Source: Candidatus Saccharimonadota bacterium
GTDB taxonomy: Bacteria; Patescibacteriota; Saccharimonadia; Saccharimonadales; Saccharimonadaceae
DNA length: 32,746 bases
Direction of reading: 5' to 3'
Assembly (NCBI GenBank): GCA_017455145.1
Contig: JAFTBP010000008.1
Coordinates: 1-32,746 of the forward strand
Position numbers and translations under genes: made by a program
The notes under the pieces: generated by a model
Told to the model about the DNA's origin: nothing
Database searches by the model: none
What the model saw: only the letters and a program-made list of their open reading frames with translations
In this document: positions 1 to 32,746 of the stretch, one piece after another
Layout: every line of letters starts with the position of its first letter
Position numbering within the stretch: the stretch's first letter is position 1

Positions 1-1
1 C

Positions 2-322
2 CAAAAACTCGACGCACTGGCCTGTATGTGCCACCGTTCCGAAGCTGACGCTCTGGGACGCGAAATCACTAAGAAATTAAAAGAAGTTATTCCTCGCCAG
101 AGCTTTGAGGTGGCACTCCAGGCCGCCATCGGCGCCAGAATCATCGCTAGAGAAACCATCGGCGCATATAGAAAAGATGTTACCGTCAAAATCCACACCG
201 GCGACCGCGACAGAAAAGCCAAGCTACTAGAGAAACAAAAACGTGGCAAAGCCCGTATGAAACGCTTCGGCAAAGTTGACATCCCGTCCGAAGCCTTTAC
301 CGTAATGCTAAAGCGCGACTAG
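2..322 (+). CDS. lepA: Elongation factor 4 (LepA), C-terminal part
   Basis: This is the last 106 residues of the ribosome-bound GTPase EF4, which back-translocates stalled ribosomes. The open frame enters from the window edge, so the GTPase domains lie outside. The visible part matches the LepA-specific C-terminal domain: [11 protein letters not shown], a [14 protein letters not shown] stretch (IPRQ.F...IQAAIG in E. coli), IIARETI, the basic [16 protein letters not shown] block that binds rRNA, and a closing IPSEAF. An internal ATG at 26 is not a start, because conserved LepA sequence precedes it in frame. The stop is TAG at 320. The family call is firm; only the 5' end is missing. Confidence 0.95.
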
Positions 323-352
323 TTGTCACGCCTCACCCCTATAAAATAAGCA

Positions 353-411
353 TTAGCACTCTCGTATTAAGAGTGCTAACTAACCTAGCACTCTTGCATT
401 TTAAGTGCTAA
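353..411 (+). promoter_or_regulatory. Tandem CIRCE operators (HrcA binding sites)
   Basis: The first site, 353-379, is a perfect CIRCE: TTAGCACTC, nine bases, GAGTGCTAA. The second, 385-411, is CTAGCACTC, nine bases, AAGTGCTAA, with one changed base at the edge of each arm. They lie 5 bp apart directly before hrcA, and the second overlaps the -35 region. CIRCE is the known operator of HrcA, so hrcA-grpE is expected to be autorepressed and heat-inducible. Confidence 0.95.
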
Positions 412-422
412 TTCGCTATAAT
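394..422 (+). promoter_or_regulatory. hrcA-grpE promoter
   Basis: A -35 of TTGCAT (394-399), a 17-base spacer and a -10 of TATAAT (417-422). The predicted transcription start, 6-7 bases on, coincides with the ATG at 429, which suggests a leaderless mRNA. CIRCE site 2 covers the -35 and most of the spacer, so bound HrcA should block RNA polymerase directly. Confidence 0.8.
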
Positions 423-428
423 TTAGGT

Positions 429-1178
429 ATGAGTATTACCAATCGCCAAAAAGAAATTCTCTTTGCTATTATTGAAGAATATGCCGAGATGGCTGCCCCT
501 GTTGGTTCAGTCACGCTCGCCAAACTTTTTGGTGTTTCTTCTGCTACTATTCGTGCCGAAATGGCTAAACTAGAAGAGGCGGGCTATCTAGTCCAGCCTC
601 ACACTTCCGCTGGTCGCGTTCCGACTGATTCTGGCTACCGCCTTTATGTCAACTCGCTTTCCGAAGAAATGAACAGCACTAAACCTCGCGAGGATAATCC
701 TGCCCGCCTTCTTTCTGGCGGAGACGATCGTAGCACTCGCGCTATTGAGCTTCGTATTAACGCTCAGGAACGTGCCGATTTTGCTATTCGTGGCGCCGTT
801 GACTCTCTTGTAGAACTTACTGGGAATTTAGGTCTTGCTACTATCGGCGACCAACTTTATCTTGCCGGTATGTCTCGTCTCTTTACTCAGCCAGAATTTA
901 TGGATACAGCTCGCGTCCAGAGTGTTGCCAAACTCCTAGACAATCTTGAGCCTTGGCTAAGAGAAGCCGCCCCAGGCGAGCCACTTAACATCTTCATTGG
1001 CCAAGAAAACCCTATTGGCAAGACTTCCGGCGTATCATTAATTATTAGCAAATTCCGTTCGCCATATTCCGACAAAAGCTACATCGGCGTTCTTGGCCCC
1101 ACCCGCCAGAACTATGGTCGTGTTATGTCGCTCGTTCGTCGTGCCGGAAAAATGCTAGAGGAGGTTTGTAATGCTTAA
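429..1178 (+). CDS. hrcA: Heat-inducible transcription repressor HrcA, short form
   Basis: HrcA represses chaperone genes by binding CIRCE; two CIRCE sites sit immediately upstream. The N-terminal winged-helix DNA-binding domain is clear (SITNRQKEILFAIIEEY, then VGSVTLAKLFGVSSATIRAEMAKLEEAGYLVQ and the HTSAGRVPTDSGYR signature of the family). The C-terminal part keeps the GAF-like core (LIISKFRSPYS...IGVLGPTRQNYGRVMSLV). At 249 aa it is about 90 residues shorter than typical HrcA, and the loss appears to be in the middle region. I chose ATG 429 over an in-frame GTG at 405 because 405 lies inside CIRCE site 2 and upstream of the -10 box. The stop overlaps the start of grpE by 8 bases. Confidence 0.93.
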   Translation: MSITNRQKEILFAIIEEYAEMAAPVGSVTLAKLFGVSSATIRAEMAKLEEAGYLVQPHTSAGRVPTDSGYRLYVNSLSEEMNSTKPREDNPARLLSGGDDRSTRAIELRINAQERADFAIRGAVDSLVELTGNLGLATIGDQLYLAGMSRLFTQPEFMDTARVQSVAKLLDNLEPWLREAAPGEPLNIFIGQENPIGKTSGVSLIISKFRSPYSDKSYIGVLGPTRQNYGRVMSLVRRAGKMLEEVCNA

Positions 1179-1620
1179 AAAATCCGAAAATCCTGAACAG
1201 CCTAAAACTGACCCAAATCTTACCAAAATCGCCGAACTAACCAACGATCTTCAGCGCACTCGTGCCGATTTTGAGAACTACAGAAAACAGATGGACGCCC
1301 AAAAAGCCCAAGCTATAGAGTTTACCAAATACGAAACCGTCAAAAAGGTTTTGCCACTTCTAGACGACATTGACCGCGCTATTTCTGCTACCCCAGAGCT
1401 AAAACCTCTAGCAAAGAACCTAGAAAAAACTCTAAGCGAGCTAAAACTAGAAAAAATCAACACCGCGCCAAACACAGAATTTAATCCTGACTTACACGAC
1501 GCCGTAATGATGGAAGATAGCGAAGGCGAAAAAGAAGTTATCGCAGAGACTCTCCGCGCCGGCTATCTATATAACGGCAACGTCATCCGTCCCGCTATGG
1601 TTAAAGTAAAAAATATCTAA
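1171..1620 (+). CDS. grpE: Nucleotide exchange factor GrpE, short form
   Basis: GrpE releases ADP from DnaK in the Hsp70 cycle. The 149-aa protein has a short N-terminal tail, a long coiled-coil helix (DLQRTRADFENYRKQMDAQK), the LLPLLDDIDRA-type segment and a beta domain ending NPDLHDAVMME...GYLYNGNVIRPAMVKV, which is the family signature. It is shorter than E. coli GrpE (197 aa). The start is set by a strong Shine-Dalgarno sequence, AGAGGAGGT at 1157-1165, lying inside the end of hrcA; the genes overlap by 8 bases, so translation is probably coupled. dnaK and dnaJ do not follow in this window, unlike the usual hrcA-grpE-dnaK-dnaJ order. Confidence 0.93.
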   Translation: MLKKSENPEQPKTDPNLTKIAELTNDLQRTRADFENYRKQMDAQKAQAIEFTKYETVKKVLPLLDDIDRAISATPELKPLAKNLEKTLSELKLEKINTAPNTEFNPDLHDAVMMEDSEGEKEVIAETLRAGYLYNGNVIRPAMVKVKNI

Positions 1621-1638
1621 AGGTGTTATAATTAAATT

Positions 1639-2280
1639 ATGGAAGAAAAACTCGCACACATTAAACAATGGCTTGGTACTGGCTCTATCAACATTTTTGG
1701 TTTGCCAATGAGTGGCAAAGATACTGTTGGTATTAAACTCGCCGAGAATTTAGGTGCTAGGTTTTTGTCCTCTGGTATGATTATTCGCGCAATGGAGCAA
1801 GAAAAGAACCAGCATTACACCGAAGGCGGTGCGCTTGCCCCAACTGATGTTTTCTATGAATGGGTTTTGCCGTACTTTGGGCGTGAAGATCTAAAAGACT
1901 CCCCGCTCATTCTTTCTTCTGTTGGTCGCTGGTCTGGCGAAGAAGACGAAGTTATGAAATCTGCCGCCGAAGCTGGACACCCCATTAAGGCTACCATCTT
2001 ACTTAACATTTCCGAAGCTGACGTTCAAGAGCGTTGGGAAGCCGTCAAGGAAGCCGGTCAGCGCGAATCGGGTCAAGAAGTTACTAAACGCGAAGACGAC
2101 AAATTCCGTGGCGTATTCAAAAAACGTATTGATGAATTTAATGAAAAAACTATGCCAGTCATTTTCCACTATCAGACTCTTGGTCTCCTTATCCAAGTTC
2201 GTGCCGATATGACTCGCGAAGAAGTTTTTGAAGAATTAGTAAACAAACTTTACAACTTTTCCCAAGGTAGAAATTACTAG
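1639..2280 (+). CDS. Adenylate kinase-like nucleoside monophosphate kinase
   Basis: The P-loop GLPMSGKDTVG at about residues 20-30 and the following LSSGMIIRAM (compare ISTGDMLRA of adenylate kinase) place this 213-aa protein in the Adk/NMP-kinase family, which transfers phosphate from ATP to an NMP. The P-loop has SGKDT instead of SGKGT. The LID region is divergent, so the NMP substrate cannot be named; it need not be the housekeeping adenylate kinase. It has its own promoter: TGT-TATAAT at 1624-1632, exactly 6 bases before ATG 1639 and with no Shine-Dalgarno site, pointing to a leaderless mRNA starting 18 bases after the grpE stop. Confidence 0.75.
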   Translation: MEEKLAHIKQWLGTGSINIFGLPMSGKDTVGIKLAENLGARFLSSGMIIRAMEQEKNQHYTEGGALAPTDVFYEWVLPYFGREDLKDSPLILSSVGRWSGEEDEVMKSAAEAGHPIKATILLNISEADVQERWEAVKEAGQRESGQEVTKREDDKFRGVFKKRIDEFNEKTMPVIFHYQTLGLLIQVRADMTREEVFEELVNKLYNFSQGRNY

Positions 2281-2302
2281 TTGCTTATGCTATAATTAGG
2301 CT

Positions 2303-3262
2303 ATGTATGGGCTGGGCATCAATCCAGAATGGATTTCGCACCGAGTTCGCGCTTGCGATTATCTTTCTGTCGCCCAACTTTTCTTACAGTCCGATTTTCT
2401 TCTAGAAAAACCTCTAACTTTTGACGACATCAAGCCTCGCCTACTCGGCCATTGGGGTACTTGTCACGGTATCAATCTTGCCTATGCTAATCTTAAATAT
2501 TATTACGGAAGCGACCCCAATTGCTCTTTCGTGTTAGGACCAGGCCACGGCTTTCCAGCCTTACAAGCAAACCTCTTCATTGACGGCGATTTAGAAAAAA
2601 TTGACAGCAAAGCCACGCCAGATGTAGACGGTATTGCTTATATTTGTAAGAATTTTTCTTGGCCAGGCGGCTTTCCATCGCACGCTAGCCCTGTTACTCC
2701 GGGCGTAATTTGTGAAGGTGGGGAACTAGGCTACGCTCTAGGTACGGCCTACGGTTCTGCATTAGGGCACCCTAGAAAAACCGTCGCAGTCCTAATTGGC
2801 GATGGCGAATTTGAAACTGCTACCGCTCTTTCTTCTATGAACCTTTGTAAGCTCCTAGGCTCTGATGTCAACGGTCGTGTCTTGCCTATACTTCATCTTA
2901 ACGGTTACAAAATTTCTGGTCCTACTGTTGCTGCTAGGAAATCCGAGCGCGAACTTCTAGAGCTTATCCGGGGCTTTGGCTACATTCCGCTTTTGGTTAA
3001 TGGCGAAGACGCTAATGCTTTCCAGGATGCCCTAGATGTTGCTTTCCATACAAAAAATCCGTTTATCATTATGAAATCAGAAAAAGGTAAAACTGGCCCC
3101 ACTTTCGTAGACGGCAAAAAGGTTGCTGGCAACTTCCTCGCCCACCAAATCCCACTAAAAAACGCCAAGACTGATCCAGATGAACTACATTTACTCCAAG
3201 TCTGGCTAGAGGGCTATCGCTTCAACGAGCTATTTAACAAGAAAGAAGGGTTTTTGCTATGA
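2303..3262 (+). CDS. xfp: Phosphoketolase, N-terminal (thiamine-diphosphate) half
   Basis: Phosphoketolase cleaves xylulose-5-P (and often fructose-6-P) with phosphate to acetyl-P plus a sugar phosphate. This ORF matches the XFP_N part of the Bifidobacterium enzyme: NYLS-type start (CDYLSVAQLFL), GHWGT, GPGHGFPA, a PGGFPSH motif, CEGGELGYALG, the ThDP motif GDGEFET...HLNGYKIS, and a GPTFVDGKKVAGNFLAHQIPL end. The conserved His of GHWGT and GPGHG are present; HEGGELG of bifidobacteria reads CEGGELG. It stops with TGA at 3260 in the linker between domains, and the rest is encoded by the next ORF, which overlaps by 4 bases (ATGA). Promoter TGC-TATAAT 2288-2296, 6 bases before the ATG: leaderless. 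Confidence 0.9.
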   Translation: MYGLGINPEWISHRVRACDYLSVAQLFLQSDFLLEKPLTFDDIKPRLLGHWGTCHGINLAYANLKYYYGSDPNCSFVLGPGHGFPALQANLFIDGDLEKIDSKATPDVDGIAYICKNFSWPGGFPSHASPVTPGVICEGGELGYALGTAYGSALGHPRKTVAVLIGDGEFETATALSSMNLCKLLGSDVNGRVLPILHLNGYKISGPTVAARKSERELLELIRGFGYIPLLVNGEDANAFQDALDVAFHTKNPFIIMKSEKGKTGPTFVDGKKVAGNFLAHQIPLKNAKTDPDELHLLQVWLEGYRFNELFNKKEGFLL

Positions 3263-4464
3263 GACACCTCTTTCTCCCGGATAATCTCCTCGGCCCAAGC
3301 GAAATCAAAACTCCAGGCAAAGACCATTTTTCTTCCGCCGAAAAACTAGGCGAGTGCATTAAATACGCCTTGCGTCAGGACTCCAGTTTCTATCTTTTTT
3401 CGCCTGACGAGACCACATCAAACAAGTTAGACTCTGCCTATGATTCTAGTGCGCGCGCCTGGGCTTTGCCTAAAAAGCCGTGGGATTTACCAGAATCAGA
3501 AAACGGACACATTATAGAACTTCTTTCAGAAAATACTTTGCTTGCCGTTATGATTGGCCACGTTCTGTCTGGCGGACAGAGTATGATGACTAGCTACGAG
3601 TCCTTCTTTTCCATTGTTACTTCCCAACTTTTCCAATACCTTAAATTCCTAAGCCAATCTTCCGAAGTCTCTTGGCGAAGTTCCGTTCCAGCACTTAACC
3701 TGCTTTCTACCAGCACTTGCTGGCGTCAAGACCATAATGGCTTTTCTCACCAATCCCCAGCTCTTATTTCTGCTCTATTATCTCAGCCTACAAATTTTGC
3801 TAATGCGCTATTCCCAGTTGATGATGTTTCCGCTTCCGCCAGCTTCCAGTTTATGTACAATTCCAAAAACGTTGTAAATCTTACAATATTTAACAAAACT
3901 AATGAGCCTCGCTGGATAGATAGAAAACACGCCTCCTTCCAATACCAACACGGCGCTAGTGTCTTTGGCTTTGCTTCGGACGATAACCCGGATTACATCT
4001 TTACTGCCGCTGGCGATATTATGACGCGCGAGGCCTTGTACGCGCTCAATATCCTCCGCGAGGATATTCCAGGTCGTCGTTTCCGCTTTGTCGGAATTAA
4101 TGCGTTATCTTACAATGCTATCGGTACAACCAATGCCAAGATGTCCCAAGATATTTTTAACGATTATTTCACTACCGACAAGCCAATTATTGCCAATTTC
4201 CACGGCTACCCAGACGCCTTAAAATCCATTTTGGTAAACTATGCCGACCCACTCCGTCTTTCTATCCACGGTTTTTCCGAGCGTGGCTCTACTACCACTC
4301 CTTTTGAAATGCTCCGCCTAAACTGCGCTTCACGCTATGACCTAGCCCTAGATATTGCTTATCGCGAGAATCGCCAAGACCTCATAGAAAAATATCAAAA
4401 AATTCTACGAGACAACGCCGAGCACGCCCATCGCACTGGCGAAGATTTGATAAATATGGTATAA
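3259..4464 (+). CDS. xfp: Phosphoketolase, C-terminal half
   Basis: This 401-aa ORF continues the phosphoketolase directly. It carries FSPDETTSNKL (FGPDETASNRL in Bifidobacterium), TSYESFFSIV with the Glu that contacts the cofactor, WRQDHNGFSHQ with the active-site Asn/His, TADKPII-like (TTDKPIIANFHGYP), and ERGSTTTPFEMLRLN. The two halves together give 720 aa against about 825 in Bifidobacterium. Catalytic residues lie in both, so both chains are needed. Start ATG 3259 overlaps the upstream TGA as ATGA, which suits termination-reinitiation. Alternatively one missing T in the T5 run at 3251-3255 would explain the split, since adding one T fuses the frames. Its stop codon TAA is embedded in the -10 box of the next gene. 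Confidence 0.88.
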   Translation: MRHLFLPDNLLGPSEIKTPGKDHFSSAEKLGECIKYALRQDSSFYLFSPDETTSNKLDSAYDSSARAWALPKKPWDLPESENGHIIELLSENTLLAVMIGHVLSGGQSMMTSYESFFSIVTSQLFQYLKFLSQSSEVSWRSSVPALNLLSTSTCWRQDHNGFSHQSPALISALLSQPTNFANALFPVDDVSASASFQFMYNSKNVVNLTIFNKTNEPRWIDRKHASFQYQHGASVFGFASDDNPDYIFTAAGDIMTREALYALNILREDIPGRRFRFVGINALSYNAIGTTNAKMSQDIFNDYFTTDKPIIANFHGYPDALKSILVNYADPLRLSIHGFSERGSTTTPFEMLRLNCASRYDLALDIAYRENRQDLIEKYQKILRDNAEHAHRTGEDLINMV

Positions 4465-4465
4465 T
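4457..4465 (+). promoter_or_regulatory. Extended -10 promoter of the PIN-TRAM gene
   Basis: TGG-TATAAT, 6 bases before ATG 4472. The box contains the TAA stop of the phosphoketolase gene, so the two functions share bases. No Shine-Dalgarno sequence lies before the start; the mRNA is predicted to be leaderless. Confidence 0.7.
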
Positions 4466-4471
4466 ATAAAA

Positions 4472-5155
4472 ATGGAAATATTAATCCTAGTAGTTGTTTT
4501 GATTCTCCTCGCGGAGACTACGGTTATTTTGGTCAAAAACCTCAAAAAAGACACCAAAAAATCTGGTCGCCGTAAGGTTTTTGTTGATACTTCCGCCCTG
4601 ATAGATGGTCGTATTCTCGCCGTCGCCAAGACCGGATTTATCGGTGATGATTTGCTAATCCCACGCAGTGTTATTCGCGAACTTCAGCTTCTCGCCGACG
4701 GTAAAGACAACGACAAGCGCGCCCTTGCTCGCCGGGGTATGGACGTAGCCAGGGAACTAGAACGTGTCGTATTTTGTAACGCTGAGATTTTTGAAGACAC
4801 TCTTGATCGCACTCCAGTTGACGAGCGCCTAATTTCTCTTGCCAAAGAGCATCACGGTTTGATTTGTACTAATGATTATAATCTTAACAAGGTCTGCGCC
4901 ACCGAACACATTGACGTCCTAAACGTTAATGATCTTGCCATGAATCTGCTCGGCAATACCAATCCAGGCACCAAATTCCGCATCAGAATTACCGAAAAAG
5001 GTAGTAACCGCGGTCAAGGCGTTGGGCACCTAGACGACGGCACGATGGTCGTCGTAGACCACGCCTCCAAACTTGTCGGCAAAGAGATAAGCGCGGAAGT
5101 CATCCGCGCTCACCAAACTTCTGCTGGTCGCATCATCTTCGCCAAGAAAATTTAA
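4472..5155 (+). CDS. Membrane-anchored PIN-TRAM domain protein (YacL-like)
   Basis: One N-terminal membrane helix (residues about 2-22, ILILVVVLILLAETTVILV) is followed by a PIN nuclease domain and a C-terminal TRAM domain, the layout of the PilT/YacL group. PIN acidic residues are visible: the Asp in FVDTSALIDGRI, the Glu in SVIRELQLLAD, and the Asp in ICTNDYNLNKV. The TRAM part (about 165-227) reads GTKFRIRITEKGSNRGQGVGHLDDGTMVVV. PIN domains usually cleave RNA and TRAM binds RNA, so a membrane-tethered RNase is the likely role; no target can be named. The 227 aa are shorter than Bacillus YacL, which has several membrane helices. It ends at a bidirectional terminator shared with the PBP gene. 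Confidence 0.85.
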   Translation: MEILILVVVLILLAETTVILVKNLKKDTKKSGRRKVFVDTSALIDGRILAVAKTGFIGDDLLIPRSVIRELQLLADGKDNDKRALARRGMDVARELERVVFCNAEIFEDTLDRTPVDERLISLAKEHHGLICTNDYNLNKVCATEHIDVLNVNDLAMNLLGNTNPGTKFRIRITEKGSNRGQGVGHLDDGTMVVVDHASKLVGKEISAEVIRAHQTSAGRIIFAKKI

Positions 5156-5161
5156 CCAATC

Positions 5162-5191
5162 AAAAAATCGGGCAATTAAGCCCGATTTTTT
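5162..5191. terminator. Bidirectional rho-independent terminator
   Basis: Stem AAAAAATCGGGC (5162-5173) with GCCCGATTTTTT (5180-5191), loop AATTAA. The U-run exists on both strands, so it ends both the PIN-TRAM gene (+) and the convergent PBP gene (-), whose stop codon begins at the next base. Confidence 0.92.
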
Positions 5192-7903
5192 CTAGGAACA
5201 ATTTCCCTTATTTACAGTACATTCTTTACTCTTTTCGTAGCCGTTACTGTCAGTGACGGTTATTTTGAGCTTTGTACCGTTCTTGCTACCTTTTACGTCA
5301 TAAGGCAAGGCTAATGTAGTATCACTTGTACTACCGTTATTATATGCAGTTCCATTTTCATAAAGTGTCCAGTTTACGGAGCCCGAAGTTCCATATTGGA
5401 TATTAGCCTTAAGTGTCCCGTCGCTAGAATATAGTGTCACGCTTGGCCCTTTATAACTACAGTCATCCTTTTCATCGCGATTATATCCATCTGGTACGTT
5501 CCAGATTTCTTTCTTTGTAATAGGGTCAATCGTCTTGGTCGCCTCAATCTGAATCTTCTGGTCAGCCGGCGTACAATCCGTTGCGAGCTTCTTGGTGTAC
5601 TTGTTGAACGTTAGCGTTTCATTAGTTACGCCAGAAGTCTTAGAGTTGTACCAGCTTGGCCAAATATCTGTGTTGCCGTTTACAGTTAGCCTCTGCATAC
5701 CAGCTGGCTGTGGGATAGCTTGGTTAGCTGTCCACTTGCCCTCTTTAGCGTAAAGTTCCGTATGTACTGGCCCCATATAGTCATTCACTACGCGACGCAC
5801 TAGCGTGTTATCGGATGTAGCTAGACCGGAACCGTCGTGGTTACCGTTCCAAACTGCTGTTGCTACCACTGGTGAGTAGCTCATAATCCAAGAGTCCTTA
5901 GCAACAGAAGCATTCGCCGTTGTAGAAGTACCAGTCTTAGTAGCAGTCCATACATTAGGAATTACAAATCCAAACGACCTGCCCTGAGAGCCAAAGGTAA
6001 TAGACCTTGCGTTCGCATCAGACAAGATAGAAGAAAGCATATAAGCTACTTGGTCATCATAGACACGCTTGCCTTCACTGTCTTTCCAGCTTTCAATTAC
6101 GTCGCCAGCAGAGTTCTTCATTTCTAGGACATAAGCCAGTTCCTTATAAACACCACCACGCGCTACCGACGCATAGGCATTAGCGTGCTCAACTGGTGTT
6201 ACTGTACAACCAGAACCAATCGCAGTAGAAAGTCCACCAGAGAAGTTTTCGCCCGCACAATAAGATACGTCACCAAGCTCCTGAGCTACCTTCAAGCTAT
6301 TCTCAATCCCATTAATATACATTGCTTTTACTGCTGGAATGTTAAGAGAGCCAGCTAGTGCGCGCCTAATCGTTACGTTGCCATACCAAGAACCAGTGTA
6401 GTTCCTTAGCGCACAAGATCCAGAGTATCCCGCACAATAGATAGAGTCAATATTCTCATCTTTTAGCACGGAACCAGGACCATAGTTCTGGCCTTCGCGT
6501 TGCATAAATAGTGGACCATAATCTACTATCGGCTTGATAGAAGAGCCAGGCTCTAGCTGAGAAGTAGCCGCGTTTAGCTCACCGTATGTTGGCGCATTCC
6601 AGTCAGACGAACCCACCATCGCAATCACCTGCGCGGTTTCTACATCTACGGATGCTAGTGCGATATTGTCACTGCCATTTCTACTCATTAATGCGGCACC
6701 GTTAGCCACAGCTTGTTCCGCCATCTGTTGCGCACGATAATCAAGCGAAGTCTTAATCGTAAATCCACCTGCACGCATCGTCTTTACGCCGTACTTGTCC
6801 TCTAGCATACTCTTTACGGTCAAGACAAAATGTGGCGCTTTGATATTATCATACTGATTTGTTTCAGGTAAAATTTTGTCTAATACGTTTTCTTTCTTGG
6901 CTTCTTCCGCCTCTTCCTTGGTGATATAACCAAGCTCCGCCATTACGTCTAGCGTATATTGCTGACGCCAAATTAGCGCTTCGTGTCCGTATTCATTGTA
7001 TGGGTTAAGTACGGCTGGGTTATTTGGAATAGAGGCAAGCAACGCAGATTCCGCCAAGGTCAAATCTTTCGCGCTCTTACCAAAGTAAGTTTGCGCACCA
7101 GATTCTACACCATTACGACGTCCGCCATAAGGCGACTCATTAAGGTACATTGTAATAATCTGCTCCTTGGAATACATCTTTTCAATTTCAAGCGCAAGAA
7201 TAGCTTCCTTAATCTTTCTAGGAATACCAGTTAAGCCTCTATCCTTTGCTTCGTCAGAGAAGTAAACCTGTTTAATCAACTGCTGTGTTAGTGTAGAACC
7301 ACCCTGTACGCTCTTTCCAGACAAAGTAGAGAAGGCCGCACGAACAAGTGACCAGAGGTCCACGCCATTGTGGTTGTAGAAGTTCCTATCCTCAATCGCA
7401 ACTGTAGCTTGGCGCATATATGTAGCAATTTGGTCTCCGTCCACCACTAGGCGATAATCGCCATCGCCCTTATCTTCCCACAGCACCTCGCCGTTGCGGT
7501 CTAGGTATGTGTTTACCGTCTCAGAAACTTTTAGTTCATCAAGTTGAATAGCGTCTAAGTCCTTCTTATAGTACAAGAACAATCCACCAATCCCAATAAT
7601 ACTTAGCAGGATTAATACGGCTAGAATTTTTGCAAAAGTTTTGAGTCCGCGCATTGAAAACCAATAGTGGAACACACGTTTTGGATGAAAATGCGCCAAA
7701 AATCTCTTCCACGGTTCCTTTGGTAGCGTGGCAAGATCTTCCGCTCTTTTACGAGCTTTTTTGTCGCGTTTAACTTTGCTTCTATGCACCAAACTAGCAT
7801 ACGTGCTAAGTCCCTTACTTTTGGAACGCGCAAGCAGACTCCGTTTTGGTGCTTTCGCAGTCTTTAACTTCTTGTTTTTTGAATTTTTAGCCGTTTTTTC
7901 CAT
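5192..7903 (-). CDS. Class A penicillin-binding protein (PBP1A-type)
   Basis: A bifunctional peptidoglycan synthase: a glycosyltransferase that polymerises lipid II and a transpeptidase that crosslinks it. Residues 1-88 are a very Lys/Arg-rich cytoplasmic tail and 89-111 the membrane anchor. The GT51 domain has the catalytic Glu in IEDRNFYNH (E171), GGSTLTQQ (201-208) and YLNESPYG...GAQTYFGKSAKDL. The transpeptidase has SSIK (S454, K457), SLN (519-521) and KTG (656-658), so all catalytic motifs are intact. The C-terminal ~120 residues look like an extracellular beta-rich extension with Cys pairs. I chose ATG 7903, not the longer frame from 7933, because TGG-TATAAT lies at 7914-7922, 10 bases upstream. 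Confidence 0.93.
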   Translation of the reverse strand: MEKTAKNSKNKKLKTAKAPKRSLLARSKSKGLSTYASLVHRSKVKRDKKARKRAEDLATLPKEPWKRFLAHFHPKRVFHYWFSMRGLKTFAKILAVLILLSIIGIGGLFLYYKKDLDAIQLDELKVSETVNTYLDRNGEVLWEDKGDGDYRLVVDGDQIATYMRQATVAIEDRNFYNHNGVDLWSLVRAAFSTLSGKSVQGGSTLTQQLIKQVYFSDEAKDRGLTGIPRKIKEAILALEIEKMYSKEQIITMYLNESPYGGRRNGVESGAQTYFGKSAKDLTLAESALLASIPNNPAVLNPYNEYGHEALIWRQQYTLDVMAELGYITKEEAEEAKKENVLDKILPETNQYDNIKAPHFVLTVKSMLEDKYGVKTMRAGGFTIKTSLDYRAQQMAEQAVANGAALMSRNGSDNIALASVDVETAQVIAMVGSSDWNAPTYGELNAATSQLEPGSSIKPIVDYGPLFMQREGQNYGPGSVLKDENIDSIYCAGYSGSCALRNYTGSWYGNVTIRRALAGSLNIPAVKAMYINGIENSLKVAQELGDVSYCAGENFSGGLSTAIGSGCTVTPVEHANAYASVARGGVYKELAYVLEMKNSAGDVIESWKDSEGKRVYDDQVAYMLSSILSDANARSITFGSQGRSFGFVIPNVWTATKTGTSTTANASVAKDSWIMSYSPVVATAVWNGNHDGSGLATSDNTLVRRVVNDYMGPVHTELYAKEGKWTANQAIPQPAGMQRLTVNGNTDIWPSWYNSKTSGVTNETLTFNKYTKKLATDCTPADQKIQIEATKTIDPITKKEIWNVPDGYNRDEKDDCSYKGPSVTLYSSDGTLKANIQYGTSGSVNWTLYENGTAYNNGSTSDTTLALPYDVKGSKNGTKLKITVTDSNGYEKSKECTVNKGNCS

Positions 7904-7913
7904 AAACTCTTTT

Positions 7914-7922
7914 ATTATACCA
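7914..7922 (-). promoter_or_regulatory. Extended -10 promoter of the PBP gene
   Basis: On the minus strand TGG-TATAAT ends 10 bases before ATG 7903. There is no convincing -35 and no Shine-Dalgarno; the mRNA would have a leader of at most a few bases. Confidence 0.65.
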
Positions 7923-7957
7923 CAAAACAGCAATTTTGGGACGTAAACCGCTTAGAA

Positions 7958-9187
7958 TTACATTACTACGGCAAACTTGTTTTTGCCACGTTTTAAGATG
8001 GCCGGCGCATTTAATACCTTGTTTTCATCAGTGATTTTTTCGCCATTGGCAGATACTGCACCTGCGCTAATAAATTGCCGAGCTTCTTTCTTTGAACTTG
8101 CTAGTCCGGTACAGACCAAATCTTCTACTAATGTCGCAGAAATTGGTCGGACAGGTAGAATCTTTGAAGCATCTTCTATATCTTTTGCAGAATAGTTAGC
8201 ATCTTTACTGAATAATTTTTCCGTCAACCCCTCTACCGCCTCAGCGGCTTCGGCTCCATGTACCACCTCTGTCGCGCCTCTTGCTAGCGCACGTTGCGCA
8301 ATTCTTTGTTCTGGGTGTTCTTTGTGCTTCTTTAGGATTTCTTCCACTTCTTCTTTTTCTAGCACGGTATAGATTTTTAAGAGATATTCTACCGCTTCAT
8401 CCGCCTGATTTAGCCAGAACTGATAAAAATCAAATATCGTCGTAAAGTTTCCTTGTCCATTATCCGAGCTTGCTAGCCATACTGCGTTACCTTCGGACTT
8501 GCCAAATTTTCTCCCCGTTACCGGGTCAATAATTAGAGGCGTAGACCAGACATTCGCCTCGGCATTCTCTAGTTTACGAATTAGGGAAATACCAGAAGAA
8601 CAGTTGCCGTATTGGTCTGCCCCACAGAGCTGCAACTGGATTCCGTATGTCTTGTATAGGTGATAAAAATCATATCCCTGGATTAACGTATAAGAAAATT
8701 CCGCATAAGAAATCCCGCTTCCACCTTCTCCGATACGATTCTGGATAAATTTCCTGTCAAGAAGTTGCGTCATTGAGAACTGCTTGCCAACATTTCTTAA
8801 GAAATCAATGTAATTAATGTTTTTGAACCAGTCATAGTTGTCCACCATTACTACTTCATCGGTATTGATTACGCGTTTAATTTGCCCAGCAATACATTTC
8901 TTGTTGTGCTCCACCTCGTCCAAGGTCTTTAGCTCGCGTTCTCCGTTTTCTTTCGGGTCGCCAATCTGGCCTGTCGCTCCACCTACAAGAAGGTATGGAC
9001 GATATCCGTGGCGTACAAAACATGCACACATCATCAGAGCCGCCAAATTCCCAATCGTCAGGGAATCAGCCGACGGATCCGCGCCCCAATAGAATGTTTT
9101 GTTCTCCATCGTATCTAATATGCTAGGGTCTTTGATGGTGGTTTCGGCGGTAAATCCGCGCCAAATTAGCTCTTCTGATAACTTCAT
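7958..9187 (-). CDS. tyrS: Tyrosyl-tRNA synthetase with altered HIGH motif
   Basis: TyrRS charges tRNA-Tyr. The 409-aa protein has the class I fold: YWGADPSADSL, LLVGGATGQIGDP, the tyrosine-binding stretch SYTLIQGYDFYHLYK, GADQYGN, and the KMSKS-type loop KFGKSEGNAVWL. A C-terminal S4 RNA-binding domain (about 345-409) is present. The HIGH signature, usually SLHIGHL, reads SLTIGNL at residues 42-48: the first His is Thr and the second is Asn, and PTAD is PSAD. In Bacillus stearothermophilus these positions (T40, H45, H48) stabilise the activation transition state. The ORF is otherwise intact and well conserved, so it is probably functional. Promoter TGG-TATAAT at 9197-9205, 9 bases before the ATG. 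Confidence 0.93.
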   Translation of the reverse strand: MKLSEELIWRGFTAETTIKDPSILDTMENKTFYWGADPSADSLTIGNLAALMMCACFVRHGYRPYLLVGGATGQIGDPKENGERELKTLDEVEHNKKCIAGQIKRVINTDEVVMVDNYDWFKNINYIDFLRNVGKQFSMTQLLDRKFIQNRIGEGGSGISYAEFSYTLIQGYDFYHLYKTYGIQLQLCGADQYGNCSSGISLIRKLENAEANVWSTPLIIDPVTGRKFGKSEGNAVWLASSDNGQGNFTTIFDFYQFWLNQADEAVEYLLKIYTVLEKEEVEEILKKHKEHPEQRIAQRALARGATEVVHGAEAAEAVEGLTEKLFSKDANYSAKDIEDASKILPVRPISATLVEDLVCTGLASSKKEARQFISAGAVSANGEKITDENKVLNAPAILKRGKNKFAVVM

Positions 9188-9196
9188 AATAAGAGT

Positions 9197-9222
9197 ATTA
9201 TACCATAATAGTATGCTATAAT
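9197..9222. promoter_or_regulatory. Divergent extended -10 promoters (tyrS and HAD gene)
   Basis: Minus strand: TATGG-TATAAT with the -10 at 9202-9197, 9 bases before the tyrS ATG. Plus strand: TATGC-TATAAT with the -10 at 9217-9222 for the HAD gene, which has about 20 bases of leader and a GGAG at 9240-9243. The two -10 boxes are 14 bp apart back to back. Confidence 0.7.
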
Positions 9223-9248
9223 CATCTTAATACTTAAGTGGAGTAATT

Positions 9249-10022
9249 ATGAAGAAAGTTTTAGCCTTTGATATTGATCAGACACTAAATGTCGCCAAGA
9301 CCCCTGTTCCGGACGAAATTGCCGACCTCTTGAACAACTGTCTTAACTACTATCAGATTTGCCCTATCTCTGGCCAGAAATTTGACCAATTTTTAATCCA
9401 GATTGTCAACAGATTGGTTGAACGTGGTGCTACCCCTGAACAGCTCAAAAATCTCCATCTTTTTGTCGCTCAGGGCACCCAATACTACCGTTATACCGGC
9501 TCAGAATGGGAACAGGTTTATAACTATCCTCTAACAGATGAGCAAGTAGAAAAAATCACACACGCCATAGAAACCGCCGCAAAAGAACTAGGTTATTGGG
9601 AAGAAGATAAGCTAAAAGAAGGCGACGAAATTATTGAAAACCGCCTCTCTCAGGTCACTTTTTCTGCCCTTGGTCAAAAAGCTGGCACAAAGGAAAAATA
9701 CGCTTGGGACCCAGATTGTAAAAAACGTGAAAAAATCGTCGCCCGTTGCAAAGAAATTGCCCCAGAATTTGACTATGAAATCGGTGGTACTACCTCTATT
9801 AACGCCATCACCCCTGGTATGAATAAGGAATTTGGTATGACCCATATGCTAGAAGAGTTAAAAGTCACAAAAGATGAGATTCTCTACTTTGGCGATATGA
9901 CTCAGCCAGGTGGCAACGATTACCCTGTTGTTCAGATGGGAATAGATACGATTACCGTCAGAAGTCACGAAGATACCGCCTACGCTCTTCGCGGCATCCT
10001 TGGTGTAACAGAGAAGAAGTAG
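9249..10022 (+). CDS. HAD-IIB phosphatase/phosphomutase, phosphomannomutase-like
   Basis: A 257-aa HAD-superfamily protein. The nucleophile motif is FDIDQTLN (D8, D10) at the start, and FGDMTQPGGNDYPVVQMG near the end supplies the Mg-binding acid residues. The middle parts (FSALGQKAGTKEKYAWDPDCKKREKI, then GGTTSINAITPGMNKEFGM) line up with the cap and core of the phosphomannomutase family known best from eukaryotes (PMM1/2), which interconverts mannose-6-P and mannose-1-P. A phosphatase acting on a sugar phosphate is the main alternative. It is monocistronic: promoter at 9212-9222, GGAG site, terminator at 10043. Family call firm, substrate not. Confidence 0.8.
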   Translation: MKKVLAFDIDQTLNVAKTPVPDEIADLLNNCLNYYQICPISGQKFDQFLIQIVNRLVERGATPEQLKNLHLFVAQGTQYYRYTGSEWEQVYNYPLTDEQVEKITHAIETAAKELGYWEEDKLKEGDEIIENRLSQVTFSALGQKAGTKEKYAWDPDCKKREKIVARCKEIAPEFDYEIGGTTSINAITPGMNKEFGMTHMLEELKVTKDEILYFGDMTQPGGNDYPVVQMGIDTITVRSHEDTAYALRGILGVTEKK

Positions 10023-10042
10023 CCTTTTTCGGCATACAAAAG

Positions 10043-10069
10043 AAACTCCCGCTTTAAGCGGGAGTTTTT
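10043..10069. terminator. Bidirectional terminator
   Basis: Stem AAACTCCCGC (10043-10052) with GCGGGAGTTT (10058-10067), loop TTTAA, then TT on + and a TTTCTTTT run on the minus strand. It ends the HAD gene and, in the other direction, the small membrane-protein gene. Confidence 0.9.
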
Positions 10070-10079
10070 AGATACATAT

Positions 10080-10229
10080 TTAGTTGTGTTGGATTAGCAT
10101 TACGCTTTTGATTAAAACTGGTGAGTTCTGGTCTATGTAACGATAAGCGAATGTACTTCCAATGTAAAGTGCTAATATCATTATCCCTGTTAATAGTAAA
10201 ACTATAAATTCTTTAATGCTTTCTAACAT
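10080..10229 (-). CDS. 49-aa single-pass membrane protein
   Basis: A small gene supported by a complete expression context: a canonical promoter at 10281-10309, a strong Shine-Dalgarno AAGGGGTGA (10234-10242) 4 bases before ATG 10229, and a terminator 10 bases after the stop. The peptide starts MLESIKEF, has one hydrophobic helix of about 20 residues (positions 8-28: IVLLLTGIMILALYIGSTFAY) and a short polar tail ending in QHN. I do not recognise a family. Candidates are a small regulator or subunit of a membrane complex, or a type I toxin-like peptide; nothing in the sequence picks one. It shares its promoter type with the small RNA at 12204 and the accessory operon at 14835. Confidence 0.7.
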   Translation of the reverse strand: MLESIKEFIVLLLTGIMILALYIGSTFAYRYIDQNSPVLIKSVMLIQHN

Positions 10230-10280
10230 ATAATCACCCCTTATCTGATATAAGCATAAGTTCTAAGGTTCTATGCTTAC

Positions 10281-10309
10281 ATTATATCACACTTATGCTA
10301 AAAAGTCAA
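10281..10309 (-). promoter_or_regulatory. Repeated-family promoter, copy A
   Basis: Minus strand: -35 TTGACT (10309-10304), 17-base spacer, TGA-TATAAT (-10 at 10286-10281). The spacer holds AGCATAAGTG and the start region continues TGTAAGCATAG, so AGCATA occurs twice, 22 bases apart. About 36 bases are nearly identical to copy B (12401-12429); the -35 to -10 part recurs at 14636-14664. Confidence 0.85.
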
Positions 10310-10345
10310 TACTACTAGTGCTATTATCTATTTTTAATGCAACCG

Positions 10346-10354
10346 TGCTATAAT
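10346..10354 (+). promoter_or_regulatory. tpiA extended -10 promoter
   Basis: TGC-TATAAT followed by exactly 6 bases and ATG 10361. There is no ribosome binding site, so the tpiA mRNA is predicted to be leaderless. Confidence 0.75.
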
Positions 10355-10360
10355 AAAATC

Positions 10361-11125
10361 ATGAAAACTTATATCGTGGGCAACTGGAAGATGAATTTTA
10401 CCATTGGTGAATCTTCCATCTATCTTCATAAACTTCTAAAACGCATCAGCCCAATAAAAGGCATCCAAATCGCTGTCGCGCCTTCTCTGATTGCGCTCCA
10501 GCCTCTGTCTCTTCAACTTGATAGAAAGAAAATCAAACTCTGCGCCCAGAACTGTTGCGCCAAAGATTTTGGCGCTTACACCGGTGAGACCGCTGTCGCT
10601 CAACTTCGTGGGTTAGTAGATTATTGTATTGTTGGCCACTCCGAGCGCCGTTATGTCTTTAACGAAACCGACAAAGACATCAGAGATAAAGTGTCTGCTT
10701 GTGTCCGCAATAATATCACCGCCATTCTCTGTATCGGCGAAACCGAATCTGAACGCACTTTTGGCGAGACTGCTGATGTTCTGCGCGACCAGCTTACCTC
10801 TGGACTTTCCGATATCGCCAAAGAGGATTTGGGCAAAATTATTATCGCCTACGAACCAGTCTGGGCTATTTCCTCTGTTAAAGGTGCTCGCGTTGCCGTC
10901 CCAGACGATATCTCCGCCAGTATTGACCTAATTAGAAAACACCTAAAAGACACCTTCGGTAAGGACGCCGAGAACGTTCCTGTTCTCTATGGTGGCAGCG
11001 TCAACCCTTCTAATTGTGGCGCCTATCTCACTATCCCAGGGGTAAACGGCTTACTCATCGGTGGCTCTTCCTTGATTGCTGATCAATTTATTGATATAAT
11101 TGACATAGCTAAAAGAGTTAAATAA
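10361..11125 (+). CDS. tpiA: Triose-phosphate isomerase
   Basis: TpiA interconverts dihydroxyacetone phosphate and glyceraldehyde-3-P. All active-site elements are present in this 254-aa TIM barrel: GNWKMN with the catalytic Lys near the N-terminus, the VGHSERR His motif, AYEPVWAI with the catalytic Glu, the phosphate loop YGGSVNPSN, and GLLIGGSSL. With phosphoketolase (2303-4464) supplying glyceraldehyde-3-P, it fits a reduced sugar pathway. ATG 10361 is preferred to the in-frame ATG at 10337, which lies upstream of the -10 box and would add eight residues before the conserved MKTYIVGNWKMN start. The stop TAA shares one base with the ATG of the next gene. Confidence 0.96.
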   Translation: MKTYIVGNWKMNFTIGESSIYLHKLLKRISPIKGIQIAVAPSLIALQPLSLQLDRKKIKLCAQNCCAKDFGAYTGETAVAQLRGLVDYCIVGHSERRYVFNETDKDIRDKVSACVRNNITAILCIGETESERTFGETADVLRDQLTSGLSDIAKEDLGKIIIAYEPVWAISSVKGARVAVPDDISASIDLIRKHLKDTFGKDAENVPVLYGGSVNPSNCGAYLTIPGVNGLLIGGSSLIADQFIDIIDIAKRVK

Positions 11126-12180
11126 TGCCAAGATACATTGACTTTGTTCCAAAGCGTCCTCGTTCCGCCGTTCCGGCTCGTCCTACTGTGCCCGAAAAAA
11201 CTGAAAAGCCTATCTTGAGAACTACTCCAAAACCAGTCTCAAAACCTAGCCCAAAACCTACTTCAAAACCCACCCCGAAACCTGTTCCAAAACCAATCGC
11301 AAAAACCGTCAAAAAGACCACAGTTACAGTTACCACGAACGCCATCCCACGCCGTCGTACTGTTGCCCCGCGCGGTCTCCGCATTGATTTTGCTCGCCCT
11401 GCTAACCGTCCAGTTGTTCATAAAACCCCTGCCACTCACCCAACTCCTCGTCCGGTCGCAATTTCTCATCACGCTCCGGCTCCTGCCCCTACTAAACCTG
11501 TCAAACCCGCCCCTCTTTCTATCAAAATTTCCAGAAAACCCACGCGCGCTCCAAAACCCACCCCAAAACCTACCCCTGTCGTAGAGCCAGAGGAATTTGA
11601 CGATTTTGCCGGTTTTGATGATGTTGAGCCTCTAATGAGCGACGACGATCTTTCTCTCGCTCTTGCCGGTTTTGTTGATGACGACTCTACTCCGCCTCTG
11701 ACGGATAGTTTATCCAAAGAAGTCAATGATTTTGAAGACGAACTAGACGCCCTAGATGAACTAGATATCTTATCGGACGTAGAGGCGGAAGCTGAGGATT
11801 TCGTTGAGGAGCCAAAGCCACTATTTGATAGCACTCCCAAAAAGAAACCATTCGCCCCACTAGGGGATCGTTCCCGGTTTATTACCTCTGTTAGCGTAGA
11901 GAAACGTCCTCTTTCTAGTACCGCCTCCGCCGCCTCTGCTGCCAGTGCTATTAAACCTGCCCCTGTTAAACCTACCAAATCTGCCAAATTCATCAAGCCT
12001 ATTAAGTCCGCCAAATCCACTAAACCCAATAAATCTACCTCTGCTGAACGTCGCGCCCCTGTCATTTCCACCCCAGAACCAAAGTCTCATAGCTTTGCTA
12101 TGACCCTGGCCATTATCTTGACTATTATACTCGGGGCTGGACTCGGCGCCGTAGTTTATCTCGCCTTCTTCCAAGAATAG
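11125..12180 (+). CDS. Pro/Lys-rich tail-anchored membrane protein, unknown function
   Basis: I do not recognise this 351-aa protein. Residues about 15-60 are a Pro-Lys repeat region with KP/PKP every two to four residues; further Pro- and Lys-rich stretches follow. Residues about 155-235 are strongly acidic (EEFDDFAGFDDVEP, ELDALDELDILSD). Another Lys/Ser/Ala segment precedes a single C-terminal membrane helix (about 325-347, MTLAIILTIILGAGLGAVVYLAFF). With no signal peptide, the long disordered part is predicted to stay in the cytoplasm, as in a tail-anchored protein. The ATG overlaps the tpiA stop (TAATG), so it is translated from the tpiA mRNA, probably by reinitiation. It could tether cytoplasmic partners to the membrane; that is a guess. 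Confidence 0.75.
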   Translation: MPRYIDFVPKRPRSAVPARPTVPEKTEKPILRTTPKPVSKPSPKPTSKPTPKPVPKPIAKTVKKTTVTVTTNAIPRRRTVAPRGLRIDFARPANRPVVHKTPATHPTPRPVAISHHAPAPAPTKPVKPAPLSIKISRKPTRAPKPTPKPTPVVEPEEFDDFAGFDDVEPLMSDDDLSLALAGFVDDDSTPPLTDSLSKEVNDFEDELDALDELDILSDVEAEAEDFVEEPKPLFDSTPKKKPFAPLGDRSRFITSVSVEKRPLSSTASAASAASAIKPAPVKPTKSAKFIKPIKSAKSTKPNKSTSAERRAPVISTPEPKSHSFAMTLAIILTIILGAGLGAVVYLAFFQE

Positions 12181-12203
12181 CCCTATCTTGTAAACAGCAT
12201 TGC

Positions 12204-12394
12204 AAAAGCCCCCATTTCTGGGGGCTTATCTATTTGCATGACTTTTGGAACGGACCTTATTGTATCAGTTGACTGACTCCTTCTGTATTTACTGCAATAA
12301 GCATCTTTCTTTGGTGCGTCCACTGTCCGCACTTCTGCGAATACTATTCCTAAGTCCTAATGTTCAATTTATAAGGCTAATTATTTAATCTTAT
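12204..12394 (-). ncRNA. Candidate structured small RNA (~190 nt)
   Basis: A full transcription unit without a convincing ORF: a strong promoter (copy B, -10 at 12406-12401), about 190 bases, then a terminator hairpin with TTTT. Long-range complementarity suggests a rod: CCTTAT near the 5' end pairs with ATAAGG near the 3' end, followed inward by TTGA/TCAA, GACT/AGTC and GTATT/AATAC, with a small CGCA/TGCG hairpin inside. The length and folded-back shape resemble 6S RNA, but I see no sequence match I can trust. The only reading frame is a 15-codon one without a good ribosome site. Intergenic span 12181-12512 contains nothing else but promoters and the tRNA terminator. Confidence 0.6.
12206..12227. 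terminator. Bidirectional terminator
   Basis: Stem AAGCCCCC (12206-12213) with GGGGGCTT (12220-12227), loop ATTTCT. On the plus strand it ends tpiA and the Pro-rich gene; on the minus strand the TTTT after the stem ends the small RNA transcript that starts near 12394. Confidence 0.8.
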
Positions 12395-12400
12395 GCTTAC

Positions 12401-12429
12401 ATTATATCACACTTATGCTTAAAAGTCAA
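12401..12429 (-). promoter_or_regulatory. Repeated-family promoter, copy B
   Basis: Minus strand: -35 TTGACT (12429-12424), 17-base spacer containing AAGCATAAGTG, TGA-TATAAT (-10 at 12406-12401), then TGTAAGCATAAG. Another AGCATAAG lies just upstream of the -35. It drives the candidate small RNA. Confidence 0.85.
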
Positions 12430-12480
12430 TACGCTTATGCTAAAATCTATCTCGTTAATGCTTAAAACAGAGAAAGATAC

Positions 12481-12507
12481 AAACAAAAAACAGCCACTTT
12501 TGGCTGT
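12481..12507 (-). terminator. Terminator of the tRNA-His/tRNA-Gly transcript
   Basis: On the minus strand: stem ACAGCCA with TGGCTGT (arms at 12507-12501 and 12496-12490), loop AAAG, followed by TTTTTGTTTGT. It lies 5 bases past the tRNA-Gly CCA end. Confidence 0.9.
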
Positions 12508-12512
12508 ATATG

Positions 12513-12587
12513 TGGTGCGGGTAGAGAGAATCGAACTCTCATCCCAAGTTTGGAAAACTTGTATACTAACCACTGTACTATACCCGC
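12513..12587 (-). tRNA. tRNA-Gly (UCC)
   Basis: Complete cloverleaf on the minus strand: acceptor GCGGGTA pairing with TACCCGC, D-loop with AGTGGTTAGT, anticodon stem ACAAG/CTTG(T) with loop TTTCCAA giving anticodon TCC, and T-loop GTTCGATTC. Discriminator A and an encoded CCA are present. It is the second tRNA of a two-gene unit, 4 bases downstream of tRNA-His. Confidence 0.96.
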
Positions 12588-12591
12588 TAGA

Positions 12592-12669
12592 TGGGGCGGG
12601 TGACTGGAATCGAACCAGCGACCTTCTGGACCACAATCAGACGCTCTAACCAACTGAGCTACACCCGCC
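12592..12669 (-). tRNA. tRNA-His (GUG)
   Basis: Minus strand; anticodon loop TTGTGGT gives GTG. The extra G at position -1 (12669) faces C73 (12595), the identity element of bacterial tRNA-His, and is encoded. Acceptor GCGGGTG pairs with CACCCGC; the T-loop is GTTCGATTC; CCA is encoded (12594-12592). Confidence 0.96.
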
Positions 12670-12678
12670 ATACTGGAA

Positions 12679-12706
12679 ATTATAGCATACAGATAGGGCT
12701 TGTCAA
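12679..12706 (-). promoter_or_regulatory. Promoter of the tRNA-His/Gly unit
   Basis: Minus strand: -35 TTGACA (12706-12701), 16-base spacer ending TATGC, -10 TATAAT (12684-12679), 10 bases before the tRNA-His 5' end. It combines a consensus -35 with an extended -10, as expected for a strong stable-RNA promoter. Confidence 0.88.
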
Positions 12707-12771
12707 GATAAATAGTGTTTTACGCGTCCCCTAGTAACAATGGGGGCCGACCGGTGTGCTGAAAGCGCTGT

Positions 12772-13185
12772 TTACTTTGGTAGCCCCGTCTGTGCTCTTG
12801 GCACTTGTGGCGCCCGTGCATCTCCTAGCACTACCCCTGGTGTCTTTGTATCTTGTCCGCCAGCATTAAACTGTCTCTTTCTGTCTGCTAGGCTTGCCAT
12901 CCCAGTCTCTTTTTGCCCCTGCGAATCTGTACCTTCGCCATATCTTGGCCTCTCGTATACTCGGGCCCTCTCACCTGGGCGCAGTTTGCTTGCTATCTGG
13001 GAACTGCCATATCCCCGTACAAATTTCCGCGATTCATCAATCGCCCTTCTTGCCTCAAAACTCGCTACGCTAGAAGCCCCAAATCCCTCTCTATTCTGCG
13101 CTTTAGCATATCCCGAAGAATGTTTAAAATCTGATCTGTCTTGGTGTCTGGCGGCGTAATCTGCTGCTATTTTCATCAAATTCAT
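12772..13185 (-). CDS. Orphan basic, disordered 137-aa protein
   Basis: I do not recognise this protein. It begins MNLMKIAADYAARHQDRSDF and is rich in Arg, Lys, Gly, Ser and Gln, with few hydrophobic residues, no signal peptide and no membrane helix; low-complexity disorder is likely, and the positive charge would allow nucleic-acid or envelope-polymer binding. The start is well supported: TGG-TATAAT (-10 at 13197-13192) lies exactly 6 bases before ATG 13185, the leaderless layout seen across the window. A plus-strand frame of almost the same extent (12740-13159) has no such signals. No terminator follows, so transcription may run toward the tRNA unit. Confidence 0.65.
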   Translation of the reverse strand: MNLMKIAADYAARHQDRSDFKHSSGYAKAQNREGFGASSVASFEARRAIDESRKFVRGYGSSQIASKLRPGERARVYERPRYGEGTDSQGQKETGMASLADRKRQFNAGGQDTKTPGVVLGDARAPQVPRAQTGLPK

Positions 13186-13232
13186 AGCCTTATTATACCA
13201 CGAGAATAAGCATTAGAATAATGTCCTTATAC

Positions 13233-13261
13233 TTGACAAAAATAAGGATGTGTGCTATAAT
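13233..13261 (+). promoter_or_regulatory. Promoter of the acidic-protein gene
   Basis: -35 TTGACA (13233-13238), 17-base spacer, TGC-TATAAT (-10 at 13256-13261). The spacer end (GTGTG-N-TATAATGG) resembles the repeated promoter family. The leader is about 60 bases and contains a small ACAATA/TATTGT hairpin (13270-13284). Confidence 0.88.
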
Positions 13262-13329
13262 GGACGCCACAATACCATATTGTAGCTAACAAAATTAGAG
13301 TACATTTACAAATAAGGAGGAATTTGATT

Positions 13330-14355
13330 ATGTCAAAAAAGAATCTTTTAGACAAGGCTAAAGAGATCCTTGGCGCCGCTCCGGCGGACGAGATTGCTGA
13401 AGAGCTTGAAAGCTCAGAAGCTGAGAGCACTGAAGAGGAAAAAGAATCTGCCAAAGACGAAAAGCCTGCGAAAAAGACTAAAAAAGAGTCCAAGACAGAA
13501 GAACCTAAAGAGGAACCCGCTACAGAGGAAACTGCTAAAGAGGCTATTGAAGAAGATTCCGTAGAAGAAACTTCCGAAGAGCCTGAAGAACCTAAAGACG
13601 AGCGCTTAACTCGTGAAGAGGCTGATGAAATTTCAGCTAAAATCATTGAGGAAGCCCTTGCATCTGAGGATGACACAGAGAAACCCGCAAACCCCGCACC
13701 TGAGAAACAGCCCAAGGAGGCGAGAAACGATATGAGAGACAGAAAATTTTATGACAAAATCTCTGATAAAATATTTGACTTTGACAGAGGCTTAGAAATG
13801 GCCCCCGAGCTCAGAGATTGGGTTATGAGCGCAATAGAGGACGACAGAGTTCTCTCTGCAGACTTTGCGCGCAAGGTTCTCCCCAAAGTTTTGGAGAAGA
13901 ATCCTGAGCTTGTTGAAGACGCAATCCGTGAAGCTAAGAAGGCAGAAAATAACAAATTTGTGCCTTTCGCAGTACTCTTTACTAATGTTAAAGACACCGA
14001 AGATAAAAACGAGTACAAGAGCTTCAAAGAGGCTTGCGCAACTATCCAGAAAGAGATTGACACCTATGGTGTTGATCCTCTAAAGGTGTTCAAGGCCTTC
14101 TATAGAAGAATCGACGCAGAGGGTAACTTCGGTGATAGAGTTTCCGTAGAAGAGGTCGAGAAGTACGTTGACAAATTCAACGGCGACAAAGTTGCGCTCA
14201 GAAAGAAACTTCATCTCCCCAAGAGGGAAAAGAAGCCCGAACAGGCTAACCAGCCTGAACGACCCAAGAATCAGTCCAAAAAAGGCAAGAAGCCTAAGAA
14301 AGCCGACAACAGTGGTAACCCTGCTCCTGATAATGCTGGCAAGGCTGCCACTTAA
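13330..14355 (+). CDS. Acidic low-complexity plus helical-domain protein, unknown function
   Basis: I do not recognise this 341-aa protein. Residues 1-130 are dominated by Glu, Lys, Thr and Pro (EELESSEAEST, EEPKEEPATEE) and should be disordered. Residues about 135-300 are a soluble, mostly helical domain (KFYDKISDKIFDFDRGLEMA, ELVEDAIREAKKAENNKFVPF, TYGVDPLKVFKAFYRRIDAEG). The C-terminus is a Lys/Pro/Gln/Asn tail. No signal peptide or membrane helix is seen, so it is cytoplasmic. ATG 13330 follows AAGGAGG (13314-13320) at 9 bases; an in-frame TTG two codons earlier is ignored. Codons differ from the core genes (AGA, CCC and GAG common), hinting at a separate origin shared with the genes at 14835-17073. 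Confidence 0.8.
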   Translation: MSKKNLLDKAKEILGAAPADEIAEELESSEAESTEEEKESAKDEKPAKKTKKESKTEEPKEEPATEETAKEAIEEDSVEETSEEPEEPKDERLTREEADEISAKIIEEALASEDDTEKPANPAPEKQPKEARNDMRDRKFYDKISDKIFDFDRGLEMAPELRDWVMSAIEDDRVLSADFARKVLPKVLEKNPELVEDAIREAKKAENNKFVPFAVLFTNVKDTEDKNEYKSFKEACATIQKEIDTYGVDPLKVFKAFYRRIDAEGNFGDRVSVEEVEKYVDKFNGDKVALRKKLHLPKREKKPEQANQPERPKNQSKKGKKPKKADNSGNPAPDNAGKAAT

Positions 14356-14369
14356 CACCTCCTTATTGA

Positions 14370-14424
14370 TGCTCCCTCCGTTTGGGAAGAGAGTATGCAC
14401 ACAATATTCAATTAGGAGGGAGCA
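14370..14424 (+). repeat. 10-bp inverted repeat enclosing a Shine-Dalgarno-like site
   Basis: TGCTCCCTCC (14370-14379) is a perfect inverted match of GGAGGGAGCA (14415-14424), with a 35-base loop. In the RNA it would hide GGAGGG, which precedes an ATG at 14427 and a 17-codon frame that runs through the terminator hairpin. Just before it, CCTCCTTATT (14358-14367) is fully complementary to the ribosome site region AATAAGGAGG (13311-13320) of the same mRNA. Confidence 0.6.
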
Positions 14425-14435
14425 ATATGGTATTG

Positions 14436-14461
14436 GCCCCGCGTTTATCGCGGGGCTTTTT
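14436..14461 (+). terminator. Rho-independent terminator
   Basis: Stem GCCCCGCG (14436-14443) with CGCGGGGC (14449-14456), loop TTTAT, then TTTTT. It ends the acidic-protein transcript about 80 bases after the stop codon. Confidence 0.93.
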
Positions 14462-14462
14462 A

Positions 14463-14625
14463 ATGCTAAAAATAGCATAATCAACATAAAAACTACCATT
14501 ACCAATATGCTTTTTACCACTAGAATTTTCAGAAAAAGCATAAATTTTATAAAAAATCAAGCAAAAATGCTTATTTTTGTACCTTAAACATTTTGCCACC
14601 CCTGTTACAAGCATAACCAAAATAT
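14463..14625. other. A/T-rich gene-free spacer with AGCATAA-type motifs
   Basis: No gene is supported here. It holds two short inverted repeats, ATGCTA-aaaa-TAGCAT (14463-14478) and AAGCA-aaaa-TGCTT (14559-14572), and further AGCATAA matches near 14535 and 14609. The same word is part of the repeated promoter at 14636-14664, so these may be extra binding sites for a regulator. Minus-strand frames through the area lack promoters and ribosome sites. Confidence 0.5.
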
Positions 14626-14635
14626 GTTTTTACCA

Positions 14636-14664
14636 TTGACTTTTTAGCGTAAGTGTGATATAAT
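14636..14664 (+). promoter_or_regulatory. Repeated-family promoter, copy C
   Basis: -35 TTGACT (14636-14641), 17-base spacer TTTTAGCGTAAGTGTGA, -10 TATAAT (14659-14664) with a TG one base before it. It matches copies A and B across the spacer except for GCG in place of GCA and lacks their downstream TAAGCATA. It drives the membrane operon at 14835-17073. Confidence 0.88.
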
Positions 14665-14670
14665 GGAATC

Positions 14671-14834
14671 AGTCTATTGGGAAGAGTTGCAAAGCACCAT
14701 CTCAGTGACGACCATTAAAATCGAATCATCCCAGATACAAATGTATCTGGAAGTGTGCTTATTCAACTCTCTTTTACAGGAGGGTTGACCTCCTGTTTAC
14801 ATACATACCATATGAAAAATAGGAGGTAATCAAT
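14671..14834 (+). promoter_or_regulatory. Structured 5' leader with anti-SD/SD switch, possible riboswitch
   Basis: About 165 untranslated bases separate promoter and gene. AGAGTTG (14683-14689) pairs with CAACTCT (14764-14770), closing a domain that holds a hairpin CCAGATAC/GTATCTGG (14731-14750). Then ACAGGAGG (14776-14783) pairs with CCTCCTGT (14789-14796), loop GTTGA. The right arm contains ACCTCCT (14788-14794), which can instead pair with the true Shine-Dalgarno AGGAGGT (14821-14827). The two pairings exclude each other, the layout of a translational switch. I cannot match the upstream domain to a known riboswitch class. The pairing is read from the sequence; the regulatory role is inferred. 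Confidence 0.55.
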
Positions 14835-15401
14835 ATGTTAGATCAAATAACCATTCTTGACGTAATTGTAGTAACAGTTTTAGGCTCGGCCTTTGGGCTT
14901 ATTTCTGCCCAGGTAGCCAATGATTCTTCAAAGGAAACTCATCATGGAAAACCGCTCGCATCTTGGGTTTGGGTGTCCTACATCCTGATAAACGCCATTT
15001 TTGGAGCAATTTTCCAGTGGGTAAACCCCTGGTTCTATGCAGCTCTACTTTTAGTAGTCGCATTTTTCCAGGCAGTCAACCTTGAAGGAAGAAAACGCAG
15101 AATCAGCTGGCATATCCTAACTGCATTCTATGCGTTTCTCTTGATTCTGTCAGTGGTTTACCACAGAACGGAAAACAAATTTAGTCCACTTTGGCTTTTC
15201 TGGCTCATTCCAATTATCCTGCCATTTATCTGTAGCGTATTTAGCGCTCACAGAATCCAAAAATTGGTAGACAAGAAGAATGAAAAAGAAAGAGGCGCTC
15301 TAAGGAAAAAAACGCTAGGTGTTGACACGGTTGGCTTAGCCATTTCGTGGGGAGCCATAGCGATTCTTTTCTTAAGTATCGTAGTTCTTGCACTCATCTA
15401 A
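14835..15401 (+). CDS. Six-helix integral membrane protein, unknown function
   Basis: I do not recognise this 188-aa protein. Hydrophobic segments lie at about 6-24, 43-63, 66-82, 90-108, 117-138 and 167-187. A conserved-looking polar loop follows helix 1 (NDSSKETHHGKPLASW, two adjacent His) and a basic loop EGRKRRISW precedes helix 4; positive loops suggest cytoplasmic faces there. AGGAGGTAATCAAT before ATG 14835 is a near-perfect ribosome site. It is the first gene of a two-gene operon with the Pro/Thr-rich protein 16 bases downstream. Codon use is closer to the other accessory genes than to the core. Confidence 0.85.
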   Translation: MLDQITILDVIVVTVLGSAFGLISAQVANDSSKETHHGKPLASWVWVSYILINAIFGAIFQWVNPWFYAALLLVVAFFQAVNLEGRKRRISWHILTAFYAFLLILSVVYHRTENKFSPLWLFWLIPIILPFICSVFSAHRIQKLVDKKNEKERGALRKKTLGVDTVGLAISWGAIAILFLSIVVLALI

Positions 15402-15417
15402 AAAGGAGGTGAGAGAT

Positions 15418-17073
15418 ATGAAGAAACTAACAACTAGCCTAATCGTCATTCTGGCGATTATACTAATTTGTCTCGGCCTCTACAAAATCCCGAAGATTAT
15501 GTCTAGAACCGAGCAACCCGAAGAAGAGGTTATTGAAACCGTAGCTACCGAAGAGGTTACCGTAGAGAATCCCGGCGAAGCCGCCGAAGATTCTGACAGT
15601 GCTTCAGAAGTTGTAACTGAGGAAGCGGCAGATAATCCTGCCGAAGCTAGCACGTACGAAGACATTCGTGATGAAGATCCGGATATTGATAGCGACGAGT
15701 TGGCCTATGCTGAAGATTTGAGCGAAGAAGATGTTGAAGCTTTCAAGACTTTTCTTGAAGAACAGCCCGACATTGATGAAGGCGCGGTTAAGGATTTCTT
15801 TACGAACCACCCTCAGTTTAACGGTTATAGGAAAGATCCTGACGGAATATTTATGCCGCCGCTTACCTATAATAGCCTTCAGGTTACCGATGACGAGAGA
15901 CCTTATGCCTCCGTTAAGGCTGGTCTCCAGAAGGATAAGAAGCCCATTGATGATGCGGTATCCTATCCTTTCAGCCTCACGAACGAGCAGGTACAGAAGA
16001 TATTAGCGGCAAAAAGCGGCGCAAAGATTGATTTCTCTGAAGAGGAATTAGAGGCTTGGCGTATGGAGCTTTTCCGCGAATTCTTTGAGAATCCGATTCT
16101 CTTTGAATCTTGGATGAGACTCGTTACATCCCAGAAAATCGGTGAGGATACAAGTCTCATCGATCACTGGAAAGCCGGCAGAGAGTATATCGACCTGACC
16201 GACACTGCTAGAGCAGAAGGCAAAGGCATTAATATCTGGCTCCGCAAGGTCAATGGCATTTACTATACCAATAAGGACTACCAGAAATATGTCATTGCTC
16301 TAATTGAGCTTCTCTGGCCGAGGGAAACCAAAGCCGAGGTTCTGACTGCTAAAGCGGGTGATCACTACCACCTTATTGCCGGAGATTTCTCTAGTATGAG
16401 ACAGGCTACACCTGCTAATTATGAGGAAACGTTAGCGTCTATGACGTTTACGTTCTACCTCAAGAATGGCAAGGTTGGCATTAGATTTGGCGCGAACTTC
16501 CGTGACAAACGTCCCGAAGTTCTGAATTTGACAACCACGTCAAAGCCAAAGAAGACCGCTAAGAAAAAGACCTCTACCCCTAAGACGCAGACTACTCAGC
16601 CTGCTACTCCTCAAACTACGCCACAGCCGGCGTCAACACCCGAGACTCAGCCGAGCACTCCGGCAACACCCGAGACTCAGCCGAGCACGCCTTCAACTCC
16701 CGACACAACTCCGAAACCGGACACTACGCCTGAAACGGAGAAGAAGAAGGAAGAGAAGCATCCTGACGAAGGTTCCGCTTCTCAGGGCAATGCCGACACG
16801 GGTGGTGGACAGAATGACGATCCCGGACCGGGACCTCAGAAACCCGACCAGGGCAACAGTCAATCTGACAAAGTTCCGGATTCCCAGTATCAGCAGGGCA
16901 ACTCCGAATCCCATGATGATGGCCATCATGATGAAGGGCCCAAGGCTGACAATACTGACAATGGCAAGGCTCCAGATCCCGATCCCATTCCGGTACACGA
17001 TACCGATGTTGGTGGAACCGGCGACTCTGCTGGCGAAAATAATGGCGCCATGGTTGAGCCCCCTGTTGACTAA
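15418..17073 (+). CDS. Membrane-anchored protein with long Pro/Thr-rich tail
   Basis: I do not recognise this 551-aa protein. Residues about 4-24 form a membrane helix (SLIVILAIILICLGLYKI) after a basic start, with the rest probably outside. Residues 30-110 are acidic and disordered. About 120-370 is a folded domain with few repeats (FKTFLEEQPDIDEGAVKDFF, WRMELFREFFENP, GINIWLRKVNGIYYTNKDY). The last ~170 residues are low complexity, with tandem TPETQPSTPATPETQPSTPS units and then Gly/Asp/Asn-rich sequence; such tails span cell walls. It has no sorting signal. ATG 15418 follows AAAGGAGGTGA, a perfect ribosome site; an in-frame TTG at 15388 lies inside the upstream gene and is not used here. 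A cell-surface or secretion-associated role is plausible. Confidence 0.82.
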   Translation: MKKLTTSLIVILAIILICLGLYKIPKIMSRTEQPEEEVIETVATEEVTVENPGEAAEDSDSASEVVTEEAADNPAEASTYEDIRDEDPDIDSDELAYAEDLSEEDVEAFKTFLEEQPDIDEGAVKDFFTNHPQFNGYRKDPDGIFMPPLTYNSLQVTDDERPYASVKAGLQKDKKPIDDAVSYPFSLTNEQVQKILAAKSGAKIDFSEEELEAWRMELFREFFENPILFESWMRLVTSQKIGEDTSLIDHWKAGREYIDLTDTARAEGKGINIWLRKVNGIYYTNKDYQKYVIALIELLWPRETKAEVLTAKAGDHYHLIAGDFSSMRQATPANYEETLASMTFTFYLKNGKVGIRFGANFRDKRPEVLNLTTTSKPKKTAKKKTSTPKTQTTQPATPQTTPQPASTPETQPSTPATPETQPSTPSTPDTTPKPDTTPETEKKKEEKHPDEGSASQGNADTGGGQNDDPGPGPQKPDQGNSQSDKVPDSQYQQGNSESHDDGHHDEGPKADNTDNGKAPDPDPIPVHDTDVGGTGDSAGENNGAMVEPPVD

Positions 17074-17097
17074 TTAGCACACTTAGCTCTTTTATAT

Positions 17098-17119
17098 CCC
17101 AGAGCCTTCGGGCTCTGGG
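17098..17119 (+). terminator. Strong hairpin, probable terminator
   Basis: CCCAGAGCC (17098-17106), TTCG tetraloop, GGCTCTGGG (17111-17119). The stem is very stable, but no U-run follows on the plus strand (AATCCCAAAAAA), so it may end transcription weakly or protect the 3' end of the operon mRNA. Confidence 0.6.
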
Positions 17120-17162
17120 AATCCCAAAAAATCCAAGAATTTGCATCTGAGACGATTCGATT

Positions 17163-17175
17163 TTAACCTGGTTAA
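17163..17175. promoter_or_regulatory. Palindrome upstream of the LPTTG protein gene
   Basis: TTAACC-T-GGTTAA is a perfect 13-base palindrome 66 bases before ATG 17241. No clear -35/-10 pair could be assigned in 17120-17225, so the promoter of this gene is unknown and the palindrome may be its operator. Confidence 0.35.
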
Positions 17176-17240
17176 GACGAAAATTAAAAATTCGGCTAGC
17201 AAAATAATTCTAATAATTCTTTTTTGAAAGGAGAATTTTT

Positions 17241-18566
17241 ATGAAAAATATTATTAAGACTGCCTCCGCTGTCTTGGCTGTAGCCGGGATTATCGGAGTC
17301 AACGTCGCTCCTGCTGTCATGGCTTGGGGTGACAACTCTGGCAACGCCTCTGGCCGCCAGACTTATACGCTCACTAACTGTGATGCTAACTATACTACCT
17401 GTAACATTGAGCCAACTCTTGGCGACAAAGTTACTTTTAACTCTATCACTAACAACCCAGAAATTGGTGGTGATGAGCGCAACTTCGTTGGTGCTCGTCT
17501 AAATACTGGTATTAACTCCGGTAAAGCCAACAAATGGAATGCTAATGAAATTACCGTTGAAGATGGTAAGGAATACCTTGTCCGTCTTTACGCACACAAC
17601 AACAACCCTAACGGCGAAAACGGTATGGCTAAGGATGTGACCCTTCACTTTACCCTTCCTACCCAGGCTGGTACAGAACTTTCTGTCCAGGGTTCTATTG
17701 ACTCATCTAACGCAAACCCAACTCGTGTTTACGACGATGTAGTCTTTAAGAGTGCCGACGGTCGTGCTTTCTACCTTGATTACATTGAGGGTTCTGCCCT
17801 TTATGAAAACAACGGTGTTGGCGCTAACGGCGGTATCAAACTTTCCGATAATATTATCACCAGCAACGGTGTTAAAATCGGATACAACGCCCTTGATGGT
17901 AACATTCCGGGCTGTTTCAAGTACGATTCCTATACTACTATCGTAGTTAAGGCTGTCTATCTTGATAACTCTTACACTGTTGAGAAAACTGTTCGTAAGA
18001 TCGGTGATTCTGACAAAACCTTTAAGGATACAGTTGATGCCAACGTTGGTGACACTGTTGAATATCAGATTCACTACAAAAACACCTCTACCGAGCACGT
18101 TGATAACGTGATGGTAAAAGATATTCTTCCAAACAATATGGAGTATATCGCTGGTACTACTAAACTTTACAACACTACTAACCCTAACGGCGTAGTCGTT
18201 AATGACGATACTATTACTACTACCGGTATCAACATTGGTGGCTACAACGCTAACGGTGACGCTTACATTCGTTTCCGCGCTAAGGTTGTAGATAAGAACA
18301 TGGTTTGTGGTACTAACAAACTAGTTAACTGGGGTCAAGTTGGTGTGGGTAAAACCACTCTTCAGGACAATGCCTTCGTTATGGTAAACAAGACTGAAGG
18401 TTGTAACTCTACTCCAACCCCTACTCCAGATCAGCCAAAAGAGGATAACAAAGTTAGCGAACTTCCTACTACCGGTCCTGCTTCTATCGCAGCTGGTGTA
18501 GTTGGTGCTGGCTCCGTTATTACCGTTGCTGGCTACTACATTGCTAGCCGTAAGTCTTTACGCTAA
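17241..18566 (+). CDS. LPTTG cell-wall-anchored surface protein with DUF11-like domain
   Basis: A secreted surface protein of 441 aa. Signal peptide at 1-29 (MKNIIKTASAVLAVAGIIG...APAVMA). The C-terminus has a classic sorting signal: LPTTG at 408-412, a hydrophobic helix and the basic tail SRKSLR, preceded by a PTPTPDQP spacer. Residues about 255-385 contain a DUF11-type repeat (VGDTVEYQIHYKNTSTEHVDNVMVKDILPNNMEY), common in bacterial adhesins. The first half is rich in Asn/Thr/Gly with a Cys pair near 48 and 55. Codons are strongly biased to the preferred core set (GCT, AAC, GGT), as in a highly expressed gene. AAAGGAG lies 10 bases before the ATG. A role in host-cell contact is inferred. 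No sortase gene is in the window. Confidence 0.88.
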   Translation: MKNIIKTASAVLAVAGIIGVNVAPAVMAWGDNSGNASGRQTYTLTNCDANYTTCNIEPTLGDKVTFNSITNNPEIGGDERNFVGARLNTGINSGKANKWNANEITVEDGKEYLVRLYAHNNNPNGENGMAKDVTLHFTLPTQAGTELSVQGSIDSSNANPTRVYDDVVFKSADGRAFYLDYIEGSALYENNGVGANGGIKLSDNIITSNGVKIGYNALDGNIPGCFKYDSYTTIVVKAVYLDNSYTVEKTVRKIGDSDKTFKDTVDANVGDTVEYQIHYKNTSTEHVDNVMVKDILPNNMEYIAGTTKLYNTTNPNGVVVNDDTITTTGINIGGYNANGDAYIRFRAKVVDKNMVCGTNKLVNWGQVGVGKTTLQDNAFVMVNKTEGCNSTPTPTPDQPKEDNKVSELPTTGPASIAAGVVGAGSVITVAGYYIASRKSLR

Positions 18567-18626
18567 TTGACCGCCTCTAAGGTAATAGGGTGGTATCTGG
18601 GCGGTGCTAAGCAACTAGCCTAACAA

Positions 18627-18659
18627 ATCAAAAAGTCCCCATTCTGGGGACTTTTTGAT
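18627..18659. terminator. Bidirectional-looking terminator
   Basis: Stem ATCAAAAAGTCCCC (18627-18640) with GGGGACTTTTTGAT (18646-18659), loop ATTCT, 60 bases after the LPTTG gene. Upstream, ACCGCC/GGCGGT near 18569-18606 may form a second hairpin. Confidence 0.92.
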
Positions 18660-18708
18660 GCTAAATTATGATTGTTTTTAGAAAATGCTTATGGTATAAT
18701 AGCCCCAA

Positions 18709-19911
18709 ATGGATCCAAAACAAACAGAAGGTCAAAACAGTGGTCCTGGCAATGCTCCTGCCGGGGGATTTTCATTCTCTAGCGAGCCTAATAACACCAC
18801 GAATAATCCAGGCGCTAATCCTAGCGTCCTCTCTACAGGCGCCAAAGTCACTCGCGCCATAGCAGACCTGAACAGCAGCAGGAAATCCGCTACCCAGAAT
18901 TCGCCTTTTGCCAAGCACCAGTTCCAAAAAGTCGCTCCGCGTACTGGTGATATTCTAATTGACCCATCCGGCAACATCATCACGGAAGAACCAAAGAAGG
19001 GCATTAATCGTGGTCGCCTCATCCAATTCGGCTTAATTTTCGGCGGTATCGCCTTAGTGGCTTTGGTTATTTTTACAGTGGTAATGGTAATCAATAACAA
19101 ACCAAAAGACACAAAAAAGGCTACGCCAGTCGCACTTAGCTACCAAGAAGCCTTCAACCGCTACGCCAATTGGATGATTTCCGGCGAGGACTCAACGGAA
19201 GAACCAGCGAATATTGACGAGTTTGGTCCATATTATTATGCCTACGCTATATTTGAGCAAACTGATGGCAGGATAGACTACGTAAAAACTGCCAAAGATT
19301 ATTATGATGCGTTCTATTCCGCTTTTAGTAATTCAGAATTAGCATCATACATTAATCTTAGCAGTACTGTTGAAGCTAGTAACGATAACCTAACTTTCTA
19401 CTTAAGTTATCTCGAAGATTATAATTTCTCCGACGACGACCTTCTAGAAAAATATCTTGGCGCTGGTAGCGAACTCAAAAACGAGCTAAACGGTATTTAT
19501 GACGTCTTAGCCGAGCAGGGCGATTCCGCTTCGGACTTTGTCGAATTTGCCAGGCAACGTGGCGGCATCATTGTAGACTGGTTTGATTTGTTGAATTCTA
19601 ATAACTGTATCATAGATGAAACTATTGACTATACTTGCCAGTCCAAGTTGTTGAATAGTTCCGCCCCCGCTAAAGAAATGAACCAAAAACTTAACACTCT
19701 AAAGACTAGCATGGATAGAAGCATCAGTGTTATCACGAACCAGTTAATTCTAAGTGTCAGCACTATCTATAGCGAGATGCAACAACCTACAGAAGAAGAA
19801 ACTTATAGCGAAGCTCCCGTAGACGTTCCGCCAGAAGACAACAATACGGAGAGTAATACAGAGAATAACATAGAAGATAATACGGAGGGGCCAGAAAATG
19901 AAGAAAGCTAG
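18709..19911 (+). CDS. Bitopic membrane protein linked to the VirB6-like gene
   Basis: I do not recognise this 400-aa protein. Residues 1-103 are Asn/Gly/Ser-rich and disordered (cytoplasmic by charge). A membrane helix lies at about 104-128 (LIQFGLIFGGIALVALVIFTVVMVI). Residues 140-350 are a helical, Tyr/Asp/Ser-rich outer domain with two Cys that may pair (NNCIIDETIDYTCQ). The tail is Glu/Asn/Thr-rich. The promoter is TATGG-TATAAT (18690-18700), 8 bases before ATG 18709. Its last 14 bases overlap the VirB6-like gene, so the two are cotranslated and probably act together; an assembly or ligand-binding partner of the secretion channel is my inference. Confidence 0.78.
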   Translation: MDPKQTEGQNSGPGNAPAGGFSFSSEPNNTTNNPGANPSVLSTGAKVTRAIADLNSSRKSATQNSPFAKHQFQKVAPRTGDILIDPSGNIITEEPKKGINRGRLIQFGLIFGGIALVALVIFTVVMVINNKPKDTKKATPVALSYQEAFNRYANWMISGEDSTEEPANIDEFGPYYYAYAIFEQTDGRIDYVKTAKDYYDAFYSAFSNSELASYINLSSTVEASNDNLTFYLSYLEDYNFSDDDLLEKYLGAGSELKNELNGIYDVLAEQGDSASDFVEFARQRGGIIVDWFDLLNSNNCIIDETIDYTCQSKLLNSSAPAKEMNQKLNTLKTSMDRSISVITNQLILSVSTIYSEMQQPTEEETYSEAPVDVPPEDNNTESNTENNIEDNTEGPENEES

Positions 19912-22900
19912 AATAATTATCGCTTCATTAGTTCTTGCGACAGTAGCAATTTTTACTGGTATTTTCTCTACCGTCTCGGTTAGCGCTGACGACCAGCTAT
20001 ACGACAAAAACTGGATTTCCAAGAAAGCTCTCGTCTCTGCACTCTACACTTGCTACAATGGCCACATGAACTCCCCAGTCCACGTTGGCTCTAATGCTGA
20101 CGTCTATCAATTCCAAGATTTAGCCAAGAACGATAATACCGCGGTTGGCGCACTCCCAACTGGCGCCGGATCGAGCTCGCTCACTTGTAAACAGGCATTA
20201 AAAGAAGTTCTAAGCAGAAGTGGCACTAGTGATGGCTTAAACTCTGACGATCCAGCCCAGCAAGGCGAATTTCTCAAAAAGGTTGGTTATACTCCTACTG
20301 GCAAAAAAGATAGCGTACAATGTAATCGTGTAACATTTAATGTTTCTAGATATCTTAACGATGGAACAGTGGATGGCGCGGTTTCTTCGTTTACATACAA
20401 AACAGCCAAAATCTGCGCCAGAGTCGACGAGAGTGGCAATCTTATTGATGGGAAGATGTATGTAGAAGGGTCGTCCTCGGGTCTAAGTAACGGGGCAAAA
20501 GATCCGTACTTGCTTACTACTCAGCCTAGTACAGGATTTATTACTGTGTTATACAATGCGGCGGACGGCAACACTATGGGGCCACAAGAAGTCGGCTGTT
20601 CCAAGGGGGAGAATTTTGCTAGCTCTTGTCTCTCTAAGTTCAAGCTAAACACCGTAACTATTCCGACGGAGAATGGAACTAGATACTGGATGTACGCCAA
20701 AGGCAATCTAGAAACTACTACAAGTAAAAGCGTTGACAATGAATTTGCCACTAACGCGGCCGGTGGTAAAACTGCTGCCCAAAACCTCCTTGGTACGACT
20801 ACCAGTTCATTTGTTCCAGCAGAAATAATTAGTCTTTACCAAATTTACCTCAACGAAAATGCTACAGCCATGATTTGTGGCGTTCCGGACGACAAAAAGG
20901 ACCAATTTGTTGGTAACGGCTATAGAGACATAAAGGTCAACCTAGAGAAAAACGGTGAGACTAAGTCGAACTGTTATGTTAACATTTCAGACAAAGATTT
21001 TATCGGTTTTAACGGCAACGATTGGTACAAGACGGTTAGCGTTACGGATATCCTAAACTATCTTGCTTCTCACTCTGTGGATGGTGCATGGGCTTCTAGT
21101 GTAGTAGACGCCAACTTCTCTATGTATGGCGAAGAGGATGAGAGCGCCGGCGGTGGTGGCGACAGCGCTGCGGCTGCCAACACTGATGATGTTGACTGTT
21201 TCAACTCTGCCGGTGCGCTTGGTTGGATTCTCTGCCCAATCATTAGCTTCGTCCAGGATACAATTACGAGTATTTATGATAGCATCGTTTCCAACTTCCT
21301 CGAGGTCAACGCCAAGAGCTACGAAATCGGTGGTAACGTTTATAAGGCTTGGCAAATTTTCCAGTCCTTCGCAAACATCATCTTTGTCATCGTATTCCTA
21401 ATCGTTATTTTCTCCCAGGTAACTGGATTTGGCATCGACAACTTTGGTATTAAGCGTATTCTGCCAAAGCTCATTGTGGCTGCAATCCTAATTAATTTAT
21501 CGTATATTATTTGTCTACTTGCGATAGATCTGTCTAACATTCTCGGCGTAGGGTTAAACTCGCTCTTCGCTAACATTCCTGTCGAAGTAGAGGGCCTTAG
21601 CGCTAGCAGTACTGGCGCGGCCGCCATTTCATCCGTTATGACTCTGGCCGTAGGTGGTGCAGTTGGAGCTCTCGCAGTCGGAACCGTAGGTCTTTGGGGT
21701 GCAGTTATCATCATTCCGCTCTTCTTGGGCTTGCTTGCTACCCTCCTTGGCGTATTGTTCTTCTTCATTATCCTTGGCGTCAGACAAGCAGCCATAGTTA
21801 TCTTGGTAGTCATTTCGCCTGTGGCATTTGCTTGCTATATGTTACCAAACACTAAGAATATCTTTAGTAGGTGGTTCAAAGCCTTTGAAGGCGCACTCAT
21901 CGTCTACCCAATTTGTGGCGCACTCATGGGTGGTTCCGCCTTTGCTAGTAGCGTCCTTATGACTCTTGACGTTGGCTTCCTCGGCAAACTTATCGCTATG
22001 CTAGTCGGCGTAGTTCCGTTCTTCTTTATTCCAACGTTGCTTCGCAACTCTATGAGTGCTATGGGTAACATTGGGGCCAGGATTTCTGGTTTCGGCCAGG
22101 GTGTAAGCAGAAGGCTTACTGGTGCTATTGGTAATTCTGACACCGCCAAAGAAATGCAACTCCGTATGAATGCTGGCGTTGATGCAAAAGGTAATGCCAA
22201 CTGGCTCGGTCGTCGCCGTATGGATATAGCGGAAGGTCGCTCTATCTTTAGCAGAGTCCCTGGCATGAAAGGCATGAATCGTCGCGCTAGTGCTAGAGCT
22301 CGTGGCGCTTATGCTAAATACCTTTCCGACCAACAGCGTCAAGAAAATCTCAATAGCCCAGATTTCTTCCAGAAGTACCAACGCTCTCAAGAAATGGCCA
22401 CAGAGAAAGAAGCGCTTTCTACGGAAATGGATATTGTTAATGATACTACGCAGAAAGGTGAAGCTCAGGGCGAACTCTTTAGTATGTATGATAATGCTGT
22501 TGCCTCTGGTAACGTCATGCGTGCTCGTGCTATCGCAGAAATTGCTGGTCGTCGCAAAGATACAGCTAACGCATTTATTCAAAAGTTTAAGACCGACTCC
22601 GCAAACGGTGTTTACGAAGGTCGCGAAGATGTTCTTAGTAAAGTTGCAAAGCAAATTGCCACGGGTGATAATAGCAAGAACTACCGCGCCAGCAACGCTA
22701 TGGGCTTTGAGTATGCGTCACAAATTACTCAGGGTAATGATGCTGTAAAGGGCTCAAACGGCGGAACTATGAACTACGGACAATGGAGTTCCAATACCGA
22801 CAACGTCCACTCTGCTATTGACCACCATGTCACAAATGGTTCCGAAATGTATGGACAGAGCAACGCTTCTCTCCGCGAACTTGGTAAACTTGCCTCTTCC

Positions 22901-23308
22901 GAAGATAAGGCTATGCTTGGCAATCTCGCTCTCCGCGCCGAGCAAGAGGGACGCGAAGGTGGCGCATACGACGTTACAAAAGAAGCTGTTATGCACGAGC
23001 TCCAGCAACACGCCACAAATAGTGGTAGCGCTCAACCAGGCGGAGTATTTAACGTAAGAGGTGGCAGTCACGCTATGCAACCAGATCGCCCAACTAATAA
23101 CGGCCCGATTCTGCGCGCAGCCAATGGCGCCCCAATCAATACTCGTCGCATCAGTACTGCCGAGCAAGAACGCCTCCAACGTCGTTATAGAGAGAGAGTC
23201 GGCAACGGTACTGCCTCTATTGGAGAAATGAATGCACTAGATAAGCTTGACCAGGCCCAGCAAGCTCGCAAAAATGAAGAAAAACCAAATAATAATAGCC
23301 AGGCCTAG
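19898..23308 (+). CDS. VirB6/TrbL-like type IV secretion membrane protein, 1136 aa
   Basis: A large polytopic protein. It begins with a signal peptide (about 1-30, ending VSVSADD), then an extracellular region to about 420 with many Cys (CYNGH, SLTCKQ, VQCNRV, AKICA, EVGCSKGENFASSCLS). Membrane helices fill about 430-715 (FANIIFVIVFLIVIFSQVTGF, LIVAAILINLSYIICLLAID, IILGVRQAAIVILVVISPVAFACYM), the VirB6/TrbL pattern of type IV secretion inner-membrane subunits; VRQAAIVILVVISPVAFA resembles the conserved TrbL core. The last ~420 residues are cytoplasmic, polar and helical (QQRQENLNSPDFFQKYQRSQE). VirB6 subunits are usually far shorter. A GGAGGGG site precedes ATG 19898. No VirB4 ATPase is in the window. 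Secretion toward the host bacterium is the likely role. Confidence 0.78.
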   Translation: MKKARIIIASLVLATVAIFTGIFSTVSVSADDQLYDKNWISKKALVSALYTCYNGHMNSPVHVGSNADVYQFQDLAKNDNTAVGALPTGAGSSSLTCKQALKEVLSRSGTSDGLNSDDPAQQGEFLKKVGYTPTGKKDSVQCNRVTFNVSRYLNDGTVDGAVSSFTYKTAKICARVDESGNLIDGKMYVEGSSSGLSNGAKDPYLLTTQPSTGFITVLYNAADGNTMGPQEVGCSKGENFASSCLSKFKLNTVTIPTENGTRYWMYAKGNLETTTSKSVDNEFATNAAGGKTAAQNLLGTTTSSFVPAEIISLYQIYLNENATAMICGVPDDKKDQFVGNGYRDIKVNLEKNGETKSNCYVNISDKDFIGFNGNDWYKTVSVTDILNYLASHSVDGAWASSVVDANFSMYGEEDESAGGGGDSAAAANTDDVDCFNSAGALGWILCPIISFVQDTITSIYDSIVSNFLEVNAKSYEIGGNVYKAWQIFQSFANIIFVIVFLIVIFSQVTGFGIDNFGIKRILPKLIVAAILINLSYIICLLAIDLSNILGVGLNSLFANIPVEVEGLSASSTGAAAISSVMTLAVGGAVGALAVGTVGLWGAVIIIPLFLGLLATLLGVLFFFIILGVRQAAIVILVVISPVAFACYMLPNTKNIFSRWFKAFEGALIVYPICGALMGGSAFASSVLMTLDVGFLGKLIAMLVGVVPFFFIPTLLRNSMSAMGNIGARISGFGQGVSRRLTGAIGNSDTAKEMQLRMNAGVDAKGNANWLGRRRMDIAEGRSIFSRVPGMKGMNRRASARARGAYAKYLSDQQRQENLNSPDFFQKYQRSQEMATEKEALSTEMDIVNDTTQKGEAQGELFSMYDNAVASGNVMRARAIAEIAGRRKDTANAFIQKFKTDSANGVYEGREDVLSKVAKQIATGDNSKNYRASNAMGFEYASQITQGNDAVKGSNGGTMNYGQWSSNTDNVHSAIDHHVTNGSEMYGQSNASLRELGKLASSEDKAMLGNLALRAEQEGREGGAYDVTKEAVMHELQQHATNSGSAQPGGVFNVRGGSHAMQPDRPTNNGPILRAANGAPINTRRISTAEQERLQRRYRERVGNGTASIGEMNALDKLDQAQQARKNEEKPNNNSQA

Positions 23309-23346
23309 CTCCGTCTAGGCCGGCCGCGTCGCCACTCTGGCTAGAT

Positions 23347-23357
23347 TATGGTATAAT
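23347..23357 (+). promoter_or_regulatory. tRNA-Arg promoter (extended -10)
   Basis: TTATGG-TATAAT, the -10 at 23352-23357, 10 bases before the tRNA 5' end. No good -35 is visible. Confidence 0.65.
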
Positions 23358-23367
23358 ATTTTTGCAT

Positions 23368-23444
23368 GCGCCCGTAGCTCAGCTGGATAGAGCGTCAGGT
23401 TCCGGTCCTGAAGGTCAGGGGTTCAAATCCTCCCGGGCGTACCA
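23368..23444 (+). tRNA. tRNA-Arg (CCG)
   Basis: Cloverleaf with acceptor GCGCCCG pairing CGGGCGT (G1-U72 wobble), D-arm AGCTCAGCTGGATAGAGC, anticodon stem TCAGG/CCTGA with loop TTCCGGT giving CCG, T-loop GTTCAAATC, discriminator A and encoded CCA (23442-23444). Confidence 0.96.
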
Positions 23445-23453
23445 GGTATTCTA

Positions 23454-23474
23454 GCAGGGCAACACCCTGCTTTT
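23454..23474 (+). terminator. Terminator after tRNA-Arg
   Basis: GCAGGG-CAACA-CCCTGC followed by TTTT. The T-run leads directly into the murB promoter (TATGG-TATAAT, -10 at 23479-23484). Confidence 0.88.
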
Positions 23475-23493
23475 ATGGTATAATATAAAAAGT

Positions 23494-24546
23494 ATGATTA
23501 TTAAAGAAAATGTTCCATTATCAACCCTCACTACTATGCGTCTAGGCGGAAACGCCCGGTATGTTTATGAAATCGAAGGTCTAAAAGATATTCCAGAAGC
23601 TTTTAATTTTGCAAAAAACAAAAATCTTCCAGTTTTTATGCTTGGTGGCGGCGCTAATACTATCGCCACGGATGAAGGTTTTGATGGTGTAGTCATTATT
23701 AACAAAATCAAAGGCATTGAAGTTATCTCCGAGACATCCGACGAAGTTGTCGTGCGCGCTTTTGGTGGCGAAGTATGGGACGATTTTGTGGCCTGGACAG
23801 TAGACCGTGGCTATTCTGGTATAGAAGCTATGAGCAAAATCCCCGGAACTGTTGGTGCAGCTCCCGTCCAGAATATTGGTGCTTATGGGCAGGACGTCTC
23901 TCAGGTTATTGAAAGCGTAGAGGCCTATGATACTAAGACTTCCGAGCTGGTTGTAATCGGACGTGAAGATATGAAAATGTCTTATAGAAGCACAATTTTC
24001 AATACCGGAAAAGATGCTGGTAGGTATTTCATTGTTGCTGTTACCTTTGTTCTAGAGAACGAAGAATATATTGAAGGCCCACTGTATGGCTCTCTTCAGA
24101 AATATTTAGACGAACATAATATCACAGAATATTCGCCAAAAAACATTCGCGAGGCAGTTTCTGCTATTCGCGCAGAAAAATTACCAGATCCAGCTACTAC
24201 CCCTAGCGCTGGAAGTTTCTTCAAAAACATCTACCTAAGCGACGAAGAAGCAGAAGAAGCCAAAGCAAAGGGAATTAAGGTCTGGGAAAAACCAGATGGC
24301 AAGAAAATGATCAATTCTGGATACCTAATTGAATCCGCCGGTCTTAAAGGTAAGCTACTACACGGTTTCCGCGTGTCGGACAAAGCGTCGCTTGTGCTTA
24401 TTAACGAAAGCGCCCATGCTTATTCCGATCTCGCTAGCGCTAAAAAAGAAATCATTGATACCGTTCGCGAGAAGTTTGGATTTACACTGGAACAGGAGCC
24501 GGTAGAAATTCCTGCAAAATCCGCCAAGAAAGGCTCCACTAAATGA
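23494..24546 (+). CDS. murB: UDP-N-acetylenolpyruvoylglucosamine reductase (MurB, type I)
   Basis: MurB reduces UDP-GlcNAc-enolpyruvate to UDP-MurNAc with NADPH and FAD, an early peptidoglycan step. The FAD-binding part shows LSTLTTMRLGGNARY, LGGGANTIATDEGF and GIEAMSKIPGTVGAAPVQNIGAYGQDV. Domain 3 has SYRSTIFN, the YRxSxF insert of type I MurB that holds the active-site Tyr/Ser, and then TPSAGSFFKN with the proton-donor Ser, GYLIESAGLKG, and a late Glu (LEQEPVEI). The 350 aa fit type I length. -10 TATAAT ends 9 bases before ATG 23494. The stop TGA overlaps the folD start as ATGA. Confidence 0.95.
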   Translation: MIIKENVPLSTLTTMRLGGNARYVYEIEGLKDIPEAFNFAKNKNLPVFMLGGGANTIATDEGFDGVVIINKIKGIEVISETSDEVVVRAFGGEVWDDFVAWTVDRGYSGIEAMSKIPGTVGAAPVQNIGAYGQDVSQVIESVEAYDTKTSELVVIGREDMKMSYRSTIFNTGKDAGRYFIVAVTFVLENEEYIEGPLYGSLQKYLDEHNITEYSPKNIREAVSAIRAEKLPDPATTPSAGSFFKNIYLSDEEAEEAKAKGIKVWEKPDGKKMINSGYLIESAGLKGKLLHGFRVSDKASLVLINESAHAYSDLASAKKEIIDTVREKFGFTLEQEPVEIPAKSAKKGSTK

Positions 24547-25355
24547 AAGAGCTAAACGGTCGCGAACTCGCCGGATTCGTTAAGGAACGCCAGGCATATT
24601 TAGTACGCTCCCTTCGTGGGCAGAAGATTTTTCCAAAGCTTCTAATCATCCGCGATAGTGATAATCCTGTCATCGTAAAATACGTTAACCTTAAAAAACA
24701 ATACGGCGAAGACATCGGCGTCACCGTAGTCGACAAAAAAGTTTCTGAAATTTCTGAAGCTTGCGACGTCGTCCAAATGGCAAATACCGACAAGTCTATT
24801 TCTGGTATTATTGTTCAGCTTCCGCTTCTAGACAAAGACCGCACGGATGAAGTCGTGAATCTTATCGCTCCAGCAAAAGACGTGGATGGCCTGTCGCAAG
24901 TCGTTGCTCCAGAAAAACGTATTTTTGAGAGCGCTACTGCCACAGCGATTAATTGGTTACTCGCCGGGCATGGCATAGAACTAGCCGACAAAAAAGTTGC
25001 CCTTGTTGGCCGTGGTCGCCTAGTCGGTGCACCGCTAGAACGTATGTGGAGGAATTCTGGCGTAGATGTTACGGTTTTCCGGCACGATAGCGACTTGTCT
25101 CTGCTAAAAGATTTTGATGTTGTTGTTTCTGCCACAGGCGTTCCGCATCTTATTAAGAGTGAAATGGTTAGTCCCGGTGCGGTTATTGTTGATGCCGGTA
25201 CAGCTAGTGAAGGTGGCGTATTAGTTGGCGACATAGATGATGAAGTGCGTAAGCGTTCAGATATTTTTGCGATTACTCCAAAAATCGGTGGCGTTGGCCC
25301 GCTCACAGTGAGTGTCTTGTTTGAGGATGTAATTGTCGCTGCAGAAAAAGCCTAA
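24543..25355 (+). CDS. folD: Methylenetetrahydrofolate dehydrogenase/cyclohydrolase
   Basis: FolD interconverts 5,10-methylene-THF, methenyl-THF and 10-formyl-THF with NADP. The 270-aa protein has the catalytic Tyr/Lys region KYVNLKKQYGEDIG, SGIIVQLPLLDKDRTDEVVNLIAPAKDVDG (the IVQLPLP...KDVDG signature), the Rossmann motif VALVGRGRLVGAPLERMW (GRS is GRG here) and the end TPKIGGVGPLTVSVLFEDV (TPGGVGPMT-type). Start ATG 24543 overlaps the murB stop by 4 bases, so translation is coupled. It is shorter than E. coli FolD (288 aa), mainly at the N-terminus. Confidence 0.94.
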   Translation: MKELNGRELAGFVKERQAYLVRSLRGQKIFPKLLIIRDSDNPVIVKYVNLKKQYGEDIGVTVVDKKVSEISEACDVVQMANTDKSISGIIVQLPLLDKDRTDEVVNLIAPAKDVDGLSQVVAPEKRIFESATATAINWLLAGHGIELADKKVALVGRGRLVGAPLERMWRNSGVDVTVFRHDSDLSLLKDFDVVVSATGVPHLIKSEMVSPGAVIVDAGTASEGGVLVGDIDDEVRKRSDIFAITPKIGGVGPLTVSVLFEDVIVAAEKA

Positions 25356-25393
25356 GCATTTTTATAAAAGCCACAAGTGTTATAATTATTAGT

Positions 25394-26308
25394 ATGAACG
25401 TTTTAGAATATTCTAAGGGTGTAGAACGCCTAGTTGACCCTATGGAAGTAGGTAGGGTGCTATATTACCAAACCAAAATGAAACATTTGCCAGTTTGGCT
25501 CCAAAAGAAAATTGTCACCAGCTCCGCCAAGAAAGCCGACAAAATGCCATTTGTAGTAGAACCATATTGTACATTTCTTTTTTACGAAATCAACGAGCCA
25601 GACAAAATCCAAAAATATCTACCAGATGACTTTGTTCCAGCAAAATCTGCGATTTTTGAAGGAGATACAGAAAAATACTATGGCATAGTGTCTATGTTTA
25701 GAATCCATACTAGCGTCTTTTGGGGTGCTAGGACTGAGTTTTATTTGGTAGCAAAAAACACTAAGACAGACCTGCTTTCTTGGATTATGATGGACTATCT
25801 TAGCGATACAATTTCTTATGATGAAAAACACGGTCTTCACTCTCCTGATTCTCGCGGTGTAGTGATGACAACTACTTGCGAAGGCGATTTCGTCTGCAAT
25901 ATGGAAAGTTCCGATGGTAGAAAATCAATTTTCTGCGAAGCGAACTTAAATAAATCTAAGATGCGTCCACTAGATCAAAAACTTTGGATAGAAGGCAACA
26001 CTTCTATTGCTTATGGCAGACTTGCCGGAGAGCCGGACGGAGATCTTTTTTCGCTTACCTTTTTCCCAGAAGAAATGAAACAAGCCCTAGAAATTCCGTT
26101 ATCCGATGTTCGTATCGCCAAAATTACTGGCGACATTAGTAAAATCAAAGGCACTCTAGAACGCGCCGCTACTTTTCCGTTTGCACAACATATGCTGTCG
26201 GATGCGCCTGGCATGAGCACGCATTATGGCTCTGAAGCCTTGCTTCGCGAAGCCGTAGAGAAAGTTAATTTTAAGAAAATTAATACACTAAATAAAGCAA
26301 AACGCTAA
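25394..26308 (+). CDS. Unrecognised soluble protein, possible acetoacetate-decarboxylase fold
   Basis: I cannot name this 304-aa protein. It has no signal peptide or membrane helix. The middle, from CTFLFYEINEPDKIQKYLPDDFVPAKSAIF through YYGIVSMFRIHTSVFWGARTEFYLVAKN, recalls the beta-barrel of acetoacetate decarboxylase-like proteins, in which a ligand is held in a barrel and the phrase Y-L-P-D-x-F-x-x-A is common. That resemblance is weak and no catalytic Lys can be assigned. TGT-TATAAT (25378-25386) lies 7 bases before ATG 25394, so it is probably leaderless. The 3' end overlaps that of the convergent queH by 4 bases, with no terminator between. Confidence 0.7.
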   Translation: MNVLEYSKGVERLVDPMEVGRVLYYQTKMKHLPVWLQKKIVTSSAKKADKMPFVVEPYCTFLFYEINEPDKIQKYLPDDFVPAKSAIFEGDTEKYYGIVSMFRIHTSVFWGARTEFYLVAKNTKTDLLSWIMMDYLSDTISYDEKHGLHSPDSRGVVMTTTCEGDFVCNMESSDGRKSIFCEANLNKSKMRPLDQKLWIEGNTSIAYGRLAGEPDGDLFSLTFFPEEMKQALEIPLSDVRIAKITGDISKIKGTLERAATFPFAQHMLSDAPGMSTHYGSEALLREAVEKVNFKKINTLNKAKR

Positions 26309-26991
26309 ATATTTTTTCGTAAATTCTCTCTGTTGAGATTCCCGTTTTTGCGAGTTTTCTCTATAACTTTCCTAACGTTCTTATTAGTTGGAGAGACGCC
26401 TTTTTGTTGCATTTTCTTTGCAACTTCTCGCCCTAGCATAGACTCTTCTTCCGAAAATACACACCCACAATACTTTTGCATATATAACCCTGCAGCGCGC
26501 GCTTCTTCTTGGCCTTCTTGCCAACCTTCTCTAAAATCATGATAGAGGAAATTAACTCTATATTCTTTCGCTAAGTGTTCCATTAAATCTTTTATGATGT
26601 CATGTTGTTGATAAATACTATATAGAAGGGTTGTAGATACGGCGTCGTACCCATTCTCTTTTGCATACTCAAAAACTTTTTTGAGGCGTTTTGGATAGCA
26701 ATAATTTTGGCAACGCAGGAGCAATGCTTCCTCCAGGTCGTGCGGATTAGCACTAGAATTTTTAAAAATACCACAAACGAATTCATCTAAACCATAAGTA
26801 TCTTCTAAGATTAGTTTTACCTTTTTGTCATCAGCATACTGTTTCAAGCAATCTCTTCGCGCTTTGTACTCTGCGTATGGATGAATGTTAGGATTATACC
26901 AAAAAAGCGTTGGCTCTATGCCTTCTTCTCGCAACGTCTTAATGCAATAGACGCTACACGGCGCACAACAGGTATGAAGTAAAAGTTTCAT
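26305..26991 (-). CDS. queH: Epoxyqueuosine reductase QueH
   Basis: QueH reduces epoxyqueuosine to queuosine in the wobble base of GUN tRNAs; it is the non-cobalamin alternative to QueG. The family signatures are present: LLLHTCCAPCSVY at the start (C8, C9, C12), FWYNPNIHPYAEYKAR, LLRCQNYCYPKRL, DAVSTTLLYSIYQQHDII, and YCGCVFSEEES, whose Cys residues ligate Fe-S clusters. Length 228 aa is normal. A tail rich in Asn, Arg and Lys follows. Minus-strand TGT-TATAAT ends exactly 6 bases before ATG 26991: leaderless. The tRNA-His(GUG) in this window is one of the expected substrates of the pathway. Confidence 0.93.
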   Translation of the reverse strand: MKLLLHTCCAPCSVYCIKTLREEGIEPTLFWYNPNIHPYAEYKARRDCLKQYADDKKVKLILEDTYGLDEFVCGIFKNSSANPHDLEEALLLRCQNYCYPKRLKKVFEYAKENGYDAVSTTLLYSIYQQHDIIKDLMEHLAKEYRVNFLYHDFREGWQEGQEEARAAGLYMQKYCGCVFSEEESMLGREVAKKMQQKGVSPTNKNVRKVIEKTRKNGNLNRENLRKNI

Positions 26992-27012
26992 AGGGATATT
27001 ATAACAGGTGTA

Positions 27013-27120
27013 TGCTATAATAAAAGCATAATTGCTAAGGGTGGCCTTATTATCAACATTTTAATCGCTATAATAAATTAAACGATATTAAAAAATGCCC
27101 CAATGGCTGGGGTATTTTTT
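27013..27120 (+). ncRNA. Short transcription unit, candidate small RNA
   Basis: TATGC-TATAAT (27011-27021) starts a unit that ends about 95 bases later at a strong terminator. It divides from the queH promoter, 10 bp away. The only frame begins with ATA at 27028, exactly 6 bases after the -10, and encodes 17 mostly hydrophobic residues; AUA starts are very rare, so a noncoding RNA is more likely. TAAGG/CCTTA (27036-27049) can form a small hairpin. Confidence 0.4.
27091..27119. terminator. Bidirectional terminator
   Basis: Stem AAAAATGCCCCA (27091-27102) with TGGGGTATTTTT (27108-27119), loop ATGGC. U-runs exist both ways; it ends the membrane-protein gene at 27132 (minus) and the short plus-strand unit. 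Confidence 0.92.
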
Positions 27121-27131
27121 TATTGTTTTTA

Positions 27132-28106
27132 TTATGCGTTCGCTTCTGCGCGGAGCTTTTTGAATTTCTTTGATTTACTATCTAGCTCTTCCAAATCTGC
27201 CTCAGAAATAGTTTCGTTCTTGCCGGACTCAATAAAGTTGCGAAGCACGCCAACAAGGATGAACGGGCGGACGAATGTTGAGTGGATAATACCCCACATT
27301 ACTACGCCACCAATGCCAGAAATGATAAGCTGAAGATTTTGTGCGTTGCCGAGTATTGTAAGTTTTCCACTCTCATCACTCATAGCCATATTAGAGAACT
27401 CATTAGCAAGTGCCTCAAATGCGCCAGGAAATGCTAAGGTAATTAAGTAGAAAATTCCAAAGAAAACGCCGCCAATTAGAACGAACGATAAAATGCTAAT
27501 CCCAAAAATCCTTCCTAGGTTTTTAGCCAAAGTTTTTCCGTGCTTAAAGAATAATACACCGCCTTCCAGGGTAGCTTTTGTAGCGCTTTTGTCTTTGCGA
27601 TAAAATACCCAGCCTAGACAGCAATCGCATAAGTAGTTTACGATAGTTTGGATAATACTAGAAATCGTTCCACCAACGGCGCCCCCGTTATCGCCACCAA
27701 CAGCCTGCCCGACAGCGGTAATTCCACGGCCAATCTCACTAAAGATTCCTTTGATTATACTAGTTACTGCATAATATGCTGCTACGGTTAGGAATCTTTC
27801 TTTGACGATTTGCTTACCTTCAGCATAGACATCGTCTGGCAATTTACCATCAGTAATACCCCTGGTCATCATTGCAATTTGTCCCGCCTTAAACACATAG
27901 GAAACAAAATGCGACGCGATTGCTACCGCGACAATTCCAATAATTACACCAATCGCTAATCCGACCAGCCCTGCACTTGCTAGCTTCTCGGCCAAGAAAA
28001 ATCCCGCCGCTCCGGCTATGATAATGACAATAAATGACATCATATCCCAAGCTAGTCGCCTAAGGGAAAATGTCAAAGTTTTCTTATAGATTTCTTTGTT
28101 GTCCAT
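27132..28106 (-). CDS. Polytopic membrane protein, unknown function
   Basis: I do not recognise this 324-aa protein. Hydrophobic segments include about 20-40 (MMSFIVIIIAGAAGFFLAE), 46-70 (GLVGLAIGVIIGIVAVAIASHFVSYV), a central pair around Gly-rich GQAVGGDNGGAVGGTISS with LCDCCLGWVFY, 205-235 (GISILSFVLIGGVFFGIFYLI) and 270-290. The C-terminus is a charged helix (ISEADLEELDSKSKKFKKLRA). The pattern of repeated amphipathic loops resembles DUF4013-like membrane proteins, but I cannot confirm it. The promoter (TGA-TATAAT, -10 at 28139-28134) leaves a ~25-base leader with AAAGGA. It stands divergent to the 28180 operon. Confidence 0.75.
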   Translation of the reverse strand: MDNKEIYKKTLTFSLRRLAWDMMSFIVIIIAGAAGFFLAEKLASAGLVGLAIGVIIGIVAVAIASHFVSYVFKAGQIAMMTRGITDGKLPDDVYAEGKQIVKERFLTVAAYYAVTSIIKGIFSEIGRGITAVGQAVGGDNGGAVGGTISSIIQTIVNYLCDCCLGWVFYRKDKSATKATLEGGVLFFKHGKTLAKNLGRIFGISILSFVLIGGVFFGIFYLITLAFPGAFEALANEFSNMAMSDESGKLTILGNAQNLQLIISGIGGVVMWGIIHSTFVRPFILVGVLRNFIESGKNETISEADLEELDSKSKKFKKLRAEANA

Positions 28107-28179
28107 AAAATCCTTTGTTAATATTTATGGTTATTATATCACGGTATAAAGTGTGATAATATAATACCAAGGAATAACT

Positions 28180-28548
28180 ATGGAAAAGATGATAAAATCA
28201 TACGAACAATTTATTGAGAAAAAGGCTAGCGAGAAGCTTAGCGACGCTAACAGAGGAGAATTAGCAGAATATCACAGAGAAATGGTGACAAATTTCCAAC
28301 ATGAGAGGCTGATTCATTTACTGATTATGCTATTTTTTATAACGGTAGCGCTTATTTTGCTTGGCATCTTGGCTTGGAGTATTATTATGTATGGATTCAT
28401 TCTAGAAATGCTTGCTTTTTATATCATGACTGGCATTGTGACGATTCTCGCTATTGCTTATGTTAAGCATTATTACTTTCTAGAAAACCATATCCAGAAT
28501 CTATACAAGTATTCCGCTAAGCTTCGCGGATATAAGGAGGAAAAATAA
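28180..28548 (+). CDS. Two-helix membrane protein, unknown function
   Basis: 122 aa: a charged N-terminal helix (SYEQFIEKKASEKLSDANRGELAEYHREM), two membrane helices at about 45-67 and 70-94, and a C-terminal helix (LENHIQNLYKYSAKLRGYKEE). Both ends should lie in the cytoplasm. I do not recognise a family. AAGGA lies 7 bases before ATG 28180; the promoter is TATAAT at 28160-28165. It is cotranscribed with the acidic gene 1 base downstream. Confidence 0.72.
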   Translation: MEKMIKSYEQFIEKKASEKLSDANRGELAEYHREMVTNFQHERLIHLLIMLFFITVALILLGILAWSIIMYGFILEMLAFYIMTGIVTILAIAYVKHYYFLENHIQNLYKYSAKLRGYKEEK

Positions 28549-28549
28549 A

Positions 28550-28849
28550 ATGGACGACTACGACGACGATTACGAGAATGACCTTGACGATGAATATGAT
28601 GAGGATGATGAGGACTTTGACGGCGACATGGACGACTATGGCGACGACGAAATCGACGAAGACCGCCTGCGCAAACTAGAAGAACTAGGTAGCCTAGACG
28701 GCCAACAGGATGGCATTTCTGGCTCGTGGTACACGGGATATGGTATGTCTGTCGAAGACCTGGATGATTTATCAGACGAAGAAAAAGACGCCTACGAGTC
28801 CGGCTATTCAGCCGGCTTCGGCGCCTCTGGCGGTTGGGATAACCGCTAG
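28550..28849 (+). CDS. Very acidic small protein, unknown function
   Basis: 99 aa. The first 45 residues are almost all Asp, Glu and Tyr (DDYDDDYENDLDDEYDEDDE), followed by a short helix RLRKLEELGSL and a Gly/Tyr/Ser-rich end (SGSWYTGYGM, SGYSAGFGASGGWD). It should be disordered and could buffer charge or bind a basic partner. AAGGAGG at 28535-28541 precedes ATG 28550, directly after the two-helix gene. The frame is supported by its operon position and ribosome site, although repeated GAC/GAT codons make open frames likely by chance. Confidence 0.68.
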   Translation: MDDYDDDYENDLDDEYDEDDEDFDGDMDDYGDDEIDEDRLRKLEELGSLDGQQDGISGSWYTGYGMSVEDLDDLSDEEKDAYESGYSAGFGASGGWDNR

Positions 28850-28850
28850 T

Positions 28851-29567
28851 TTATTTCTTCCCCTTCTTTGCTTTGTCGCTAATACTTACTCCCCCAAATC
28901 CACCGGCGGTATCTAGATAAATGGTATATTTACCCTTGCTAGAATCACCTTTTCTTTCGTCCGATACACCCCCAAAGATAAATCCAGATTTAATTTTAAC
29001 CTGTACATCCTCTGGTACTTTGATATCGATTCCACCGAATAGACAGAACGCTTTAATTACGGTGTCTTTGTTAAACTTTGCATCTCTTAGGTCTAAATCT
29101 ACCCCGCCAAATACCGCACCTAGAGTTGCCCCAGAAAATACTTCGTCTTTATATACTCTATCTGTTCCAGAAAATATCGCCATCTGGGAGTCCATTGTCT
29201 TTTCGTCTTCTAGATCTTTGATTTTCTTTTCGACTTCTTTGTCGTTCTTCCCGCGGAAAATACTGCCTACTACTATTCCTAACCCAACTCCGATAAATAC
29301 TACTGCCAGAATTACTTTCCAGACGATATCCCAAGAGAATACACCCTGCGATGCTAGTAATAGAATTACGCCGATGGCTATGCCTACTAGACTAGAAATC
29401 TTTTCTTTCTCTGTAATCAGGCTGATTGCGCTCGGCACGATAATAAATAGCGTCCACCATCCATCAAAGAATACATTAATATTAAATAACCCTAGCGCAT
29501 TCCCGCCAAAGATTACGCCCAGCGCAATAATCGCCAGCCCCCAGATAATTGATCTTGCTTGTTTCAT
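28851..29567 (-). CDS. LiaF-like envelope stress protein
   Basis: Residues about 6-105 are four membrane helices of the LiaI/LiaF type (IIWGLAIIALGVIFGGNALGLFNINVFFDGWWTLFIIVPSAISL). After a charged linker (KEVEKKIKDLEDEK), residues 125-230 form the C-terminal domain of LiaF-like proteins: MAIFSG, GAVFGGVDLDLRDAKF, KAFCLFGGIDIKVPEDVQVKIKSGFIFGGV, the repeated FGG-V-D pattern typical of it. In Firmicutes LiaF holds the LiaRS two-component system in check and responds to cell-wall antibiotics; no LiaRS genes are near, so the role here is open. Minus-strand promoter TGG-TATAAT (-10 at 29590-29585) and AAAGGAG precede ATG 29567. The stop lies 1 base from the end of the convergent acidic gene. Confidence 0.85.
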   Translation of the reverse strand: MKQARSIIWGLAIIALGVIFGGNALGLFNINVFFDGWWTLFIIVPSAISLITEKEKISSLVGIAIGVILLLASQGVFSWDIVWKVILAVVFIGVGLGIVVGSIFRGKNDKEVEKKIKDLEDEKTMDSQMAIFSGTDRVYKDEVFSGATLGAVFGGVDLDLRDAKFNKDTVIKAFCLFGGIDIKVPEDVQVKIKSGFIFGGVSDERKGDSSKGKYTIYLDTAGGFGGVSISDKAKKGKK

Positions 29568-29640
29568 AATTTCTCCTTTGCATTATTATACCATGTATTA
29601 ACCTAGAAAAGCACCTACGTGCAATCAGGCTAAAATATAC

Positions 29641-29669
29641 TTGACTAATAAGCAACATTGTTATACAAT
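29641..29669 (+). promoter_or_regulatory. Promoter of the radical SAM/peptide operon
   Basis: -35 TTGACT (29641-29646), 17-base spacer, -10 TACAAT (29664-29669). The leader is about 35 bases and ends in AAGGAGGTG (29696-29704), a perfect ribosome site. This is the SD-led promoter class, unlike the leaderless core genes. Confidence 0.72.
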
Positions 29670-29709
29670 AGAAAGAATGGGTGATGCACATTAATAAGGA
29701 GGTGTTTTT

Positions 29710-31050
29710 ATGTTAGTTTCTAGGTACACTCAGTTTCTACCGCAGGGTGATGGCTCTACGGTGATTTGGCATTCCGTCTTTGGGCGCGTAATGCAACTTC
29801 CGGATCAGCTTGCTGATTTTCTAAAAGAAGCAGGCGATTTTAATAGTCATGATTTTGAAGAAGAATTTGGCGAGGATGCATTAAAAATCCTATCAAACGC
29901 ACATATTCTAATTGATTCGACCGAGCAAGAACAGGTAGATATAGATAACCTGTTCGCTAAACATAATCCAAAGCATAAGAGCAAGGTCAAGGCCCTGTCT
30001 CTCATCATGTCCGAGGAATGTCCGTTTAGATGTGTGTATTGTATACACTTTGCAAATTCGAAGCATTATTACAATCAAGAAAAAATGATGAGTCTAGAAG
30101 TCGCCAAGGCTAGTATTGACAGCTATCTTGGTTTGATGATAAAAAACGGCGAAACTGATTTTTACATCAATTTTGGTGGCGGGGAACCGTTGCTAAACTA
30201 TCGTACGATTGCCGAGATACTCCCCTACATTAAAGAATGCGAAAGTTTGTATGATATTAAAATCAAGCTTGGCATTAACACTAATTTGAGCCTCTTGACC
30301 AGGGAAATGGCCGAGACTTTTATTAGATATAATGTAGAAATCGCTACTAGCCTAGATGGCACAAAATCAGGCAATAACAAAGTTCGCCTTACCAAGGATT
30401 TATCCGGAACTTATGATTCTATCATGCGTGGCTTTAATATCCTCAAAAAATTAGGCCATCCGCTTGATGGATTTGCTATGACTGTTACAGAGGCTAATTT
30501 GTCCGACGTCGACACGGAAATTATCGACTGGGCCGATTCGTTAGGTATGAAAGAAGTCCGCATCGATATCGATGTGGTCGGCATCGTAAATAGTTCTATG
30601 CAAAAAATCATAGACAAGCTAACTCGCGTGCGCAAGTACGCGATGGAGAAAGGAATTTCTGTAATAGGATTTTGGTCTAGACCGGCCGAAAACCTTGGTC
30701 TTATCCCCGAAGAAGAAGATATCGGATTCTGTGGAGGAGAGAGAGGAAATTCGCTTTGCGTAGCTCCCAGCGGACAAGTTTTTCCGTGTGGATATAGTAA
30801 TTACCAGTTAGGAAACTACCAAGATATTCCTACAATCTATGAGAATTCTGCGTATGTAGAATTACTAGACAATCGTAACCTAAACATCCAGCCAGACAAA
30901 TGTAAAAAGTGTCCAATTTTTGGATTCTGTAGAGGTGGATGTTTGATTACAAAAGAAGCTAATCAGGGTTCTACTAAAAAGCAATCAGCCATGTGCGAAC
31001 TCTATGTTGGAATGACCGAGGCAATTATTCGTCAGCAGGTAACCGCATAG
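29710..31050 (+). CDS. Radical SAM-SPASM peptide maturase
   Basis: A 446-aa radical SAM enzyme with the marks of RiPP maturases. The [4Fe-4S] motif CxxxCxxC is C104, C108, C111; GGGEP (156-160) contacts SAM. The C-terminal SPASM domain is textbook: C341, C350, then GQVFPC (G-x4-C360), then C398-x2-C401-x5-C407-x3-C411 and a final C429, enough for two auxiliary clusters. Residues 1-90 form a separate N-terminal domain (FLPQGDGSTVIWHSVFGRV...) that could act as the leader-peptide recognition element. A 29-codon Cys-containing peptide gene follows 37 bases downstream. The enzyme type is firm; that it modifies this peptide, perhaps by thioether formation, is inferred from context. Confidence 0.92.
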   Translation: MLVSRYTQFLPQGDGSTVIWHSVFGRVMQLPDQLADFLKEAGDFNSHDFEEEFGEDALKILSNAHILIDSTEQEQVDIDNLFAKHNPKHKSKVKALSLIMSEECPFRCVYCIHFANSKHYYNQEKMMSLEVAKASIDSYLGLMIKNGETDFYINFGGGEPLLNYRTIAEILPYIKECESLYDIKIKLGINTNLSLLTREMAETFIRYNVEIATSLDGTKSGNNKVRLTKDLSGTYDSIMRGFNILKKLGHPLDGFAMTVTEANLSDVDTEIIDWADSLGMKEVRIDIDVVGIVNSSMQKIIDKLTRVRKYAMEKGISVIGFWSRPAENLGLIPEEEDIGFCGGERGNSLCVAPSGQVFPCGYSNYQLGNYQDIPTIYENSAYVELLDNRNLNIQPDKCKKCPIFGFCRGGCLITKEANQGSTKKQSAMCELYVGMTEAIIRQQVTA

Positions 31051-31087
31051 GTTTAGCATAAACAGTCTACGAAAGGAGAGAAAGGAT

Positions 31088-31177
31088 ATGAAAAACACAC
31101 CCAAGAAGGTAGAGATCAAGATGGTACAGATGCCCGTTTCTGCAATGACTTGCAAAAAACCCAGCAACTGCCACTAA
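31088..31177 (+). CDS. 29-aa candidate RiPP precursor peptide
   Basis: A short gene placed directly behind the maturase and before the terminator, with GAAAGGAGAGAAAGGAT ahead of ATG 31088. The peptide starts MKNTPKKVEIKM (basic leader-like part, residues 1-15) and ends VSAMTCKKPSNCH, with Cys at 22 and 28 near the C-terminus. Size, two clustered Cys, a charged N-terminus and cotranscription with a SPASM enzyme are what is expected of a sactipeptide- or ranthipeptide-like precursor. I do not recognise the core sequence as a named class. No protease or exporter gene lies beside it. Alternative: a chance frame in the 3' UTR, which the strong ribosome site and close terminator argue against. Confidence 0.75.
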   Translation: MKNTPKKVEIKMVQMPVSAMTCKKPSNCH

Positions 31178-31197
31178 TGGTAGCTACTATCAATCAG

Positions 31198-31223
31198 GGC
31201 GGTTCTTTACGAACCGCCTTTTT
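31198..31223 (+). terminator. Terminator of the maturase-peptide operon
   Basis: GGCGGTTC (31198-31205) with GAACCGCC (31211-31218), loop TTTAC, then TTTTT. It starts 20 bases after the peptide stop codon. Confidence 0.94.
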
Positions 31224-31241
31224 CTTGTATAATATTATATT

Positions 31242-31904
31242 ATGAATAATGAAGTATCAAAAATCGTAGCAAAAATCAAAAATCAGTATGAGAATATTGA
31301 TACTATTTTGTTGTTTGGCTCCGCTACGTCGCCAGACTGGACCAATAAATCCGATATTGATGTTTTTCTAGTGGACGATTCTTTTAACGATTCTCGCTCT
31401 GACGCAGAAATTGATGGTGTTTTAGTAGAATTTCAGGAAGACAGTTTTGCTAATATTAAAAAGGATATGGAAAATGAGCGCGGAAGATTGCTGAATAGAA
31501 ACGTTTCTACTATGATTGCTACTTCTACGGTTGTTTCCACTAAATCTCCAGAGAAAGTCGAGGAGCTAGTTAACTTCGCAAAAGAAATTTTAGCCTCCAA
31601 GCCGAATTATGACGACGAAGATATTAAAATGTGGAAATATTCCATCGACGATTATTTAGCAAAAGCAGAAAAAGATGTGGCGAGGAACGATGAGGTTGCG
31701 TTTTATTTTGACGCGCATTATGTTTTGCAGAATGCACTAGAAATGTCGCTCGCACTAAACGGTGCATATATGCCACAGCCAAAATACCTAGCCGGACTTT
31801 TAGTAGAAAAAGACCCAGAATTATTAGAGATTTGGAAAAACTACCTTGCGTCTAGCGCCATGAGCGATAAGCTAACTGCAATCACGGCATTAAAAAATAA
31901 ATAA
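31242..31904 (+). CDS. Nucleotidyltransferase with HEPN-like C-terminal domain
   Basis: Residues about 15-75 match the MNT-type nucleotidyltransferase fold: LLFGSATSPDWTNKSDIDVFLV gives GS (26-27), ten residues, then D38-x-D40, with a later acidic position in VLVEFQED. Residues about 120-220 are all helical (MWKYSIDDYLAKAEKDVARNDEVAFYFDAHYVLQNALEMSLALNG) and resemble a HEPN-type domain. MNT and HEPN proteins often form toxin-antitoxin pairs in which the MNT modifies the HEPN toxin; here both appear in one chain, so a drug- or tRNA-modifying transferase is also possible. TG-TATAAT (-10 at 31228-31233) lies 8 bases before ATG 31242. Confidence 0.75.
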   Translation: MNNEVSKIVAKIKNQYENIDTILLFGSATSPDWTNKSDIDVFLVDDSFNDSRSDAEIDGVLVEFQEDSFANIKKDMENERGRLLNRNVSTMIATSTVVSTKSPEKVEELVNFAKEILASKPNYDDEDIKMWKYSIDDYLAKAEKDVARNDEVAFYFDAHYVLQNALEMSLALNGAYMPQPKYLAGLLVEKDPELLEIWKNYLASSAMSDKLTAITALKNK

Positions 31905-32003
31905 TTATTCCATATTCTGACAAATTTTGCAGAGGTGAATAGACTCATCCTCCGGGTCCAATTTTGCTCCGCAAACGTCACAACGTTCGTTGTTTTGGTT
32001 CAT
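31905..32003 (-). CDS. 32-aa zinc-ribbon peptide
   Basis: A tiny gene with two CxxC knuckles: CDVC at residues 8-11 and CKIC at 25-28, separated by 13 residues, enough for one Zn ribbon. It begins MNQNNER and ends QNME. On the minus strand TATAAT (-10 at 32015-32010) lies exactly 6 bases before ATG 32003, the same leaderless layout as the core genes. The stop abuts the stop of the convergent nucleotidyltransferase gene with no gap. Function unknown; such peptides occur as small RNA-polymerase or ribosome-associated factors. Confidence 0.65.
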   Translation of the reverse strand: MNQNNERCDVCGAKLDPEDESIHLCKICQNME

Positions 32004-32024
32004 ATTTATATTATAATATATTAA

Positions 32025-32309
32025 GCGGAGAATAAGCTTAGAACCCATGATCTTTCAGGCTGTGAGATTTATACTACGGGAGAACCTTGTCCAATGTGTC
32101 TTGCGGCGATTTTGTGGGCGAATATTGAGAAGATATATTATGGGTGCAGACTGAGCGACAATGAGAGCATTGGATTCCGCGATGTAAAATTTGACGAGAT
32201 GATGGGCGGGAGGCCTGGCCTGCCGGATGGATTCATGGAGGAAAGGGACCGGGAGCTGTGCCTTGAAGTGCTCAAAGAATATGAGCAGATGGAAGGGGAG
32301 AGGTATTAG
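32025..32309 (+). pseudogene. 5'-truncated CMP/dCMP-type nucleoside deaminase
   Basis: The open frame after TAA 32022 encodes about 94 residues of the C-terminal half of a guanine/cytidine-type deaminase: GCEIYTTGEPCPMCLAAILWAN carries the zinc ligands of PCxxC, and EKIYYGCRLSDNESIGFRD follows as in GuaD-like enzymes. The N-terminal half with the HAE zinc/catalytic motif is absent and a stop codon lies just upstream, so it cannot be active. The usual annotation start at ATG 32094 falls inside PCPMC. Codons (CGG, AGG, CTG, GCC, GAG) are GC-rich and unlike the neighbours, which points to import from another bacterium followed by truncation. Confidence 0.82.
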
Positions 32310-32572
32310 ATAAAAACCGCCTTATGGTGGGCGAATTCAAGATTTTCTTCACTTGGTGAGGGGTGAGTACGGCGCCATGCGAATTCTGAGGTATATATAC
32401 AGGCAAAGAGATTCGAACTTTTAAGAAAATATAGCTTTATTGGAGCCGTAGAGGCTTAAAACAATGACAACGAAGAAAATGAAAGAAATACAATGTCAAT
32501 GATATAATAGTAGCTAAAAATACCCGGATTACAAAGTTAGCATTACATTAGACGTGGACGCCAGCGATTAGA
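32310..32572. other. Gene-free stretch next to the deaminase remnant
   Basis: No supported gene. A short GC hairpin (CGCC...GGGCG near 32318-32333) follows the remnant. A tRNA T-loop-like word (GTTCGAATC on the minus strand, near 32409-32418) has no matching acceptor or anticodon arm. A TGA-TATAAT at about 32500-32508 (+) is not followed by an ORF. The area looks like decayed imported DNA. Confidence 0.4.
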
Positions 32573-32746
32573 TTATTTGACATATCGTTCAAACATTATT
32601 CGAAGCTTATAGCTAAGGTAGTCATGGATATCTTCGAGTGTTACAGAGACTTCGTTGCGGTAATATTTACGCAAAATGGCGAAAGTGCCGCTCGTAAGAA
32701 TTAAAAGCTCGAACTCGGCGTTTTTGTCCTCGATGCCTTTTTCGCG
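32573..32746 (-). CDS. C-terminal end of a possible TetR-family regulator
   Basis: A minus-strand frame runs in from the right edge for 57 codons and stops at TAA (32575-32573). It is helical: AEFELLILTSGTFAILRKYYRN, then SVTLEDIHDYLSYKLRIMFERYV. The pattern hydrophobic helix - short loop - T/S-x-E-D/E-I helix resembles the C-terminal ligand domain of TetR-type repressors (for example F-x-x-G-x-x-x-I-L-R-x-W/Y followed by PEE). The DNA-binding domain would lie outside the window, so this is tentative. Confidence 0.5.
   Translation of the reverse strand, partial: REKGIEDKNAEFELLILTSGTFAILRKYYRNEVSVTLEDIHDYLSYKLRIMFERYVK

Follow-up and report, generated by a model that had tools for sequence, protein, structure and literature searches.

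A conserved radical SAM/SPASM cassette in Patescibacteria that probably encodes a new family of modified peptide

What might a saccharibacterium produce with a radical SAM/SPASM enzyme, a peptide gene of 29 codons directly behind it and a group-transfer enzyme behind both? To our knowledge little is understood of the action of Saccharibacteria and other tiny host-dependent bacteria on their host cells, and natural products described from these groups are few. The locus lies in a stretch of 32,746 nucleotides (here the window), which is contig C4 of a 395-kb assembly of 62% completeness. Its nearest named relatives belong to Candidatus Saccharibacteria and come from metagenomes, that of yak duodenum among them, and a short exact pattern scan of genome contigs revealed three close relatives. 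Our analysis suggests that the locus is a small cassette, conserved across classes, that probably specifies a new family of modified peptide with a perhaps antibiotic-like product.

Layout and surroundings of the cassette

The following features were identified in the window:

29641..29669, plus strand: promoter of the maturase-peptide operon, TTGACT-N17-TACAAT (sequence; other copies in the genus are similar)
29696..29704, plus strand: ribosome-binding site of the maturase, AAGGAGGTG (read from the sequence)
29710..31050, plus strand: radical SAM/SPASM maturase, 446 aa (open reading frame, domain matches, predicted model)
31071..31078, plus strand: ribosome-binding site of the peptide, GAAAGGAG (read from the sequence)
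31088..31177, plus strand: 29-aa precursor peptide, MKNTPKKVEIKMVQMPVSAMTCKKPSNCH (open reading frame and conservation)
31148..31174, plus strand: putative core, TCKKPSNCH (of the form TCxxxSNCH in all 12 genomes)
31196..31220, plus strand: hairpin terminator followed by T's, between the peptide and the third gene (sequence, conserved)
31228..31233, plus strand: -10 TATAAT of the leaderless-type promoter of the third gene (sequence)
31242..31904, plus strand: putative self-resistance gene, ANT(4')/kanamycin-type nucleotidyltransferase, 220 aa (Pfam search, alignment, predicted model)

The maturase ends 37 bases before the peptide start, and the whole three-gene cassette spans about 2.3 kb. Other copies in the genus show a similar -35 and a TATAAT-like -10 upstream of the maturase. 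An earlier note on this DNA had placed the promoter, the ribosome-binding sites, both open reading frames and the terminator at coordinates that all proved right, and the radical SAM/SPASM enzyme of 446 aa and the peptide of 29 aa that it described are real genes. Its description of the locus as a two-gene operon overlooked, however, the third gene at 31242-31904, a group-transfer enzyme that is present in every cassette genome; an operon of two genes only is ruled out by the occurrence of this gene at all 12 loci.

At every locus a TATAAT-like -10 follows the hairpin terminator, with 6-10 bases between its end and the start codon of the third gene, and this codon is nowhere preceded by a Shine-Dalgarno sequence. 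Given the hairpin and the near -10 without Shine-Dalgarno, the third gene is probably transcribed separately and of the leaderless type. As a baseline, 6.5% of all ATGs in the same sequences have a -10 (match of at least 5/6) that ends 5-12 bases ahead of them. The hairpin loop TTTACG, kept in nine genus copies (TTTATG in one), sits where the -35 of the third-gene promoter would be.

Outside the closest genome pairs the neighbours of the cassette vary by locus (LiaF-like, phospholipase-D-like, tRNA-ligase, DNA methyltransferase-like and others). Neither an exporter nor a peptidase was recognised next to the cassette loci, which extends to these what the earlier note had reported for the window. 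Since the neighbours differ and no exporter or peptidase adjoins, the three genes appear to be the unit that moves or persists together. As a separate observation, a contig end lies no more than about 3 kb from the cassette in 10 of 12 assemblies (31904-32746 in the window; L017-L021, L023-L025 and L056), which may mark variable, hard-to-assemble places, and the cassette of G350 has a DNA-methyltransferase-like gene just downstream.

Two further regions of the window deserve mention. A phosphoketolase is encoded in two genes with an ATGA overlap (2303-3262, XFP_N, and 3259-4464, XFP plus XFP_C); a sequencing error is unlikely since G274 has the identical junction. Positions 17241-18566 encode a protein of 441 aa that is probably secreted; it matches DUF11, has an LPTTG-like anchor at its C-terminus and is a candidate for a surface protein that contacts the host.

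The maturase and the peptide gene

The enzyme family was found in 12 genomes: nine belong to the window's genus, one to another genus of the same taxonomic family and two to other classes of the phylum. Within the genus 9 of 174 genomes carry it, and within a sample of the class 6 of 393 do. Downstream of the enzyme, on the same strand and 23-42 bases away, a peptide gene of 24-31 residues was present at 12 of 12 loci, so that a short peptide gene with a conserved core regularly adjoins the maturase, as is characteristic of RiPP precursors. All 12 peptides end in T-C-x-x-x-S-N-C-H and contain two or three Cys (Cys22 and Cys28 in the window copy). In the peptide alignment T21, C22, S26, N27, C28 and H29 are invariant across the 12 genomes, and a proline precedes the core Ser in 10 of them. 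Searched as DNA in the 174 genomes of the genus, the pattern TCxxxSNCH-stop matched exactly the nine in which the enzyme occurs, once in each, and its reversed control gave zero matches among the 174; the chance of this overlap is about 3e-15 with genomes treated as independent, i.e. with their relatedness ignored. Over all peptide pairs the last nine codons gave a pS of 0.89 and a pN of 0.11, and the leader a pN of 0.39.

Short open reading frames are common, and the peptide could in principle be a chance one behind an unrelated enzyme. Its presence at every locus, the invariant core, the exact co-occurrence and the purifying selection rule this out for all practical purposes, and we regard the pairing of maturase and peptide as enzyme and substrate as close to certain. 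The earlier note had proposed the peptide as the substrate, and both the 12 of 12 loci and the exact co-occurrence among 174 genomes speak for it. Homologous maturases without the downstream frame, or relatives lacking the two Cys, which the same note had named as grounds for abandoning the idea, did not turn up: the frame follows every maturase and both Cys are invariant. Searches against Pfam and NCBIfam matched the peptide to no family, in agreement, as far as these collections reach, with the former remark that its ending resembles no precursor class. Nor was a description of the peptide found in the open literature, of which the 22 unreported pathways of PMC9062424 were covered in part. 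The enzyme is of a kind already known, namely radical SAM-SPASM of RiPP pathways, and the peptide is covered by no curated family.

Within the maturase, the Pfam domains PF04055 Radical_SAM and PF13186 SPASM scored above their cut-offs. The radical SAM core reads C104xxxC108xxC111 (CX3CX2C), and the SPASM motif C398x2C401x5C407x3C411 lies within a SPASM region from C341 to C429; with CX3CX2C and the SPASM 7-Cys motif the enzyme belongs to the radical SAM/SPASM superfamily. C104, C108, C111 and eight C-terminal Cys (C341 to C429) are invariant among the 11 enzymes aligned, and the latter are enough for two auxiliary clusters. Dozens of radical SAM peptide-maturase families were matched, with scores well short of the curated cut-offs listed. 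The highest was that to PapB NF047865 with 150.6 bits (E 6e-44) against a cut-off of 340, a family to which the L008 and L028 enzymes gave 121.3 and 122.8 bits, and the second was the SCIFF maturase TIGR03974 with 113.2 bits against a cut-off of 425. A viperin-like enzyme was considered and rejected, the matches being confined to the radical SAM core.

In a profile search of PDB, residues 1-442 matched 8VPO (E 3e-53), and CteB 5WGG was found as well. The predicted model (mean pLDDT 76) is weak in the SPASM region, perhaps owing to unmodelled clusters, and aligned best with TigE 8VPO (Z 29.7, rmsd 3.3, 404 residues), followed by ChlB, CteB (5WGG, Z 25.6, 405 residues) and anSME. Residues 1-90 are modelled as three strands followed by helices, with pLDDT mostly 75-92, and are included in the matches to 8VPO and 5WGG, which extend over the full length. 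These two are among the RRE reference structures (PMC12710340), and because residues 1-90 lie within these matches, an RRE-like leader-binding domain is likely at about residues 1-90; by fold it is an N-terminal winged-helix domain as in RRE enzymes, and its binding is predicted. Concerning cofactor supply, the maturase is expected to hold three 4Fe-4S clusters, yet a SufB/D-type Fe-S supply was mostly undetected in its carriers: ten or nine of the 12 had no match to the SufB/D core (PF01458), among them G335 (100% complete), G168 (99%), G274, G284, G292 and G577, and matches were present in G350 and G385.

Outside Patescibacteria the searches comprised one short-exact-pattern scan, phages, plasmids and viral contigs. 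Plasmids yielded distant radical SAM enzymes alone, with a best identity of about 26%, as did phages, with about 27% or less, and the matches on viral contigs were partial (34% or less). Two weak relatives of the maturase with other precursor-like frames alongside, L009 and L010, were left out of the family set. At L010, in genome G206, a radical SAM/SPASM maturase (1459-2829, minus strand) is immediately followed by a Cys-rich 50-aa peptide (1304-1456, minus strand) ending in ECAQDCYDCNCPDGDCADN, a candidate for a second, different RiPP. At L009, in genome G157, a Cys-rich 58-aa frame (716-892) and a 489-aa radical SAM protein (1016-2485) lie behind the end of an ABC transporter; this genome is fragmented (270 contigs) and contamination is possible.

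The third gene and its possible role

The third gene is a nucleotidyltransferase in ten genomes and a GNAT acetyltransferase in the two genomes of other classes. The model of the window copy (pLDDT 94) matched kanamycin nucleotidyltransferase/ANT(4') over its full length (Z 12.9, 213 residues, TM 0.64), with LinB, Hailong HalB and MNT antitoxins ranking behind. The adenylyltransferases of the cassettes all keep the catalytic Gly-Ser, Asp-x-Asp and Glu, so that the fold and the residues GS...DxD...E are those of the ANT type. While these are common to the third gene and ANT(4')/kanamycin nucleotidyltransferase, identity to ANT enzymes is 13-15% and no curated resistance cut-off is reached (ANT(9): 13.9 bits against 340). 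A type VII toxin-antitoxin system (MntA/HepT) was rejected with 18 bits against the MntA cut-off of 60. No separate HEPN gene was seen beside the third gene in the window; the helical half lies in the same protein.

The adenylyltransferases are of two kinds that are about 25% identical. The two GNATs share 57% identity compared to 38% for their maturases, and for this reason the GNAT appears to belong to the unit. The maturase of L025, which accompanies an adenylyltransferase of kind B, is 55% identical to that of L027, which accompanies a GNAT, and groups with it (support 97/95). As the L025 maturase is closest to that of L027, the third gene appears, on sequence grounds, to have been swapped within one maturase lineage while maturase and core stayed constant. 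Relatives of the adenylyltransferase, with both kinds represented, also occur alone in four genomes in which no maturase of the family was found, two of these genomes being just 81-83% complete. The solo copy in G297 (L054, C6:5244-5903) is 62% identical to the third gene of the window and carries a -10 of the leaderless type directly in front of its ATG. Those in G041 (L061, 5185-5910; genome 99% complete) and G083 (L062, 1811-2545) are 61-63% identical to kind B, and the copy in G114 (L063, 1711-2424) is a more distant relative.

We propose that the RRE-like domain would bind the lysine-rich leader and that the maturase would link Cys22 and/or Cys28 through sulfur to a carbon atom of an invariant residue nearby, for which Thr21, Asn27 and His29 are candidates. 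A cross-link on Cys of the peptide seems to us a likely outcome. A protease encoded elsewhere would cut off the leader to release a small cyclic peptide, which might harm competitors or the bacterial host and would then harm the producer too. Inside the producer the third enzyme, be it either kind of adenylyltransferase or a GNAT, would cap and inactivate the product, in the manner of MccE acting on microcin C7 or of ANT/AAC enzymes acting on aminoglycosides. We give an even chance to a three-gene RiPP cassette whose third gene confers self-resistance against a toxic product. The wider proposal of a new class of patescibacterial RiPPs, made by episymbionts on bacteria and consisting of a cross-linked two-Cys nonapeptide with a nucleotidylating or acetylating self-immunity, can be put forward only tentatively.

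Self-resistance is favoured because the third enzyme is both swapped and kept alone, and a tailoring step hardly fits either. As a tailoring enzyme it would normally adenylylate or acetylate the cross-linked peptide, giving e.g. a microcin C-like peptide-nucleotide. Its presence in 12 of 12 cassettes and a conservation within the genus about as high as that of the maturase would suit this role; acetyl and adenylyl transfer could both be tailoring steps, and solo copies of the adenylyltransferase are scarce. One invariant core would, however, have to be finished by two unrelated chemistries (AMP and acetyl), relatives of the gene exist without enzyme or peptide, and a separate promoter behind the terminator serves the gene, which makes tailoring rather unlikely in our view. 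Less probable again is an intracellular toxin-antidote or phage-defence system, in which an unexported modified peptide would be silenced by the third enzyme until needed. In its favour, none of the loci showed a recognisable exporter or leader peptidase, carriage in the genus is patchy (9/174), and the adenylyltransferase does resemble HalB and MNT antitoxins, though more weakly. On the other hand, matches to the defence library were limited to the nucleotidyltransferase domain or the radical SAM core, no HEPN toxin gene was seen beside the third gene in the window, and the solo third genes would be antidotes without a toxin.

Against the self-resistance reading stand the lack of a recognised exporter or protease gene next to the cassette and the scarcity of SufB/D matches among the carriers. 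The near-invariance of the core across classes counts against it too, since many bacteriocins diversify, and also fits a signal, a metallophore or a cofactor. The product might then be a fixed signal, a metal-binding peptide or a small cofactor, with the third gene modifying something else or acting in regulation; mycofactocin and PQQ are precedents for short invariant cores as cofactor precursors, and Cys and His suit metals. Patchy carriage (9/174 and 6/393) speaks against a cofactor needed by the cell, and the swapping of antibiotic-type enzymes would go unexplained; we give this reading as little weight as the toxin-antidote one. The earlier suggestion of a signal or toxin is thereby sharpened: a group-transfer enzyme that is swappable and also occurs alone points to self-resistance, and the signal is kept as a rival. 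If the third enzyme indeed confers self-resistance, ANT/AAC-type enzymes would be linked to ribosomal peptide products, and TCxxxSNCH together with a group-transfer enzyme would serve as a marker for finding more such cassettes.

Comparison with known systems

Filing the system under PapB, SCIFF or TigE was rejected, as the defining features of each are absent. The PapB/freyrasin ranthipeptide maturases have radical SAM and SPASM domains and a Cys-containing precursor in common with the present system, but their precursor carries six Cys motifs with CX3D/E, whereas here there are two Cys and no CX3D/E (PMC9413430). PapB joins Cys to Asp/Glu and CteB joins Cys to Thr (PMC8172795, PMC9413430). 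Asp and Glu are absent from the TCxxxSNCH core in 12 of 12 peptides, and because the features that define PapB substrates are lacking, the peptide was not filed as a ranthipeptide. The SCIFF/thermocellin system (CteB) has the same plan of RRE, radical SAM and SPASM, and the Thr to which CteB links Cys has a possible counterpart in Thr21, invariant in the TCxxxSNCH peptides; SCIFF precursors differ in having six Cys in about 45 residues, compared to two or three in 24-31 here. TigE (PDB 8VPO), kin to the cyclopropylglycine-forming enzymes, is the closest solved structure by both profile and model. The cyclopropylglycine precursor TvgA has TVGG repeats (PMC9062424), whereas the TCxxxSNCH core is without repeat or Val, and no repeated Val-containing motif was seen in the 12 peptides. 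For the third gene, the GNAT form may be likened to MccE of microcin C7, a GNAT that protects the producer of a peptide antibiotic by self-immunity (PMC4964394).
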